A DNA stretch of 54,492 nt from Oscillospiraceae bacterium (GTDB taxonomy: Bacteria; Bacillota; Clostridia; Oscillospirales; WRJC01). Position numbers and translations under genes: made by a program. The notes beneath the pieces were generated by a model. It saw only the letters and a list, made by a program, of their open reading frames with translations. It searched no databases and had not been told where the DNA came from. The stretch is from assembly GCA_009777355.1 (NCBI GenBank), contig WRMA01000003.1:1-54492 (forward strand), given 5' to 3'. Below, piece after piece: positions 1 through 54,492 of the stretch (the first letter of the stretch is position 1; the number at the start of each line of letters is the position of its first letter).

Positions 1-798
1 TATTCTCGAATACAGCGGAATATCGTCCGCGCGCAGCCCGTCCGGATAGCCTTCCCCGTTCATCCGCTCGTGATGATGCCTCACGCCTTTTTTTATATCT
101 TCGTTAAAATTAATATTATTGCTTATCATCTCCTGAGAATATACCGGATGTTTTTTTACGAGTTCATAATCGTCTTCGCCGAGTTTTCCCGGAAAATCCA
201 GAATCTGCGAGGGTATTCTCGTTTTTCCCACGTCGTGCACCAGCCCGAGCAGAACCAGCTCCTGCGTCTGTCTTTTGCCGAAACCGAGCCACTTCGCCAT
301 GAGTCCGTTTATTATCGCGACGTTCGTGCTGTGCCTGTATAAATACTCGTCGACTTCGTTGCCCGCGTTTATACACTGGAACAGCTCCGCCGGGTCTGTC
401 ACGTCTATGCGTTTTATAACCGATTTTCCCGCGTCGCTCGCCTGCTGATACGGCACGCTGTCCGTCACCTGAGATACCGTGAGCATATTTTCCGTTTCTG
501 TTTTAAGGGCAGAATAACCCGTCGTATTCTCGAATTTCTTCTGTTTCGATTCCTTCGGTATGCCCCTGTTCACGAGTTCCCGGCGTACTTCGGAGCTTAC
601 TTTTATATTATGCTGCGAATCGTTGAAATTTTTCAGTCTGCTAATCAGCGTATCAGTCAGAGTAATTCCCTTAGCGACCAAAAGCAGTTTCCCGTTGTAG
701 TTATAAATATCGTCCTGCGCGACCATTCCCGGGTATAAATATCCGATAGATATAGTTTCCAGTACCTTTTCTTCGCCAAAATCAAATCCGAACGGCAT
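1..798 (-). CDS. HD-GYP domain protein, probable cyclic-di-GMP phosphodiesterase (3' end outside window)
   Basis: This gene runs off the left edge, so the ORF track misses it. Reading back from the ATG at 798 gives about 266 residues. An N-terminal region of about 120 residues of unclear fold precedes an HD-GYP domain with HDVGK, then HHERMNGEGYP. These match the metal-binding HD pair, the HHE element and the GYP signature of the family, which hydrolyses cyclic-di-GMP. A GAGAGGGG Shine-Dalgarno sits about 8 bases before the ATG. No transmembrane segment or receiver domain is visible in the part seen, so it is probably cytosolic. The gene stands alone and is separated from nth by a small inverted-repeat element. 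The family assignment is firm. The substrate is inferred, since some HD-GYP proteins are inactive or use other cyclic dinucleotides. Confidence 0.85.
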   Translation of the reverse strand, partial: MPFGFDFGEEKVLETISIGYLYPGMVAQDDIYNYNGKLLLVAKGITLTDTLISRLKNFNDSQHNIKVSSEVRRELVNRGIPKESKQKKFENTTGYSALKTETENMLTVSQVTDSVPYQQASDAGKSVIKRIDVTDPAELFQCINAGNEVDEYLYRHSTNVAIINGLMAKWLGFGKRQTQELVLLGLVHDVGKTRIPSQILDFPGKLGEDDYELVKKHPVYSQEMISNNINFNEDIKKGVRHHHERMNGEGYPDGLRADDIPLYSRI

Positions 799-850
799 CC
801 GAAATCCCCTCTCAATCACAATTCTAATTTATAATTTTAATTTTTATTAT

Positions 851-987
851 TAGACTTCTTACGAAATTAAAATCCTGATTGTAGGGGCGCGCATTGCGCG
901 TCCGCAAAACCAACGCAGTTTTGACGTTTTTCAGACGGACGGCCAATGGCCGCCCCTACATGGTAACGTGATTTCGCAAGAGGTCTA
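851..987. repeat. MITE-like element, copy R1a (137 bp)
   Basis: The element begins TAGACTTCTTACGAAAT and ends with the near-exact inverse of that sequence, leaving TA at both outer edges. Its inside is an imperfect palindrome, from GTAGGGGCGCGCATTGCGCG to GGCCGCCCCTAC. A copy of exactly the same length lies at 12545-12681 and a truncated one at 16786-16898. It sits between the starts-side of the HD-GYP gene and the stop of nth. There is no ORF, so it would have to be moved in trans. The TA edges suggest, but do not prove, an IS630/Tc1-like mobiliser. Confidence 0.85.
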
Positions 988-988
988 T

Positions 989-1648
989 TCAAATCTTTAC
1001 GAATCCGCATAAATCATTCAGAAAGCATTTCCCGCACTCCGGATTTTTCGCTTTGCAGTATTCCCTGCCGAACAATACCAACCTGTGGCAGAAATTATTC
1101 GATTCCTCGGGAGGTATAATTTCAGCGAGCCGTTTTTCAGTCAAATACGGATTACTTGTACCGCCGCATAAACCAAGACGGTCAGATATTCTTATGCAAT
1201 GGGTATCGGTTACGATTGCGGGTTTGCCGAAGATATCCCCCCTGATTAAATTCGCGATTTTACGCCCGATTCCCGGAAGTTTAAGCAAATCGTCCATTTC
1301 TTCGGGAACACGGGAGTCAAATTCTTCGAGCAGCATACGGCACATGTCTTTTATATTTTTCGCCTTTGTTTTATATAACCCGCACGAAAATACCGCCTTT
1401 TCGAGTTCTTCCGTATCCGCGTCCGCAAAATCCTCTATCGACCCGAACCGTTTAAACAAATCTTTCGAAACCGCGTTTACCCTCGCGTCGGTACACTGGG
1501 CCGCGAGTCTCGCCATAATCAGCAGTTTATACGGCTCTCTGCGATATTCGAGCGAACAGTCCGCAGCGGGATAGTATCCTTTCAGCCTGTCTATTATAAT
1601 ATCTACTCTGTTATCCGTATTTTTATTTATATTATTATTATTTTTCAT
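989..1648 (-). CDS. nth: Endonuclease III, DNA N-glycosylase/AP lyase
   Basis: Base-excision repair enzyme that removes oxidised pyrimidines and nicks the abasic site. The 219-residue protein has the usual length. The helix-hairpin-helix LPGIGRKIAN carries the catalytic lysine, VTDTH carries the catalytic aspartate, and the C-terminus has the 4Fe-4S motif C-X6-C-X2-C-X5-C (CKAKNPECGKCFLNDLC). The Asn-rich first 12 residues look like a loose leader. No clear Shine-Dalgarno precedes the ATG, so it may be translated by coupling to glyA, whose stop lies 25 bases upstream. The stop codon lies one base outside the R1a element, so the element probably inserted just behind the gene. Confidence 0.95.
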   Translation of the reverse strand: MKNNNNINKNTDNRVDIIIDRLKGYYPAADCSLEYRREPYKLLIMARLAAQCTDARVNAVSKDLFKRFGSIEDFADADTEELEKAVFSCGLYKTKAKNIKDMCRMLLEEFDSRVPEEMDDLLKLPGIGRKIANLIRGDIFGKPAIVTDTHCIRISDRLGLCGGTSNPYLTEKRLAEIIPPEESNNFCHRLVLFGREYCKAKNPECGKCFLNDLCGFVKI

Positions 1649-1673
1649 GTTCTATTTTATATTTTTATATAAA

Positions 1674-2924
1674 TTAATACAACGGATACTTATCGCAAAG
1701 TTTATTGACTTCGTCTCTTATATAATCCGCCTTGTTTTCAAAATCCGCCGCCGCAAGCTTAAATAACTTCGCGATTACCGGCATATCCTCTTCACAAAAT
1801 CCCCGCGAGGTCGCAGCCGGAACTCCCACTCTTATCCCGCTTGTAACAAACGGCGACAGAGGTTCGTTGGGTATCGTGTTTTTATTGACTGTTATATAAA
1901 CCTCGTCAAGACGTTTTTCAAAGTCCTTGCCCGTAGTATTATATCTTCTCAGGTCAACAAGCATAAGATGATTGTCTGTTCCTCCGGAAACCAAATCAAA
2001 ACCCTCGCTTATTAAACTTTCGGACAGAACTTTCGCGTTTCTTATTATTTTATTCTGATAAATCTTAAACCCCGGTTCGAGCGCTTCTCCGAAGCAAACG
2101 GCTTTTGCAGCGATTATATGCATCAGCGGGCCGCCCTGTATCCCGGGGAATACGGCTTTGTTTATCTTCTTTGCAATTTCCTCATCGTTTGATAATATCA
2201 TGCCTCCGCGAGGCCCTCTCAAAGTCTTATGCGTGGTAGTCGTGACAACGTCGGCATACAAAACGGGGTTTTGATGTAATCCGGCGGCGACAAGACCGGC
2301 GATATGCGCCATATCGACCATTAAGTACGCGCCGCATTTTTCGGCAATCTCCCCGAATCTCTCAAAATCAATAAGCCGCGGGTACGCAGTCGCTCCCGCG
2401 AGTATCATCTTCGGTTTGTGTTTCATTGCGAGAGCTTCAACTTTATCGTAATTTATCAAATGGGTATCGTCCTCAACCCCGTAGGGAATAAAATTATAAT
2501 ACGCGCCCGAAATATTAACGGGGCTTCCGTGCGTCAGGTGTCCTCCGTTTGCGAGGCTCATGCCCAAAACGGTATCTCCGGGCTGCAGGAGTCCGAAATA
2601 GACCGCCGTATTCGCCTGGGCGCCGCTGTGCGGCTGAACGTTCGCGAATTTCGACCCGAAGAGCTTGTTCGCCCTCTCTATCGTTAAGCTTTCCACTTCG
2701 TCCACACATTCGCACCCGCCGTAGTATCTTTTCCCGGGATAGCCTTCGGCATATTTATTGGTGAGAACTGTTGCGGCGGCGGCAAGCACCGCCGGAGAAA
2801 CAAAGTTCTCTGAAGCGATAAGCTCTATATTTCTTTTCTGACGTTTAATTTCCTTTTCGACGAGAGCCGCGAGCTTTGAGTCGCGCGATTTCAGAAAATC
2901 AAGATTATTTTCAACAAAATTCAT
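1674..2924 (-). CDS. glyA: Serine hydroxymethyltransferase
   Basis: PLP enzyme that converts serine and tetrahydrofolate to glycine and 5,10-methylene-THF, the main source of one-carbon units. The PLP-binding lysine lies in [14 protein letters not shown], and HSGAQAN and the [12 protein letters not shown] region are typical. The ORF track starts at 2939, but the bases ATGGAGAAAATAAATATG show a GGAG placed correctly for the second ATG at 2924. I therefore use 2924, giving 416 residues. It has its own sigma-A promoter upstream and is followed after 25 bases by nth on the same strand, so the two are probably co-transcribed. Confidence 0.96.
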
Positions 2925-3002
2925 ATTTATTTTCTCCATTTTTTAATTCATACGGGCGAAATTCAGACAAATACGCGAATCGTCCCGCAGTCCGCAATTT
3001 TA

Positions 3003-3030
3003 ATTATATCACAAAAATATTTTTTGTCAA
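3003..3030 (-). promoter_or_regulatory. Promoter of glyA-nth
   Basis: On the minus strand TTGACA (3030-3025) is followed after 16 bases by TATAAT (3008-3003). This is a full match to both sigma-A hexamers, about 80 bases ahead of glyA. No riboswitch-like structure was recognised in the short leader. Confidence 0.75.
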
Positions 3031-3060
3031 TAGCTAAAAACATTTTTTCCTTATATTATC

Positions 3061-3089
3061 TTGAAAAATAATTATTTATATGTTAATAT
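3061..3089 (+). promoter_or_regulatory. Promoter of the nnrD-lipoprotein-alr operon
   Basis: TTGAAA (3061-3066) is followed after 17 bases by TAATAT (3084-3089), divergent from the glyA promoter. It lies about 58 bases ahead of the nnrD start codon. Confidence 0.6.
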
Positions 3090-3146
3090 ATAAACGGAAC
3101 AAAAAATTACATAAATTTTTACGATGGGGGGAGTATAATATTTAAA

Positions 3147-4085
3147 ATGCGGATATCCGATATATCTATATCAAAAGAACCGGTTTTATTATCGCGCGAT
3201 TATATAAGAAAACTGTTTGATTTTGACGGCAGAGCGAAAGAAAGAGACACGAACAAAGGCGATTTCGGGAAGCTTCTCGCGGTATGCGGCTCAAAAAACA
3301 TGACGGGGGCGGCGTTTTTCGCCGCGGCGGGAGCTTTACGCTGCGGAGTCGGTCTTCTATATCTCGCGTCCGAAGAAAAAGCCCTCGATATTTTACAGAC
3401 AAAATTAAACGAGCCTATTTTCGTTCCTGTTAATTTTGAAAAGCCCGAAGAGATTATAAAAATCCCGGAGAATATCAAGCCGTCGGCCGTTTTAATCGGT
3501 CCGGGTCTCGGAGTTGAAAACAGCCTTAAATTCACGAACGCTTTATTAGATTTGTTTAAACAAAACTATAATATCAATAAAATTATAAAATCAGTTATTT
3601 TTGACGCGGACGGCATAAATTCTCTCTGCCTGAATATAAATATACTGGAGACGTTATCAAGCGTAACTGAAATAATACTGACTCCCCACCCGGGCGAGAT
3701 GGCAAGGCTTTGCATAGCCGCGAAATTCGACGGGGTAAACTCTCCGGACGACGTACAAAAAAACAGAGTTAATATCGCGTCCGTTTTCTCCCGGAGATAT
3801 AACTGCGTACTCGTCCTAAAAGGCGCAAACACAGTTATATCGGGGAAAAACGGCGATATATATATAAATCCCACCGGCAATCCCGGAATGTCGAAAGGCG
3901 GCAGCGGGGATATACTTGCGGGCATGGCGGCTTCGTACTGCGCCCAGGGGGTCGACCCCGTGATTTCAGCCTGCGCCGCGGTTTATCTTCACGGACTCGC
4001 GGGAGACTATGCCGCCCGAAGATATTCCGAGAGGGGTATGCTTCCGTCCGATATGCTCGATATAATCGGCGAACTGCAAAAATAA
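3147..4085 (+). CDS. nnrD: ADP-dependent NAD(P)H-hydrate dehydratase
   Basis: Repair enzyme that dehydrates damaged NADHX and NADPHX back to the normal cofactors using ADP. The 312 residues correspond to the ribokinase-like C-terminal domain of the YjeF family. Seen are GDFGKLLAVCGS near residue 40, LTPHPGEMARL near 180, and the anion-hole/base motif GGSGDILAGM near 255. The N-terminal epimerase domain (NnrE) is absent, so the epimerase must be encoded elsewhere. A GGGGGGAG lies 13 bases ahead of the ATG, slightly far. It is first in a three-gene run with a lipoprotein and alr, matching the order around acpS-ydcC-alrA in Bacillus. Confidence 0.92.
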   Translation: MRISDISISKEPVLLSRDYIRKLFDFDGRAKERDTNKGDFGKLLAVCGSKNMTGAAFFAAAGALRCGVGLLYLASEEKALDILQTKLNEPIFVPVNFEKPEEIIKIPENIKPSAVLIGPGLGVENSLKFTNALLDLFKQNYNINKIIKSVIFDADGINSLCLNINILETLSSVTEIILTPHPGEMARLCIAAKFDGVNSPDDVQKNRVNIASVFSRRYNCVLVLKGANTVISGKNGDIYINPTGNPGMSKGGSGDILAGMAASYCAQGVDPVISACAAVYLHGLAGDYAARRYSERGMLPSDMLDIIGELQK

Positions 4086-4145
4086 TTAATAATTAAAACA
4101 AAGGACTGTGAATTTTTTAAAAAATTTTTTCGGGGTGTTTGTTTT

Positions 4146-4817
4146 ATGAAGTCTTTTGTTAAAATTATTCTGGTTTTTCTGTGCGTATCAAATATATTTA
4201 TATCCATATTTATATCCTCCTGTACCGGAAACTCGCCGTTTGATTTATACGACGGCGAGTTTCTGGAAAAAAAACTCGCTCTGCCGTATAATATAGAGGG
4301 AGTATTGAGCCAAAACGGCGAAAGATACGATATAATAATAGAGAGTACGGCGAATATAGGCGGCGACGGTAAGATACAAAACGGAGAGTTTACGGTCAGA
4401 TTTATTTCCGGCGACGTTACCGAAGGCTTGACGGTCGAATTTTTCGAAGAGGGAGTGTTTTTATTCTTCGACGATTTGAGATTTAAGACAAACAGTGAAA
4501 TTTTCACGAATCTCGAAGCTTTGAAGTCGGCCCTTGAAACTCTGGGAGCGCCGCACATAGAAAAATACGTCGCCGACAGCGCGCCCCTCGACGGTTTGGA
4601 TATACTTGAAATCGGCGTAAAGAGTTCGGGCGGGGATATTAAGGCCTATGTAAACAAGCTCGACGGAGGGATAGTGAGGCTCGCCGAAAATTTAAACGGC
4701 ACGGATATAATACTCGACGTGAGAAAATTCGAAAACACGGCCGATATAGGCAGGAACACGGATATACAGAGCGAAGTTTTCGACGTCGCCGACGATTATA
4801 TAAACATATACGATTAA
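4146..4817 (+). CDS. Predicted lipoprotein between nnrD and alr (YdcC position)
   Basis: The 223-residue product starts with a lysine, a hydrophobic stretch and the lipobox ISSC at about residue 26, so it should be a lipid-anchored extracytoplasmic protein. The mature part is acidic and rich in beta-type repeats, with no catalytic motif I recognise. In Bacillus the equivalent position before alrA holds ydcC, a LolA-like lipoprotein. The positional match supports that relationship, but sequence similarity was not tested. An inverted repeat-like AAAAAATTTTTT precedes the gene. A role in envelope homeostasis next to alanine racemase is an inference only. Confidence 0.6.
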   Translation: MKSFVKIILVFLCVSNIFISIFISSCTGNSPFDLYDGEFLEKKLALPYNIEGVLSQNGERYDIIIESTANIGGDGKIQNGEFTVRFISGDVTEGLTVEFFEEGVFLFFDDLRFKTNSEIFTNLEALKSALETLGAPHIEKYVADSAPLDGLDILEIGVKSSGGDIKAYVNKLDGGIVRLAENLNGTDIILDVRKFENTADIGRNTDIQSEVFDVADDYINIYD

Positions 4818-4860
4818 AATAAATAATAATTAGAAACAAAAAGGATAAAGAAAAAAGAGA

Positions 4861-6081
4861 ATGGAACAAAGGGCAGACAGACGGACATGGGTTGAGATTA
4901 ATCTCGGCGCAATAGAACAGAACGTCCGGACTATAAATAAAATACTGGACGGCAAATCAAAAATCATGGCTATAGTCAAAGCCGACGCTTACGGTCACGG
5001 GGCGGCGTTCGCCTCCCGGGAACTCGAGATTTGCGGCGTTGACTTTTTCGGCGTGTCTTCGCTCGACGAGGCCATGCAGTTAAGGGACGGCGGCATCTCA
5101 AAAAATATATTGATTCTCGGCTATACGAATCCCTCGGACGGAAATATAAAAAAACTTATAAAATATAATATAACCCAGACCGTTTTTGATTTCGACTATG
5201 TTAAAATAATATCGGAACGTGCAAAAATAAACGGCGGCGTTATTAAAATACACATAAAAATAGATACGGGCATGAATCGACTGGGGTTCAGATACACAAG
5301 CAAGAACAAAGATAAAAATATTATCTCTGAAATAAAACAGATAAAAGAACTTAAAAATATAATAAGCGAGGGGATTTTTACGCATTTCGCCGCCGCCGAC
5401 GATAAAAAATCAGGTTTTACAAAGGAACAGTTCGGTTTGTTTCTCGAACTTATAAACTCCCTCGAAAGAGAAAATATTTATTTTAATATAAAACACGCCG
5501 CAAACAGCGGCGCGACGTTGAATTTCAGAGAAACGCATCTGGATTACGTCCGGTGCGGTTTGATTTTATACGGGCTTTACCCTTCTAAACAAACGCAGAC
5601 TGACGCAGAATATAAAAATCAGGATTTAAAGCTTATACCCGCAATGGAGCTCAAAACTATAATATCGCAGCTCCATTCGGTTAAAGCCGGGGAAACGGTC
5701 GGTTACGGCAGGACTTATAAATCGGGCAAAGATATATTATGCGGGATACTTCCCATCGGCTACGCGGACGGATTTTCGAGACTGCTGTCAAACTCCGCGA
5801 GCGTTATAGCGCGGGGAAAACAGGTTCCGGTAATAGGCAGGGTATGCATGGACCAGAGCGTAATAGACGTTACGGACTGCGAAAACGTCAAAGCCGGAGA
5901 CATCGTGACCGTGTTCGGCTTTGACGTTTCGGGAGAGCATATACCCGTCGAACAGGCGGCGGATATGGCCGATACCATAAACTATGAGGTCGTATGCCTA
6001 ATCGGCAAGAGAGTACCCAGAATATTTTTCAAAAACGGGGAGGAAACCGGGTATTTAAATTATATAATCCCGAATAAATAA
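4861..6081 (+). CDS. alr: Alanine racemase
   Basis: PLP enzyme that makes D-alanine for peptidoglycan. At 406 residues it is slightly longer than the usual 370-390. The PLP lysine is in IVKADAYGHGA near residue 40. The second catalytic base, a tyrosine, lies in VGYGRTYKSG, followed by LPIGYADGF and GRVCMDQSVIDV in the C-terminal domain. It is last in the nnrD-lipoprotein-alr operon and starts 43 bases after the lipoprotein stop. The small insertions in the barrel (for example around the KNKDKNI segment) are AT-rich and may be lineage-specific loops. An element with strong hairpins follows 11 bases after the stop and probably ends the transcript. Confidence 0.96.
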   Translation: MEQRADRRTWVEINLGAIEQNVRTINKILDGKSKIMAIVKADAYGHGAAFASRELEICGVDFFGVSSLDEAMQLRDGGISKNILILGYTNPSDGNIKKLIKYNITQTVFDFDYVKIISERAKINGGVIKIHIKIDTGMNRLGFRYTSKNKDKNIISEIKQIKELKNIISEGIFTHFAAADDKKSGFTKEQFGLFLELINSLERENIYFNIKHAANSGATLNFRETHLDYVRCGLILYGLYPSKQTQTDAEYKNQDLKLIPAMELKTIISQLHSVKAGETVGYGRTYKSGKDILCGILPIGYADGFSRLLSNSASVIARGKQVPVIGRVCMDQSVIDVTDCENVKAGDIVTVFGFDVSGEHIPVEQAADMADTINYEVVCLIGKRVPRIFFKNGEETGYLNYIIPNK

Positions 6082-6092
6082 TAATTATTTAA

Positions 6093-6258
6093 TAGACCTC
6101 TTTCAAAACCGAAATACGACCACCCCGCCGTCTGCGGACGGCACCCCTCCACGGAGGGGAATAGGGAATAAACGTCTGAAAGTGAGTGAAAATTCCCCTC
6201 CGCGGAGGGGTGGCGCGACGCGTAAGCGGCGTGACGGGGTGGTTTTGAAAGAAGTCCA
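6093..6258. repeat. MITE-like element with R1-type ends and a different core (166 bp)
   Basis: The ends TAGACCTCTTTCAAAACC and the inverse of TGGACTTCTTTCAAAACC share the TAGACyTCTT terminus of the R1 copies. The core is different: ACCCCGCCGTCTGCGGACGG plus CCCCTCCACGGAGGGG on the left, and the near-inverse on the right. It lies between the converging 3' ends of alr and the COG2403 gene, where its GC-rich hairpins could work as a two-way terminator. Related cores occur inside R4a, R4b and the ispE insertion. Confidence 0.8.
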
Positions 6259-6266
6259 ATATTATA

Positions 6267-7604
6267 TTATTTTTTTATTTTATTTATAAAATCGGCCAGA
6301 ACGTCGTTCATGTCGGGTTTGCCTATTTCCTGAAGGGCATATTCGACCCGGGTGTTAGGCTTGTTTATTTTTACGATTCTGTTTAAATCTATCGGGGTCG
6401 CTATAACGACGGAATCGCAGTCGGACGCGTTTATCGTTTTCTCGAGGTCGCTGATCTGCTCTTCACCGTAACCCATAGCGGGGAGAAGATTGCCTATATT
6501 CGGGTAAATCCTGTAAGTTTCAGCTAATTTGCCGACGGCGTATTCTCTCGGGTCGACGAGTTCCGACGCTCCGAAGCGTTTTGCCGCGACCGTTCCCGCG
6601 CCGATTTTCATTTCGCCGTGCGTAAGCGTAGGACCGTCTTCGACAACCAGAACTCTTTTGCCGCGTATTATATCGGGATTCTCCACGCTTATAGTAGAAG
6701 CCGCGTCGACGACTGTCGCGCCTTGATTAACTCTCGCGATATTTTCCCTGACTTTTTGTATACCCGCAAAATCCGCGCTGTCAATTTTATTTATAACTAT
6801 AATATCCGCTATGCGCAGAGTGACTTCGCCCGGATAATAAGCGAGCTCGTGACCGGGTCTGTGAGGGTCGACGACAGTAACTGTCAAGTCGGGCTGATAG
6901 AACGGGAAGTCGTTGTTTCCCCCGTCCCATAAAATAACGTCGCAGCCGTCCGGGTCGTTTTCGGCGGCGCGCAGAATCGCTTCATAGTCAACCCCCGCGT
7001 AAATAACGTTTCCTCTCGCGATATGCGGTTCGTATTCTTCCATTTCTTCTATCGTGCATTTATATTTATCCAAATCTTCTATATTCGCGAATCTCTGTAC
7101 TTTCTGTTCTTCGAGGTCGCCGTAAGGCATAGGATGTCTGATTGCGATAACTTTAAGATTATTCGCCATTAAAATTTCGGCTATGCGTCTCGACGTCTGG
7201 CTTTTTCCGCAGCCCGTGCGGGTCGCTCCGACGGCAATCACGGGCTTCGTACTCTTAATCATAGTATTTTTATGCCCCAGCAATTTAAAATCCGCGCCGG
7301 CGGCGTTTACTTTCGCACCAAGCCCCATAACAAAAGCATAAGGCACGTCGCTGTAAGAAAAAACGCACTCGTCTATATTCAAATCTTTTATAAGACGTTC
7401 GAGTTCTTTTTCCTCATATATAGGTATCCCGTCCGGATATAAATCCCCCGCGAGAGAGGCGGGATATTTTCTGCCCGCTATATCGGGGATTTGCGCGGCG
7501 GTAAACGCCTCGACTTTATAAGCGGGATTACCCCTGTAAAAAGTATTGAAGTTGTGGAAATCGCGTCCGGCCGCGCCGATGATAATAATTTTCTGCTGTT
7601 TCAT
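6267..7604 (-). CDS. COG2403 P-loop protein related to cyclic 2,3-diphosphoglycerate synthetase
   Basis: The 445-residue protein has an N-terminal Rossmann-like region (IIIIGAAGRDFHNFN), then a Walker A motif GATRTGCGKSQTS near residue 130, DVILWDGGNNDFPF, and an NKID-like motif (INKIDSADF). This pattern is that of the predicted-GTPase family which includes the archaeal cyclic 2,3-diphosphoglycerate synthetase. The archaeal enzymes make a thermoprotective osmolyte, which makes little sense in a mesophilic Clostridium, so the actual bacterial reaction is unknown to me. It is a single gene with its own promoter, facing alr. Cytosolic, no signal or membrane segment. Confidence 0.75.
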   Translation of the reverse strand: MKQQKIIIIGAAGRDFHNFNTFYRGNPAYKVEAFTAAQIPDIAGRKYPASLAGDLYPDGIPIYEEKELERLIKDLNIDECVFSYSDVPYAFVMGLGAKVNAAGADFKLLGHKNTMIKSTKPVIAVGATRTGCGKSQTSRRIAEILMANNLKVIAIRHPMPYGDLEEQKVQRFANIEDLDKYKCTIEEMEEYEPHIARGNVIYAGVDYEAILRAAENDPDGCDVILWDGGNNDFPFYQPDLTVTVVDPHRPGHELAYYPGEVTLRIADIIVINKIDSADFAGIQKVRENIARVNQGATVVDAASTISVENPDIIRGKRVLVVEDGPTLTHGEMKIGAGTVAAKRFGASELVDPREYAVGKLAETYRIYPNIGNLLPAMGYGEEQISDLEKTINASDCDSVVIATPIDLNRIVKINKPNTRVEYALQEIGKPDMNDVLADFINKIKK

Positions 7605-7684
7605 AAAAAATTTTTCTCCTTTTTTTGTTATTTGTTATTTATTATTTGTTATATTTGATTATTTAAAAATCCGGTTCGCGTATT

Positions 7685-7713
7685 ATTATACATTGATTTG
7701 AATATTTATTCAA
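7685..7713 (-). promoter_or_regulatory. Promoter of the COG2403 gene
   Basis: On the minus strand TTGAAT (7713-7708) is followed after 17 bases by TATAAT (7690-7685). This is about 80 bases ahead of the 7604 start codon in an otherwise AT-rich gap. Confidence 0.55.
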
Positions 7714-7753
7714 GAGTTTTAATTATATAATTTTATTATATTATATATAAATA

Positions 7754-8596
7754 TTATTTATATGCGATTATCTTCTCTTCGAGTTTTACTGTCTCTCTGT
7801 AAAATTCCCCGAACGTCAAATTGTCCGGCTTGGCGATTTCCGCCGTAAGATAACCGTCCCAGCCCGTATTTCTCAAAGCGGGGATAATCTTTTCAAAATT
7901 CACGTCGCCGTCAAGCAAAGCCGGCCATGTTCCGCCGCTGTTGAACCCCGAATTTCTCCTGAAATCTTTTATGTGTATATGGCTTATGCGCGGACCCAGT
8001 ATCTCTACCCAGTATTCAGACCATGAAAACGCCGCGACGTTTCCGACGTCGTAATACGCCGTTATATACCCGCAGTCTAAATTATCTATAAAATAAACCA
8101 TGTCAAAGGGCGACATAAAAAACTGATTCCAGACGTTTTCAACCCCGACTTTTATTTTATACTCTAAAATTAATTCCATGCTTGATTTTAAAAACTCAGC
8201 CGAGTTTTCATATGCGCTCTTAATCGAAATATTATTGTTTATTCCCCCGGGTACGACTAATATCCCCGACGCGCCCAGCGCTTTCGCGCAGGCGAGCTGA
8301 CGTTCAAGCAGTTTTTTGCCCAGCTCCCGGTCTTGTTTTTCCGGAGAACCCATATTCGCAATCCACCACATAGAAGTCGAGATACTCGCAACCGGCAGAT
8401 TATATTTTTCAGATATATCTTTTATATCATCAAGCTCTTTTTCAGTCGTTTCAAGCGTCAGCGAATGATTAGACGCATTTTCTTTCGAATCTATATTTAT
8501 TTCTACAGCATCAAAGCCCGCGTCTTTGATTTCCCTGAACATATCGTCAAAATTCGTTTTCGGGTCGACAGACCATGCGTTTATTGATTTCTTCAT
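7754..8596 (-). CDS. Sugar phosphate isomerase/epimerase, TIM-barrel (xylose isomerase-like)
   Basis: The 280-residue protein fits the AP-endonuclease-2/xylose-isomerase-like barrel family. Likely metal ligands are the glutamate in GVENVWN, the aspartate in YYDVGNVAAF, the histidine in HIHIKDF and the final glutamate in LTAEI. The family interconverts keto-sugars, often L-ribulose or L-xylulose 5-phosphates. The exact substrate cannot be told from sequence. Its start ATGA overlaps the stop of the esterase upstream, so the two are translationally coupled. Two more carbohydrate genes of the same fold or pathway type lie at 47-50 kb. Confidence 0.75.
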   Translation of the reverse strand: MKKSINAWSVDPKTNFDDMFREIKDAGFDAVEINIDSKENASNHSLTLETTEKELDDIKDISEKYNLPVASISTSMWWIANMGSPEKQDRELGKKLLERQLACAKALGASGILVVPGGINNNISIKSAYENSAEFLKSSMELILEYKIKVGVENVWNQFFMSPFDMVYFIDNLDCGYITAYYDVGNVAAFSWSEYWVEILGPRISHIHIKDFRRNSGFNSGGTWPALLDGDVNFEKIIPALRNTGWDGYLTAEIAKPDNLTFGEFYRETVKLEEKIIAYK

Positions 8597-9363
8597 GAAT
8601 TACCCCTCCCGAACATAAATTCCAATACTGACTGTATTTTTAAATCCCAGTAACTCCAGACGTGGTCTCCCTCTGATTCTTCGTAAACGAAATCAAGATT
8701 AATTTTATTTAAATGCTCCCTGAATTTAATATTATCTTCGTATAAAAAGTCTTCAGTACCGCAGCATATATATATTTTCGGTCTTAAATTTTCACTATTT
8801 GACAGTTTTTCTGACAAATAAAACAAATCGAGTTTCTCGCGTTCTTCCCCTTCGAGCTTTAATATAAACCCGAACTCGTCCTGAAGATAATCCGTTTTTT
8901 CAAGTCTGCCGAAAATATCCAGCGCGCCAGACAGCGATGCGGCCGCCGCAAATTTTTCCGGACACGAAAGCCCGAGCTTCATCGCTCCGTATCCTCCCAT
9001 AGAAAGCCCCGCCGCGTAACGGTCCTCCCTTTTATCGGACAACGGGAATAATTCCTGCATAATTTCAATTAATTCCTCTGATATAAACTTAAAATACTGT
9101 CCTCCGTTTTTTCTGTCCGAATAGAAACTCCTGTGTCCGCACGGCATAACTACCGCTACGCCGTAATTTGCGGCGTATCTTTCGATTGACGTATATCTCG
9201 TCCACGCGGTCTGGTCGTCTCCGAGACCGTGCAGAAGATACAGAGTCTTAAACGGCTTTTTGATTTCTGCTGGATTTTCGGGAGAGAACAGCGGAAGTAT
9301 AATATTCGCCCCGCAGTCCATACCCAGAACCTGCGACCTTAAGGTCACGTTTAAAACCGGCAT
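8593..9363 (-). CDS. Esterase of the EstA/esterase-D alpha/beta-hydrolase family
   Basis: The 256-residue enzyme has the length and pattern of tributyrin-esterase-like EstA and other putative esterases of this fold. The nucleophile serine is in GLSMGGYGAMKLG, the acid is likely the aspartate in CGTEDFLYED, and the histidine is in EGDHVWSYW. LLHGLGDDQTAW forms the oxyanion side. No signal peptide is present, so it acts in the cytosol. It precedes and overlaps the sugar isomerase by four bases, suggesting de-acylation of an imported sugar or glycoside before isomerisation. That pairing is inference. Confidence 0.8.
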   Translation of the reverse strand: MPVLNVTLRSQVLGMDCGANIILPLFSPENPAEIKKPFKTLYLLHGLGDDQTAWTRYTSIERYAANYGVAVVMPCGHRSFYSDRKNGGQYFKFISEELIEIMQELFPLSDKREDRYAAGLSMGGYGAMKLGLSCPEKFAAAASLSGALDIFGRLEKTDYLQDEFGFILKLEGEEREKLDLFYLSEKLSNSENLRPKIYICCGTEDFLYEDNIKFREHLNKINLDFVYEESEGDHVWSYWDLKIQSVLEFMFGRGNS

Positions 9364-9409
9364 TATAAAAATCTCCTTTGTTAAATTTAATTATTTTATT
9401 TATTATTTT

Positions 9410-10741
9410 TTATCTGTATTTATCTTTCGCGCTGTGCCAGTCGCGTTTGATTATAGTTATTATAGGCAGTAAAAACAACGCGACGAAAGAGGCCGCGAAA
9501 CCGTTGTTATATAAATTAAGCCCCCCGTTTATATCCCCTATATACAACGCGACGTTTACGTGCATGAATCCCGCGATAAATCCCCATACCCAGCCGAACA
9601 TTCCCGCAATCGGCGCGAGTCCGCTCGCGAACAGTATAGACGTAATCTGATTCAACGCCGCCGGGTTCTCCTGATTCGCGTACGCCGACGCGACCGCGCC
9701 CAGCGCTATTGGGAACACGTTTTTTATATGCTTGCCCAAACTGCCGAATCCCGTCATAGTCAGTATCCCCGCAAGTATAGGCCCGCTGATTTGCGCGTTC
9801 AGAACCAGCGCGAGAGTCGTTCCGAAAGAACACAGAACCGCCATATTTATATATATACTGTTCGAGTACATCTCGTAATAATCCGTCGCCAGTCTGCCCG
9901 AATGGCCGTGTATCTTCAGAAACCCCGAAAAACTCTTCCTGACCCCGGACTTAAACTCTTCTGTCCTAAACTTAAATATCCCCGAAAACAAGCCTATTAT
10001 CAGCATCACCCCCGAAAGCGAATATAACAGAACCGCGAAGAAAAAATTATTCCCCCCGCTTACGTAAGACGCGGAAGTAATCTCGATTCCCAGCAGACTC
10101 TTGTAAAGAGTCGCGAGCATAGTCGCGATAAGTCCGCCGGCAAAACCCATGTTATATAAATTATACCCTCCGTGTACTTTTACTGATTCAGCCGATATTA
10201 CCGGGAAAATAAACCCCACGAAAAACCCGAGTATAACCCCCGCCGCTATTTCGAATACCGGGCTGAAAACCCCGAGAAAAGCGATTTCGCTTATAGTCGG
10301 GCTCAGCGTCGCTACGAGCATCGCCGAAAGATAATAACTCGAGAACGGCATTTTGCAGTATTTGGTAAACAGCCATACCCCTGTCGTAAGCGGCAGCATA
10401 TTAAAAACGTTCTTGCCGAAAAAAGCGAACCCGATAGACAGCCACATCGCCATTATATTAGCGCCGCCCGGTTTAACCCCAAGGCGAAGAACCATTGCGA
10501 CGCTGAAAATCCCGACGATTGAAACGTTGAGCAGAGCCGCTCCCACTCCTCCGACCTCTATGTAATCCGTAACTAAAATAGACCTCGACGTAATAATCTT
10601 TATAAACCCGCCGAAAACGTCCTCCGGAGAATCTATTATGAACGCAGCCGCCATAAAAGCCAGGTTTACGCCGAGCATGAAAATAAACGGCAGATATTCA
10701 AAATATTCAACCCCGGAAAATATACCTCGTATTTTCTTCAT
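9410..10741 (-). CDS. DUF1576 polytopic membrane protein
   Basis: The 443-residue protein is almost wholly hydrophobic with about 11-12 predicted membrane spans and short loops. A pattern occurs twice, once near residue 195 (GGYNLYNMGFAGGL) and once near the C-terminus (GGLNLYNNGFAASF). This suggests an internal duplication of inverted or tandem halves, as in many transporters. I recognise the DUF1576 family, whose substrate is unknown. It starts 7 bases after the DUF3842 gene, so the two are co-translated. The NLYNxGFA repeats are likely to line a substrate path. No signal for a partner subunit is present other than DUF3842. Confidence 0.8.
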   Translation of the reverse strand: MKKIRGIFSGVEYFEYLPFIFMLGVNLAFMAAAFIIDSPEDVFGGFIKIITSRSILVTDYIEVGGVGAALLNVSIVGIFSVAMVLRLGVKPGGANIMAMWLSIGFAFFGKNVFNMLPLTTGVWLFTKYCKMPFSSYYLSAMLVATLSPTISEIAFLGVFSPVFEIAAGVILGFFVGFIFPVISAESVKVHGGYNLYNMGFAGGLIATMLATLYKSLLGIEITSASYVSGGNNFFFAVLLYSLSGVMLIIGLFSGIFKFRTEEFKSGVRKSFSGFLKIHGHSGRLATDYYEMYSNSIYINMAVLCSFGTTLALVLNAQISGPILAGILTMTGFGSLGKHIKNVFPIALGAVASAYANQENPAALNQITSILFASGLAPIAGMFGWVWGFIAGFMHVNVALYIGDINGGLNLYNNGFAASFVALFLLPIITIIKRDWHSAKDKYR

Positions 10742-10748
10742 ATATTTC

Positions 10749-11216
10749 TTAATTCAATTCTCCCCGCATACTGCATAAACCAATAATTTTTTCCGCGGCT
10801 TCGGCTATATACTGCGCCATTGGTTTCTCTGATATCCCCATTATATTTATATTGCATTTCGACGTTAAAACGGGCACTAAAATTTTAACCGCCCCGCTTT
10901 CGCAGACCGCGCCGGCAATCAGCGGGCTGATTTCCCCTCTCATAGAGTTTGCGAAGCATATCCCGACCGCTCCGGTTATTATATCGGCCGTTTTCGCGTT
11001 ATATATAATCGCGTTCTCACCCGTCGCGGCTATATCGGCCCCGCCTTTGAGCATCGCCGCGGTCGCCGCGGAGTTTGTCCCCGCCGCCGCGATTTCAAAA
11101 TCAACGCCGCTCCTCTCTTGTTTTATATGCTTTATATTCTCGGTTATACTTCTTCCTATGCCTCCGCCCTGTCCGTCTATTACCAGTATTTTAAATATCT
11201 TTTTTGATTTTATCAT
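10749..11216 (-). CDS. DUF3842 protein
   Basis: A small cytosolic protein of 155 residues beginning with a glycine-rich strand-loop, VIDGQGGGIGRSI, reminiscent of nucleotide or phosphate loops. AAGTNSAATAAMLKGGADIAATGENAI follows, and the C-terminus has a conserved single-cysteine segment (TSKCNINIMG). It matches the DUF3842 family, whose function is unknown. Spacing of 7 bases to DUF1576 and 4 bases from the upstream gene makes a tight three-gene unit. A regulatory or ligand-sensing role for the DUF1576 transporter is a reasonable but untested idea. Confidence 0.75.
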   Translation of the reverse strand: MIKSKKIFKILVIDGQGGGIGRSITENIKHIKQERSGVDFEIAAAGTNSAATAAMLKGGADIAATGENAIIYNAKTADIITGAVGICFANSMRGEISPLIAGAVCESGAVKILVPVLTSKCNINIMGISEKPMAQYIAEAAEKIIGLCSMRGELN

Positions 11217-11220
11217 AAAA

Positions 11221-12540
11221 TTATTCCTCCGTCCTGTCTATATTTATTACCCTCAGCGTTCTCCCCGAATTCGTCCTGCCGTATACAACAAGATTTTTTT
11301 CGTCGGGCGAAAAAGAAAAATCATAAACTATATTATACAGCGACGAATAGATTAGCTTCTTCGTCTGTATATCTATAACGCTTAACTTCGTCATGATGCC
11401 GTTGGGAGACAGAGCCGCGAGATATTCCCCGTTTGAACTCACGTCTATCTGAAAATAATTAACCTGCGACCTCATTACTTCCCTCATTCTTCTCTCGCCT
11501 ATATTAAAATACCCTCCCCTGAATAAATTCCCCTGACCTGCGGAAGCGATATCCGTTCCGGGAAGAAAATAATAAAATATTATATTGTCGTTAAGAAATA
11601 TAAAATTATTCGCCTCCAGAGACGTCAACTGTTCGTTCTCTCCGGGAGAAGCCGCGGTAATTCCCGCGTTTCTCACGAAATTATCGGCGTAAAGCCTGTA
11701 AAATATACGCCGGTCGTCTCCGGACCATACGGGGGTTCTCGCGGTCAGCGACGCTCCGCCCGATTCGGCCGCGGCTATAATCTCTTTCATGTTCGACGCA
11801 TTTATAGTCATATTCGATTCCCGCGGGTTCGCGACAAAAAAACCTCTGTCCGTAGCAAGCGCGAGCGTTTCTTTGTTATTCGACAGCGACGTCTGATAAA
11901 TATTAAAATTACCCGGATAAGAATAATTATCCGTAATTCTCATTCTGCCGGTATCGAACAGAAACGCGGATTTATTATTCGAGAGGAAAAACGTTCCGTC
12001 TCCGTAATCTTTAAACGTATAGTCTTTATTCCGGAAACTTTCGATAAAATCATCCCTGACCGCCCGGTTCGCGACAGATATATTAATCTCCCCCGTCTGT
12101 CCGTCCGTATTAATCAGCGCGATTCTCATAACTTCTTCCGGTTCTTCCAATTCACTTCTTTCAGTTCCTTCAGTTCTTTCAGCTCTTCCCGAACAGAACA
12201 ATATAATATCCATATTATCCGTTATTTTTGCCGCGGCAACAGAAAGCTCCCCAAATTCCGTGTTTCTCAATCCCGAAATATTTATAATATTCTCTTCGAC
12301 CGTAAATCTTCTGTTTCCCGGAGTTCTGTCGTTTACCGTTTCGCCGTCGCCGGAAAGAGCCGTTCTGCTGCCCGCGTATTCGTCCGCGAATTTATAAATC
12401 AGGGGCGCGGTCATAATAACCGTCGCCGCAACGATTAAATACACGACGGCGTTGAGCAGTTTATTTTCCCTCGCTTCTTTTATATTATTTATATTATTAT
12501 TTTTTATACTTGTTTTTTCAAGTTTAAATTTATCATTCAT
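11221..12540 (-). CDS. Membrane-anchored protein with C-terminal propeller-like repeats
   Basis: I do not recognise a named family for this 439-residue protein. The first 35 residues are charged, then one membrane span (VVYLIVAATVIMTAPLIYKF) leads to an extracytoplasmic part. The C-terminal 250 residues contain blades of the type YDFSFSPDEKNLVVYG, ISRSSNGEYLAALSP-like and RIFYRLY. These suggest a TolB/WD40-like beta-propeller. It is first in the run with DUF3842 and DUF1576. The only good Shine-Dalgarno (AAGGGG, 8 bases before the ATG) lies inside the terminal repeat of the adjacent R1b element, so the mobile element appears to supply the ribosome binding site. Confidence 0.6.
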   Translation of the reverse strand: MNDKFKLEKTSIKNNNINNIKEARENKLLNAVVYLIVAATVIMTAPLIYKFADEYAGSRTALSGDGETVNDRTPGNRRFTVEENIINISGLRNTEFGELSVAAAKITDNMDIILFCSGRAERTEGTERSELEEPEEVMRIALINTDGQTGEINISVANRAVRDDFIESFRNKDYTFKDYGDGTFFLSNNKSAFLFDTGRMRITDNYSYPGNFNIYQTSLSNNKETLALATDRGFFVANPRESNMTINASNMKEIIAAAESGGASLTARTPVWSGDDRRIFYRLYADNFVRNAGITAASPGENEQLTSLEANNFIFLNDNIIFYYFLPGTDIASAGQGNLFRGGYFNIGERRMREVMRSQVNYFQIDVSSNGEYLAALSPNGIMTKLSVIDIQTKKLIYSSLYNIVYDFSFSPDEKNLVVYGRTNSGRTLRVINIDRTEE

Positions 12541-12544
12541 TCAT

Positions 12545-12681
12545 TAGACCCCTTGCGAAATTAAAATCCTGATTGTAGGGGCGCGCATTGCGCGTCCGCA
12601 AAATTAACGCAGTTTTGATGTTTTTCGGACGGACGGCCAATGGCCGCCCCTACATGGTAACGCAGTTTCGCAAGAAGTCTA
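12545..12681. repeat. MITE-like element, copy R1b (137 bp)
   Basis: This has the same length as R1a and is nearly identical to it. It runs from TAGACCCCTTGCGAAAT to the inverse GCAAGAAGTCTA, with TA at both ends. It lies directly upstream of the minus-strand gene starting at 12540 and upstream of the mannosidase on the other strand. The left terminus on the minus strand reads GCAAGGGGTCTA. The other ends have GAAG or GAGG at that place, so this copy has the strongest Shine-Dalgarno match. Confidence 0.88.
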
Positions 12682-12866
12682 TTCAAAACCAAAACCATCG
12701 GCTTAATATTTCTATTTTTAAATATATATTTCTATTTTATCACATAAAAAACAATATATCAAAATAATTTTTGAATATATAACAAATTATTTACACTAAA
12801 TCTATAAATAATCTGTTAGAATAGTATTAATCAAGTTTTTATTTTTAAAATTCAGGAGGATTTATT

Positions 12867-15704
12867 ATGTCCGCATCTTATTTATCTCTTTTATCTCTGT
12901 CACTCGCAGACAAACTCGCTCTTCTCCAAAGCAACACCCACGGCAACTATTCCCCGTCGCGAACGGTCAGCCAAATCGCCTACGCCCTGAAAATATCCGC
13001 CGTTGAAAACGGAAAATTCAACAAAGAAATCGAAGCCGTTATCGATTTTCTTCTCGGCGACATAAACGGCTCCGGTACTATAACTGCCCTCTCCGCAAGG
13101 CAAGCCGAGCAAAAACTCGAAGAAATCCCGGATTTAAAAAATACTGCGAAAAAAATCAGCGTGATTTGCGTTTCCCACGCTCACATAGACATGAACTGGA
13201 TGTGGGGGTATCAGGAAACCGCCGCGATTACAGTCGATACGTTCAGAACTATTCTTGACCTGATGAAAGAATATCCTGATTTTACTTACTCCCAGTCGCA
13301 AGCGTCAGTCTATAAAATCATCGAAGACCACGACCCCGATATGCTCGAGGAAATAAAAGCCAGAATCAAAGAAGGCAGATGGGAAGTTACTGCCTCGACA
13401 TGGGTCGAGACCGACAAAAATATGCCTAACGGAGAATCTCTCGCGCGGCACATTCTCTATACCAAAAGATATTTGTCAAAACTTCTCGATATAAAACCCG
13501 ATTCTATGCAGCTCGATTTTGAGCCCGACACGTTCGGACATAACTTAACCGTTCCCGAAATTTTAAACAAAGGCGGCGTAAAATATTATTATCACTGCCG
13601 GGCCTTCGACGGGGAATCAGCCTACAAATGGCAATCTCGCAACGGCGCGCAGATTATAGTCTGGAAAGACCCGTGGTGGTACAACTCCGAAATTAATTAC
13701 GACACGTTTTTTGATATGCCCAATTTCTGCAGCAAATACAAAACGGACGTTATATTAAAAGTCTACGGCGTGGGAAATCACGGCGGAGGCCCTACAAGAC
13801 GCGACGTCGAGAGAATATCGGACATGTCGACATGGCCGATTATGCCGAGTATAAAATTCGGCTCTTATCACGAGTTTTTCAAGCGTCTCGAAGCCCAATC
13901 AGACAATCTCCCCGTTATAAATCATGAATTAAACTTTGTTTTCACGGGCTGTTACACTTCTCAATCGAGAATAAAACTGTCAAACAGAATTTCAGAGGAC
14001 AGGCTTTACGAAGCCGAGGCGTTCGGCGCCGCCGCGGCTATATTCTCCGGCAAATCAAAAGCGAAAAGCTTCGAGTCCGCGTGGCAGAAAGTTCTGTTCA
14101 ATCACTTTCATGATATAATCACCGGTTCGGGCGTTATTGACACACGCGAATACGCTATGGGCGAGTTCCAGAAAGTTCTCGCAACCGCCCAGACAAACAC
14201 AACGAACGCCCTGCGCGAAATCGCGTCGAGAATCGACACGTCGTCAATAGAAGTCGAATACGACAAAAATTCCCTCTCCGAAGGCGGCGGAGTCGGCTAC
14301 GCGACCGAACACGCATCAGGCTTTAAATTCCCCCAAACAGAACGCGGCAACGGCAAAGTAAGAATCTTTCATTTATTTAACCCTACTGAATTTGAACGCG
14401 AATCCCCCGTCGAAATAAACGTCTGGGACTGGTATTACGACACTAACAGAATAAGCATAAAAGACTCCGAAGGCAATAAGTCCGAACATAAAATCACGGT
14501 AAATCAGAGCGGTTACTGGGGTCACAGTTATTTCAGGGTCGCGTTTACGGCAAAAATCCCCGCTCTCGGTTACGCGACTTATATCTTAACCGAAGAACCC
14601 AGAGGCGAACTAAATCTCGCCGCGGATTCCGGAGGACGCCTCGACTATTTTTCAGACGACAATATAATCCTCGAAAACTCCAGAATAAAAGCGACTTTTA
14701 CTAATAATATGACCCTGCATGAATTACTGGATAAAAAAACAGGAAAAAAATTATACTCTCCCCAATGCTCCCTGCGTTTTATCCAGGAAAATAATATTCA
14801 CGGCATGACTTCCTGGCGCGTGGGTCCCCGCATGAACGCCGAAGATTTAAACGGCAGCCGCAACGTAAAAGTCCATGACCATAATCTTTGGGGTATAAAA
14901 AAATGGGTAAGATATGAAATCAAATTCAAAAACTCAAAGGTAAACGTCTGCGTCGTTCTCGACGACAACAGCAAAACCCTGCGTTTTGAAATCACAGCCG
15001 ACTGGCACGAAGTCGGAAATCACGAAGCCGGCATACCACAGTTAAGCTTCTTCACTCAGCTTCAAAACGGCAAAACGTCAAGCTACAGATACGACATACC
15101 GTTCGGAACTATTGACAGGGAAGAAAAACAGCACGATATGCCCGGCAACAGTTACGCCGTCTCTCTTCCCCAAACAAACGAAGATTTACCCGTAATGCTC
15201 GCGACAGACTCGAAATACGGATTCAGGACAGCCGACAATTCTATTTCGGTCAATTTAATCCGTTCGTCGTACGACCCCGACCCGTACCCGGAATACGGCG
15301 TACATCACATGGTAATCGGCGTCGCTATACCCGACGATTTACAGAACCAAACCCTCTCAAAAATCCGGGACGAACTCGTCCACCCGACAGCCTATATCTC
15401 CGGAACGAAACACACCGGCGAACTTCCCCTCGCCGCAAGCCTGTTTAAACTATCCGGCGACGTTATTTTATCGGCCGTTAAAACCGCCGAAGATTCGAAA
15501 GACGGCAAAACAATAATAATCCGTCTTTACGACGCGAACGGCAAAGGCTCGACCGCAACCCTCGACTTCGCCAAAGAAATAGCGAAGGCAAGCGTCGTCG
15601 ATTTAAACGAAATATATAAAAAGCCGCTGAAAATCAACGGCAGCTCTGTTTCTCTCGACGTTCCGGCATACGAAGTAATAACAATATCGGCGGAGTTTAA
15701 GTAA
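12867..15704 (+). CDS. Alpha-mannosidase, glycoside hydrolase family 38
   Basis: Retaining, zinc-dependent enzyme that removes alpha-mannose from mannosides or N-glycan fragments. In the 945 residues the catalytic barrel carries HAHID near 104-108, with MNWMWGYQET, and the nucleophile aspartate in DTFGH near 221. FNHFHDIITGSG follows near 410, and the long C-terminal beta-sandwich part completes the GH38 architecture. There is no signal peptide, so it works in the cytosol on imported oligosaccharides. Residues 63-72 (GDINGSGTIT) resemble half of a dockerin/EF-hand loop, probably by chance. AGGAGG precedes the ATG by 9 bases. It is monocistronic and ends in a strong terminator. Confidence 0.92.
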   Translation: MSASYLSLLSLSLADKLALLQSNTHGNYSPSRTVSQIAYALKISAVENGKFNKEIEAVIDFLLGDINGSGTITALSARQAEQKLEEIPDLKNTAKKISVICVSHAHIDMNWMWGYQETAAITVDTFRTILDLMKEYPDFTYSQSQASVYKIIEDHDPDMLEEIKARIKEGRWEVTASTWVETDKNMPNGESLARHILYTKRYLSKLLDIKPDSMQLDFEPDTFGHNLTVPEILNKGGVKYYYHCRAFDGESAYKWQSRNGAQIIVWKDPWWYNSEINYDTFFDMPNFCSKYKTDVILKVYGVGNHGGGPTRRDVERISDMSTWPIMPSIKFGSYHEFFKRLEAQSDNLPVINHELNFVFTGCYTSQSRIKLSNRISEDRLYEAEAFGAAAAIFSGKSKAKSFESAWQKVLFNHFHDIITGSGVIDTREYAMGEFQKVLATAQTNTTNALREIASRIDTSSIEVEYDKNSLSEGGGVGYATEHASGFKFPQTERGNGKVRIFHLFNPTEFERESPVEINVWDWYYDTNRISIKDSEGNKSEHKITVNQSGYWGHSYFRVAFTAKIPALGYATYILTEEPRGELNLAADSGGRLDYFSDDNIILENSRIKATFTNNMTLHELLDKKTGKKLYSPQCSLRFIQENNIHGMTSWRVGPRMNAEDLNGSRNVKVHDHNLWGIKKWVRYEIKFKNSKVNVCVVLDDNSKTLRFEITADWHEVGNHEAGIPQLSFFTQLQNGKTSSYRYDIPFGTIDREEKQHDMPGNSYAVSLPQTNEDLPVMLATDSKYGFRTADNSISVNLIRSSYDPDPYPEYGVHHMVIGVAIPDDLQNQTLSKIRDELVHPTAYISGTKHTGELPLAASLFKLSGDVILSAVKTAEDSKDGKTIIIRLYDANGKGSTATLDFAKEIAKASVVDLNEIYKKPLKINGSSVSLDVPAYEVITISAEFK

Positions 15705-15747
15705 ATAACGGCAATAAAACGCCGCCCTTTAGTAATAGAGCGGGGGA

Positions 15748-15791
15748 TTTTCAAGGGGAATCGCGGCCAATTCCCCTTGAATTTCTTTTTT
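15748..15791 (+). terminator. Rho-independent terminator of the alpha-mannosidase gene
   Basis: TTCAAGGGGAAT, an 8-base loop and ATTCCCCTTGAA form a 12-bp stem followed by a T-rich run (TTTCTTTTTT), 45 bases after the stop codon. Confidence 0.85.
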
Positions 15792-15792
15792 G

Positions 15793-15820
15793 GTACTTTT
15801 TGTGAAACGACAAAAAGTAC
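15793..15820. repeat. Short perfect hairpin GTACTTTTTGT/ACAAAAAGTAC
   Basis: An 11-bp perfect inverted repeat around GAAACG follows the mannosidase terminator, only 5 bases from the stop of the converging DHH gene. It resembles in layout the TTACTTTTC hairpins found after tuf, a ferredoxin gene and prfB. It may terminate the DHH transcript. Confidence 0.65.
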
Positions 15821-15825
15821 ACGGT

Positions 15826-16737
15826 CTACCCGTCCGCGTTGATTTTTTCAATAATCTCCTTTAAAATATCGTCGCATTCGTCGTACGGAACCTGACACGT
15901 TCCGACCTGTCTGTGTCCGCCGCCGCCGTATTTTAACATAAGCGAACCGACGTCCGTCTTCGACGTTCTGTTCAATATACTATGCCCGACGGCTATTGCG
16001 ACGTTCTGTTTGTTTCTTCCGTCGACTACCCAGAGAGATATGTTCTGTTCGGGGTATTTCGCATATATCATAAATCTATTTCCCGTATATATCGGCGAAA
16101 CGTCTCTCAAATCCGTAACGACCGCGTTCCGGTAAACTTCCGAGCGTTCGCCTATCATCTCTTTGAACATCTCCGTCTGCTCTTTATATTTCGCGATTCT
16201 TTCCTTAACGTCGGGGTCTTCGAGAATCTCGTCTATTTTTTTTGCCCTGCATTCGTCCAGCAGCTTTTCCATCAGCACGTAGTTGCTTACGCTGAAATCC
16301 CTGAATCTTCCCAATCCCGTCCTGGGGTCCATCAAAAATCCCATAAGCACCCAGCCTTCGGGCTCGAGTATATCGCCGATTTCAAGAGAACCCGAGTCTA
16401 CTTTGTCGACCGCCGCTATCATTTCTTCAAAGCAGGGCATTTTTTCTTTTCCGCCGTAATACTCGTAAACTATGCGCGCCGCGCTTTTCTCCATGCGGCT
16501 TTCGCCTTTAAATTCGACGTCCTTCACCCTCTCTTCTTCGCTTGAATGATGGTCGAACCACATTCCGCAGCCGGGAACGTACGGAACGTTAGTAAGAACG
16601 TCGTTTTCCGTGACATGGATTATCCCATCCTGTAAATCTTTAGGATGCACAAAAGTCCAGGTATCGATTACACCCAAATCTTTCAGGACGGTTCCGCAGG
16701 CAAGACCGTCGAAATCCGAACGAGTTACCAAATTCAT
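15826..16737 (-). CDS. DHH-family phosphoesterase
   Basis: The 303-residue protein has the DHH motifs: TRSDFDGLACGT at the N-terminus, FDHHSSEEE near residue 65, and a C-terminal DHHA1-type glycine motif KYGGGGHRQVGT. The superfamily includes exopolyphosphatase-like and oligoribonuclease (NrnA) enzymes that use two metal ions. Which substrate applies here cannot be decided, since the protein is shorter and differs from typical NrnA in the middle region. Cytosolic, single gene, GGGAG 11 bases before the ATG. The R1c element begins about 50 bases upstream of its start. Confidence 0.8.
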   Translation of the reverse strand: MNLVTRSDFDGLACGTVLKDLGVIDTWTFVHPKDLQDGIIHVTENDVLTNVPYVPGCGMWFDHHSSEEERVKDVEFKGESRMEKSAARIVYEYYGGKEKMPCFEEMIAAVDKVDSGSLEIGDILEPEGWVLMGFLMDPRTGLGRFRDFSVSNYVLMEKLLDECRAKKIDEILEDPDVKERIAKYKEQTEMFKEMIGERSEVYRNAVVTDLRDVSPIYTGNRFMIYAKYPEQNISLWVVDGRNKQNVAIAVGHSILNRTSKTDVGSLMLKYGGGGHRQVGTCQVPYDECDDILKEIIEKINADG

Positions 16738-16785
16738 AAAACATTTCTCCCTATTATTTTATTTATATTTTTTATATTTTTTAGA

Positions 16786-16898
16786 TAGACTTCTTTCAAA
16801 TAAATTAAACGCTACCATGTAGGGGCGGCCATTGGCCGTCCGTCTGAAAAACGTCAAAACTGCGCTAATTTTGCGGACGCGCAATGCGCGCCCCTACA
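16786..16898. repeat. MITE-like element, copy R1c (truncated, inverted core)
   Basis: The left end TAGACTTCTTTCAAAT matches the R1 terminus. The core runs in the opposite orientation to R1a and R1b, and ends at GCGCCCCTACA without the right terminal repeat. The missing end coincides with the 3' end of the oxidoreductase gene, whose TAG stop is formed by the CTA of the element's CCCCTACA boundary. Confidence 0.8.
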
Positions 16899-17934
16899 AA
16901 AAAACCTCTCTTCCTGTTTCCGCCGATTCGTAAACCGCCCTGACTATCCTCACGCTTTTAATCGCCTCCGCCGGAGTCACAAGAGGCTCCCGGTTCTCTA
17001 TGACTGCCGAAATCATATCCTCGACCTGAACGGAATGTCCGACCGCGAGAGACGGGTCGAGAGCCGCGGCGGCGCCGTTTCCTCCGCCGTAGGTTTCCAG
17101 CATATCGTTTTCCTCGAAAGAATCGCCGCCCGCAATCTTCCAGAGCTTCAGCGAATCGCCGTCTATTTCAACCGAGCCTTTCTCCCCGTACAACTGAATA
17201 TCAGTACATATCCCGGGATAACAGCAGGTCGACGACGTAAACGACGCGACGGCCCCGCTTTCGAACTTAACAATCGAAACAGTCAAATCCTCCGTTTCTA
17301 TTTTATGATTATAGACCCCCGAAACGGAAACGACGCTTTTTACGTCTCCCATAAGCCATTGCATCAAATCGACCGTGTGTACCGCCTGATTCATAAGAGA
17401 ACCCCCGCCGTCCATCTCCCACGTGCCTCTCCAGCCGCCGCTGTCGTAATAATTCTGGTCCCTGAACCATTTTACGGCGAAATTACCCAGTATAATTTTG
17501 CCGAACCTGCCTTCCTCGACGGCTTCTTTTACGGGTTTCATGACCGCGTTGAATCTATTCTGGTGAATAACCCCCGCCTTTAAACCCGTTCTTTTTGCCG
17601 CTTCTTCTATTTCCATAGCTTTTTCAACGGTAATCTCTACCGGCTTTTCTACCAGAATATGCTTGCCTTTTTCAAGAGCCCTCACAGAAAATTCTGAATG
17701 GAGACCGCTCGGAACGCACACGGATACAATATCGATATCCGTATTTTCAAGCATTTCGTCAAAAGACTTATAAGTCAGAACCCCTTCGTAGGCCTGTTTC
17801 GCAGATTCAAGTTTTTCTTCGAGCAAATCGCAGACTGCGATTAACTCCGCATTTTTCGAGTTGTATACGGCGTCGCAGTGGGCGCGTCCGATTCCCAGAC
17901 CGACGACGGCGTATCCGATTTTTTTTTCAGGCAT
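16894..17934 (-). CDS. Gfo/Idh/MocA family NAD(P)-dependent oxidoreductase
   Basis: The 346-residue enzyme has the N-terminal Rossmann motif VGLGIGRAHCDAV, the family lysine in ILVEKPVEIT near residue 97, and a C-terminal alpha/beta dimer domain with GGSLMNQAVHTVD. The family oxidises or reduces sugars and inositols, and the substrate here is unknown. The stop codon is unusual: the last residues FL and the TAG are read from the junction with the R1c element. The C-terminus may therefore have been changed slightly by the insertion. A GAGAGGTG lies 12-13 bases ahead of the ATG. Monocistronic, followed upstream by the R2a palindrome and the toxin-antitoxin genes. Confidence 0.88.
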   Translation of the reverse strand: MPEKKIGYAVVGLGIGRAHCDAVYNSKNAELIAVCDLLEEKLESAKQAYEGVLTYKSFDEMLENTDIDIVSVCVPSGLHSEFSVRALEKGKHILVEKPVEITVEKAMEIEEAAKRTGLKAGVIHQNRFNAVMKPVKEAVEEGRFGKIILGNFAVKWFRDQNYYDSGGWRGTWEMDGGGSLMNQAVHTVDLMQWLMGDVKSVVSVSGVYNHKIETEDLTVSIVKFESGAVASFTSSTCCYPGICTDIQLYGEKGSVEIDGDSLKLWKIAGGDSFEENDMLETYGGGNGAAAALDPSLAVGHSVQVEDMISAVIENREPLVTPAEAIKSVRIVRAVYESAETGREVFL

Positions 17935-17994
17935 AAATATTTTCGCACCTCTCTTTAATTATTATATAAATTACAAGACCAAATTAATATTTGT

Positions 17995-18076
17995 ATTGTA
18001 GGGAACGCATTTATGCGTTCCGTGAAAACAAAAAATTATATGTATTTGCGGAACGCATAAATGCGTTCCCTACAAT
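17995..18076. repeat. Palindromic element R2a (82 bp)
   Basis: The arms ATTGTAGGGAACGCATTTAT and its inverse close over an AT-rich centre. Each arm itself contains the smaller palindrome GGAACGCATTTATGCGTTCC. A second copy lies between fusA and tuf. It sits between the RelE-type toxin 3' end and the start of the oxidoreductase. Confidence 0.85.
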
Positions 18077-18107
18077 CATATCCATCTATAATTAATCACT
18101 CTCGGAT

Positions 18108-18425
18108 TTAATTAATTCGCTTTAACGCAATATCATAAACTTCCTCGTCATTGCGCGCCGCAATAACTATAATCTCCATTATATCGCCTTTGCGAACCAA
18201 TTCGTAAACCACGCGAATACCTAACTTTTTTAAAACTATCTTACATAATCCGGTAAGATTCCGTCCTTGTTTATGACCCAGGGGCTTCCCGTAACCGCCT
18301 TCGTTTTGCGGGAGAGGGTTTTTTGAGACTTTCAGAACAGCTTTGTCAATTTGCTCTAACTGATAGTTATTAAATGCCTTCCGGTCCTTTTTCGCTTCGT
18401 CAGAATATTTAATCCGGTAACTCAT
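18108..18425 (-). CDS. RelE/ParE-superfamily toxin
   Basis: The ORF track starts at 18464, but the ATG at 18425 (MSYRIKYSDEAKKDRKAF) fits the family start and overlaps the antitoxin stop by 17 bases. The protein is then 105 residues. The pattern of basic residues, GIRVVYELV and VIAARNDEEVYDIALKR, is that of RelE/HigB-type ribosome-dependent mRNA interferases. Which codons it would cut is unknown. It follows its antitoxin and both follow thrS, with gaps of 39 bases or less, so the module probably shares a transcript with the synthetase. It could be a retired chromosomal module, but no frameshift or stop is present. Confidence 0.85.
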   Translation of the reverse strand: MSYRIKYSDEAKKDRKAFNNYQLEQIDKAVLKVSKNPLPQNEGGYGKPLGHKQGRNLTGLCKIVLKKLGIRVVYELVRKGDIMEIIVIAARNDEEVYDIALKRIN

Positions 18426-18696
18426 ACTCAAGCTCAACGTCCTCCTCTTCGAGCATACGGTCAATATCTTCGACAGTTAAGCCTCTCTCGGATAAAATCT
18501 CTTCAAAAGACCATTTAATCCCGTTATCATTTTTCTTGCGTTCCGCGGCAAGAGAGATTAAATAATCGTCTTCGTATTCATCGTCAAAATATCTATTATT
18601 TTTTATTATCTTACTTTTGGGATATAATTTCTTGAGATGGATATATGCCGAATTTATATCTGCGTTATCGTCAAAATTTATCGTAATTGAATTCAT
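18409..18696 (-). CDS. Putative antitoxin of the RelE-type pair
   Basis: The small acidic protein of 95 residues (MNSITINFDDNADINS) starts at the ATG with GGGGGAG ten bases upstream, rather than at 18717 as in the ORF track. The C-terminus, LTVEDIDRMLEEEDVELEYELPD in part, is very acidic, as expected for the toxin-wrapping tail of an antitoxin. I do not recognise the DNA-binding fold of the N-terminal half. The assignment rests on size, charge and the overlap with a RelE-family gene. It lies 39 bases after the thrS stop and no separate promoter is evident. Confidence 0.7.
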   Translation of the reverse strand: MNSITINFDDNADINSAYIHLKKLYPKSKIIKNNRYFDDEYEDDYLISLAAERKKNDNGIKWSFEEILSERGLTVEDIDRMLEEEDVELEYELPD

Positions 18697-18735
18697 ATCT
18701 ATCATGCTCCCCCGCAATCCGCGTTAAAATCTTCC

Positions 18736-20535
18736 CTAAATCGCCTTACTGTTCACCTCTTCTAAAACATCCCTGATAAAATCGTCGGCTGCGACAGCCC
18801 CGAGTTCGCCTTTTTTGCGCGACCTCACAGAAACCGTATTATTTTCCAGTTCTTTATCCCCGACTATAAGCATATACGGGATTTTTTCGCTTTGAGCCTC
18901 CCTGATTTTATAGCCGATTTTCTCGTTTCTGTCGTCCACTTCTACCCTCAGACCCAAACCCCGCATCTTTTTATTCAAATCATACGCATAGTCATGCTGA
19001 TTACTGCCAATCGGCAGTATTTTTATTTGAACGGGCGCGAGCCACGCGGGGAACGCTCCGGCATATTTCTCGATTAATAACGCGAGCGTTCTCTCGTAAC
19101 AGCCGATTGAACTCCTGTGAATCACATACGGATTTTTCTTCGTTCCGTCCGAATCGACGTATTCCATACCGAATTTCGACGCAAGCTGAAAATCTATCTG
19201 AAGCGTAATCAGGGTATCTTCTTTTCCGTGGACGTTTTTGATTTGCAAATCGAGTTTCGGCCCGTAAAACGCGGCTTCTCCGTCCGCTTCGTAATAATCG
19301 AGCTTTAAATCGTCCAGTATAACCCTCATTCTGTCCTGTACCCTCTCCCATTCGTCCGAATCGCCGATATATTTATCTTTATTATTCGCGTCCCATTTGG
19401 AAAATCTGTAGCTTATATCCTCTTCAAGTCCTAGGGTCGTAAGCATAAATCTCGCCAAATCCAGACAGCCGGCAAACTCTTCCTCAAGCTGGTCGTCGCG
19501 GCAGGCGATATGACCCTCCGACAGGGTAAACTGCCTGACCCTTATAAGTCCGTGCATTTCCCCAGACGCTTCATTCCTGAAAAGATAGGAAGTTTCGTTG
19601 AATCTCATAGGCAAATCCCTGTAACTGCGCATTTTAGCCAGATAATACTGAAACTGGAACGGACAAGTCATAGGACGCAGAGCTAACGCTTCTTTTTTCT
19701 CCTGAACGCCGGTATTCCCGCCGTCCGCGTCTATCGCGTCGCCTACGCTGAACATACCGTCTCTGTAATGCTCCCAGTGCCCCGAGATTTTATACAAATC
19801 GCTTTTAGCCATAAACGGGGTCTTCGTCAATAAATACCCTCTCTTTTCTTCTTCGTCCTCGACGAATCTCTGAAGAATCTGTAAAACTTTCGCGCCTTTC
19901 GGCATCATAATCGGCAGTCCCTGACCTATATAATCGACTGTCGTAAAAAGCTCAAGCTCCCTGCCGATTTTATTATGGTCTCTCCTCTTCGCTTCTTCCA
20001 GCCGTTCGAGATATTCGTCAAGCGCGGCTTTATTCGGGTAAGAAACCCCGTAAATCCTCGTCAGCATTTTATTTTTTTCGCTGCCTTTCCAGTACGCGCC
20101 CGTCGCGTTCAATAATTTAAACGCCTTAACCGAACTCGTATAGTCAAGATGGGGGCCCGCGCACAAATCGACAAAATCTCCCTGTTCATAAAAAGAAACC
20201 TCCTCGCCCTCGTCCAAATCCCCGATTAACTCTATTTTATAAACCTCGCCTTTCTCCCGCATTAATTTTACGGCTTCTTCTTTCGGGAGGACAAATCTCT
20301 TTAATTTTAAATTTTCTTTTATTATTTTCTTCATCTCGATTTCGATTTTTTCCAAATCTTCAGGCGAGAACGGTTTTTCAACGTCGAAATCGTAATAGAA
20401 CCCGTTATCTATCGCCGGACCGATTGCAAGTTTCGCGTCCGGATATAATCTTTTCACGGCCTGAGCGAGAATATGCGCCGAAGTATGCCGGAAGATTTTC
20501 CTGTCTTCGGGCAGTTCAAAATTAATCTTACTCAT
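18736..20535 (-). CDS. thrS: Threonine--tRNA ligase lacking the N-terminal TGS domain
   Basis: Class II synthetase that charges tRNA-Thr. The 599 residues begin directly at the editing (N2) domain: HTSAHILAQA with the HxxxH site near residue 17 and CAGPHLDYT near 125. The catalytic core with RPMTCPFQFQYY and the C-terminal anticodon-binding domain follow. Common ThrRS proteins are about 640 residues and start with a TGS domain of about 60, which is missing. The upstream gene ends 31 bases before the start, so the domain cannot be hidden there. No T-box leader or own promoter fits in that gap. It therefore appears to be transcribed from the HepT-MntA promoter. Confidence 0.95.
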   Translation of the reverse strand: MSKINFELPEDRKIFRHTSAHILAQAVKRLYPDAKLAIGPAIDNGFYYDFDVEKPFSPEDLEKIEIEMKKIIKENLKLKRFVLPKEEAVKLMREKGEVYKIELIGDLDEGEEVSFYEQGDFVDLCAGPHLDYTSSVKAFKLLNATGAYWKGSEKNKMLTRIYGVSYPNKAALDEYLERLEEAKRRDHNKIGRELELFTTVDYIGQGLPIMMPKGAKVLQILQRFVEDEEEKRGYLLTKTPFMAKSDLYKISGHWEHYRDGMFSVGDAIDADGGNTGVQEKKEALALRPMTCPFQFQYYLAKMRSYRDLPMRFNETSYLFRNEASGEMHGLIRVRQFTLSEGHIACRDDQLEEEFAGCLDLARFMLTTLGLEEDISYRFSKWDANNKDKYIGDSDEWERVQDRMRVILDDLKLDYYEADGEAAFYGPKLDLQIKNVHGKEDTLITLQIDFQLASKFGMEYVDSDGTKKNPYVIHRSSIGCYERTLALLIEKYAGAFPAWLAPVQIKILPIGSNQHDYAYDLNKKMRGLGLRVEVDDRNEKIGYKIREAQSEKIPYMLIVGDKELENNTVSVRSRKKGELGAVAADDFIRDVLEEVNSKAI

Positions 20536-20566
20536 AAATATATATACACTCCTGATTTTTTTAAAT

Positions 20567-20875
20567 TTATTTTTGATATATGGTCACGCCGATTCTGTCT
20601 ATATGCTCTTTGAGGTTTTTATTTTTTATGCAGTCGTACGCCGCGACGTCAAATTTATAAGGCGTAGGCAGAATATCGAGCTGTTCGTATACTCTATGGG
20701 CTTCGATGAAATCCAAACCGCCGAAAAGAGCAATATCTATATCCGAATATCTTCTGTAATTTCCTTTCGCCCTTGAACCGTATACAACGGCTTTTGAAAT
20801 TTTTTCGTTATAGCGCATGACTTTTATAATAGATTCCAGAACATTTTCCGGAAGTCCTATATTAATCGTTTCCAA
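20567..20875 (-). CDS. mntA: MntA-type minimal nucleotidyltransferase (antitoxin of HepT)
   Basis: The 102-residue protein has the exact GS-X10-DxD signature (GSRAKGNYRRYSDID) of minimal nucleotidyltransferases. In characterised HepT/MntA modules this protein adds AMP to a tyrosine of the HEPN toxin and so silences it. It lies 5 bases downstream of the HEPN gene and 31 bases ahead of thrS. All catalytic aspartates that can be judged are present. The pair is sometimes annotated HI0073/HI0074. Confidence 0.88.
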   Translation of the reverse strand: METINIGLPENVLESIIKVMRYNEKISKAVVYGSRAKGNYRRYSDIDIALFGGLDFIEAHRVYEQLDILPTPYKFDVAAYDCIKNKNLKEHIDRIGVTIYQK

Positions 20876-20880
20876 AATTA

Positions 20881-21315
20881 TTACTCCACAACTTTCGATA
20901 AAAAATAAAAATATATTTTGTCCAGTTCACGCGTGTAATCTCCAACAATATCCGCGGTTATTTTTTTAAACTTCTCATAATCGTAGCTATGCGCCATGAC
21001 GTTGCGCGCTTCAAGCATATCTATGAAAACCTGAGCGTCGGTTTCAGCGGCGTCGAAAATACCGGATTCCGCGCACTCTTTTATGACTTTACGCGGAGAG
21101 GCTTCAGTCAGCTTCAAACCCTCGTATTCCAGATAATCTTTAAGGGTTTTCCACGCCAGTTCAAACGTAAAAATAAATCTTCCGACTATTAATTCACACT
21201 CTTCATCTGAAAAATCTTCCGCAGACTTGCTTTCCGCAATCGAGCGCAGCAGGGAAAAAGCGCGCCCGAAATTCTGAAAACGCTGCTTCCAGCGAATATC
21301 TTCGTTTAAATCCAA
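20881..21315 (-). CDS. hepT: HepT-type HEPN ribonuclease toxin (HI0074 family)
   Basis: The ORF track begins at 21381. However, GAGGGGGG followed after 9 bases by TTG at 21315 gives a protein of 144 residues beginning at DLNEDIRWKQRF, the usual HI0074 length, so I choose this TTG start. The active-site motif R-X4-H-X-Y is intact as RNVMAHSYD, including the tyrosine that MntA modifies. Related HepT proteins are RNases that attack tRNA or other RNA. The gene is first in the run hepT-mntA-thrS and has a consensus promoter. Both key motifs are intact, so the module looks functional. Confidence 0.85.
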   Translation of the reverse strand: MDLNEDIRWKQRFQNFGRAFSLLRSIAESKSAEDFSDEECELIVGRFIFTFELAWKTLKDYLEYEGLKLTEASPRKVIKECAESGIFDAAETDAQVFIDMLEARNVMAHSYDYEKFKKITADIVGDYTRELDKIYFYFLSKVVE

Positions 21316-21352
21316 CCCAATCAACCCCCCTCGTAAAAAACGGCGATACTGT

Positions 21353-21381
21353 ATTTTAACATTAAAAATAATTTTTGTCAA
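21353..21381 (-). promoter_or_regulatory. Promoter of hepT-mntA-thrS (and probably the RelE pair)
   Basis: On the minus strand TTGACA (21381-21376) is followed after 17 bases by TAAAAT (21358-21353), about 38 bases before the chosen hepT start. It is the only good promoter seen between here and the end of the toxin gene at 18108. Confidence 0.7.
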
Positions 21382-21463
21382 CTTAATAAACCCTGTTTTT
21401 TTATAAAAATAAGCCTCTGAAAATAAAATTTATACGATTATTCTATATTTTTGCAATTATCTC

Positions 21464-21493
21464 TTGACATTATGTATCGTTGTGTGGTAGAAT
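21464..21493 (+). promoter_or_regulatory. Promoter of the str (rpsL) operon
   Basis: TTGACA (21464-21469) is followed after 18 bases by TAGAAT (21488-21493), about 55 bases ahead of the L7Ae-like gene. Confidence 0.75.
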
Positions 21494-21547
21494 ATCAGGG
21501 CGTATTGTTATTTTTGCATTATATAATTGAGGAAAATTAATATTTTT

Positions 21548-21799
21548 ATGGATATAACCCGAATTTCAGACGCTGAAAAAGTCGTCGGTTTTAACCAGAC
21601 AAAAAAAGCCGTAATAAACGGCAGGGCCGAAAAAGTCTTCGCCGCCAACGACGCGGACGAACAGTTCCTTCTTCAAATAAGAAGGCTGTGCGAAGAAAAA
21701 CCCGTCGCGCTCGACGAGAGCATGACGATGGCGCAGCTCGGCTCGGCTTGCAGAATCGACGTCGGCTGCGCGGTGTGCGCGATTATCGCGCGCGCATGA
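21548..21799 (+). CDS. L7Ae/L30e-family ribosome-associated protein
   Basis: The ORF track uses a TTG at 21527, but the ATG at 21548 (MDITRISDAEK) gives an 83-residue protein of the YbxF/L7Ae-like size. VVGFNQTKKAVINGRAEKVFAANDAD and SACRIDVGCAVCAII fit this K-turn RNA-binding family. Genes of this kind stand directly before rpsL in many Firmicutes. The C-terminal GCAVCAI replaces the more usual GIACGAA-type stretch. GAGG lies rather far (15 bases) from the ATG. First gene of the str operon here. Confidence 0.85.
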   Translation: MDITRISDAEKVVGFNQTKKAVINGRAEKVFAANDADEQFLLQIRRLCEEKPVALDESMTMAQLGSACRIDVGCAVCAIIARA

Positions 21800-21898
21800 C
21801 AGAAAAACACTTTTGAAACAACCTGAAATTTAAATCTTAAATTTCTGTTTGTATAAATTAAATTATCTATTATAAAAGAAAGAGAGGTGAAAAATTGC

Positions 21899-22321
21899 GT
21901 GCCGACTTTTAACCAGTTAGTAAGACGCGGAAGGGAAAAATCCGTTTTCAAGTCGAAGTCTCCCGTTCTTCAGAGGAGCGTGAATCTAAAGAAAAATATT
22001 ACGATAGATTTGCCTTCGCCGCAGAAAAGGGGCGTTTGCACGAAAGTGCAGACTAAAACTCCGAGGAAGCCGAACTCCGCCCTGCGCAAGGTCGCGAGGG
22101 TGAGGAGCGTAAACGGAATGGAGGTCTGGGGATATATCCCGGGAATAGGGCATAATCTGCAGGAGCACTCGGTCGTCCTTCTGAGAGGCGGAAGAGTCCG
22201 CGACCTGCCGGGGGTGCGTTACCATATCGTTAGGGGAACGCTCGACACACAGGGAGTCGCGAACCGTAAGCAGGGCCGTTCCAAATACGGCGCGAAGAGA
22301 GCGAAAGCCGCGGGCAGATAA
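21899..22321 (+). CDS. rpsL: 30S ribosomal protein S12
   Basis: S12 lines the decoding centre. The proper start is the GTG at 21899 (GTG CCG ACT TTT, protein [11 protein letters not shown]) with GAGAGGTGA upstream, not 21887 as in the ORF track. This gives 140 residues, the usual Firmicute length with the insert before PQKRGVCT. Remarkably, [11 protein letters not shown] has Arg at residue 56, and GGRVRDLPG has Arg at residue 101. These are the two lysines (43 and 88 in Mycobacterium numbering) whose change to Arg gives streptomycin resistance. The DNA codons are AGG and CGC, so this is not a reading error. Confidence 0.97.
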
Positions 22322-22488
22322 AAGATTTCCAAAACAGAATAATTGGCGCGCTGAATAATTTAGTTTATATAAGCAGTAATTATACGGACGCCGAACGGCC
22401 GCGGAGATTTCATTTAATAAATCTTATATAAATCTGCCGCGCCGAAGTACCAATGAATTCAAAAATATTTGTGAAGGAGGGAAGAAGT

Positions 22489-22959
22489 GTGCCGAGAAGA
22501 GGTAATGTTCCTAAAAGAGACGTTTTGCCGGACCCGTTATATAATTCGAAATTAGTTACCAAGCTGATAAATAATATAATGCTCGACGGCAAAAAAGGCA
22601 TAGCGCAGACTATCGTTTACGACGCTTTTAAAACGGTCGAGTCGAAATCCGGGAAAAACCCGCTTGAAGCGTTCCAGAGCGCGCTCGATAATATAATGCC
22701 GTCTCTCGAAGTTAAGGCGAGAAGAATGGGCGGTTCGACTTATCAGGTTCCTATGGAAGTGCGCAACGAGAGAAGACAGACCCTCGGGCTGCGCTGGATA
22801 ACGGCGTTCTCGAGAGCGAGAGGCGAGAAGAAAATGAGCGACAGGCTCGCGGGGGAGATACTCGACGCGATTAACAACGCGGGAGCGTCCGTGAAGAGAC
22901 GGGACGATATGCACAGAATGGCGGAGGCCAACAGGGCTTTCGCGCACTACAGATGGTGA
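22489..22959 (+). CDS. rpsG: 30S ribosomal protein S7
   Basis: S7 nucleates assembly of the 16S 3' domain and contacts the E site. The start is the GTG at 22489 (protein [16 protein letters not shown]) with GGAGGG eight bases upstream. The ORF-track start at 22453 would add 12 residues not found in the family. The 156-residue protein has the typical core [17 protein letters not shown] and the C-terminal [12 protein letters not shown]. Like rpsL it uses GTG followed by CCG. The 167-base gap from rpsL is long and holds no gene. The short GC palindrome behind the stop resembles part of the R1 core. Confidence 0.97.
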
Positions 22960-23017
22960 TTTATCAGGGCGCGCAGCGCGCGTCCGCAGCAGAAAGAGAA
23001 AGAGAGAAGATTTTTTC

Positions 23018-25084
23018 ATGCCACGAGAATACAGCTTGGAAAATACCCGCAATATAGGTATAATGGCTCATATTGACGCCGGTAAGACCACTACGAGCGA
23101 GCGTATTTTATATTACACGGGAAAAACGCACAGGGTCGGCGAGGTTCACGACGGCGCGGCCACGATGGACTGGATGGAGCTTGAACAGGAGAGGGGCATA
23201 ACGATAACGTCGGCCGCCACTACCTGTTTCTGGAAAGATAACAGAATAAATATAATAGACACGCCGGGGCACGTTGATTTCACGGTCGAGGTCGAAAGGT
23301 CTCTGCGGGTTCTTGACGGAGCCGTGACCGTTTTCTGCGCTAAGGGCGGCGTCGAGCCTCAGTCCGAGACCGTCTGGAGACAGGCGGACAGATACGGGGT
23401 TCCCCGGATGGCCTATGTGAACAAGATGGATATAACGGGAGCGAATTTTTTCCGGGTTGTTTCTATGATGAAGGACCGGCTCAAAGCGAACGCCGTGCCG
23501 ATTCAAATCCCGGTAGGTTCGGAAGAAAATTTCAGGGGAATAATAGATATCGTCGAGATGAAGTCCTATATTTACGAAGACGAGATGGGCGTTAATATCA
23601 CGGTCGGGGAGATTCCGGAGGATTATATCGACAAGGCCCTCGAATACAGGGCGTCGATGGTCGAAGCGATCGCGGACGCGACTGAAGAGATTCTCGAAAA
23701 ATATCTTGAAGGAAACGAGCTGACCGAAGAAGAAATCAAGAGCGCGATAAGGCTGAACTCTATTTCCGGTAAAATAGTGCCGGTGGTGTGCGGAACGTCC
23801 TATAAAAACAAGGGCGTTCAGAAGCTTCTGGACGCGATTATAGACTATATGCCCTCGCCGGTCGATATTCCGGACGTTACGGGAATAAATCCCAGAAACG
23901 AAAAAGAAGAAACGAGAAAGACCTCGGATTCCGAATCTTTCGCCGCTCTCGCGTTTAAAATCGCGACGGACGAGTTCTTCGGCAGGCTGTGCTTTATAAG
24001 GGTATACTCGGGGACTATTAAGACCGGAGCGACTGTCTATAACGCGACGAAAGGCGAGAGGGAGCGTCTGGGAAGGCTGGTTCTGATGCACTCTAACCAC
24101 AGGCAGGACGTCGACCAGATTTACGCCGGGGATATCGCCGCAATCGCGGGAGTGAAGCACACGACGACGGGAGATACCCTGTGTATCGAAAATTCGCAGA
24201 TCGTTCTGGAGTCCATGGACTTTCCCGAACCGGTCATAAGAATCTCGATAGAGCCCAAAACTAAAGACGGCGAGAATAAAATGGGCATAGCCCTCGCGAA
24301 ACTCGCCGAGGAAGACCCGACGTTTAAAAGCTATACCGATAAAGACACGGGGCAGACGATTATCGCCGGAATGGGCGAGCTGCACCTCGAGATTATAGTC
24401 GGCAGGCTGCTGCGCGAGTTCAAAGTCGAGGCGAATATCGGAAAACCCCACGTGTCGTATAAAGAAACGGTGAAAAAGAGCGCGACGTCCGATATGAAAT
24501 ACGCGAGGCAGACGGGCGGCAGAGGTCAGTACGCCCACGTTAAGATTATGCTTGAACCTAACGAACCGGGGAAAGGCTACGAGTTTATAAACAAAATCGT
24601 CGGGGGAGTCGTTCCCAAAGAGTATATTCCGGCGGTAGACGCGGGAATACAGGGAGCGATGGACGCGGGGGTTTTAGCGGGATACAACGTCGTGGACGTA
24701 AAGGTAACGCTTCTCGACGGGTCTTACCACGAAGTCGATTCGAGCGACCTTGCGTTCAAAATCGCGGGGTCTATGGCGTTTAAAGAAGCGATGGGCAAGG
24801 CTATGCCGGTTCTCACCGAACCCGTGATGAAAGTCGCGGTGACGGTTCCCGACGATTACGTCGGCGACGTTCTGGGGGATTTGTCTTTAAGGCGCAGTTC
24901 CATACAGGGACTGGAAGCGGCGTCCGGCGCGCAGCAGGTCAACGCGACCGTGCCCCTCGCCGAGATGTTCGGCTATGTAAACGACCTGCGTTCGAGAACC
25001 CAGGGAAGAGGAACTTATACTATGGAGCCGAGCCATTACGAAGAAGTTCCGAATAATATCCAGGAAAAGCTCATAAACAAATAA
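23018..25084 (+). CDS. fusA: Elongation factor G
   Basis: Translocation GTPase of 688 residues. The G1 motif [14 protein letters not shown] is near residue 17, switch I with [11 protein letters not shown]3 DTPGHVDF, and [10 protein letters not shown] as G4. Domains II-V follow, with [10 protein letters not shown] in domain IV and RRSSIQGLE near the end. Length and order are standard and there is no sign of an EF-G2-type or tetracycline-resistance paralogue. It is the third core gene of the str operon. It is followed by 209 bases holding the R2b palindrome before tuf. Confidence 0.98.
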
Positions 25085-25104
25085 TAGTTAATAAAAATTA
25101 AAAA

Positions 25105-25196
25105 ATTGTAGGGAACGGATTTATCCGTTCCGCAACGCAGATAAATATAATTTATAATTTCTTGTTTTCACGGAACGCATAAATGCGTTCCCTACA
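25105..25196. repeat. Palindromic element R2b (92 bp) between fusA and tuf
   Basis: The left arm ATTGTAGGGAACGGATTTAT and the right arm ATAAATGCGTTCCCTACAG are like R2a. One sub-palindrome has changed consistently on both halves (GGAACGGATTTATCCGTTCC), so the hairpin is kept. It sits inside the fusA-tuf gap and could stall or cleave the operon transcript. That effect is inference. Confidence 0.83.
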
Positions 25197-25293
25197 GGCA
25201 AAAATCCAACCCGTTGTTCGCATTAATAATTAAAATAATTAAAATAATATTTAAAGCTTAAATTTAAATAGTTTAAAGGAGGAAAACTTTAAC

Positions 25294-26499
25294 ATGGCAA
25301 AAGCTAAATTTGAAAGAACCAAGCCCCACGTAAATATAGGAACCGTAGGTCACGTCGACCACGGTAAGACCACGCTTACGGCGGCAATCACCAAGACACT
25401 GGCTATGGCTGACGGCATAAACGAATTTATGAGATACGACCAAATCGACAACGCTCCCGAGGAAAAAGCGAGAGGTATTACAATCAACACGAGACACGTA
25501 GAGTATCAGACCGAGAACAGACACTACGCGCACGTCGACTGTCCCGGGCACGCGGACTATATCAAGAACATGATTACCGGCGCGGCCCAGATGGACGGGG
25601 CGATACTCGTCGTCGGAGGAGACGACGGGCCGATGCAGCAGACGAGGGAGCATATACTTCTCGCCCGTCAGGTGGGAGTTCCCTCGATAGTCGTGTTTAT
25701 CAACAAGGCCGACTTAGTCGACGACGAAGAGCTTCTTGACCTGGTCGAAATGGAAATAAGGGATTTATTGAATCAATACGATTTCCCCGGCGACGACACG
25801 CCTATAGTGAGAGGTTCCGCGAGAAACGCTCTCGAAAGCGCGTCGACCGACACGAGCTCTCCCGAGTATAAGTGCGTGCTTGATTTGATGGCCGCGGTGG
25901 ACGCTTTTGTCCCGACTCCCGACAGAGCCGCGGACCTGCCGTTCCTGATGCCTGTCGAGGACGTGTTCTCGATTACGGGAAGAGGAACGGTCGCGACGGG
26001 AAGAGTCGAGAGGGGAACTCTCAAACTCAACGAAGAAATCGAAATCGTCGGGCTTATGGACCAGCCGAGAAAGACAGTCGCTACGGGAATCGAAATGTTC
26101 AGGAAACTTCTCGATTCGACGACCGCGGGAGACAACACGGGTATCCTGCTCAGAGGCGTGAACAAAACCGATATAGAAAGAGGTCAGGTTCTCGCTAAAC
26201 CGGGTACTATCAAGCCTCACAAAAATTTCAAAGGTCAGGTCTATGTTTTAACCGAAAAAGAAGGCGGACGTAAGAAACCGTTCTTTAATAACTACAGACC
26301 GCAGTTCTATTTCAGGACGACCGACGTTACGGGTATAATCACTCTGCCGGAAGACGTCGAAATGTGCAACCCGGGCGACAACGTCGTTATGAGCGTAAGC
26401 TTGATTACGCCGATAGCAATCGAAAAAGGACTGAGATTCGCTATAAGAGAAGGCGGAAGAACGGTAGGTTCGGGCGTCGTCGTTGAAATCGACGAGTAA
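25294..26499 (+). CDS. tuf: Elongation factor Tu
   Basis: The 401-residue GTPase brings aminoacyl-tRNA to the A site. [15 protein letters not shown] near residue 18, [13 protein letters not shown] in switch [13 protein letters not shown] in switch II, and [12 protein letters not shown] as the guanine-specific loop are all in place. The two beta-barrel domains follow, ending in [24 protein letters not shown] precedes the ATG. No other str or S10 operon gene follows. Instead a hairpin repeat and a terminator separate it from a HAD hydrolase. Confidence 0.98.
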
Positions 26500-26500
26500 T

Positions 26501-26534
26501 CTTACTTTTCTTTTTATGAAAAAAGAAAAGTAAG
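26501..26534 (+). repeat. TTACTTTTC hairpin element, copy R6a (behind tuf)
   Basis: CTTACTTTTCTTTTT, a 4-base loop and AAAAAGAAAAGTAAG form a 15-bp perfect stem, followed by GCAAAAGAAAAA. It begins 2 bases behind the tuf stop. Copies with the same stem and the same downstream tail are behind the 32.6-kb ferredoxin gene and over the end of prfB. Confidence 0.85.
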
Positions 26535-26559
26535 CAAAAGAAAAAAGTAAAATTAAAGA

Positions 26560-26590
26560 TTACCCGGTTGAAATAAATCGGGTAATTTTT
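26560..26590 (+). terminator. Rho-independent terminator of the str operon
   Basis: ATTACCCG, a loop and CGGGTAAT followed by TTTTTG. It lies 60 bases behind tuf and just before the HAD hydrolase gene. Confidence 0.7.
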
Positions 26591-26606
26591 GCTTGGGTGA
26601 ATTTTT

Positions 26607-27335
26607 ATGATAAGAAATATATTTTTGGACGCGGGCTATACCCTTGTTTATCCGAAGGCTCACTCCTGGTTCTATCCTACGGATTTTTTTGATTACTGCC
26701 CTCAAGATTTATTTTTAGAAATAGAAAAAAGCGAAAAATATAAAGAATTATATCTTGAAGGCTATAAGTTTCTTGACGAAAATCATTTGCTGAAAGACGA
26801 AAACGACGAATGTGAAGTCTTTGCCGGTTTCTATAAAATTATTCTAACGGCTTTTCCCGAGCTTGAAATCGGCGAAGATAAAATTAAAAAAATAGCGGAG
26901 AGTATCGTTTTTAACTATGATAAGTTTAATTTATACGGCGACGTGAAAATTATGCTTGACAAATGGAAAAGCGATGATTATAAGCTTGGGATAATATCGG
27001 ACACCTGGCCGTCTCTTGTCGGCTGCTTTAAAAATCTCGGGATTTATGATTATTTCGACGTATTTGTGATGTCGTGCGATTACGGGGTCTGGAAGCCTCA
27101 CGAAAAAATGTATCTTTCGGCTCTCGGGCCGTTAAACGCAAGGGGCGAAGAATCTGTTTTTATAGACGATTATATAGAAAATCTCGACGGGGCGTCGAAA
27201 TTTTCTATAAACCCCGTTCAAATCGCGAGAAAAGGCAATAGTTTTTCCGGAGAGTTTAATAAATCAAAAGAGGAAAAGTACCCGAAATTTGAAAATCTTC
27301 CGGAAATTGACGGATATATATCGAATATTTCGTAA
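26607..27335 (+). CDS. HAD-superfamily hydrolase
   Basis: The 242-residue protein shows the four HAD motifs: LDAGYTLVYP with the nucleophile aspartate, IISDTWPSL with the serine/threonine-type motif II region, WKPHEKMY with the lysine, and FIDDYIENLDGA with the acidic pair. The cap between residues 20 and 100 is helical (C1 type). Substrates of such phosphatases vary widely and none can be named. It starts 16 bases after the str-operon terminator. It may be transcribed weakly through it or from an unseen promoter. It precedes pgk on the same strand. Confidence 0.82.
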   Translation: MIRNIFLDAGYTLVYPKAHSWFYPTDFFDYCPQDLFLEIEKSEKYKELYLEGYKFLDENHLLKDENDECEVFAGFYKIILTAFPELEIGEDKIKKIAESIVFNYDKFNLYGDVKIMLDKWKSDDYKLGIISDTWPSLVGCFKNLGIYDYFDVFVMSCDYGVWKPHEKMYLSALGPLNARGEESVFIDDYIENLDGASKFSINPVQIARKGNSFSGEFNKSKEEKYPKFENLPEIDGYISNIS

Positions 27336-27453
27336 AAATATAAATAAATTCAAAATTTTGTTACAATTTTAACGAAAATTGCGTGTATAATATAATAGTT
27401 GTTAATAATCTAAACATAACTAATAAAATTAAAATACGAGGTGTATAAAAAAA

Positions 27454-28644
27454 ATGCAGGCGCTGAATAAAAAAACAATAGAAGACATAAACGCGCGGGG
27501 GAAAAAAGTTTTGGTACGCTGCGATTTCAACGTGCCGATAAGCGGCGGTAAAATCGACGACGTAAAGAGAATCGCCGAATCGCTCCCGACAATCAAATAT
27601 CTTGCGGGAGAAGGAGCGAGGGTTATACTGTGCTCTCATCTGGGACGTCCTAAGGGCAGGTTCGACCCGAAATTTTCGCTTAAAATAGTCGCGGAGAAGC
27701 TCGCGGAGCTTCTGGGTCAAACCGTCGCGATGGCTTCGGACGTTATCGGCGAGGACGCGAAGGCGAAGGCTTCGGCCCTTAAAGACGGGGAAATCATGCT
27801 TCTCGAAAACGTGAGATTTCACGACGAGGAAGAAAAGAACGACCCCGAGTTTTCAAAGTCGCTGGCTTCGCTCGCGGAAATTTACGTAAACGACGCTTTC
27901 GGCACGGCGCACAGGGCGCACAGCTCGACTGCGGGAGTCGCGGCTTATCTGCCGGCAGTCGCGGGGTATTTAATAAATAAAGAGATTTCAGTTATGGGCG
28001 GCGCGCTTTCAGAACCGAAAAAGCCGTTCGTCGCAATACTCGGCGGAGCGAAGGTGTCCGATAAAATCGGAGTAATAAATAATCTTTTGGGTAAAGTGGA
28101 CGCTCTGCTTATCGGCGGCGCGATGACCTATACTTTCGTCAAGGCGAACGGAGGTCAGATAGGCTACTCCCTCTGCGAAAACGATAAGTTATATACCGCG
28201 AGGGAAATCGTCGAAAAAGCAAAGGAAGCGAACGTCAGGCTGCTTCTTCCAATCGACCATTTAGCCGCGGACGCTTTCAAAAACGACGCGAACCAAAAAG
28301 AATGTTTCGGCGCGTGCATACCGGACGGATGGCAGGGTATGGACATAGGACCCGAAACGGTTAATTTATATTCGGGCGTCATAAAAGAAGCCGCGACTAT
28401 AATCTGGAACGGGCCTATGGGGGTTTTCGAGTTTGACAATTTCGCGAACGGAACAAAAGAAATCGCCAGGGCGATTTCGGAGAGCGGCGCGGTTTCGATT
28501 ATCGGCGGCGGCGATTCTGCGGCGGCTGTGGAAAAAATGGGATACGCGGACAAAGTCACGCATATATCGACCGGCGGCGGAGCGGCCCTCGAGTTTCTAG
28601 AAGGTTTGGAACTTCCCGGTATCGCGTGTTTAAACGACAGATAA
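27454..28644 (+). CDS. pgk: Phosphoglycerate kinase
   Basis: Glycolytic enzyme that makes ATP from 1,3-bisphosphoglycerate. The 396 residues have the substrate-binding [13 protein letters not shown] and [10 protein letters not shown] at the N-terminus, [11 protein letters not shown] in the hinge region, and [13 protein letters not shown] at the nucleotide site. It is not linked to gap, which lies 9 kb away, unlike the gap-pgk-tpi order common in Firmicutes. A possible promoter (TTACAA, then TGTATAAT) lies just upstream but is weak. The gene ends 8 bases from the converging ispDF gene with no clear terminator between. Confidence 0.97.
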
Positions 28645-28652
28645 TTTAAGAT

Positions 28653-29870
28653 TTATATTTTGGCCAGCAGACAGACCGAGTGGGCGGCTATGCCGGTTTT
28701 GTTGCCGGTAAAACCGAGGCGCTCTTCTGTTTTCGCCTTGATATTTATATCAGACTCCGGGATTTTCAGAACCCCGCTTAAATTTCTGCGTATCGCGGCT
28801 TTATAGTCTGATAGTTTCGGCTCCTGTAAAACAACGGTACAGTCGATATTTGAAATCGTATAATTATAGTCTTTCTGTATAAGCTCCGAGATTTGTTTTA
28901 ATAAAACTTCGGAGCTTATATTTTTATACTTATCGAGATTATCGGGGAAAAATTCGCCTATATCCCCGAGTCCGGCCGCTCCAAGAAGCGAATCTATAAC
29001 CGCGTGAATTAAAACGTCCGCGTCCGAATGTCCAATCAGACCGATATTATTATTGGGGATTTCGATTCCTCCCAGTATTAATTTGCGGTTTTCAGAAAGC
29101 CGGTGAACGTCGTATCCGTGACCTGTTCTATATTTAATATATTTATCCTGATTTAAAAATTCCAAGTCCTGCCTGTCCGTTATTTTTATATTATATCTCG
29201 ACGTTTCGACGATATTAACTATATGCCCGGAATTTTCGACTATTGCGCAGTCGTCGGTTATATTACTAATATTATCTTCTATGCATTTATTTAAAGCGTT
29301 TATATATAGATTTTTTCCGAAAATCTGCGGCGTTTGAACAGAGTATAATAAATTTCTGTCGGCCGTTCCGGTTATATTATTACGGGAATCTGCAAATTTA
29401 ATTGTGTCCGTTATTTTTGTTCCCGCAGTCGCCGCCCCCGTTTCAAAAGCTTTAAGCAAAACTTTTTCTATGTCTTGTTCTGAAATAAAGCATCTCGCGC
29501 CGTCGTGAACCGCGATAAAGTCTATATCTTCGCCGACTTTTTCAACCGCTTTCGCGACAGACTCGAGACGGGTTTCACCCCCGGGAATTATATTTTTGAC
29601 TTTCTTAAATTTATTTTTGTTTATAATCTCACGTATTTTTTCCGTGTCTTCGGGTCTTGACGCTATAATTATCTCGTTTATATAACCGCATAACTCAAAG
29701 ACCGTCAGAGTTTTTTCAATAACGGTCTTTTTGTTATTATTTTGATTCGTTTCTATTTCTATAAACTGCTTTGACTGCCCTGAATCGTCAAAGCCCATGC
29801 GCGAGCTTTTTCCCGCCGCCGCAATAATCGCGCAGACTTTATAATTATTATAATTATTCAGAGTCCGCAT
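28653..29870 (-). CDS. ispDF: Bifunctional IspD/IspF: 2-C-methyl-D-erythritol 4-phosphate cytidylyltransferase and 2,4-cyclodiphosphate synthase
   Basis: MEP isoprenoid pathway. Residues 1 to about 240 are IspD (CAIIAAAGKSSRMG, VHDGARCFI, ITDDCAIVE). Residues about 250-405 are IspF (GHGYDVHRL with metal ligands, HSDADVLIHAVIDSLLG, IKAKTEERLGF). The start used is the ATG at 29870 with GGGG upstream. The ORF-track TTG at 29876 adds two residues. It overlaps the end of the vorC-like gene by 17 bases and is thus tied to that operon. The remaining enzyme IspE, which acts between the two activities, is encoded 15 kb away. Confidence 0.95.
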   Translation of the reverse strand: MRTLNNYNNYKVCAIIAAAGKSSRMGFDDSGQSKQFIEIETNQNNNKKTVIEKTLTVFELCGYINEIIIASRPEDTEKIREIINKNKFKKVKNIIPGGETRLESVAKAVEKVGEDIDFIAVHDGARCFISEQDIEKVLLKAFETGAATAGTKITDTIKFADSRNNITGTADRNLLYSVQTPQIFGKNLYINALNKCIEDNISNITDDCAIVENSGHIVNIVETSRYNIKITDRQDLEFLNQDKYIKYRTGHGYDVHRLSENRKLILGGIEIPNNNIGLIGHSDADVLIHAVIDSLLGAAGLGDIGEFFPDNLDKYKNISSEVLLKQISELIQKDYNYTISNIDCTVVLQEPKLSDYKAAIRRNLSGVLKIPESDINIKAKTEERLGFTGNKTGIAAHSVCLLAKI

Positions 29871-30408
29871 AATCAAACCCCAGTTTAAGAGCTTTTATAT
29901 TCATGTCAAGCAAGCGTTTTTTTGATTCGGGCAGACTTTTTTCGAGAGACGCCGCGAACTCGTCGAACGTGAAAATTCCGGTCGCCGAAATTAATTTGCC
30001 GAGCATTATAACATTCATCGGAACATTATGTTCATATGACAAATCAGTCGCTGGGATATAATATTTATTTATATCTTCTCTTTCGCTTTTTTCGCTCACG
30101 AGAGAACTGTTGCAGATTAAACAGCCGTCTTTTGCGATTGTTTTGTGAAACTTCAAATAAGACGGCAGATTCATGGCGATGAGAATATCCGGATTATCAG
30201 TCACCGGGGAGCCCATATCGCCGTCTGAAATTATAACCGTGCAGTTTGACGTTCCGCCGCGCATTTCCGCTCCGTACGACGGTATGCAGCTCACTTTTTT
30301 GTCCAGATACATTCCCGTAAGAGCGAGCTGTTTCCCTATGAACTGAACCCCCTGACCTCCAAACCCCGCCGCTATAATACTATATGTTTTAATTTTATTT
30401 TCAGGCAT
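29854..30408 (-). CDS. vorC: 2-oxoacid:ferredoxin oxidoreductase, gamma subunit
   Basis: The 184-residue protein matches the gamma domain of pyruvate/2-oxoacid:ferredoxin oxidoreductases: [18 protein letters not shown] near the N-terminus, [16 protein letters not shown], and [16 protein letters not shown]. With the alpha, beta and ferredoxin-like delta subunits upstream it forms a four-part enzyme that oxidises 2-oxoacids to acyl-CoA and reduces ferredoxin. It overlaps the beta gene by 8 bases. The sequence cannot firmly separate the branched-chain (Vor) from the 2-oxoglutarate (Kor) type. Confidence 0.88.
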
Positions 30409-31168
30409 TATTTTCCACCTCCGGTTTTTTATTTAATTCTATGTCTTTATAAACCCCAATCGGATAATACGGCATTAGATTCGTTCTCATCCATTCGAGC
30501 GATTCGACAGGAGATTTACCCCAGTTAGTCGGACAGTTAGATAATACTTCGACAATAGTAAAGCCTTTTTTCGCGATTTGATACTCGAACGCTTTTTTAA
30601 TCGCTTTTTTTGCGGCGCGTATATTTTTAACGCAGTCCGCCGAAACCCTTTCGGCGTAGGCCACGCCGTCGAGAGTAGAAAGCATTTCGCATACTCTTAT
30701 GGGCAGCCCCTGAATTTCGGCCTTTCTGCCGTAGGGCGACGTACTCGTGACTTGTCCGGGCATCGTCGTCGGAGCCATCTGACCTCCGGTCATGCCGTAA
30801 ATCGCGTTATTTATAAATATAACCGTGATATTCTCGCCTCTGGCGGCGGCGTGAACGGTTTCTGCCGTGCCTATAGCGGCGAGGTCTCCGTCTCCCTGAT
30901 AAGTGAACACGGCGTTTTCGGGATGAACTCTCTTAACTCCCGTCGCGACCGCCGGAGCTCTGCCGTGGGGCGACTGAATCATGTCGCAGTTAAAATAATT
31001 ATACGCGAAAACCGAACAGCCGACCGGCGCGATACCGACCGTTTTTCCTCTTATTTCAAGCTCGTCGAGAACCTCGGCGACCAGTCTGTGAACAACCCCG
31101 TGCATACAGCCGGAGCAGTAGTGAAACTCCCTGTCCGTCAGTGATTTTGGTCTGTCAAATACAACCAT
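30401..31168 (-). CDS. vorA: 2-oxoacid:ferredoxin oxidoreductase, beta (thiamine diphosphate) subunit
   Basis: The 255-residue protein carries the TPP-binding GDGDLAAIGTAETVHA and the following NNAIYGMTGGQMAPTT. FHYCSGCMHGVVHRL at the N-terminus has the CxGC cysteines that may help hold a cluster. AGGAG lies 10 bases before the ATG. A 128-base gap, unusually long for this operon, separates it from the alpha gene upstream. The gamma gene overlaps its end. Confidence 0.9.
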   Translation of the reverse strand: MVVFDRPKSLTDREFHYCSGCMHGVVHRLVAEVLDELEIRGKTVGIAPVGCSVFAYNYFNCDMIQSPHGRAPAVATGVKRVHPENAVFTYQGDGDLAAIGTAETVHAAARGENITVIFINNAIYGMTGGQMAPTTMPGQVTSTSPYGRKAEIQGLPIRVCEMLSTLDGVAYAERVSADCVKNIRAAKKAIKKAFEYQIAKKGFTIVEVLSNCPTNWGKSPVESLEWMRTNLMPYYPIGVYKDIELNKKPEVENNA

Positions 31169-31296
31169 CTTTATTTATCTCCTATGTTTTAATTTTTAAA
31201 AATTATAATTATTTTAATTAATCCAGAAAATAAAATATATCTTCGGATTTAATATTTATTTCGGGGAATAATTCCGGAAATAAATTATCTATAATA

Positions 31297-32358
31297 CTAC
31301 TCCTCCAAAACTTTCGCCGCCGCGTTATATATCTCCTCGGGAGTCGTGATAATCCCGCCGGTACGTCCGAAGAAATCAACGGGTTTTTTACACCCCGCCG
31401 CGAGCCTGACGTCGTCTGTCATCTGTCCCATGTTTAACTCGCTGACTAAAAATCTCTTTGCGGTTTCCGCAATCTCCCCGAGCCTTCCGGACGGGAACGG
31501 CGAAAGGGTCACCGGTCTGAAATATCCCGCTTTTACGCCTTTGTCTTTAAGCATATTCACCGCGACTTTCGCTATTCTCGAGACGATTCCGTAAGACACT
31601 ATCACTATGTCCGCGTCTTCAGTATCAAATTCTTCGTATCTGACTTCTTTTTCGTCTATAATATTATATTTATTTTTATATCTCTCAAGCACGGCGGCTT
31701 CCAAATCTTTCGGGTCAAGATAGAGCGAGTTTATAATATTCGGCGGACGCTTGTCCGAGTGACCGGCCGCGGCCCATGTTTTTTCGGGCGGCTTATTAAT
31801 TTTTAATTTGCCGAAATCCACCGGTTCCATCATCTGACCCAGAGCGCCGTCCGTAAGTATCATGACCGGAGTCCTGTACAGGTCCGCCAAATCGAACGCG
31901 AGAACCGTATGCTCGGCTATTTCCTGAACTGAGTTGGGCGCGAGGACTATAAGCCTCATATCTCCGTGACCCATAGCCTTAGTCGCCTGATGATAATCCG
32001 ACTGCGCGGGCTGGATTCCTCCGAGTCCGGGACCTCCTCTCTGAACGTTCGCGATAACGCACGGCAAATCCGACCCGGCAATATATGATATCCCCTCCGT
32101 TTTAAGGCTGATTCCCGGGCTTGACGACGAGGTGAAAACCCTCGCTCCCGCCGCGGACGCTCCCAGAACCATATTTATTGCCGCGATTTCGCTTTCAGCC
32201 TGCAGGGAAAACCCGCCGGCCTGCGGCATTCTCGCCGCCATATATTCGGCAATCTCGTTCTGAGGCGTTATGGGGTAGCCGAAATAATACCGGCATCCGC
32301 ATTTTATCGCCGCCTCGCTCATTGCCTCGTTGCCTTTCATCAAAACCATTTCCGACAT
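31297..32358 (-). CDS. vorB: 2-oxoacid:ferredoxin oxidoreductase, alpha subunit (VorB type)
   Basis: The 353-residue protein has the pyrimidine-binding part of the TPP enzyme: KCGCRYYFGYPITPQNEI, ESEIAAINMVLGASAAG and SSSSPGISLKTEGISY. The C-terminal domain (VSELNMGQMTDDVRLAAG) is the transketolase-like CoA/partner region. It most resembles proteins annotated as 3-methyl-2-oxobutanoate dehydrogenase VorB, so branched 2-oxoacids from valine, leucine and isoleucine are the likely substrates. It lies between the ferredoxin-like gene and the beta gene. Confidence 0.88.
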   Translation of the reverse strand: MSEMVLMKGNEAMSEAAIKCGCRYYFGYPITPQNEIAEYMAARMPQAGGFSLQAESEIAAINMVLGASAAGARVFTSSSSPGISLKTEGISYIAGSDLPCVIANVQRGGPGLGGIQPAQSDYHQATKAMGHGDMRLIVLAPNSVQEIAEHTVLAFDLADLYRTPVMILTDGALGQMMEPVDFGKLKINKPPEKTWAAAGHSDKRPPNIINSLYLDPKDLEAAVLERYKNKYNIIDEKEVRYEEFDTEDADIVIVSYGIVSRIAKVAVNMLKDKGVKAGYFRPVTLSPFPSGRLGEIAETAKRFLVSELNMGQMTDDVRLAAGCKKPVDFFGRTGGIITTPEEIYNAAAKVLEE

Positions 32359-32411
32359 TTACTTTTATCCTCCAAAAATCTTAAACTATTATTTTTATCG
32401 TTTTTCTTTTG

Positions 32412-32442
32412 TTACTTTTCTTTTTTCGTAAAAAGAAAAGTA
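32412..32442 (-). repeat. TTACTTTTC hairpin element, copy R6b (behind a ferredoxin gene)
   Basis: On the minus strand TTACTTTTCTTTTT, a short loop and the inverse arm, with the same ACAAAAGAAAAAC tail as the other copies. It begins one base behind the TAA of the ferredoxin-like gene and lies ahead of vorB. Confidence 0.83.
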
Positions 32443-32443
32443 A

Positions 32444-32650
32444 TTATTTATTAACCGTAATAACTATGTGCGGGCAGACGACCGCGCACATCGCGCAGGA
32501 TATGCAGGAGTCCGGGTCGGTTACTCCTACCGGGTGATAGCCTTTTTTGTTTATTTTGTTTTTGTCAGTCTCAAGAATTTTCTTCGGGCAGACTGTTATA
32601 CAGATTTCGCACGCTTTGCATTTTTCTTCGTCTATAACAATTTTTTTCAT
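32444..32650 (-). CDS. 2[4Fe-4S] ferredoxin-like delta subunit of the 2-oxoacid oxidoreductase
   Basis: The 68-residue protein has two complete cluster motifs, CKACEICITVCPKKI and CISCAMCAVVCPH, each CxxCxxCxxxC followed by CP. The position directly before vorB marks it as the delta subunit passing electrons from the TPP site to free ferredoxin. It is followed at once by the R6b hairpin, which could dampen read-through into vorB or trim the message. Confidence 0.92.
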   Translation of the reverse strand: MKKIVIDEEKCKACEICITVCPKKILETDKNKINKKGYHPVGVTDPDSCISCAMCAVVCPHIVITVNK

Positions 32651-32700
32651 AATAAATATTATTCCTTTCGTTTATTTTTTATATATTTTTTTATTTTTTA

Positions 32701-33417
32701 TCAAAACAATTTCTTCGTGTAATTTTTGATTCTGAATATATTATACTCCGGTCTGCCGGAAAAATCAAGAGTTTTATCGTCTGACATATAACTTGTTCCC
32801 AGCAGCGGGACTTTGAGCAGAGCGCTTGTCCCTTCTGCGTACCCTATAGAATCCAGAATCTCTTTTTTTGTCGTCATTACCCCGATATTGCTGTTGTTTA
32901 TAACGGAAGTTATTTTAAGATTAGATTTATATTCTATAGATTCCGCCAGAGCCGCGGCGCTTTTTGCTTCGCCCGTTAAATTCCTGTACTTGTTTATAAC
33001 GTAAATCGTCTCGACCGTTCTGCAGTCCTCGCGTTTTATATGCCCGGAGAGCATACCCAGAATCACCGCGCCGTTAGCGTCTCCCCCGACGTCTATTATC
33101 GTATGTCTTCCCACGCCCGTTCCCGAAAAAGCAGAGTAGACCTCCGGGGGAAGAGTCGAAATATCGACGTTTGTGTTCGCGAACTCCGGGGCTATAACGT
33201 CAATATCATATTCTTTCAGTTCTTTTATATTATCGGCGCTTCTGAAATACGGGTTTACCATGTCCAAATCAAAGAGAGTATAAGAAACCCCCGCAAATTT
33301 TTTTAACTTAACGGCAAGATTAAGCGCGATATTAGTTTTGCCCGCGCCGTAATGCCCGCAGATTATTATTATTTTCTTCTCCGACAAATAATTTATCAGA
33401 TTTTCTATATCTTTCAT
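32701..33417 (-). CDS. ParA/MinD-like P-loop ATP-binding protein
   Basis: The 238-residue protein has an N-terminal Walker A CGHYGAGKTNIALNLA, DLDMVNPYFRSADN at the switch region, and IIDVGGDANGAVILG as Walker B. This is like nucleotide-binding proteins of the ParA/NifH class. It is not a chromosome-partitioning ParA: there is no partner ParB or DNA-binding domain. It heads the gene run with the ferredoxin and vor subunits, 50 bases apart. It could help assemble or control that enzyme, which is inference. The protein is cytosolic. Confidence 0.7.
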   Translation of the reverse strand: MKDIENLINYLSEKKIIIICGHYGAGKTNIALNLAVKLKKFAGVSYTLFDLDMVNPYFRSADNIKELKEYDIDVIAPEFANTNVDISTLPPEVYSAFSGTGVGRHTIIDVGGDANGAVILGMLSGHIKREDCRTVETIYVINKYRNLTGEAKSAAALAESIEYKSNLKITSVINNSNIGVMTTKKEILDSIGYAEGTSALLKVPLLGTSYMSDDKTLDFSGRPEYNIFRIKNYTKKLF

Positions 33418-33421
33418 GAAT

Positions 33422-34393
33422 CTATATCAACTCCAGCGATTTTAAAATTAAACTCCCCGCAAAAACGGTAAACGGACAAATTATTGTCGTGACCGCGACG
33501 ATTTGCCCCGCGAGTTCATAGTCGCTCCGCATATTCTTCGCCATTATATAGCTGCCGACCGCAGTCGGCGCGGCGAACAGAACAAATATAACGACGAGCG
33601 CGGCGTCCCGGAATCCCAGCAATACCGCGGGAACTACGAAAACCGCCGGACATACCGCAGTTTTAAGCAGAGACGCAACCAGCGACAGTTTTATCTTGCC
33701 TTTCAATACCTCGAACTCTACTCCCGCCCCGAGGCTTATAAGCGCGAGAGGCGCGGCGGTCCCCGCGACGTAACCTATGCTTTTCTGAATCGCAAACGGA
33801 AAGGATATTTTGAGAAGCATAAACGGCACGGCGAGAAACAACGCGATAATAAGCGGGTTTTTCACGATTCCCAAAATTATTCTTCTCACGGTTTCCCGTT
33901 TTTTTGAATTATGATTATCGTCCGAGTTTACAGCGAGTATAATAACCGCGAGAGCGTTGAACAGAGGCAGCGCGAACGGCAGAATAAGAGCGGCCGTCTT
34001 CAGACCCGAATCGCCGAATAAATTCCCCGCGAGAGGCACTCCCAGAAGCGCGAAGTTCGGACGGCATACCCCCTGTATGAACGCTCCCCTCGACGCCCTC
34101 TTCTTTATGAAAACGGGCGCGGTTAAAATCAAAATAAAAAAAGCAAGCAATAATCCCGACATACAGTAAATAACAAGATTTATATTAAATATATCCCCGA
34201 CCTCCGCGCCGTAAAGTTCGCTGAAAATATACGTGGGGAGAGCGACGTGAAAAACAAACTTATCTATTTCGCTGAAAAATTCTTTAGGGTTTTTAAACAG
34301 CCCCGTTTTTCGCTGTTTGAGGCAGAACCCCAGAATCATCATAATAACGAGGGGGAATACCGCGTTTACGCTGAAAATTATACTATCAAGCAA
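33422..34393 (-). CDS. AEC-family (auxin efflux carrier) transporter
   Basis: The 323-residue protein has about 10 membrane spans in two halves with the NhaA-like inverted topology of the family. LPTYIFSELYG, CRPNFALLGVPLAGNLFG and the C-terminal FAAPTAVGSYIMAKNM match bacterial AEC members, many of which carry malate or other carboxylates. The stop lies 4 bases before the ParA-like gene, so it is translated with it. Its link to the 2-oxoacid operon makes export or import of an organic acid plausible, but the substrate is not shown by the sequence. Confidence 0.85.
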   Translation of the reverse strand: MLDSIIFSVNAVFPLVIMMILGFCLKQRKTGLFKNPKEFFSEIDKFVFHVALPTYIFSELYGAEVGDIFNINLVIYCMSGLLLAFFILILTAPVFIKKRASRGAFIQGVCRPNFALLGVPLAGNLFGDSGLKTAALILPFALPLFNALAVIILAVNSDDNHNSKKRETVRRIILGIVKNPLIIALFLAVPFMLLKISFPFAIQKSIGYVAGTAAPLALISLGAGVEFEVLKGKIKLSLVASLLKTAVCPAVFVVPAVLLGFRDAALVVIFVLFAAPTAVGSYIMAKNMRSDYELAGQIVAVTTIICPFTVFAGSLILKSLELI

Positions 34394-34432
34394 AATTTAC
34401 GCTCCCTGATTTTATATATTTATTTATTATTT

Positions 34433-35782
34433 TTAATCCCTGTAGAAATCGCTTAGAAACTCCCCGGGTATATGCTGAAGAATCAAATTTTTTATATAAT
34501 CGTACGAGAACGCCGAATCGAACAGCGCGACGCCGTGTTCGGCGGCGAGCTCTCTCGTGTAGTCTTCGAAGCTGTAAACGCTGAAATCCAGCCGTCCGTT
34601 CTGGAATCTGTAAACCGGGAGATACAAACCCGTTCTTCCCTGCTGATATCTGTAGTGCGTAATAACCGGAATAATTTTCACGTTTTCTATTTCTGTCCCG
34701 GTATCCCCGTCTTTCACTATATCGAACTCGAGAAGTCCTCCGACCATGTTTTTCGCGCCCAGCATACCCGATATTAAATTACCCAGAGAGTATGTAACGA
34801 GGGTTTTTTTACCGTCGGAACGTTCGAGCCATACCGTTTCCTGAAGGACGTGGGGATGCATGCCTATTATTACGTCGACCCCGTTCGCGGCCATCATTTC
34901 GGCGAGATTCTTCTGCGTTTGGTTTGCGTTAAAAACGTCCTCGTCTCCCCAGTGCATAACGACGAACAGCAAATCCGCAAGAGGGCGGGCGGCTTTCACC
35001 TGCCGTTCGACCGTCGCGTAATCTATAAACGGCGCGACCATTTCGCTTTCTTCGGGCAGATACATACCGTTCGCGCCGTAAGTATAGGACAGAAAAGCGA
35101 TTGACACCCCGTCCTTTTCGTATATTCTCACGGTTTCGAAATCCTGTCTGTTCCTGAAGCCTCCGAGCTGGAGAACGGGTTGGGTATCCCAGAAATCAAG
35201 TTGATTTTCATAGCCCTTCTCCCATTTGTCAAGCATGTGATTATTCGCTATGCTCACTATATTGAACCCGGCTTCCACGAGAGCGAAGGCGTTTTCTTTC
35301 GGGGTATTGAACATGGGATAGCCCGAGTAGCCGAACTCGCTGCCGGCAATCGGGGTTTCGGCGTTGACAAGGGCGATATCGGCGGCTTTTATTATATGGG
35401 ATATATTTTTATAAATATCGCCGAAGTTAAAAATCTCGTCGTCTTTCGCTTTCGCCATAGCGTCGTCGAGCATGACCGCGTGGACGATATTATCTCCCGC
35501 GGCGATAAATTTCAGCCTTGTTTTCCCGTCCGAATCAATTATATTATTATCGCCGTTATTATTATTATTATTATCGCCGCCGTCCGTACCGTCCGCGGGG
35601 ATTGTGCCGTCGCGCGGGTTTTCTTCGGGTTGTCCGGACGACTGTTCAGGACGGTCTGACGCGGGGATAAAACCCGAAAAGTCCGGGGGAGTTCCGGAAA
35701 CGCCGCCGCAGCCAGTAAAACCGAACGCGGCGATAACGGCGGTTAAAATAAGAAACGCCGGAATTTTAATAAATTTACTCAT
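34433..35782 (-). CDS. CapA-family lipoprotein (metallophosphatase-like)
   Basis: The 449-residue protein starts with a signal peptide and the lipobox FTGC near residue 25, followed by a Gly/Asn/Asp-rich linker of about 60 residues including a run of asparagines. The body is the CapA/PGA_cap domain: AAGDNIVHAVM, NAETPIAGS, IANNHMLDKW, MHWGDED and IGMHPHVLQE. The metal ligands of this phosphoesterase-like fold can all be located. CapA proteins take part in poly-gamma-glutamate or other envelope polymers, but single copies without capBC, as here, have unknown roles. It has its own consensus promoter. Confidence 0.88.
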   Translation of the reverse strand: MSKFIKIPAFLILTAVIAAFGFTGCGGVSGTPPDFSGFIPASDRPEQSSGQPEENPRDGTIPADGTDGGDNNNNNNGDNNIIDSDGKTRLKFIAAGDNIVHAVMLDDAMAKAKDDEIFNFGDIYKNISHIIKAADIALVNAETPIAGSEFGYSGYPMFNTPKENAFALVEAGFNIVSIANNHMLDKWEKGYENQLDFWDTQPVLQLGGFRNRQDFETVRIYEKDGVSIAFLSYTYGANGMYLPEESEMVAPFIDYATVERQVKAARPLADLLFVVMHWGDEDVFNANQTQKNLAEMMAANGVDVIIGMHPHVLQETVWLERSDGKKTLVTYSLGNLISGMLGAKNMVGGLLEFDIVKDGDTGTEIENVKIIPVITHYRYQQGRTGLYLPVYRFQNGRLDFSVYSFEDYTRELAAEHGVALFDSAFSYDYIKNLILQHIPGEFLSDFYRD

Positions 35783-35814
35783 AAAAATAACGCTCCAAAA
35801 TATATAATTATATT

Positions 35815-35843
35815 ATTATACAGCAAAATATTTTAATTGTCAA
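35815..35843 (-). promoter_or_regulatory. Promoter of the capA-like gene
   Basis: On the minus strand TTGACA (35843-35838), 17 bases, then TATAAT (35820-35815). This is a full consensus match about 33 bases ahead of the start codon. Confidence 0.75.
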
Positions 35844-35857
35844 CTTAAATTTTTTGC

Positions 35858-35886
35858 TTGACAGATGCGAATAATTATGATATAAT
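35858..35886 (+). promoter_or_regulatory. Promoter of small RNA A
   Basis: TTGACA (35858-35863), 17 bases, TATAAT (35881-35886), divergent from the capA-like promoter. The nearest ORF on this strand starts about 300 bases downstream, after several hairpins. Confidence 0.8.
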
Positions 35887-35892
35887 GGGGGT

Positions 35893-36020
35893 ATAAATAC
35901 AAAGGGAGCGCTCTAACACTCCCGTTTGTACGCGTTGACCGCTTTAAAGGCGGCAGGCCTCGCGCCTGTTTATTTAATAAACGCCGCTAACCTTTGTTAG
36001 TGGGGCGACGTTTGTTCTTT
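35893..36020 (+). ncRNA. Structured small RNA A (type I antitoxin-like?)
   Basis: No ORF follows this consensus promoter. The predicted transcript folds locally into a chain of hairpins: TACAAAGGGAG with CTCCCGTTTGTA (35898-35930), CAGGC/GCCTG, the palindrome GTTTATTTAATAAAC, and CGCCGCTAAC with GTTAGTGGGGCG (35982-36007). The last is followed by TTTGTTCTTTAT and may be a two-way terminator. The chain of hairpins with a GTTAG tetraloop stem recalls antisense antitoxin RNAs of holin-like toxins in Firmicutes. However, I find no hydrophobic toxin ORF on the minus strand opposite. The region 36021-36157, AT-rich, shows nothing further. Confidence 0.5.
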
Positions 36021-36187
36021 ATCGTTCTTATGATGTATTTCGCCGGTTCTATGAAATTTTTTTTATTATTTTTATTATTTGTATAAAAAGTTTCCAAAAA
36101 GTTAAAACGGATTTAATTAAATAGGTTTATTATGGTTTGTGAGTTAAATTATAGAATTTGTTAAAAATAATTCGGAGGTTTAAAATC

Positions 36188-37267
36188 ATGGACGCATATG
36201 AACCGTATAACCGGTATGAAAAATATTACCAGCCCGTTATTATTCTGGACTCTGAATTTAATATCGTATATAAAAACACCGCGGCGAAGCTCTTGAACAT
36301 GAAGCCCCGCGCGGGGGTGAACATAAAGAAATATACCGACTCTGAAAATATGAGAAAAATTAAAGACGCATTTGAAAATAACGACTATAAAATTTTACAG
36401 CTCGGCGAATCTTCGGCGATAAGACGCTGCGTCGCCCAGCCGGACGGTAAGAATTTCACCGCCCTGGTTTTTTACGATTCTTTGAATTTACTGCAGGACG
36501 GGGTCGAAGCGCTCGGAAAAATCGAAGAAATCGTCGTAAAATATAACGAATATAAAAAAAATCTCCCCGAATCGAAAGAGAACGGAGCTCTTTTTTACGA
36601 TAACGGCGGCGGCAGAAAAATGCTCAAAATCAACGAGCATTTCAGACGGCATGTTACAGCTCTTAACCCCCGTCTGCAAAACGCCGGGGATAATCCCGAT
36701 TACAAAAAATACTGCGAAGTCGATTTTTTTTTATCTAAATTTACGTCGAACGTCTCGCGTTATATAAATTCTTTCGGGTACAGAATAGAATTTAACGGAG
36801 ACAGCAAAATGTTTTTTTATAAATTGAACGAAGAAGATTTTCTGATTATCAATTTTATACTGGCCGCGGCGGCGCTGAAATATTCGGTTTTCAATAAAAT
36901 AAATATTGTTTTTATTACTGATTTTCTATCTGAAGCGTCGGGGATATTAAGATACGAGTTTAAGGCGGGCGGCGATTTTTTCAGAGACCGCGGCGATATG
37001 TTCTCCGCCGATTATATAAACGAAATCAAAAATATAGAATACATAGATTTTAACCTCGCCGCCCTCGCCGCGCGTAATAACGGCTTAAAACTGGATATCA
37101 GGTCGGCGGGTCCCGACGGAGACGGCATGGTGTATTTCGACGTGATTTTTCCCGCGAAACCCCTGGGCGTCAAATTTGAGCCAATAGAAGACTGTAACCC
37201 TGAAACGACGGACGAAAAAATATACGAGCTCGCAAAAACAGAGTTTTCCGGGCTGTTCGGGCAGTAA
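36188..37267 (+). CDS. PAS-domain protein with a degenerate histidine-kinase-type ATPase domain
   Basis: The ATG at 36188 has GGAGG nine bases upstream and is preferred over 36158 in the ORF track, giving 359 residues. Residues 15-100 look like a PAS sensor (PVIILDSEFNIVYKNTAAKLLNM). The C-terminal half keeps only the outline of a GHKL ATPase: an INFILAAAALKYSVF helix where the N box should be, and FNLAALAARNNGLKLDIRS near the end. The phospho-accepting H-box, the G1/G2 boxes and membrane spans are absent. It may be a soluble sensor or a scaffold rather than a kinase. It stands alone between small RNA A and gap. Confidence 0.55.
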   Translation: MDAYEPYNRYEKYYQPVIILDSEFNIVYKNTAAKLLNMKPRAGVNIKKYTDSENMRKIKDAFENNDYKILQLGESSAIRRCVAQPDGKNFTALVFYDSLNLLQDGVEALGKIEEIVVKYNEYKKNLPESKENGALFYDNGGGRKMLKINEHFRRHVTALNPRLQNAGDNPDYKKYCEVDFFLSKFTSNVSRYINSFGYRIEFNGDSKMFFYKLNEEDFLIINFILAAAALKYSVFNKINIVFITDFLSEASGILRYEFKAGGDFFRDRGDMFSADYINEIKNIEYIDFNLAALAARNNGLKLDIRSAGPDGDGMVYFDVIFPAKPLGVKFEPIEDCNPETTDEKIYELAKTEFSGLFGQ

Positions 37268-37345
37268 AATAATAAACCAAAATAAAAAAGAATATGTATA
37301 ATGTGTAAAAATTTAGAGTTATAATAAAAAAGATTCGAAAAGTTC

Positions 37346-37375
37346 TTGAAAAGCATGGGCGATATATGATAGAAT
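37346..37375 (+). promoter_or_regulatory. Promoter of gap
   Basis: TTGAAA (37346-37351), 18 bases, TAGAAT (37370-37375), about 80 bases ahead of the gap start. No operator palindrome like the CggR site was noticed. Confidence 0.65.
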
Positions 37376-37452
37376 AGTATTCGAGAGATTGACAAAATTT
37401 TAACGGACTGTTTATTTTATATTTAGTTTTATTATTTCAGGAGGGTTTTTAA

Positions 37453-38469
<1,017 letters not shown>

Positions 38470-38494
38470 GTTTATTTACAGACAAATAAAAACG

Positions 38495-38533
38495 CAGGGA
38501 GGACTGATTTTGAAGTTAGTTCTCCCTGATTTT
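38495..38533. terminator. Two-way terminator between gap and the amidohydrolase gene
   Basis: CAGGGAG and CTCCCTG form a stem around AT-rich bases, followed on the plus strand by ATTTTAAAA. The amidohydrolase stop overlaps its right edge. Confidence 0.65.
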
Positions 38534-39737
38534 AAAACTGCGCAAATTTCTCCCCGTTTAGAATAATTGCGTCGATATCTGTAAGAATCTCCAGAGGATT
38601 CCCGTTATACAAAACCAAGTCGGCTCTCCTGCCTTTTTCGATTGAACCGAGTATGTCATCTATTCCCAGTATAATCGCGGGATTTATAGTGATTGCTTTC
38701 AGCGCTTCGTAAATACCGAGTCCGCCTTTTACGGCGAGAGCCGCGCAGTACGGCAGATACTGCAGGGGAGTCTCCGGGTGGTCGGTCGTTATCGCGAACA
38801 ACACGCCCGCGTCCGATAAAACTTTCGCGTTGCTTAACTCGAGGTTTTTCAGCTCCGGCTTCGACCTGTCGCATATTACCGGACCTATTATTGCTCTCGC
38901 TTTTTCTCCGGCCAGTTCTCCGGCAATTAAATGCCCGTCCGTACAGTGCACTATAACGTAATCTATGTCAAATTCCCTGCATAGCCTAACCGCCGTGAAT
39001 ATATCGTCCGCCCTGTGGGCGTGGATATGCGCGGCGATTTCTTTATCCGTCACCGGGAGCAGCGCCTCGAGCTTTATATCATATTCCGGCTCGTCGTTAT
39101 TATTGTCTTCCTCAAAAGCTTTTTTCTTCTCTCCGTATTTCTTCGCCTTATATAAATTCTCCCGGATTATCGCCGCCGTCGCCATTCTCGTTTCGGGAGT
39201 CTGGTTTTTTTCGCCGTAGCATATTTTCGGGTTCTCCCCCAGAGCGAACTTAACGCATACCGGTTCTTTTATAATTATATCTTCTATTCTGTTTATTTTA
39301 TTGTCTTTATTTTTTAAATTATAGGTTTTGATTACGGCAAACTGACCGCTAATCGGGTTCGCGCTTCCCGGACCGGACGCAACGCAGACGATACCCGCGG
39401 ACAAAGCCTCGGAAAAAGCCCGGTCCGCCGGGTTTATCGCGTCGACCGACCTCAAATGCGGCGCGCACGGGTCCGTGATTTCGTTTACGTCGTCCCCCTC
39501 GCTTCTCAAACCGTCCTCGTACATTCCCAGATGGGTGTGCGCGTCGATAAATCCCGGCAGAAGCCATTTCCCCCCCGCGTCGATTATATCCGCATTATCT
39601 ATATTCTCCCGGCTTGTATCATAATCTTTCATATCGCCGGTTTCGCCGATTATATTGCCGGAAATCCTAACGTAGCCGTTTTCGATTATCCCGGCTTCTC
39701 CCATAGTATATATTCTCGCGTTTTTTATTATCATCAT
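38532..39737 (-). CDS. Amidohydrolase-family protein (imidazolonepropionase/dipeptidase-like)
   Basis: The 401-residue TIM-barrel metal-dependent hydrolase has the HxH ligands in GFIDAHTHLG near residue 65, HIHAHRADD and VHCTDGH as the later histidines, and the aspartate in ITTDHPETP. A C-terminal composite beta-domain (GRRADLVLYNGNP) is typical. Related proteins are cyclic imidase, N-acetylglucosamine deacetylase-like or prolidase enzymes, so a precise substrate cannot be given. It is downstream of the sporulation cluster on the same strand, 12 bases after divIC, and may be read through from there. Confidence 0.82.
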   Translation of the reverse strand: MMIIKNARIYTMGEAGIIENGYVRISGNIIGETGDMKDYDTSRENIDNADIIDAGGKWLLPGFIDAHTHLGMYEDGLRSEGDDVNEITDPCAPHLRSVDAINPADRAFSEALSAGIVCVASGPGSANPISGQFAVIKTYNLKNKDNKINRIEDIIIKEPVCVKFALGENPKICYGEKNQTPETRMATAAIIRENLYKAKKYGEKKKAFEEDNNNDEPEYDIKLEALLPVTDKEIAAHIHAHRADDIFTAVRLCREFDIDYVIVHCTDGHLIAGELAGEKARAIIGPVICDRSKPELKNLELSNAKVLSDAGVLFAITTDHPETPLQYLPYCAALAVKGGLGIYEALKAITINPAIILGIDDILGSIEKGRRADLVLYNGNPLEILTDIDAIILNGEKFAQF

Positions 39738-39749
39738 AAATTTATAAAA

Positions 39750-40106
39750 TTATTTTAAATAAAATATAACCTCTTCCTGTTTTCTGTAGCCTCTGTCTCT
39801 CGCGATTCTTTCCGCGACCTCGTCGTCTTCGAAATCTTCGTTTACCTGCTGTTCGAGATAATCGTTCCGTATTCTTTTGTGATTATATTCGTTCCGTAAA
39901 TTATCGATTATTTCGTTTTGTTCCAGCGCTTTGCTTAAATTGTCGCTGAACCCGACGTATATAACGCATAGAGTCACGCATATGCAGAACGCCGCCAATA
40001 TGCCGAACCTTTTCCGTTTCCTTATTTCTCTCTCTTTCTCCGCATTATCTATGTTTGTTTTCTTTCCCGTATTTTTCGTTTTATTGATTTTCTTAACGCC
40101 GTTCAT
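39750..40106 (-). CDS. divIC: Septum formation initiator DivIC/FtsB-family protein
   Basis: The 118-residue protein has a basic cytoplasmic head of about 33 residues, one membrane span (FGILAAFCICVTLCVIYVGF), and an extracellular coiled coil (LSKALEQNEIIDNLRNEYNHKR). It ends in the typical VAERIARDRGYRKQEEVIF tail. It takes part in the DivIB-DivIC-FtsL complex at the septum. The order rqcP-yabP-yabQ-divIC equals that of Bacillus subtilis and supports the name. Confidence 0.9.
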   Translation of the reverse strand: MNGVKKINKTKNTGKKTNIDNAEKEREIRKRKRFGILAAFCICVTLCVIYVGFSDNLSKALEQNEIIDNLRNEYNHKRIRNDYLEQQVNEDFEDDEVAERIARDRGYRKQEEVIFYLK

Positions 40107-40162
40107 GATTGTTTACCCGTCCTTTCCGCGTTATTTGCAGTTGTTTGCGCAGTTCTGATATT

Positions 40163-40807
40163 TTATACCTTTCCCGTTGATTTTTCAATCGTTTCCTGAT
40201 TTTTTACGCTGTCTTTTTTTATGATTTGACCGAGACTTTTCGCTGTTTTTTTATGATTTTTATAATATTTCTTATATATTTTCTTGTCGGTTTTATATAA
40301 ATTGAACCCTCTCGACGCATCCAGCGTCAGTTTTCTCTTTTCTTTGATATAATTTATATCGGATTTTAATATTTTTAAAACTCCCAAAATAAAATACAAT
40401 AATTTCCTAATGTTTCTTAATATAAACAAAACCGAGTATTTTACCGGTATTACCGTTATTTTATACAAAAATCCCAAAGCCTTTTTTATAGAATCTATGA
40501 TTTTCTTCGACAGGAACATAATTATTCTGCCGATTGTTACGTGATATAAAACGAAACACATAAAACAGCCGAGCATAGAAAACCATCTGACAGTTCCCGA
40601 ATTTGTGTAGAAAACCAGTAAAATAACAGAAAACGCGGATAAAACGCAGAATATTATATCCTGAAAAAAAACTGAAAGCCATCCCGAATTGAACGCGATT
40701 CTGATTATCCTGAAAACGTCGTAGAACACCCCCAGGAATCCCCCGACGGCGCACGAAAACAAAAATATAATCCCCTGTTCCGTAACGGACAAAGACGCCG
40801 CAAACAT
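40163..40807 (-). CDS. yabQ: Spore cortex biosynthesis protein YabQ
   Basis: The ORF track begins with a TTG at 40819 that abuts GAGAGGGGG. The ATG at 40807 (MFAASLSVTEQG) is better spaced and gives 214 residues. The first half has four or five membrane spans, including GGFLGVFYDVFRIIRIAF, the most conserved piece of YabQ. The second half is basic. YabQ localises to the outer forespore membrane and is needed for cortex formation in Bacillus. Its presence marks the organism as a spore former, together with yabP. Confidence 0.9.
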   Translation of the reverse strand: MFAASLSVTEQGIIFLFSCAVGGFLGVFYDVFRIIRIAFNSGWLSVFFQDIIFCVLSAFSVILLVFYTNSGTVRWFSMLGCFMCFVLYHVTIGRIIMFLSKKIIDSIKKALGFLYKITVIPVKYSVLFILRNIRKLLYFILGVLKILKSDINYIKEKRKLTLDASRGFNLYKTDKKIYKKYYKNHKKTAKSLGQIIKKDSVKNQETIEKSTGKV

Positions 40808-40840
40808 CGACTCCCGCAACCCCCTCTCGATAATTAATAA

Positions 40841-41158
40841 TTATTTAAATAATTTTGAGAAAAATTTTGAGGGTTTGCCGTCCGGATTTAAATTTTCGCC
40901 GCCCGAATAATACAGTCCGGTTATGTCTCCGTCGATATTCATGTCGCCGGTCTCCAGAGACAGCCTGCTTATGTGGAGATTAAATCCCTCGACCGTCATC
41001 TGTCCGGGTTCGGTAACCAGAACTATTATATTCTCGTTGAAATTATCCACCCTGACAACTCCCGAGATACTCATCTGTTTCCGGTTATACAAAACGACGT
41101 TGTGGATTTTGCCGCGTTTTTTTTCTTCTGGAATATTATTATTATTTATATTGTTCAT
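40841..41158 (-). CDS. yabP: Sporulation protein YabP
   Basis: The start is the ATG at 41158 with GAAGGAG eleven bases upstream. The ORF-track start adds 32 hydrophobic residues with no match in the family. The 105-residue protein has the beta-rich core VVLYNRKQMSISGVVRVDNF and SRLSLETGDMNIDGDI typical of YabP, which with YabQ is required in the mother cell for cortex assembly. An Asn-rich N-terminus is a local feature shared with several proteins in this window. Confidence 0.9.
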   Translation of the reverse strand: MNNINNNNIPEEKKRGKIHNVVLYNRKQMSISGVVRVDNFNENIIVLVTEPGQMTVEGFNLHISRLSLETGDMNIDGDITGLYYSGGENLNPDGKPSKFFSKLFK

Positions 41159-41264
41159 GACCCGCAAAACTCCTTCGAAATATATATTAAAAACCTTAAA
41201 ATATTTAAAAAAATAAAATATAGTTAATATATATGTCAGAAGAAAATTTTTCATGCGCGGGTCT

Positions 41265-41507
41265 CTAACTCAGCGCCTCGTACATATCCGGCGCGGCGGC
41301 TTTCGAGACGTGTTCTTTGATTTCGGTAACTCTGACCCTGACTTTTTTTTCGCCGAAAGAAATCTCTATTATATCGTTCTGTTTGATTTCATGCGAAGGC
41401 TTCGCGGGTTTATTATTGACCGAAACCCTGCCCCCGTCGCACGCTTCGGCGGCGACCGTACGTCTTTTGATTAAGCGCGAAACTTTTAAATATTTATCAA
41501 GCCTCAT
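41265..41507 (-). CDS. rqcP: S4-domain RNA-binding protein RqcP (YabO/Hsp15 family)
   Basis: The start is the ATG at 41507 (MRLDKYLKVSRLIKRRT). The 27 residues ahead of it in the ORF track look non-coding. The 80-residue S4 fold continues with EACDGGRVSVNNKPAKPSHE. RqcP binds the 50S-nascent-chain-tRNA complex and works with RqcH in ribosome quality control by alanine tailing. It leads the yabP-yabQ-divIC run as in Bacillus. Confidence 0.9.
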   Translation of the reverse strand: MRLDKYLKVSRLIKRRTVAAEACDGGRVSVNNKPAKPSHEIKQNDIIEISFGEKKVRVRVTEIKEHVSKAAAPDMYEALS

Positions 41508-41614
41508 AATTTTTTTTATTAAAACCTCAATTCCGACATTTTTCGGCATTATATTTAATATGATAACATTTATTTTTAATATTGTCAACGGTTAGGTTAA
41601 TAAAATTTTATTAA

Positions 41615-41845
41615 GGTTTTTGAACGAGTAAACAAATTATGAACAAATGTGAAAATTATCGCAGAAAGCCCTCTTTTTTAAAGAGGGTGGCAGTCGCGTA
41701 AGCGGCTGACGGGTGTTTTTTAAAATTTGATTTTGCGTACGGGGAGACGAAAACACCCGCCGTCTGCGGACGGCACCCTCTTTAAAAAAGAGGGCAAAGA
41801 ATAAATCCATTATTTGTTCACAAAAATTTAACTCATTCAAAAACC
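41615..41845. repeat. Inverted-repeat element R4a (231 bp)
   Basis: The outer ends are GGTTTTTGAACGAG and the inverse ACTCATTCAAAAACC. Inside are two hairpin blocks, CCCTCTTTTTTAAAGAGGG and CCCTCTTTAAAAAAGAGGG, each joined to a GC palindrome (GTCGCGTAAGCGGCTGAC and CCGTCTGCGGACGG). The reverse complement of R4b at 44051-44280 is nearly identical, differing at about ten places by eye. No ORF is present. It lies between rqcP and the promoter of small RNA C, whose -35 box is 21 bases from its end. Confidence 0.88.
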
Positions 41846-41866
41846 GTGAAATTTTATTTAAAACAG

Positions 41867-41895
41867 TTGACAAAACCGCGTCGGAGTGTTATAAT
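41867..41895 (+). promoter_or_regulatory. Promoter of small RNA C
   Basis: TTGACA (41867-41872), 17 bases, TATAAT (41890-41895). A full match to both hexamers and the optimal spacer, with no ORF downstream before the terminator. Confidence 0.85.
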
Positions 41896-41901
41896 AACAG
41901 A

Positions 41902-42006
41902 TGACATGTTATTCGTTTAGTATAAGTTAGCTATCCGTTGCGGGGATGGCTAACATACGTCGATGCAAAATAAAAAAATATCGGGGTTACTCCCGATATT
42001 TTTTTT
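41902..42006 (+). ncRNA. Small RNA C, about 105 nt, converging on tsf
   Basis: The promoter, a 60-80 nt body and a strong terminator define a complete unit. The body folds as a long hairpin GTTAGCTATCC/GGGATGGCTAAC around GTTGCG (41926-41954). No ORF with a ribosome binding site is present. It ends in the same hairpin that closes rpsB-tsf from the other side. I do not recognise a known RNA family. A type I antitoxin-like RNA without its toxin is one option and an independent regulator another. Confidence 0.6.
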
Positions 42007-42008
42007 AT
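41972..42008. terminator. Two-way terminator of small RNA C and rpsB-tsf
   Basis: AAATATCGGG, a short loop and CCCGATATTT with T runs on the right for the plus strand and A runs on the left that serve the minus strand. Confidence 0.88.
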
Positions 42009-42030
42009 TTATTTATATATTTTTCTATCT

Positions 42031-42990
42031 CTATTTATTCCCTGTGAGCTGCGCGATTTCTTCGGCGAAATTGTCCTCGCGTTTCTGGATTCCCTCGCCT
42101 TTTTCGAATCTGTAGAACGCCGATACTTTAACTTCGCTTCCGTTCTCTTTATTATAATTATCTATATATTCTCCGACGGTTATCTTTTCTTCTTTTACAT
42201 ATCCCTGCTCTAACAGACAATTATTCTCGTAATATTTATCGACTTTGCCTTCGACCATTTTTGCAAGAATCGCGCCGCGTTTGTCTTCCGGGATTTTCTC
42301 GAGTTTTTTAACGCTGTCTTCGTCGCCGTTGATTTGCGCCGTTATTATTTCGCGCTCTTCGTCGATTACGGACTGCGGAACGTCCGATTTGTTTACATAA
42401 ACCGGGTTCATCGACGCGATTTGCAGAGTCAGGTTTTTAATCAGTTCCGAAAGCTTTGCGTCGCCGTCGGCGATATCGCCCGCGTCGACTTTTACTATAA
42501 CGCCGATTGAGCCCTTGTTGTGGATATATATTCCCAGAGTTCCCTCGACTGCGACGAAACGTCTTATCGATATATTTTCTTTTATCTGCAGAACCTGGTC
42601 TTTTAACGCTTCGTCCACGGTCACAGCGTTATCGTCTCCGAACGGTTTTGCAAGAAGTTCCGCGACGTCCGCGGGTTTGTCTTTTAATATAACTTTCAGG
42701 CAGCCCTTGACGAACTCCTGAAACTTCTCGTTTTTCGCGACGAAATCAGTCTCCGAATTTACCTCCGCCATGACTGCGACTTTAAGATTTTCGTCGTATA
42801 ATATATCGACTATTCCGTCGGCCGCTATCCTGTCCGCTTTTTTAGCCGCTACCGCGAGACCTTTTTCCCTTAATAATTTTATAGCTTCGTCGAAATTGCC
42901 GTTCGTTTCCTCGAGCGCTTTTTTACAGTCCATCATTCCCACGCCCGTTTTCTCTCTGAGAGACTTGACGTCTTTTGCGTTTACTGCCAT
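42031..42990 (-). CDS. tsf: Elongation factor Ts
   Basis: Exchange factor for EF-Tu. The 319-residue protein starts with AVNAKDVKSLREKTGVGMMDCKKALEET, the conserved N-terminal UBA-like domain. The TDFVAKNEKF motif that contacts EF-Tu lies near residue 85. The body is about 20-30 residues longer than common bacterial EF-Ts through helical insertions in the core. It follows rpsB by 32 bases on the same strand and ends at the two-way terminator. Confidence 0.97.
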   Translation of the reverse strand: MAVNAKDVKSLREKTGVGMMDCKKALEETNGNFDEAIKLLREKGLAVAAKKADRIAADGIVDILYDENLKVAVMAEVNSETDFVAKNEKFQEFVKGCLKVILKDKPADVAELLAKPFGDDNAVTVDEALKDQVLQIKENISIRRFVAVEGTLGIYIHNKGSIGVIVKVDAGDIADGDAKLSELIKNLTLQIASMNPVYVNKSDVPQSVIDEEREIITAQINGDEDSVKKLEKIPEDKRGAILAKMVEGKVDKYYENNCLLEQGYVKEEKITVGEYIDNYNKENGSEVKVSAFYRFEKGEGIQKREDNFAEEIAQLTGNK

Positions 42991-43022
42991 TTATTATAAC
43001 CTCCGGTAATTTTAAATTTTAT

Positions 43023-43808
43023 TTATATTAATTCGGCGGATTCCTCTTCGCCGTATTTTTCTCCGGGTTCGCCGCCCGTTTCAGTTTCCGAATCTTCGGC
43101 CGTTTCGCCGCCGCCGTCCATAGACTCGCCTTCCCTGCCTTCTATCAAAGCGTCGGAAACCATTGTCGCTATTAATTTTATCGCCCTGATTGCGTCGTCG
43201 TTGCCGGGTATGGGATAATCTATTTCGTCGGGGTCGCAGTTCGTGTCAACTATCGCGATTATGGGAATACCCAGTTTTTTGCCTTCCATGACGGCGTTTC
43301 TTTCTTTTCTGGGGTCGACTATAAACAAAGCTCCGGGCAGCGACGTCATGTCTTTTATGCCGCCGTAGTTGCGTTCCAAATAGCTTATTTCTTTTTCGAG
43401 AGCTATGACTTCTTTTTTGGGCAGCATATCGAAAGTGCCGTCCTCCTGCATTTTATAGAGGCTGTGCAGTCTGTTTATGCTTTTTTTAATAGTCTTGAAA
43501 TTGGTCAGCATACCTCCTGGCCATCTTTGATTGACATAGAACATGCCGCTCCTTCCGGCTTCTTCTTTTATAGACTCCTGAGCTTGTTTCTTCGTGCCGA
43601 TAAACAGCACCGCGCCGCCTTCTTCCGAGAGTTCCCGGATATATGCGTACGCCTCTTCGATTTTCCGGACGGTTTTCTGAAGGTCTATAACGTGTATACC
43701 GTTTCTTTCGGTAAAGATATACTCCTTCATTTTGGGGTTGCGTTTTCTTGTGTGGTGACCGAAATGGACTCCCGCTTCAAGAAGCTGTTTCATTGAGATT
43801 ACAGACAT
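43023..43808 (-). CDS. rpsB: 30S ribosomal protein S2
   Basis: The 261-residue protein has the core [19 protein letters not shown] and [34 protein letters not shown]. The C-terminal 30 residues are acidic and rich in Glu and Gly, beyond the conserved domain. AAGGAGG precedes the ATG by 8 bases. It heads rpsB-tsf, with a long leader of about 160 bases. The whole unit lies between R4a and R4b. Confidence 0.97.
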
Positions 43809-43971
43809 TTTATTTCCTCCTTAAGGTTATCTGCCGCAGAATCCGGCGAAAGATTTTTTAAAATTTCCGCCCGCCCCGCAAAGAAAAAATCCCACCTTTG
43901 GGGCGTAATTTATATAACTTATATAACAAAAAATCCCGCGTGAAAGTTTATTAAAATTTTTGGGATAAGCC
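43809..43971 (-). promoter_or_regulatory. 5' leader of rpsB
   Basis: About 160 bases separate the promoter and rpsB. On the minus strand they can form GCCCCAAAG/CTTTGCGGGGC around a 12-base loop, and GCCG/GCGGC closer to the start. S2 commonly controls its own message, and this leader is a good candidate for its binding site. No known leader family was matched. Confidence 0.45.
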
Positions 43972-44000
43972 ATTATATCACAATCAAACGGCAATTTCAA
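43972..44000 (-). promoter_or_regulatory. Promoter of rpsB-tsf
   Basis: On the minus strand TTGAAA (44000-43995), 17 bases, TATAAT (43977-43972). Confidence 0.75.
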
Positions 44001-44050
44001 GTATATTTGGTTTATTTTTAAAAAAATTTTTATAAAAATAACAAAATTAG

Positions 44051-44280
44051 GGTTTTTGAACGAGTTAAATTTTTGTGAACAAATAATGGATTTATTCTTT
44101 GCCCTCTTTCGTAAAGAGGGTGCCGTCCGCAGACGGCGGGTGTTTTCGTCTCCCCGTACGCAACATCAAATTTCAAAAACACCCGTCAGCCGCTTACGCG
44201 ACTGCCACCCTCTTTAAAAAAGAGGGCTTTCCGCGATGATTTTCACATTTGTTCATAATTTGTTTACTCGTTCAAAAACC
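44051..44280. repeat. Inverted-repeat element R4b (230 bp)
   Basis: Inverted copy of R4a with the same ends and the same two hairpin blocks. The small differences include TTTCGTAAAG in place of TTTAAAAAAG within one stem. It lies between the rpsB promoter and the promoter of the small RNA B locus, whose -35 box is 22 bases beyond its end. Confidence 0.88.
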
Positions 44281-44302
44281 GTTACGGCAAAATAATATTA
44301 TC

Positions 44303-44331
44303 TTGACATAGAGTATAATCTGTGATATTAT
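44303..44331 (+). promoter_or_regulatory. Plus-strand promoter of the small RNA B locus
   Basis: TTGACA (44303-44308), 17 bases, TATTAT (44326-44331). Confidence 0.75.
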
Positions 44332-44337
44332 ATATTT

Positions 44338-44406
44338 ATGTACACGGGGTAAAGTTAAAAGACAGAAAAAAATAGACCCGCCCGCACAAGGTAGTGGTCT
44401 ATTTTT
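44338..44406 (+). ncRNA. Short plus-strand transcript B1 (about 70 nt)
   Basis: Only about 30 bases lie between the predicted start and a strong terminator hairpin. The only ATG is followed by three sense codons and TAA. In type I modules this place holds a toxin ORF of about 30 codons, so this unit looks like a toxin gene whose coding part is lost, or a simple decoy RNA. The transcript is complementary to the end of B2. Confidence 0.4.
44366..44406. terminator. Two-way terminator shared by B1 and B2
   Basis: AAAAAAATAGACC and GGTCTATTTTT pair around CGCCCGCACAAGGTAGT. A runs on the left and T runs on the right give a U tract in either direction. Confidence 0.85.
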
Positions 44407-44492
44407 CGCATTGACTCTTTGAGTTAATCGAGTTTAGCCGTACTGTTCTGTGTACGGAGAGGGGAGTTGTGAACCCCTCTCTAAATTAGTGT
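44366..44492 (-). ncRNA. Small RNA B2, about 125 nt, converging with B1 (antitoxin-like)
   Basis: The transcript starts behind a consensus minus-strand promoter and folds as GAGAGGGG/CCCCTCTC, then CCGTAC/GTACGG, then a stem-loop at TTAACTCAAAGAGTCAA, and ends in the shared terminator. The layout of two converging promoters with a common two-way terminator is that of Fst/TxpA-type toxin and antisense RNA pairs. An 18-codon ORF starting ATGCGAAAAATAG has no ribosome binding site and is probably not translated. Confidence 0.5.
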
Positions 44493-44498
44493 ATCTTC

Positions 44499-44527
44499 AT
44501 TATATCACATCTATTCGCGTCTGTCAA
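44499..44527 (-). promoter_or_regulatory. Minus-strand promoter of small RNA B2
   Basis: On the minus strand TTGACA (44527-44522), 17 bases, TATAAT (44504-44499). It lies only 19 bases ahead of ispE, facing away from it. Confidence 0.85.
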
Positions 44528-44545
44528 GAGAAATTAAAAAATATT

Positions 44546-45427
44546 ATGTTCATAGAAAAAAAAGCGTACGCTAAAATAAATCTCTATTTAAAAATATTGG
44601 ATAAACTGGAAAACGGGTATCATAATATTTATACTGTCATGCAGAAAATTTCGCTGCGCGATAATATTAGAATTAATATAAATCAGGGATATAGAAATAA
44701 TATAAAAATAATCTGCGGGAATGAAAATATACCGGTCGGCGAAACAAATACGGCGTATAAAGCCGCGGATTTGTTTTTGAACTATACTAATATAAATAAT
44801 TTTGATATAGAAATAGAAATAGAAAAAAATATCCCGAGTATGGCGGGTCTGGGAGGCGGAAGTTCAGATTCCGCCTGCGTTCTTCTGGGATTGAACGAAT
44901 ATTTTGATTATGTTTTACCTGAGGATATTTTAATGGGAATCGCGTCAAAAATTGGCGCGGACGTTCCCTTTTTCGTTCATAGCAACGGGGAAACAAACTG
45001 CGCGGTATGCGAGGGAATCGGCGAAATTGTTACGCCGTATTATATAGATTTGTCAGAATTTTATTGTTTCGTCGTTAAGCCGGTTTATAATATTTCGACG
45101 AAACGAGCGTTTGAGGACTGGGACAGCTCTAATAAGCGGGCAAAGAATCAACAAAAGCCCCCTTCCCAGAAGGGGGTGTCGCGAAGCGGCGGGGGTTGGC
45201 TTCACAACGATTTCTCCGGTTTAATATTCTCACAGAACAAAAACATAAAAGAAATAAAAGATTCGTTAATAAAATCAGGAGCGGCGGCGGCTGAAATGAC
45301 CGGGAGCGGCTCGGCGCTGTTCTGCATATTTGAAGATTTAACAGACGCTGAAAAATGCCGCGCCCAAATAAATTTAAGAGACGATACGGAATTTTGCGGC
45401 ATATTTAATTTTTTGGGTAAAAAATAA
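44546..45427 (+). CDS. ispE: 4-(cytidine 5'-diphospho)-2-C-methyl-D-erythritol kinase, with an in-frame palindromic insertion
   Basis: GHMP kinase of the MEP pathway, acting between the two halves of IspDF. The start is the ATG at 44546 (MFIEKKAYAKINLYLKI). The ORF-track start at 44450 crosses the B2 RNA region. The 293 residues contain the ATP motif PSMAGLGGGSSDSACVLLG near residue 90 and the C-terminal EMTGSGSALFCIF. Residues about 204-218 (KPPSQKGVSRSGGGW) are encoded by a palindromic repeat inserted between NISTKRAFEDWD and LHNDFSG, a loop in known structures. Reading frame and motifs survive, so the enzyme is probably active. Confidence 0.92.
   Translation: MFIEKKAYAKINLYLKILDKLENGYHNIYTVMQKISLRDNIRININQGYRNNIKIICGNENIPVGETNTAYKAADLFLNYTNINNFDIEIEIEKNIPSMAGLGGGSSDSACVLLGLNEYFDYVLPEDILMGIASKIGADVPFFVHSNGETNCAVCEGIGEIVTPYYIDLSEFYCFVVKPVYNISTKRAFEDWDSSNKRAKNQQKPPSQKGVSRSGGGWLHNDFSGLIFSQNKNIKEIKDSLIKSGAAAAEMTGSGSALFCIFEDLTDAEKCRAQINLRDDTEFCGIFNFLGKK
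45157..45200. repeat. Small palindromic element inserted within the ispE coding sequence
   Basis: GCCCCCTTCCCAGAAGGGGG followed by TGTCGCGAAGCGGCGGGGGT. The order hairpin, TGTCGCG, AAGCGGC, then a G-rich tail corresponds to the half-cores of the 6.1-kb element and R4. It is translated in frame as part of IspE. Confidence 0.75.
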
Positions 45428-45446
45428 ATAATTTAAAAAATTTTTC

Positions 45447-45475
45447 TTGATTTGTATTAAATTATATGATATAAT
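45447..45475 (+). promoter_or_regulatory. Promoter of the ferredoxin gene
   Basis: TTGATT (45447-45452), 17 bases, TATAAT (45470-45475), about 55 bases ahead of the ATG. Confidence 0.7.
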
Positions 45476-45529
45476 CAAAACAATAAAGATATTTTAAATA
45501 TTAAAATTATAATTTGGAGGTAAAAGAAT

Positions 45530-45700
45530 ATGGCGCATGTTATAACCGAAGACTGCATTTCCTGCGGAGCGTGCGAGAGCGAATGTCCCGTCGAATGTAT
45601 AAAAGAAGCGGACGGCAAATATGTAATAGACAAAGAAGTATGCACCGACTGCGAAGCGTGCGCGGGAGTATGCCCCGTCGACGCCTGCAAACCCGAATAG
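45530..45700 (+). CDS. 2[4Fe-4S] ferredoxin, clostridial type
   Basis: This 56-residue gene is too short for the ORF track. GGAGG lies 9 bases before ATGGCGCATGTT. The protein MAHVITEDCISCGACESECP and then CTDCEACAGVCPVDAC shows two full CxxCxxCxxxCP motifs at classical positions. It is an acidic electron carrier of the size of Clostridium pasteurianum ferredoxin and is the likely partner of the VorABCD enzyme and hydrogenases. It has its own promoter and a hairpin directly behind. Confidence 0.95.
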   Translation: MAHVITEDCISCGACESECPVECIKEADGKYVIDKEVCTDCEACAGVCPVDACKPE

Positions 45701-45714
45701 AAATTGAAGCAGGG

Positions 45715-45741
45715 GGGCGGATAGTAAAATCCGCCCTTGAT
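45715..45741 (+). terminator. Hairpin behind the ferredoxin gene (weak terminator)
   Basis: GGGCGGAT/ATCCGCCC with a 6-base loop followed by TTGATTTAT. The tail is only moderately T-rich, so some read-through into the methyltransferase gene is likely. Confidence 0.6.
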
Positions 45742-45760
45742 TTATAAAAGAGTATCGATA

Positions 45761-46498
45761 ATGCTTAAACTTGAAGGTATTGACGAAAATAGTCTTCGCC
45801 GGGATAAAATCAACGACGATTTGGTTATATATCAGATTAAAGACGGGCTGCTTTTCAGCTCGGACGCTTTAATTCTGGCGGATTTTATCTGCGGCGGACG
45901 CAGATTCGGCGCATATAAAAACGCCGTCGAGCTGGGAACGGGTTCGGGAGTGATTTCGCTTTTACTCGCGAAGAGAGAAAAAATAAAAAATATTTACGCG
46001 GTTGAAATCCAGGATATTTATGTAAAACTTGCGGAATATAATACGGAAATCAATAATCTTGCAGATAAAATAAAGATAATAAAAGGCGATTTAAGAGACT
46101 GCGATAATTTATATTATAACGGGGAAAAAATAACGCCGCATACGTTCGATATGGTTTTCACGAATCCGCCGTATATAAAATACGACGGAGAAACTCCGGG
46201 AGAAGCGGGTATGCTCAGCAGTCTGGAGTATAAAAATATAGCGAGACGCGAGATAAGCTGTACTGTTTGCGGCGTGATGAAAGCCGCGGCGAGACTGCTT
46301 AAAAACGGCGGGGATTTTTATATAGTTTACAGACCCGAAAGATTAGTGGGTTTATTTTCGGCGATGCTCGATAATAATATAACGCCGAAGAAAATCGCGT
46401 TCGTATACGCGGGAAAGAGTAACGAAGCCAGTCTTGTGTTAATCAAGGGCAAACAGGGAGCGGGAGAGGGATTGGCAGTTGAAAATATATTTATATGA
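45761..46498 (+). CDS. TrmN6-like tRNA (adenine-N6) methyltransferase
   Basis: The start is the ATG at 45761 (MLKLEGIDENSLRRDK), not the ORF-track 45737 inside the hairpin tail. The 245-residue protein has AVELGTGSGVISLLLAKR as the SAM loop and FTNPPYIK as the NPPY catalytic motif. It belongs to the group annotated as tRNA1(Val) A37 N6-methyltransferase. The DGLLFSSDALILADF N-terminus fits that group. Another N6-adenine target is possible. Its stop overlaps the start of the next small gene (ATGA). Confidence 0.82.
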   Translation: MLKLEGIDENSLRRDKINDDLVIYQIKDGLLFSSDALILADFICGGRRFGAYKNAVELGTGSGVISLLLAKREKIKNIYAVEIQDIYVKLAEYNTEINNLADKIKIIKGDLRDCDNLYYNGEKITPHTFDMVFTNPPYIKYDGETPGEAGMLSSLEYKNIARREISCTVCGVMKAAARLLKNGGDFYIVYRPERLVGLFSAMLDNNITPKKIAFVYAGKSNEASLVLIKGKQGAGEGLAVENIFI

Positions 46499-46740
46499 GA
46501 AATAAAATTATAGTAATTATATTTATAATATCGGCGGTATTATTCGCAGCGACGGCATACGCCGGATATATTCCGGAAGAAACAGAAATAACAGAAGTTT
46601 CAGAGTCGACAGAGCAGGAAAATTCAGCGGAAGAATCTGACAATTCGCTGGCTTTTTTCGGACTGGCTATGGTTATACTTGGCGTAACCGTTATGGTAAT
46701 GGTCACAAAAATAATGAGACGTCACGTTCAGAAATTATAG
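46495..46740 (+). CDS. Small membrane protein with signal peptide and C-terminal span
   Basis: The 81-residue protein begins with a signal peptide (KIIVIIFIISAVLFAATAYA, likely cut after AYA). It has an acidic Ser/Glu-rich stretch outside, and ends with one membrane span and a basic tail (KIMRRHVQKL). I do not recognise it. It overlaps the methyltransferase by 4 bases and lies just before the HD nucleotidase, so it is part of the same transcript. Membership in the operon suggests it is real. Confidence 0.65.
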   Translation: MRNKIIVIIFIISAVLFAATAYAGYIPEETEITEVSESTEQENSAEESDNSLAFFGLAMVILGVTVMVMVTKIMRRHVQKL

Positions 46741-46780
46741 AAAATATATTTATTTTTTGAGAAGGGATATAGAAAAACAG

Positions 46781-47383
46781 ATGGGCGCCGATTCGGGTAA
46801 AAGTTCGGGCATGAGTTCTTTTTTCGCCTTATTGTTCAGGCTGAAATATATAAACAGATGGGGGCTTATGAGAAGTTTCAGGACGGAGAACGTCTCTGAA
46901 CATTCGCTCGAGGTCGCAATGACCGCCCACGCGCTCGCGGAAATCGGCGTAACGTATTTTAACAGGGATTATAATCCGGCGAATATCGCTCTTAAAGCGA
47001 TGTATCACGACGTTTCGGAAATTTTCACGGGGGATTTGCCCACGCCTATAAAATACGGGACGGACGACATGAAAAACTGCTATAAAGCAATCGAGAAAGT
47101 CGCCGAAATAAATCTTCTGGATAAACTGCCGGAAGAATTAAAGCGGTCTTATGAGAAATTAATATTAAAACAGGAAGACTCGCGCGAATGGCGTATAGTA
47201 AAGGCGGCCGATAAATTATGCGCGTATATAAAATGCCTCGAAGAAATAAACTCCGGCAATAAAGAATTTACAAAAGCCGAAGAAGATATATATAAAACCC
47301 TTGACATAACGGGCATTGATGAGTTAAAATATTTTATGGAGAATTTTCTGCCGTATTTCAGCAACACTATAGACGAAATATAA
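46781..47383 (+). CDS. HD-domain 5'-deoxynucleotidase, YfbR family
   Basis: The ATG at 46781 (MGADSGKSSG) is used. The ORF-track TTG at 46757 lies on the Shine-Dalgarno itself (AGAAGGG). The 200-residue protein has SEHSLEVAMTAHAL near residue 40 and MYHDVSEIFTGDLPTP near 75, the H...HD...E/D metal sites of YfbR, which removes phosphate from deoxynucleoside monophosphates. FRTENVSEHS is the family signature. It is followed 30 bases later by a sugar-isomerase gene. Confidence 0.85.
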   Translation: MGADSGKSSGMSSFFALLFRLKYINRWGLMRSFRTENVSEHSLEVAMTAHALAEIGVTYFNRDYNPANIALKAMYHDVSEIFTGDLPTPIKYGTDDMKNCYKAIEKVAEINLLDKLPEELKRSYEKLILKQEDSREWRIVKAADKLCAYIKCLEEINSGNKEFTKAEEDIYKTLDITGIDELKYFMENFLPYFSNTIDEI

Positions 47384-47413
47384 TATATATTAAAAAAAGG
47401 GGCGTAAATTATT

Positions 47414-48256
47414 ATGAAAATAGGGGTAATGGTTGAATCTTTCAGGAAAAGTTCGGTTGATTCTGTAGTCGGCTCGGGCAATCCCATGCGGGATTTTATT
47501 AACGGTGTGGAAAAAGCGTCTGAACTGGGAGCTTCAGGAATACAGGCGTACGCGACGTTCGGGGCGTTAAAGTTCGACGAAATAAATAAAGCGAAAATAA
47601 GCGAGGTTCTGGACATAGTAAAATCGAACGGGCTGATATTTTCGGCGGTATGCGGAGATTTCGGCGGTCACGGATTTGAGGATAAACTAAATAATATAAA
47701 AAAAGTCGAAGATTCAAAAAGGGTTCTGGATTTGGCGAAAGAGCTCGAATGTGATATCGTCACGACTCATATAGGAACGGTTCCGGACGAAGAATGTGAG
47801 AAACGCGATATTATGCGGACGGCTTGCAGGGAGCTTGCGGTTTACGCGGATTCTATAGGCTCGGCTTTCGCCGTCGAAACTGGACCCGAAACGTGCGCGC
47901 TTCTCGGCGAGTTTCTGGATTCTCTCGGAGCGATGGGAGTCAGGGTGAATTTCGACCCCGCGAATCTTGTTATGTGTGTGGCGGACGACCCCGTAAAAGG
48001 CGTTGAGACCCTGAAAAAATATATTGTTCATACCCACGCGAAAGACGGCGTAATGCTCGGCAACCGGGAGGGGTGGGAAGAGCTGCCTCTCGGACGGGGC
48101 GGAGTCGACTGGGATAATTATTTATCGGCGCTCGATAAAATCGGCTACAAAGGCTTTCTTACGATTGAACGCGAAGTCGGCGACGACCCGGAGGCTGATA
48201 TAAAGCTCGCGAAAGATTTTTTAGTTGGGAAATTAGAGAAGCTGGGCTTAAAATAA
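47414..48256 (+). CDS. Sugar phosphate isomerase/epimerase, TIM barrel
   Basis: The 280-residue protein is of the xylose-isomerase-like barrel family. Metal ligands are likely the glutamate in AVETGPETC, the aspartate in [10 protein letters not shown], the histidine in VHTHAKDG and the glutamate in LTIERE. It precedes an SDR dehydrogenase and a DUF4380-type protein, each 25-45 bases apart. The trio may form a short sugar acid or uronate pathway. AAGGGG lies in front of the start. Substrate unknown. Confidence 0.8.
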
Positions 48257-48288
48257 ATTAAATTTAAATAAAAAAAGGGGTAAAAATT

Positions 48289-49140
48289 ATGCTGCCGTTT
48301 AAAATAAATCTTGATAATAAAACAGTCGCAATAACCGGAGGGGGCGGGGTTTTATGCTCTGAATTTGCGTACGCCCTCGCGGAGTGCGGCGCGAATATCG
48401 CAATTCTTGACATAAATCTTGAGAACGCTCAAAAAGTCGCGGGGCAAATAGAGAAAATAAATAGAAACGCAGTCGCGGTTAAATGCGACGTTTTAAGCCG
48501 CGAAAGTCTCGAAGAGGCCAGAGAAATTATTAAGGATAAATTCGGCACATGCGATATTTTAATCAACGGAGCGGGCGGAAATTCGCCGAAATGCACGACG
48601 ACGAGAGAATATTTGTTTGAAGAGGATATAAATAGTTCAGAGGATATTATAACTTTTTTTGATTTTCTTCCGGAGAATTTAAGATTTGTGTTTGATATAA
48701 ATTTCACCGGGATTTTTCTTACGACCCAAGTATTCGCAAAAGATATGGCGGACAAAAAAGACGGGGTTATTATAAATATTTCGAGTATGAACGCATTCAC
48801 GCCGCTGACGAAAATTCCGGCGTATTCGGCGGCGAAGGCGGCCGTGTCGAATTTTACGCAGTGGCTCGCCGTGCATTTTTCAAAGGTCGGGATAAGAGTA
48901 AACGCAATCGCTCCGGGATTTTTCGTGAGCGAGCAGAACAGGGCGCTGTTATTTGACAAAGACGGCAAGCCGACCGCGAGGGCTGATAAAATTTTAGCGG
49001 CGACGCCTATGGGACGTTTCGGTGAAGCGAAAGAACTTCTCGGGACGCTGTTATGGCTGTGCAACAGGGAAGCGTCGGGATTCGTAAACGGCGTTGTCGC
49101 GCCTGTAGACGGAGGGTTCAGCGCTTACAGCGGGGTGTGA
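48289..49140 (+). CDS. SDR-family oxidoreductase, D-mannonate oxidoreductase (UxuB)-like
   Basis: The 283-residue protein has the NAD loop TGGGGVLCSEFA, the NGAGG segment, and the catalytic S-Y-K set: ISSMNAF, then YSAAKAAV. The long form with FEEDINSSEDIITFF near residue 105 resembles the Bacillus UxuB/YjmF group, which reduces D-fructuronate to D-mannonate. The neighbouring isomerase supports a uronate route, though gluconate-5-dehydrogenase activity is also possible. Spacing from the barrel gene is 32 bases. Confidence 0.8.
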   Translation: MLPFKINLDNKTVAITGGGGVLCSEFAYALAECGANIAILDINLENAQKVAGQIEKINRNAVAVKCDVLSRESLEEAREIIKDKFGTCDILINGAGGNSPKCTTTREYLFEEDINSSEDIITFFDFLPENLRFVFDINFTGIFLTTQVFAKDMADKKDGVIINISSMNAFTPLTKIPAYSAAKAAVSNFTQWLAVHFSKVGIRVNAIAPGFFVSEQNRALLFDKDGKPTARADKILAATPMGRFGEAKELLGTLLWLCNREASGFVNGVVAPVDGGFSAYSGV

Positions 49141-49182
49141 GAAAATTATCCATAAAAATCCAAAAAGGAGAGATTTATTATC

Positions 49183-50139
49183 ATGGGCAAGATAAATATA
49201 GCCGACGGCGAATATAAAAATTTCGGCAGGTGTAAAATTATATCTAATAAATTCTGCGAAATATATGTCACGACTGATATTGGTCCGAGGATTATAAAGG
49301 CGAATTTAACGGATAAAGAAAATCTTATGTTTAATGATGTTGACAGAACTATGCGCGAGGACGTTTCGTCCGTTTTCGGCGAGGGAAAATACTGGCATAT
49401 CTACGGCGGGCACAGATTATGGGTGAGTCCTGAAGATATGCCGCGGACTTATTATCCCGATAACGAACCCGTCGCGGTCAGTATCGACGATATAAACGGC
49501 AGGATATTATTTACGCCTCCGGTTCAGAAAATAAATAATTTACAGCACAGTCTCGAAATAGAGATGAGCGGAGATAAGCCGAATATTAAAGTTACGCATA
49601 AAATAGAGAATACCGGCGAAAAAGAAATAACCGGGGCAATCTGGGCGCTATCTGTTATGACGGACGGGGGAATCGTTGTTTGTCCGCAGCCAGACGAAGA
49701 CACGGGGCTTTTGGGTAACAGACTTTTGGCTTTGTGGCCTTATTCAAAAATGACCGATTCGAGAGTTAATTTTTTTGATAAATATATAACCGTCAGACAG
49801 GACGGAAACATAAGCGAAAAATTTAAGTTCGGCATAAATAATACTAAAGGCTGGCTCGCGTATTATAATCACGGGCAGATATTAAAGAAAATTTACGAGC
49901 CGAATCACAGTAATAATAAAACCTATCCAGACGGAGGAATGTCGACTGAAGTGTTCGCGAATAATTTGTTTGTCGAAGCCGAAACTTTGTCCGAACTCAG
50001 GACAATAAAGCATGGAGAAAGTATAACGCATACCGAAATCTGGGAATTGATAGAAGTAAAAGATTCTGAAACTCCGGATTTTGATTTTAACTCCAATCAG
50101 GATAAAACCGATGCGTTTGTGAGAAAATATATAATATAA
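49183..50139 (+). CDS. DUF4380-like carbohydrate-binding/mutarotase-fold protein
   Basis: The 318-residue protein has no signal peptide. IYGGHRLWVSPEDMPRTYYPDN near residue 70, LEIEMSGDKPNIKVTHKIEN, and VCPQPDEDTGLLGNR are typical of beta-sandwich proteins of the galactose-mutarotase-like type found in DUF4380. The family has no proven reaction. Position behind the SDR gene suggests it acts on the same sugar, perhaps as a mutarotase. It is followed by prfB after 24 bases, an odd neighbour. Confidence 0.7.
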   Translation: MGKINIADGEYKNFGRCKIISNKFCEIYVTTDIGPRIIKANLTDKENLMFNDVDRTMREDVSSVFGEGKYWHIYGGHRLWVSPEDMPRTYYPDNEPVAVSIDDINGRILFTPPVQKINNLQHSLEIEMSGDKPNIKVTHKIENTGEKEITGAIWALSVMTDGGIVVCPQPDEDTGLLGNRLLALWPYSKMTDSRVNFFDKYITVRQDGNISEKFKFGINNTKGWLAYYNHGQILKKIYEPNHSNNKTYPDGGMSTEVFANNLFVEAETLSELRTIKHGESITHTEIWELIEVKDSETPDFDFNSNQDKTDAFVRKYII

Positions 50140-50163
50140 TAACAAAACTTGGAGAAGAATATT

Positions 50164-51294
50164 TTGATAGTACAGTTAGAACTGCAGGAAGCGAAAAAAG
50201 AACTCGGGGATATAATATCACAGATAAAACAACTCGGGGAAAATATAAGAATACGGGACGTTGAGAGGGAACATAAAGAATATTCGGAGAAAATAAATTC
50301 GGACGGGTTTTGGGATAATATAACGGACGCGAACTCGATTTTGAAAAAATCGAAGATTTTATCCGGGAAAATAAAAGATTTCAGAAACGTCGAAACTGCG
50401 GCGGATTCAGCCTTTGAACTTGCTTCTATGGCGATTTCTGAAAACGACGAGAGCTTAACTCAGGATATTTTACGCGAAACGTCGCGAATCAAAAAAGATT
50501 TTTCGGCTCTTGAACTCGGGATTCTTCTGGACGGAGAGTATGATTTAAATAACGCGATTATATCTATTCACCCCGGAGCGGGAGGAACGGAAGCGCAGGA
50601 CTGGGCGGAAATGCTCTACAGAATGTATATGCGCTACGCCGAAAAGCATAGCTTTAAAATAAAGACTCTCGATTATCTCGAAGGAGACGGCGCGGGAATA
50701 AAATCCGTTACTTTTTCTGTCTCGGGTTCAAACGCTTTCGGGTATCTCAAAAGCGAAAACGGAGTGCACAGGCTCGTAAGAATATCGCCGTTCAACGCGG
50801 CGGGCAAACGCATGACGTCTTTCGCGTCGGTTGAAGTGATACCCGAAATCGACGACGAGGCGTACACTAAAATAGAAATCAAACCCGAAGATTTGAGAAT
50901 CGAGTCGCACAGGGCGAGCGGCGCGGGAGGTCAGCACGTAAACAAAACAGATTCGGCTGTGCGAGTAATACACATACCGACGGGAATAACGGTCGGCTGC
51001 CAGAGCGAGAGAAGTCAGAACCAAAACAGGGAAACGGCAATCAAAATGCTTAAGAGCAGACTTCTCGAAATAAAAGAGCGGGAGCATCTGGAGAGAATCG
51101 ACGATATTAAAGGCGAGAAGTCGAATATAGAATGGGGTCATCAAATACGTTCGTATGTCTTTATGCCGTACACTCTGGTCACGGACAAACGCACGGGATA
51201 CGAAAACGGTAACGTTTCGGCCGTGATGGACGGCGATTTGGACGGGTTTATCAAAGCTTATCTTACTTTTCTTTTTGCGGAAAAAGAAAAGTAA
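50164..51294 (+). CDS. prfB: Peptide chain release factor 2 (no programmed frameshift)
   Basis: RF2 ends translation at UGA and UAA. The start is the TTG at 50164 with GGAG nine bases upstream. The ORF-track start is inside the Shine-Dalgarno. The 376-residue protein shows the SPF stop-recognition loop (RISPFNAAGKRMTSF) and GGQ in ASGAGGQHVNKTDSAVR. The frame is open from the start through residue 60, so the usual +1 frameshift site with in-frame UGA is absent. The final residues (LTFLFAEKEK) and the stop come from the R6c hairpin, replacing the usual short end after the AYL motif. Confidence 0.95.
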   Translation: MIVQLELQEAKKELGDIISQIKQLGENIRIRDVEREHKEYSEKINSDGFWDNITDANSILKKSKILSGKIKDFRNVETAADSAFELASMAISENDESLTQDILRETSRIKKDFSALELGILLDGEYDLNNAIISIHPGAGGTEAQDWAEMLYRMYMRYAEKHSFKIKTLDYLEGDGAGIKSVTFSVSGSNAFGYLKSENGVHRLVRISPFNAAGKRMTSFASVEVIPEIDDEAYTKIEIKPEDLRIESHRASGAGGQHVNKTDSAVRVIHIPTGITVGCQSERSQNQNRETAIKMLKSRLLEIKEREHLERIDDIKGEKSNIEWGHQIRSYVFMPYTLVTDKRTGYENGNVSAVMDGDLDGFIKAYLTFLFAEKEK

Positions 51295-51295
51295 G
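51262..51295 (+). repeat. TTACTTTTC hairpin element, copy R6c (over the prfB stop codon)
   Basis: CTTACTTTTCTTTTT, GCGG, AAAAAGAAAAGTAAG: a 15-bp perfect stem like R6a, with the same GCAAAAGAAAAAC tail. The TAA stop of prfB is within the right arm, and the left arm is translated. Confidence 0.88.
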
Positions 51296-51359
51296 CAAAA
51301 GAAAAACGGTAAAAATAAAATAATATATATTTTTTTAAAATTTTAAGGAGGAAGAATCA

Positions 51360-51686
51360 ATGAAAAAAATCAGGTCTTTTAAACTATTTGCGGGGATTGC
51401 TCTATTTGTCGATACTCTGACTTTAATAACGGTCATAATCGTTTTGTCAATCCAGAAGAAAAGCATACCGAAGGCTATAATAGCCTCCCTCGCCGCAAGC
51501 GGCGTCGTATCGGCCCTGCTGCTGCTGTCTTACAAAAAAGACGAGAAACGCAGAAAAAAACTGCGTGAAATGGACGCTTTTTATGATTACGACTACGAAG
51601 CGGCGTATAACTCGGACGTTCAGGACGACGAAGATTTCGGGCTTGACCTTGACGACGGCGTCAGACTCGTCGGAAACGACGACTGA
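51360..51686 (+). CDS. Small membrane protein with acidic C-terminus
   Basis: The 108-residue protein has two membrane spans (AGIALFVDTLTLITVIIVLS and AIIASLAASGVVSALLLLS), then a basic turn (KKDEKRRKKLRE) and a tail rich in Asp and Glu. GGAGGAAG lies 8 bases before the ATG. I do not recognise the family. It sits between prfB and glyQS and is preceded by an R6 hairpin and followed by the R5 palindrome. Confidence 0.65.
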   Translation: MKKIRSFKLFAGIALFVDTLTLITVIIVLSIQKKSIPKAIIASLAASGVVSALLLLSYKKDEKRRKKLREMDAFYDYDYEAAYNSDVQDDEDFGLDLDDGVRLVGNDD

Positions 51687-51699
51687 TATGTTTTGTTAT

Positions 51700-51807
51700 G
51701 TAGGGCGCGGCTTCCATGCCGCGCCGTTGGCGAAAAACCCCCGAGCCGCTGATAAAAACTAACGCGAAATGGGGAAATTGCGGTCGGGCATGGAAGCCCG
51801 ACCCTAC
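51700..51807. repeat. Palindromic element R5 (108 bp)
   Basis: The outer arms GTAGGGCGCGGCTTCCATGC and its near inverse, GCATGGAAGCCCGACCCTAC, surround an unrelated centre. Its GTAGGG/CCCTAC edges are like those of R1 and R2, so it may belong to the same broad group. It lies between the small membrane protein gene and glyQS. Confidence 0.8.
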
Positions 51808-51855
51808 GGTAAACATGAAAATTAATATAAAAAAATAAAAGAGAGGCAATTAAAA

Positions 51856-53256
51856 ATGCAGCGGGAAAACAACTCTAAAATAACTATGGATAAATTAGTG
51901 GCCCTGTGTAAAAACAGGGGATATATTTACGCGGGCTCTGAAATTTACGGAGGTCTCGCGAACACGTGGGATTACGGTCCGCTCGGCGTCGAATTTAAAA
52001 ACAACGTCAAAAAAGCTTGGTGGAAAAAATTTGTGAGAGAGTCTAAATATAACGTCGGGCTGGATTCTTCTATTCTACTTAATCCGCAGGTCTGGACGGC
52101 TTCGGGTCACGTCGTTAATTTCAACGACCCGTTAATCGACTGCAAAGGCTGTAAAATGCGTCATAGAGCGGATAAATTAATCGAAGAATGGGCGGAGAAA
52201 AATAATATAGACGCAAAGACGGAAACTATGCCGCACGAGGCTATGACGGAATATATAAGAAATAATAAAGTTGAGTGTCCTCACTGCAATAAGTCTGATT
52301 TTACGGATATACGCAAATTTAACATGATGTTCAAGACTTTTCAGGGAGTGACAGAGGACAGTCAGACCGAATTATATTTGAGACCGGAGACGGCGCAGGG
52401 GATTTTTATTAATTTTAAGAATATCCAGAGAACGTCGAGAAAAAAAATCCCGTTCGGGATTGCGCAAATAGGCAAATCGTTCAGAAACGAGATTACGCCC
52501 GGGAATTTTATATTCAGAACCCGTGAATTTGAACAGATGGAACTTCAGTTTTTCTGTAAACCCGATACTGATTTGGAATGGTTTGACTACTGGAAAGAAT
52601 ATTGCCGGAAGTTTTTGCTTGGCTTGGGAATAAAAGAGGAGAATTTGAAATTCAGGGACCACGCGAAAGAAGAGCTGTCGCATTATTCGAAGGCGACGAC
52701 CGACGTCGAATATCTGTTCCCGTTCGGCTGGGGTGAGTTATGGGGTATTGCGGACAGGACGGATTTTGACCTGACGCAGCACATGAATCATTCGGGAGAG
52801 AATTTAGAGTATAGTAATCCCGACGCGGGGGAGAGATTTATTCCGTATGTTATAGAACCGTCGCTCGGAGTCGAGAGACTGTGCTTGGTTTTACTGTGCG
52901 ACGCATACGACGAAGAAGAAATCGGCGAGGGGGATTCGAGGGTCGTTTTGAGACTTCACCCGTTCGTCGCGCCGGTAAAGGCGGCGGTTCTGCCGCTGTC
53001 GAAAAAATTATCTGAACCGGCAATGAAAATTTATGAAGAATTATCGAAATATTTTGCGGTAGAATACGACGACGCGGGGTCGATTGGGAAGAGATACAGA
53101 AGACAGGACGAAATCGGCACGCCGTTTTGCGTAACCGTCGATTTTGACACGCTCGAAAACGGTACGGTTACGGTCAGAGACAGGGATTTAATGTCGCAAA
53201 TCAGGATAAAATCTGATGAGCTTCGCGAATATATAGCGAAAAACACAGAATTTTAA
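51856..53256 (+). CDS. glyQS: Glycine--tRNA ligase, homodimeric (alpha-2) type
   Basis: The 466-residue class II synthetase has motif 1 near residue 40 ([19 protein letters not shown]), a zinc-type [11 protein letters not shown] and CPHCNK pair, and motif 2 ending in [16 protein letters not shown]. Motif 3 is [12 protein letters not shown], followed by an anticodon-binding domain. It is the single-chain form and not the glyQ/glyS tetramer usual in Bacillus. GAGAGGC lies 8 bases before the ATG. No T-box leader was seen in the 50 bases after R5. Confidence 0.96.
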
Positions 53257-53298
53257 AGAAAATTTCACATATTAGGCGTTTAATTTTATAATATATGC

Positions 53299-53327
53299 TT
53301 GACATAATCATAAAATAATAATAAAAT
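53299..53327 (+). promoter_or_regulatory. Promoter of the solute-binding lipoprotein gene
   Basis: TTGACA (53299-53304), 17 bases, TAAAAT (53322-53327), about 57 bases before the ATG. Confidence 0.7.
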
Positions 53328-53383
53328 ATAAATAATTTTAATAAGTGTGAATTAATATAAATTTTATTCGGAGGATATATTAT

Positions 53384-54492
53384 ATGAAAAAAATAATTGC
53401 GTTTATGATTATTTTCGCGTTTATTTCCGCGATTTTGATTTCGTGCGGGGATAATAATACAGATGGGAATAATACCGGCGGAGACGACGTTCCCGGGCAG
53501 GACGCGCCCGGACTAGGCGGCGAAGACGAAGGAAATCCCGCGGAGGCTAAAATACTGCCCGATTTACCCGAGGACGTTCGTTATGACGGACAAACGTTCA
53601 CGTTTCTTGCCCACAAGCAGGATACCCCCGGCTGGGACTGGGTAGAGTCCGACCCGAGGGAACTCGTCGCCGAAGAAGAGAACAGCGAGCCGATTAACGA
53701 CGCCGTCTACGCGAGAAACATGGCAATCAGAGAAAAATACGGGATTGAGATAGCTATGTTTGCGGACTCGGCGGAAGATTCGATTATCAGGCGGGTCGTG
53801 AACGCGGGAGATTCTACCTACGACGCCGTTCTGATATATAATAATAACGTTCCCGGAGTCGTTACGGGGGGAGCGCTTGCGGAAGTTTCGACGCTGCCGT
53901 ATATAGATTTAAGCAAACCCTGGTGGGACCCGGGAGTAAACGGAATGTCGATAGCCAACAAACAGTTTCTTTTGGCGGGCGATTTACTGATTCTGGACAA
54001 CGAAGCGACGAACGCGATTATCTTTAATAAGGATTTGATGGCGACTCTCGGAATGGAGCTGCCGTACGGTCTCGTAAACGAAGGCAAATGGACGTTCGAC
54101 GCGATGCTCGAGATGACGAAGGACGTCGAAATGGACTTGAACGGCGACGGCGTTTTGAACTATGCCGACGACAGATTCTCGTTTATGGTGTTCAACGACA
54201 CGCTTCAGGCGTTTCTCGTCGCGGGGGGCGGACAGTTCTCGTCGAAGGACGCGAACGATATACCCTATATGAGCTTTGCGGACGAAAAGAGCCTCGCCGT
54301 TCTGGATAAGGCGATGGACTTGATGTACACGAACAGTAATCAGGGAGTATTTAACGTCCAGTCGGTAGACGCGGGCTCGGGAAACGTAACGTGGATGAGG
54401 GCGTATTACGACACGTTTTTTGAGGACAGGGCCCTGTTCATGTGGATAAGAATGAGGGTCGTCGAAGTGTTCAGGGGAATGGAGAGCAATTT
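53384..54492 (+). CDS. Extracellular solute-binding lipoprotein, sugar ABC transporter type (3' end outside window)
   Basis: The ORF is open to the right edge, about 369 residues, so the track missed it. It begins with a signal peptide and lipobox ISCG near residue 21, then a Gly/Asp/Asn-rich linker of about 35 residues. The body resembles family 1-type binding proteins (YDAVLIYNNNVPGVV, IIFNKDLMATLGMELP). DLNGDGVLNYADD is a calcium-loop motif seen in many such proteins. GGAGG lies 9 bases before the ATG. The ligand and permease genes would be outside the window. Confidence 0.85.
   Translation, partial: MKKIIAFMIIFAFISAILISCGDNNTDGNNTGGDDVPGQDAPGLGGEDEGNPAEAKILPDLPEDVRYDGQTFTFLAHKQDTPGWDWVESDPRELVAEEENSEPINDAVYARNMAIREKYGIEIAMFADSAEDSIIRRVVNAGDSTYDAVLIYNNNVPGVVTGGALAEVSTLPYIDLSKPWWDPGVNGMSIANKQFLLAGDLLILDNEATNAIIFNKDLMATLGMELPYGLVNEGKWTFDAMLEMTKDVEMDLNGDGVLNYADDRFSFMVFNDTLQAFLVAGGGQFSSKDANDIPYMSFADEKSLAVLDKAMDLMYTNSNQGVFNVQSVDAGSGNVTWMRAYYDTFFEDRALFMWIRMRVVEVFRGMESN

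What the first reader, a model, noticed from the sequence alone, without database searches (positions are those of the whole stretch)
35858..36020. Multi-hairpin small RNA from a perfect promoter between capA and the PAS gene
TTGACA-17-TATAAT is followed by about 125 bases with four or five local hairpins and no ORF. Two back-to-back consensus promoters share the 14-base spacer with the capA-like gene. Its last stem (CGCCGCTAAC/GTTAGTGGGGCG) can terminate in both directions, as in the 44.4-kb locus. I could not find a partner toxin on the opposite strand, only an unremarkable lysine-rich ORF.
Basis: partly seen in the sequence, partly recalled or inferred. Interest (0 to 1): 0.55.

Follow-up and report, generated by a model that had tools for sequence, protein, structure and literature searches.

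The report
Orphan antitoxin RNA, toxin lost
The small RNA is one of 13 copies, in a bacterium whose closest named relative comes from a termite gut, of the RNA half of a known kind of toxin-antitoxin pair (BsrG/SR4 type), and in this copy the partner toxin gene has been wrecked, leaving the antitoxin behind.

Summary
The RNA and its consensus promoter are real. [quoted passage not shown] The genome holds 13 copies. In ten, the opposite strand carries a convergent ORF of 35-38 aa with its own Shine-Dalgarno (...FL...PDFIEP...IKSKRRP). In three (window, C13, C9) the toxin start region is gone. The "unremarkable lysine-rich ORF" is the toxin's C-terminal remnant (E = 8e-11 against a profile of intact paralogues only). 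Distant relatives of the same RNA lie opposite Hol_Tox (PF16935) toxins, and two of those loci pass Rfam's BsrG threshold, so the family is BsrG/SR4-TxpA-like. The RNA itself matches no Rfam family at threshold. Its three stems covary strongly: 15 of 26 pairs have changes on both sides, score 0.402 against 0.134 shuffled. The window copy has one broken terminator pair, unique among 20 sequences, an early sign of decay. The 44.4-kb locus is a second orphan antitoxin of a related subfamily, its toxin coding region deleted. Most likely the window RNA is a recently orphaned antitoxin without a cis target; residual trans action on a paralogue (28-nt perfect complement to the C79 toxin mRNA) is possible but untested.

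The parts
35858..35886 (+). consensus sigma-70 type promoter of the antitoxin RNA (-35 35858-35863, -10 35881-35886)
   Evidence: also present in most paralogues
35892..36022 (+). antitoxin RNA body (start inferred from the -10; end inferred from the terminator)
   Evidence: BLAST paralogues; covariance models R1, R3
35898..35930 (+). stem-loop 1; covarying stem. On the - strand the same hairpin (35923-35904) followed by TTTGTATTT is the vestigial toxin-mRNA terminator
35939..35968 (+). most conserved core: stem-loop 2 (CCGCTTTAAAGGCGG) and AGGC motif; intact toxin mRNAs carry the same motif, in the same sense, in their 5'UTR
35978..36021 (+). antitoxin terminator hairpin (arms 35978-35988 and 36004-36014, one C.A mismatch unique to this copy) and T-rich tail
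35987..36055 (-). remnant of toxin gene: FIEPAKYIIRTIKNKRRPTNKG and stop; membrane segment, start codon, Shine-Dalgarno and promoter lost
35815..35843 (-). divergent consensus promoter of the capA-like (PGA_cap) gene, not part of the module
44350..44527 (-). second orphan antitoxin of a related subfamily: promoter 44527-44499, terminator about 44408-44367
   Evidence: against L061 and L045
44303..44377 (+). remnant of the toxin gene of the 44.4-kb locus: promoter TTGACA-17-TATTAT and leader start GTACACGGGG kept, coding region deleted down to the last codons
   Evidence: against the intact locus L061

Best explanation
The RNA is the antitoxin of a chromosomal type I toxin-antitoxin module of the BsrG/SR4 (TxpA/BsrG, Hol_Tox) kind. 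In intact copies a small membrane-peptide mRNA and the antitoxin RNA are transcribed towards each other from sigma-70 type promoters. The toxin transcript is inferred to run through the antitoxin gene to the antitoxin's first hairpin, so the whole ~130-nt RNA is antisense to the toxin mRNA's 3' part. Pairing is expected to start at the terminator loop and to silence the toxin by RNase III-dependent decay and/or by closing its ribosome-binding site (known for SR4/bsrG, inferred here). In the window copy the toxin lost its promoter, Shine-Dalgarno, start and membrane segment, so the RNA is an orphan: probably still transcribed, without a cis target, and beginning to decay. Shown here: family membership of the RNA, the paralogues, covariation, convergent toxin ORFs, toxin loss. 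Inferred: transcription, RNA ends, silencing mechanism, present uselessness.
For: 13 copies in the genome. Ten have a convergent ORF of 35-38 aa with GGAGTGAAG(C/T)TCATG, under purifying constraint (pooled pN/pS 0.43 outside the overlap). The window remnant matches a profile of intact paralogues only, E = 8e-11. The same RNA in other genomes and viral contigs lies opposite Hol_Tox toxins: L022 1e-11, L050 1e-11, L046 5e-10. Rfam BsrG passes its gathering score on the toxin strand of L050 (87.4 bits) and L046 (56.7), and is sub-threshold but full length on L022 (3e-5) and the paralogue C79 (4e-4). Covariation: 15 of 26 pairs with changes on both sides, score 0.402 against 0.134 shuffled and at most 0.123 slid. 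Toxin 5'UTRs pair best with the 3' region of their own subfamily (9 x 9 permutation, 0 of 20,000), which parallels the 5'-3' pairing in Rfam's BsrG structure. Unique C.A mismatch in the window terminator stem.
Against: The toxin family of this genome is not recognised by Pfam and carries an unusual conserved PDFIEP in the middle. The Rfam BsrG matches on its own loci are below the gathering score. There are no expression data and toxicity is untested. A6 was fitted to the model structure, so its pair counts lean that way. The orphan branch (0.088) is no longer than branches of some intact copies, so the decay claim rests on little.
Confidence: 0.88

Rival explanations
1. The orphan antitoxin is kept by selection as a trans-acting buffer: it pairs with mRNAs of paralogous toxins (best candidate C79) and damps leaks, a type I anti-addiction RNA.
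For: 28-nt perfect complement to the C79 toxin mRNA across stem-loop 2; duplex energies to paralogues -125 to -160 against -71 for shuffled RNA. Three orphans in this genome, the 44.4-kb locus, and L031, L051, L052 elsewhere keep promoters while the toxin is broken.
Against: Any non-cognate member pairs about as well (-140 to -170), so the orphan is not tuned to a target. Terminator loops, the expected recognition site, differ strongly between paralogues (mean identity 0.53, stem 0.95). In C. difficile mostly only cognate antitoxins work (PMC6563280). The window terminator stem is damaged. Toxin loss must precede antitoxin loss, so orphans are expected in passing without selection.
Confidence: 0.2
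2. The transcript is a cis-regulatory leader of the downstream gene (PAS-like per the reader).
For: Same strand; terminator-like hairpin about 170 nt upstream of the start codon at 36189.
Against: The same RNA lies beside unrelated genes in 12 other places. Relatives of the downstream gene in two genomes of the same genus have no such RNA upstream. No Rfam riboswitch.
Confidence: 0.04
3. The copies are a non-coding repeat (MITE-like) that happens to contain a promoter and hairpins.
For: Dispersed multicopy DNA.
Against: Conservation follows two convergent genes with codon constraint, compensatory stem changes and Hol_Tox toxins in relatives.
Confidence: 0.03

Closest known systems
BsrG/SR4 (Bacillus subtilis SPbeta), Rfam RF01412 for the toxin mRNA; Pfam PF16935 Hol_Tox
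   Same: Convergent genes; antitoxin antisense to the 3' part of the toxin mRNA; toxin mRNA ends on the antitoxin's first hairpin; 5'-3' pairing in the toxin mRNA; multi-stem antitoxin of about 130-180 nt. Relatives with the same antitoxin RNA pass the Rfam BsrG and Pfam Hol_Tox thresholds.
   Different: In this genome the toxin has a PDFIEP core not recognised by Pfam; copies lie in chromosomal spacers between housekeeping-type genes rather than in a recognisable prophage; the window copy has no working toxin.
TxpA/RatA (B. subtilis skin element)
   Same: Same toxin superfamily and 3' overlap.
   Different: Overlap about 75 nt in the literature (PMC4147584) against an inferred ~130 nt here.
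Fst/RNAII (par of pAD1)
   Same: Convergent small RNAs sharing a terminator region.
   Different: par uses direct repeats that make the two RNAs complementary; here the motif shared by the two RNAs is in the same sense.
C. difficile type I modules (CD2517.1-RCd8 and others)
   Same: Many chromosomal copies of convergent small-toxin/antisense-RNA pairs in a clostridial genome.
   Different: No toxin sequence similarity reported to other families (PMC6563280); those lie mostly in prophages or next to CRISPR arrays.

Membership tests
Type I toxin-antitoxin | small hydrophobic peptide with ribosome-binding site convergent to the RNA | tested here: met
   met in 10 of 13 paralogues and in L022, L046, L049, L050; NOT met at the window locus itself, where only the C-terminal remnant is left
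Type I toxin-antitoxin | non-coding RNA with its own promoter, antisense to the toxin mRNA | tested here: met
   antisense by position; duplex energies
Type I toxin-antitoxin | peptide toxic; RNA silences it | not testable with these tools
   needs expression experiments
BsrG/SR4 (Rfam RF01412) | covariance-model match above gathering score on the toxin strand | tested here: inconclusive
   met for relatives L050 and L046; paralogues of this genome below the gathering score (C79 31.7 bits, E = 4e-4); no match at the window, where the toxin gene is broken
Hol_Tox (PF16935) | toxin matches the profile | tested here: not met
   no match for the toxins of this genome; met for L022, L046, L050, and L049 just below the cut-off, which share the same antitoxin RNA
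Conserved structured RNA | compensatory changes in stems | tested here: met
   with shuffle and slide controls
OrzO-P antitoxin (RF02083) | gathering score 60 | tested here: not met
   21.3 bits, E = 0.42, wrong strand
6S RNA or any other Rfam family | match at gathering score | tested here: not met
Fst/par | direct repeats giving complementary 5' regions in the two RNAs | tested here: not met
   the shared motif is in the same sense in both RNAs

The most novel reading that the evidence does not exclude
Type I antitoxin RNAs that have lost their toxin are kept as trans-acting guards against the many paralogous toxins of the same genome, an RNA counterpart of protein anti-addiction modules.
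Probability: 0.15. Interest if true: 0.6.

Novelty: new member of a known kind. Interest (0 to 1): 0.4.

Why it matters
It gives a covariation-supported antitoxin RNA family that Rfam lacks, tied to BsrG/Hol_Tox toxins. It shows a dispersed 13-copy expansion in one clostridial genome and catches several copies after toxin loss, which makes the question of what happens to an antitoxin RNA once its toxin is gone directly testable.

Tried and rejected
Rfam on the window at gathering score (none) and at E up to 10 (only chance-level matches; OrzO-P on the wrong strand). Pfam and NCBIfam on this genome's toxins: nothing. R2, built from a free MAFFT alignment that put the outgroups' terminator arms one column out, predicted a poor structure and was not used. 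Leader of the downstream gene: rejected. Annotated phages, blastn at low identity: no match. The order-wide search found R3 hits in only 6 of 394 genomes with coarse filters, so absence elsewhere is weakly tested; L056 did not look like a toxin-antitoxin locus, while L057-L059 look like further type I loci.

Full report
What was checked. The promoter TTGACA-17-TATAAT at 35858-35886 is exact; four such sites occur in the window against 0.02 expected. The capA-like gene (Pfam PGA_cap) has its own perfect promoter 14 bases away on the other strand. The RNA folds better than all 200 shuffles (z = -3.1).

What it is. A BLAST of the RNA against its own genome finds 12 copies at 71-100% identity, and a covariance model adds a thirteenth, C9. 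Reading the opposite strand of each copy shows a convergent small ORF in ten of them, preceded by GGAGTGAAG(C/T)TCATG, for example MTVYEILFLIIFFLPDFIEPAKYIIMMINSKRRLPPKD. Sigma-70-like promoter sequence for it is visible wherever the contig reaches far enough. The toxin's last codons lie in the antitoxin's terminator hairpin. Codons 2-29 evolve with pooled pN/pS 0.43, so these are genes.

The window copy. On the minus strand only FIEPAKYIIRTIKNKRRPTNKG remains (35990-36055). A profile built from the ten intact paralogues alone finds it at E = 8e-11 among 2,563 six-frame stretches. The start codon, Shine-Dalgarno, promoter and hydrophobic segment are missing: maximal 15-residue hydropathy is -0.3 against 2.1-2.2 in intact toxins. 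C13 and C9 are also orphans, with different break points, so toxin loss happened more than once. C13's toxin end abuts a GGATTTATTCTTTGCCCTCTTT inverted repeat that also lies beside the 44.4-kb locus.

Family. The core pattern CCGCTTWAAAGGCGGYAGGYYT finds three viral contigs and five named metagenome-assembled genomes. Opposite strands in several of them carry MSTYEALSLMIAFGMLVVVIVTDKTKK, MTVFEALTLMIQSGILLIVLITYIRKNTKK, MSIYETLMIMFLFGSFILSILTYISKKK and MSMYEVINTVFTSMMFVIALITVVIHLVKLFSKRK; L051 and L052 are orphans. Pfam Hol_Tox matches the first three at 5e-10 to 1e-11 and the fourth just below its cut-off. Rfam's BsrG model passes its gathering score on the toxin strand of L050 and L046. It is sub-threshold but full length on L022 and on this genome's C79; its last hairpin is the reverse strand of the antitoxin's first hairpin. 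The toxins of this genome are not recognised by Pfam. The membership claim for this genome's copies therefore rests on the shared antitoxin RNA, the architecture and the relatives, not on a toxin profile.

Structure. On 20 homologues 95.7% of cells pair and 15 of 26 pairs have changes on both sides. The covariation score is 0.402 against 0.134 in shuffles and at most 0.123 when the partners are slid. The alignment was fitted to the model, which leans the counts upward, but the slid and shuffled controls are far below.

Mechanism. For bsrG/SR4 the literature describes binding that starts at the antitoxin's terminator loop, RNase III cleavage, and a longer helix over the ribosome-binding site (PMC6562991). 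Here the terminator loops vary strongly between paralogues (mean identity 0.53) while the stems do not (0.95). That fits a specificity loop, though it also encodes the toxin's unconstrained tail. Each toxin 5'UTR repeats its own subfamily's antitoxin core motif in the same sense, so it can pair with the toxin mRNA's 3' region. Across nine subfamily representatives no permutation of 20,000 reached the own-subfamily total. I infer a closed toxin mRNA in which antitoxin and 5'UTR compete for the same 3' region; this is not shown.

Function of the orphan. It could pair with the C79 toxin mRNA over 28 perfect bases, but intact non-cognate antitoxins pair about as well, and cross-action is rare in C. 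difficile (PMC6563280). I favour a recently orphaned RNA without a present role.

Host. The same-genus genome G001 has a contig of the same length (775,362 bases) and the same locus as WRHM01000001.1, an Oscillospiraceae bacterium metagenome-assembled genome, isolate Nt197P3bin116. I take its isolate naming to be that of a termite-gut study (own knowledge), so the window's genome is probably a termite-gut bacterium of that group.

Noticed in passing
window 44303-44527: Second orphan type I antitoxin of a related subfamily (intact relative: L061, contig C23, toxin MVDLFIDVVSIIVALISIIVTLMNNKKK). The toxin promoter and leader start are kept and the coding region is deleted.
   Followed up: partly
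L013:12480-12719: One intact module's antitoxin has no promoter of its own and begins about 12-20 bases after a tRNA-Tyr gene, as if transcribed by read-through and released by tRNA processing.
   Followed up: partly
L034:1501-1800 (G001): Convergent small hydrophobic ORF MNKNLFKILLYIALVLLLMYLFRIEAN opposite a structured RNA that matches the model weakly; no Pfam family.
   Followed up: no
L058:1501-1628 (G239): Another convergent module, MEYITLEDILLIGTFLLAFAKFIIYVSNKKR, whose toxin leader and antitoxin share a different motif (GGTCGCTTCC).
   Followed up: partly
window 44090-44235; L009 about 6520-6560: Inverted repeat beginning GGATTTATTCTTTGCCCTCTTT next to two orphan antitoxins; possibly a mobile repeat involved in the toxin truncations.
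   Followed up: no
   Followed up: no
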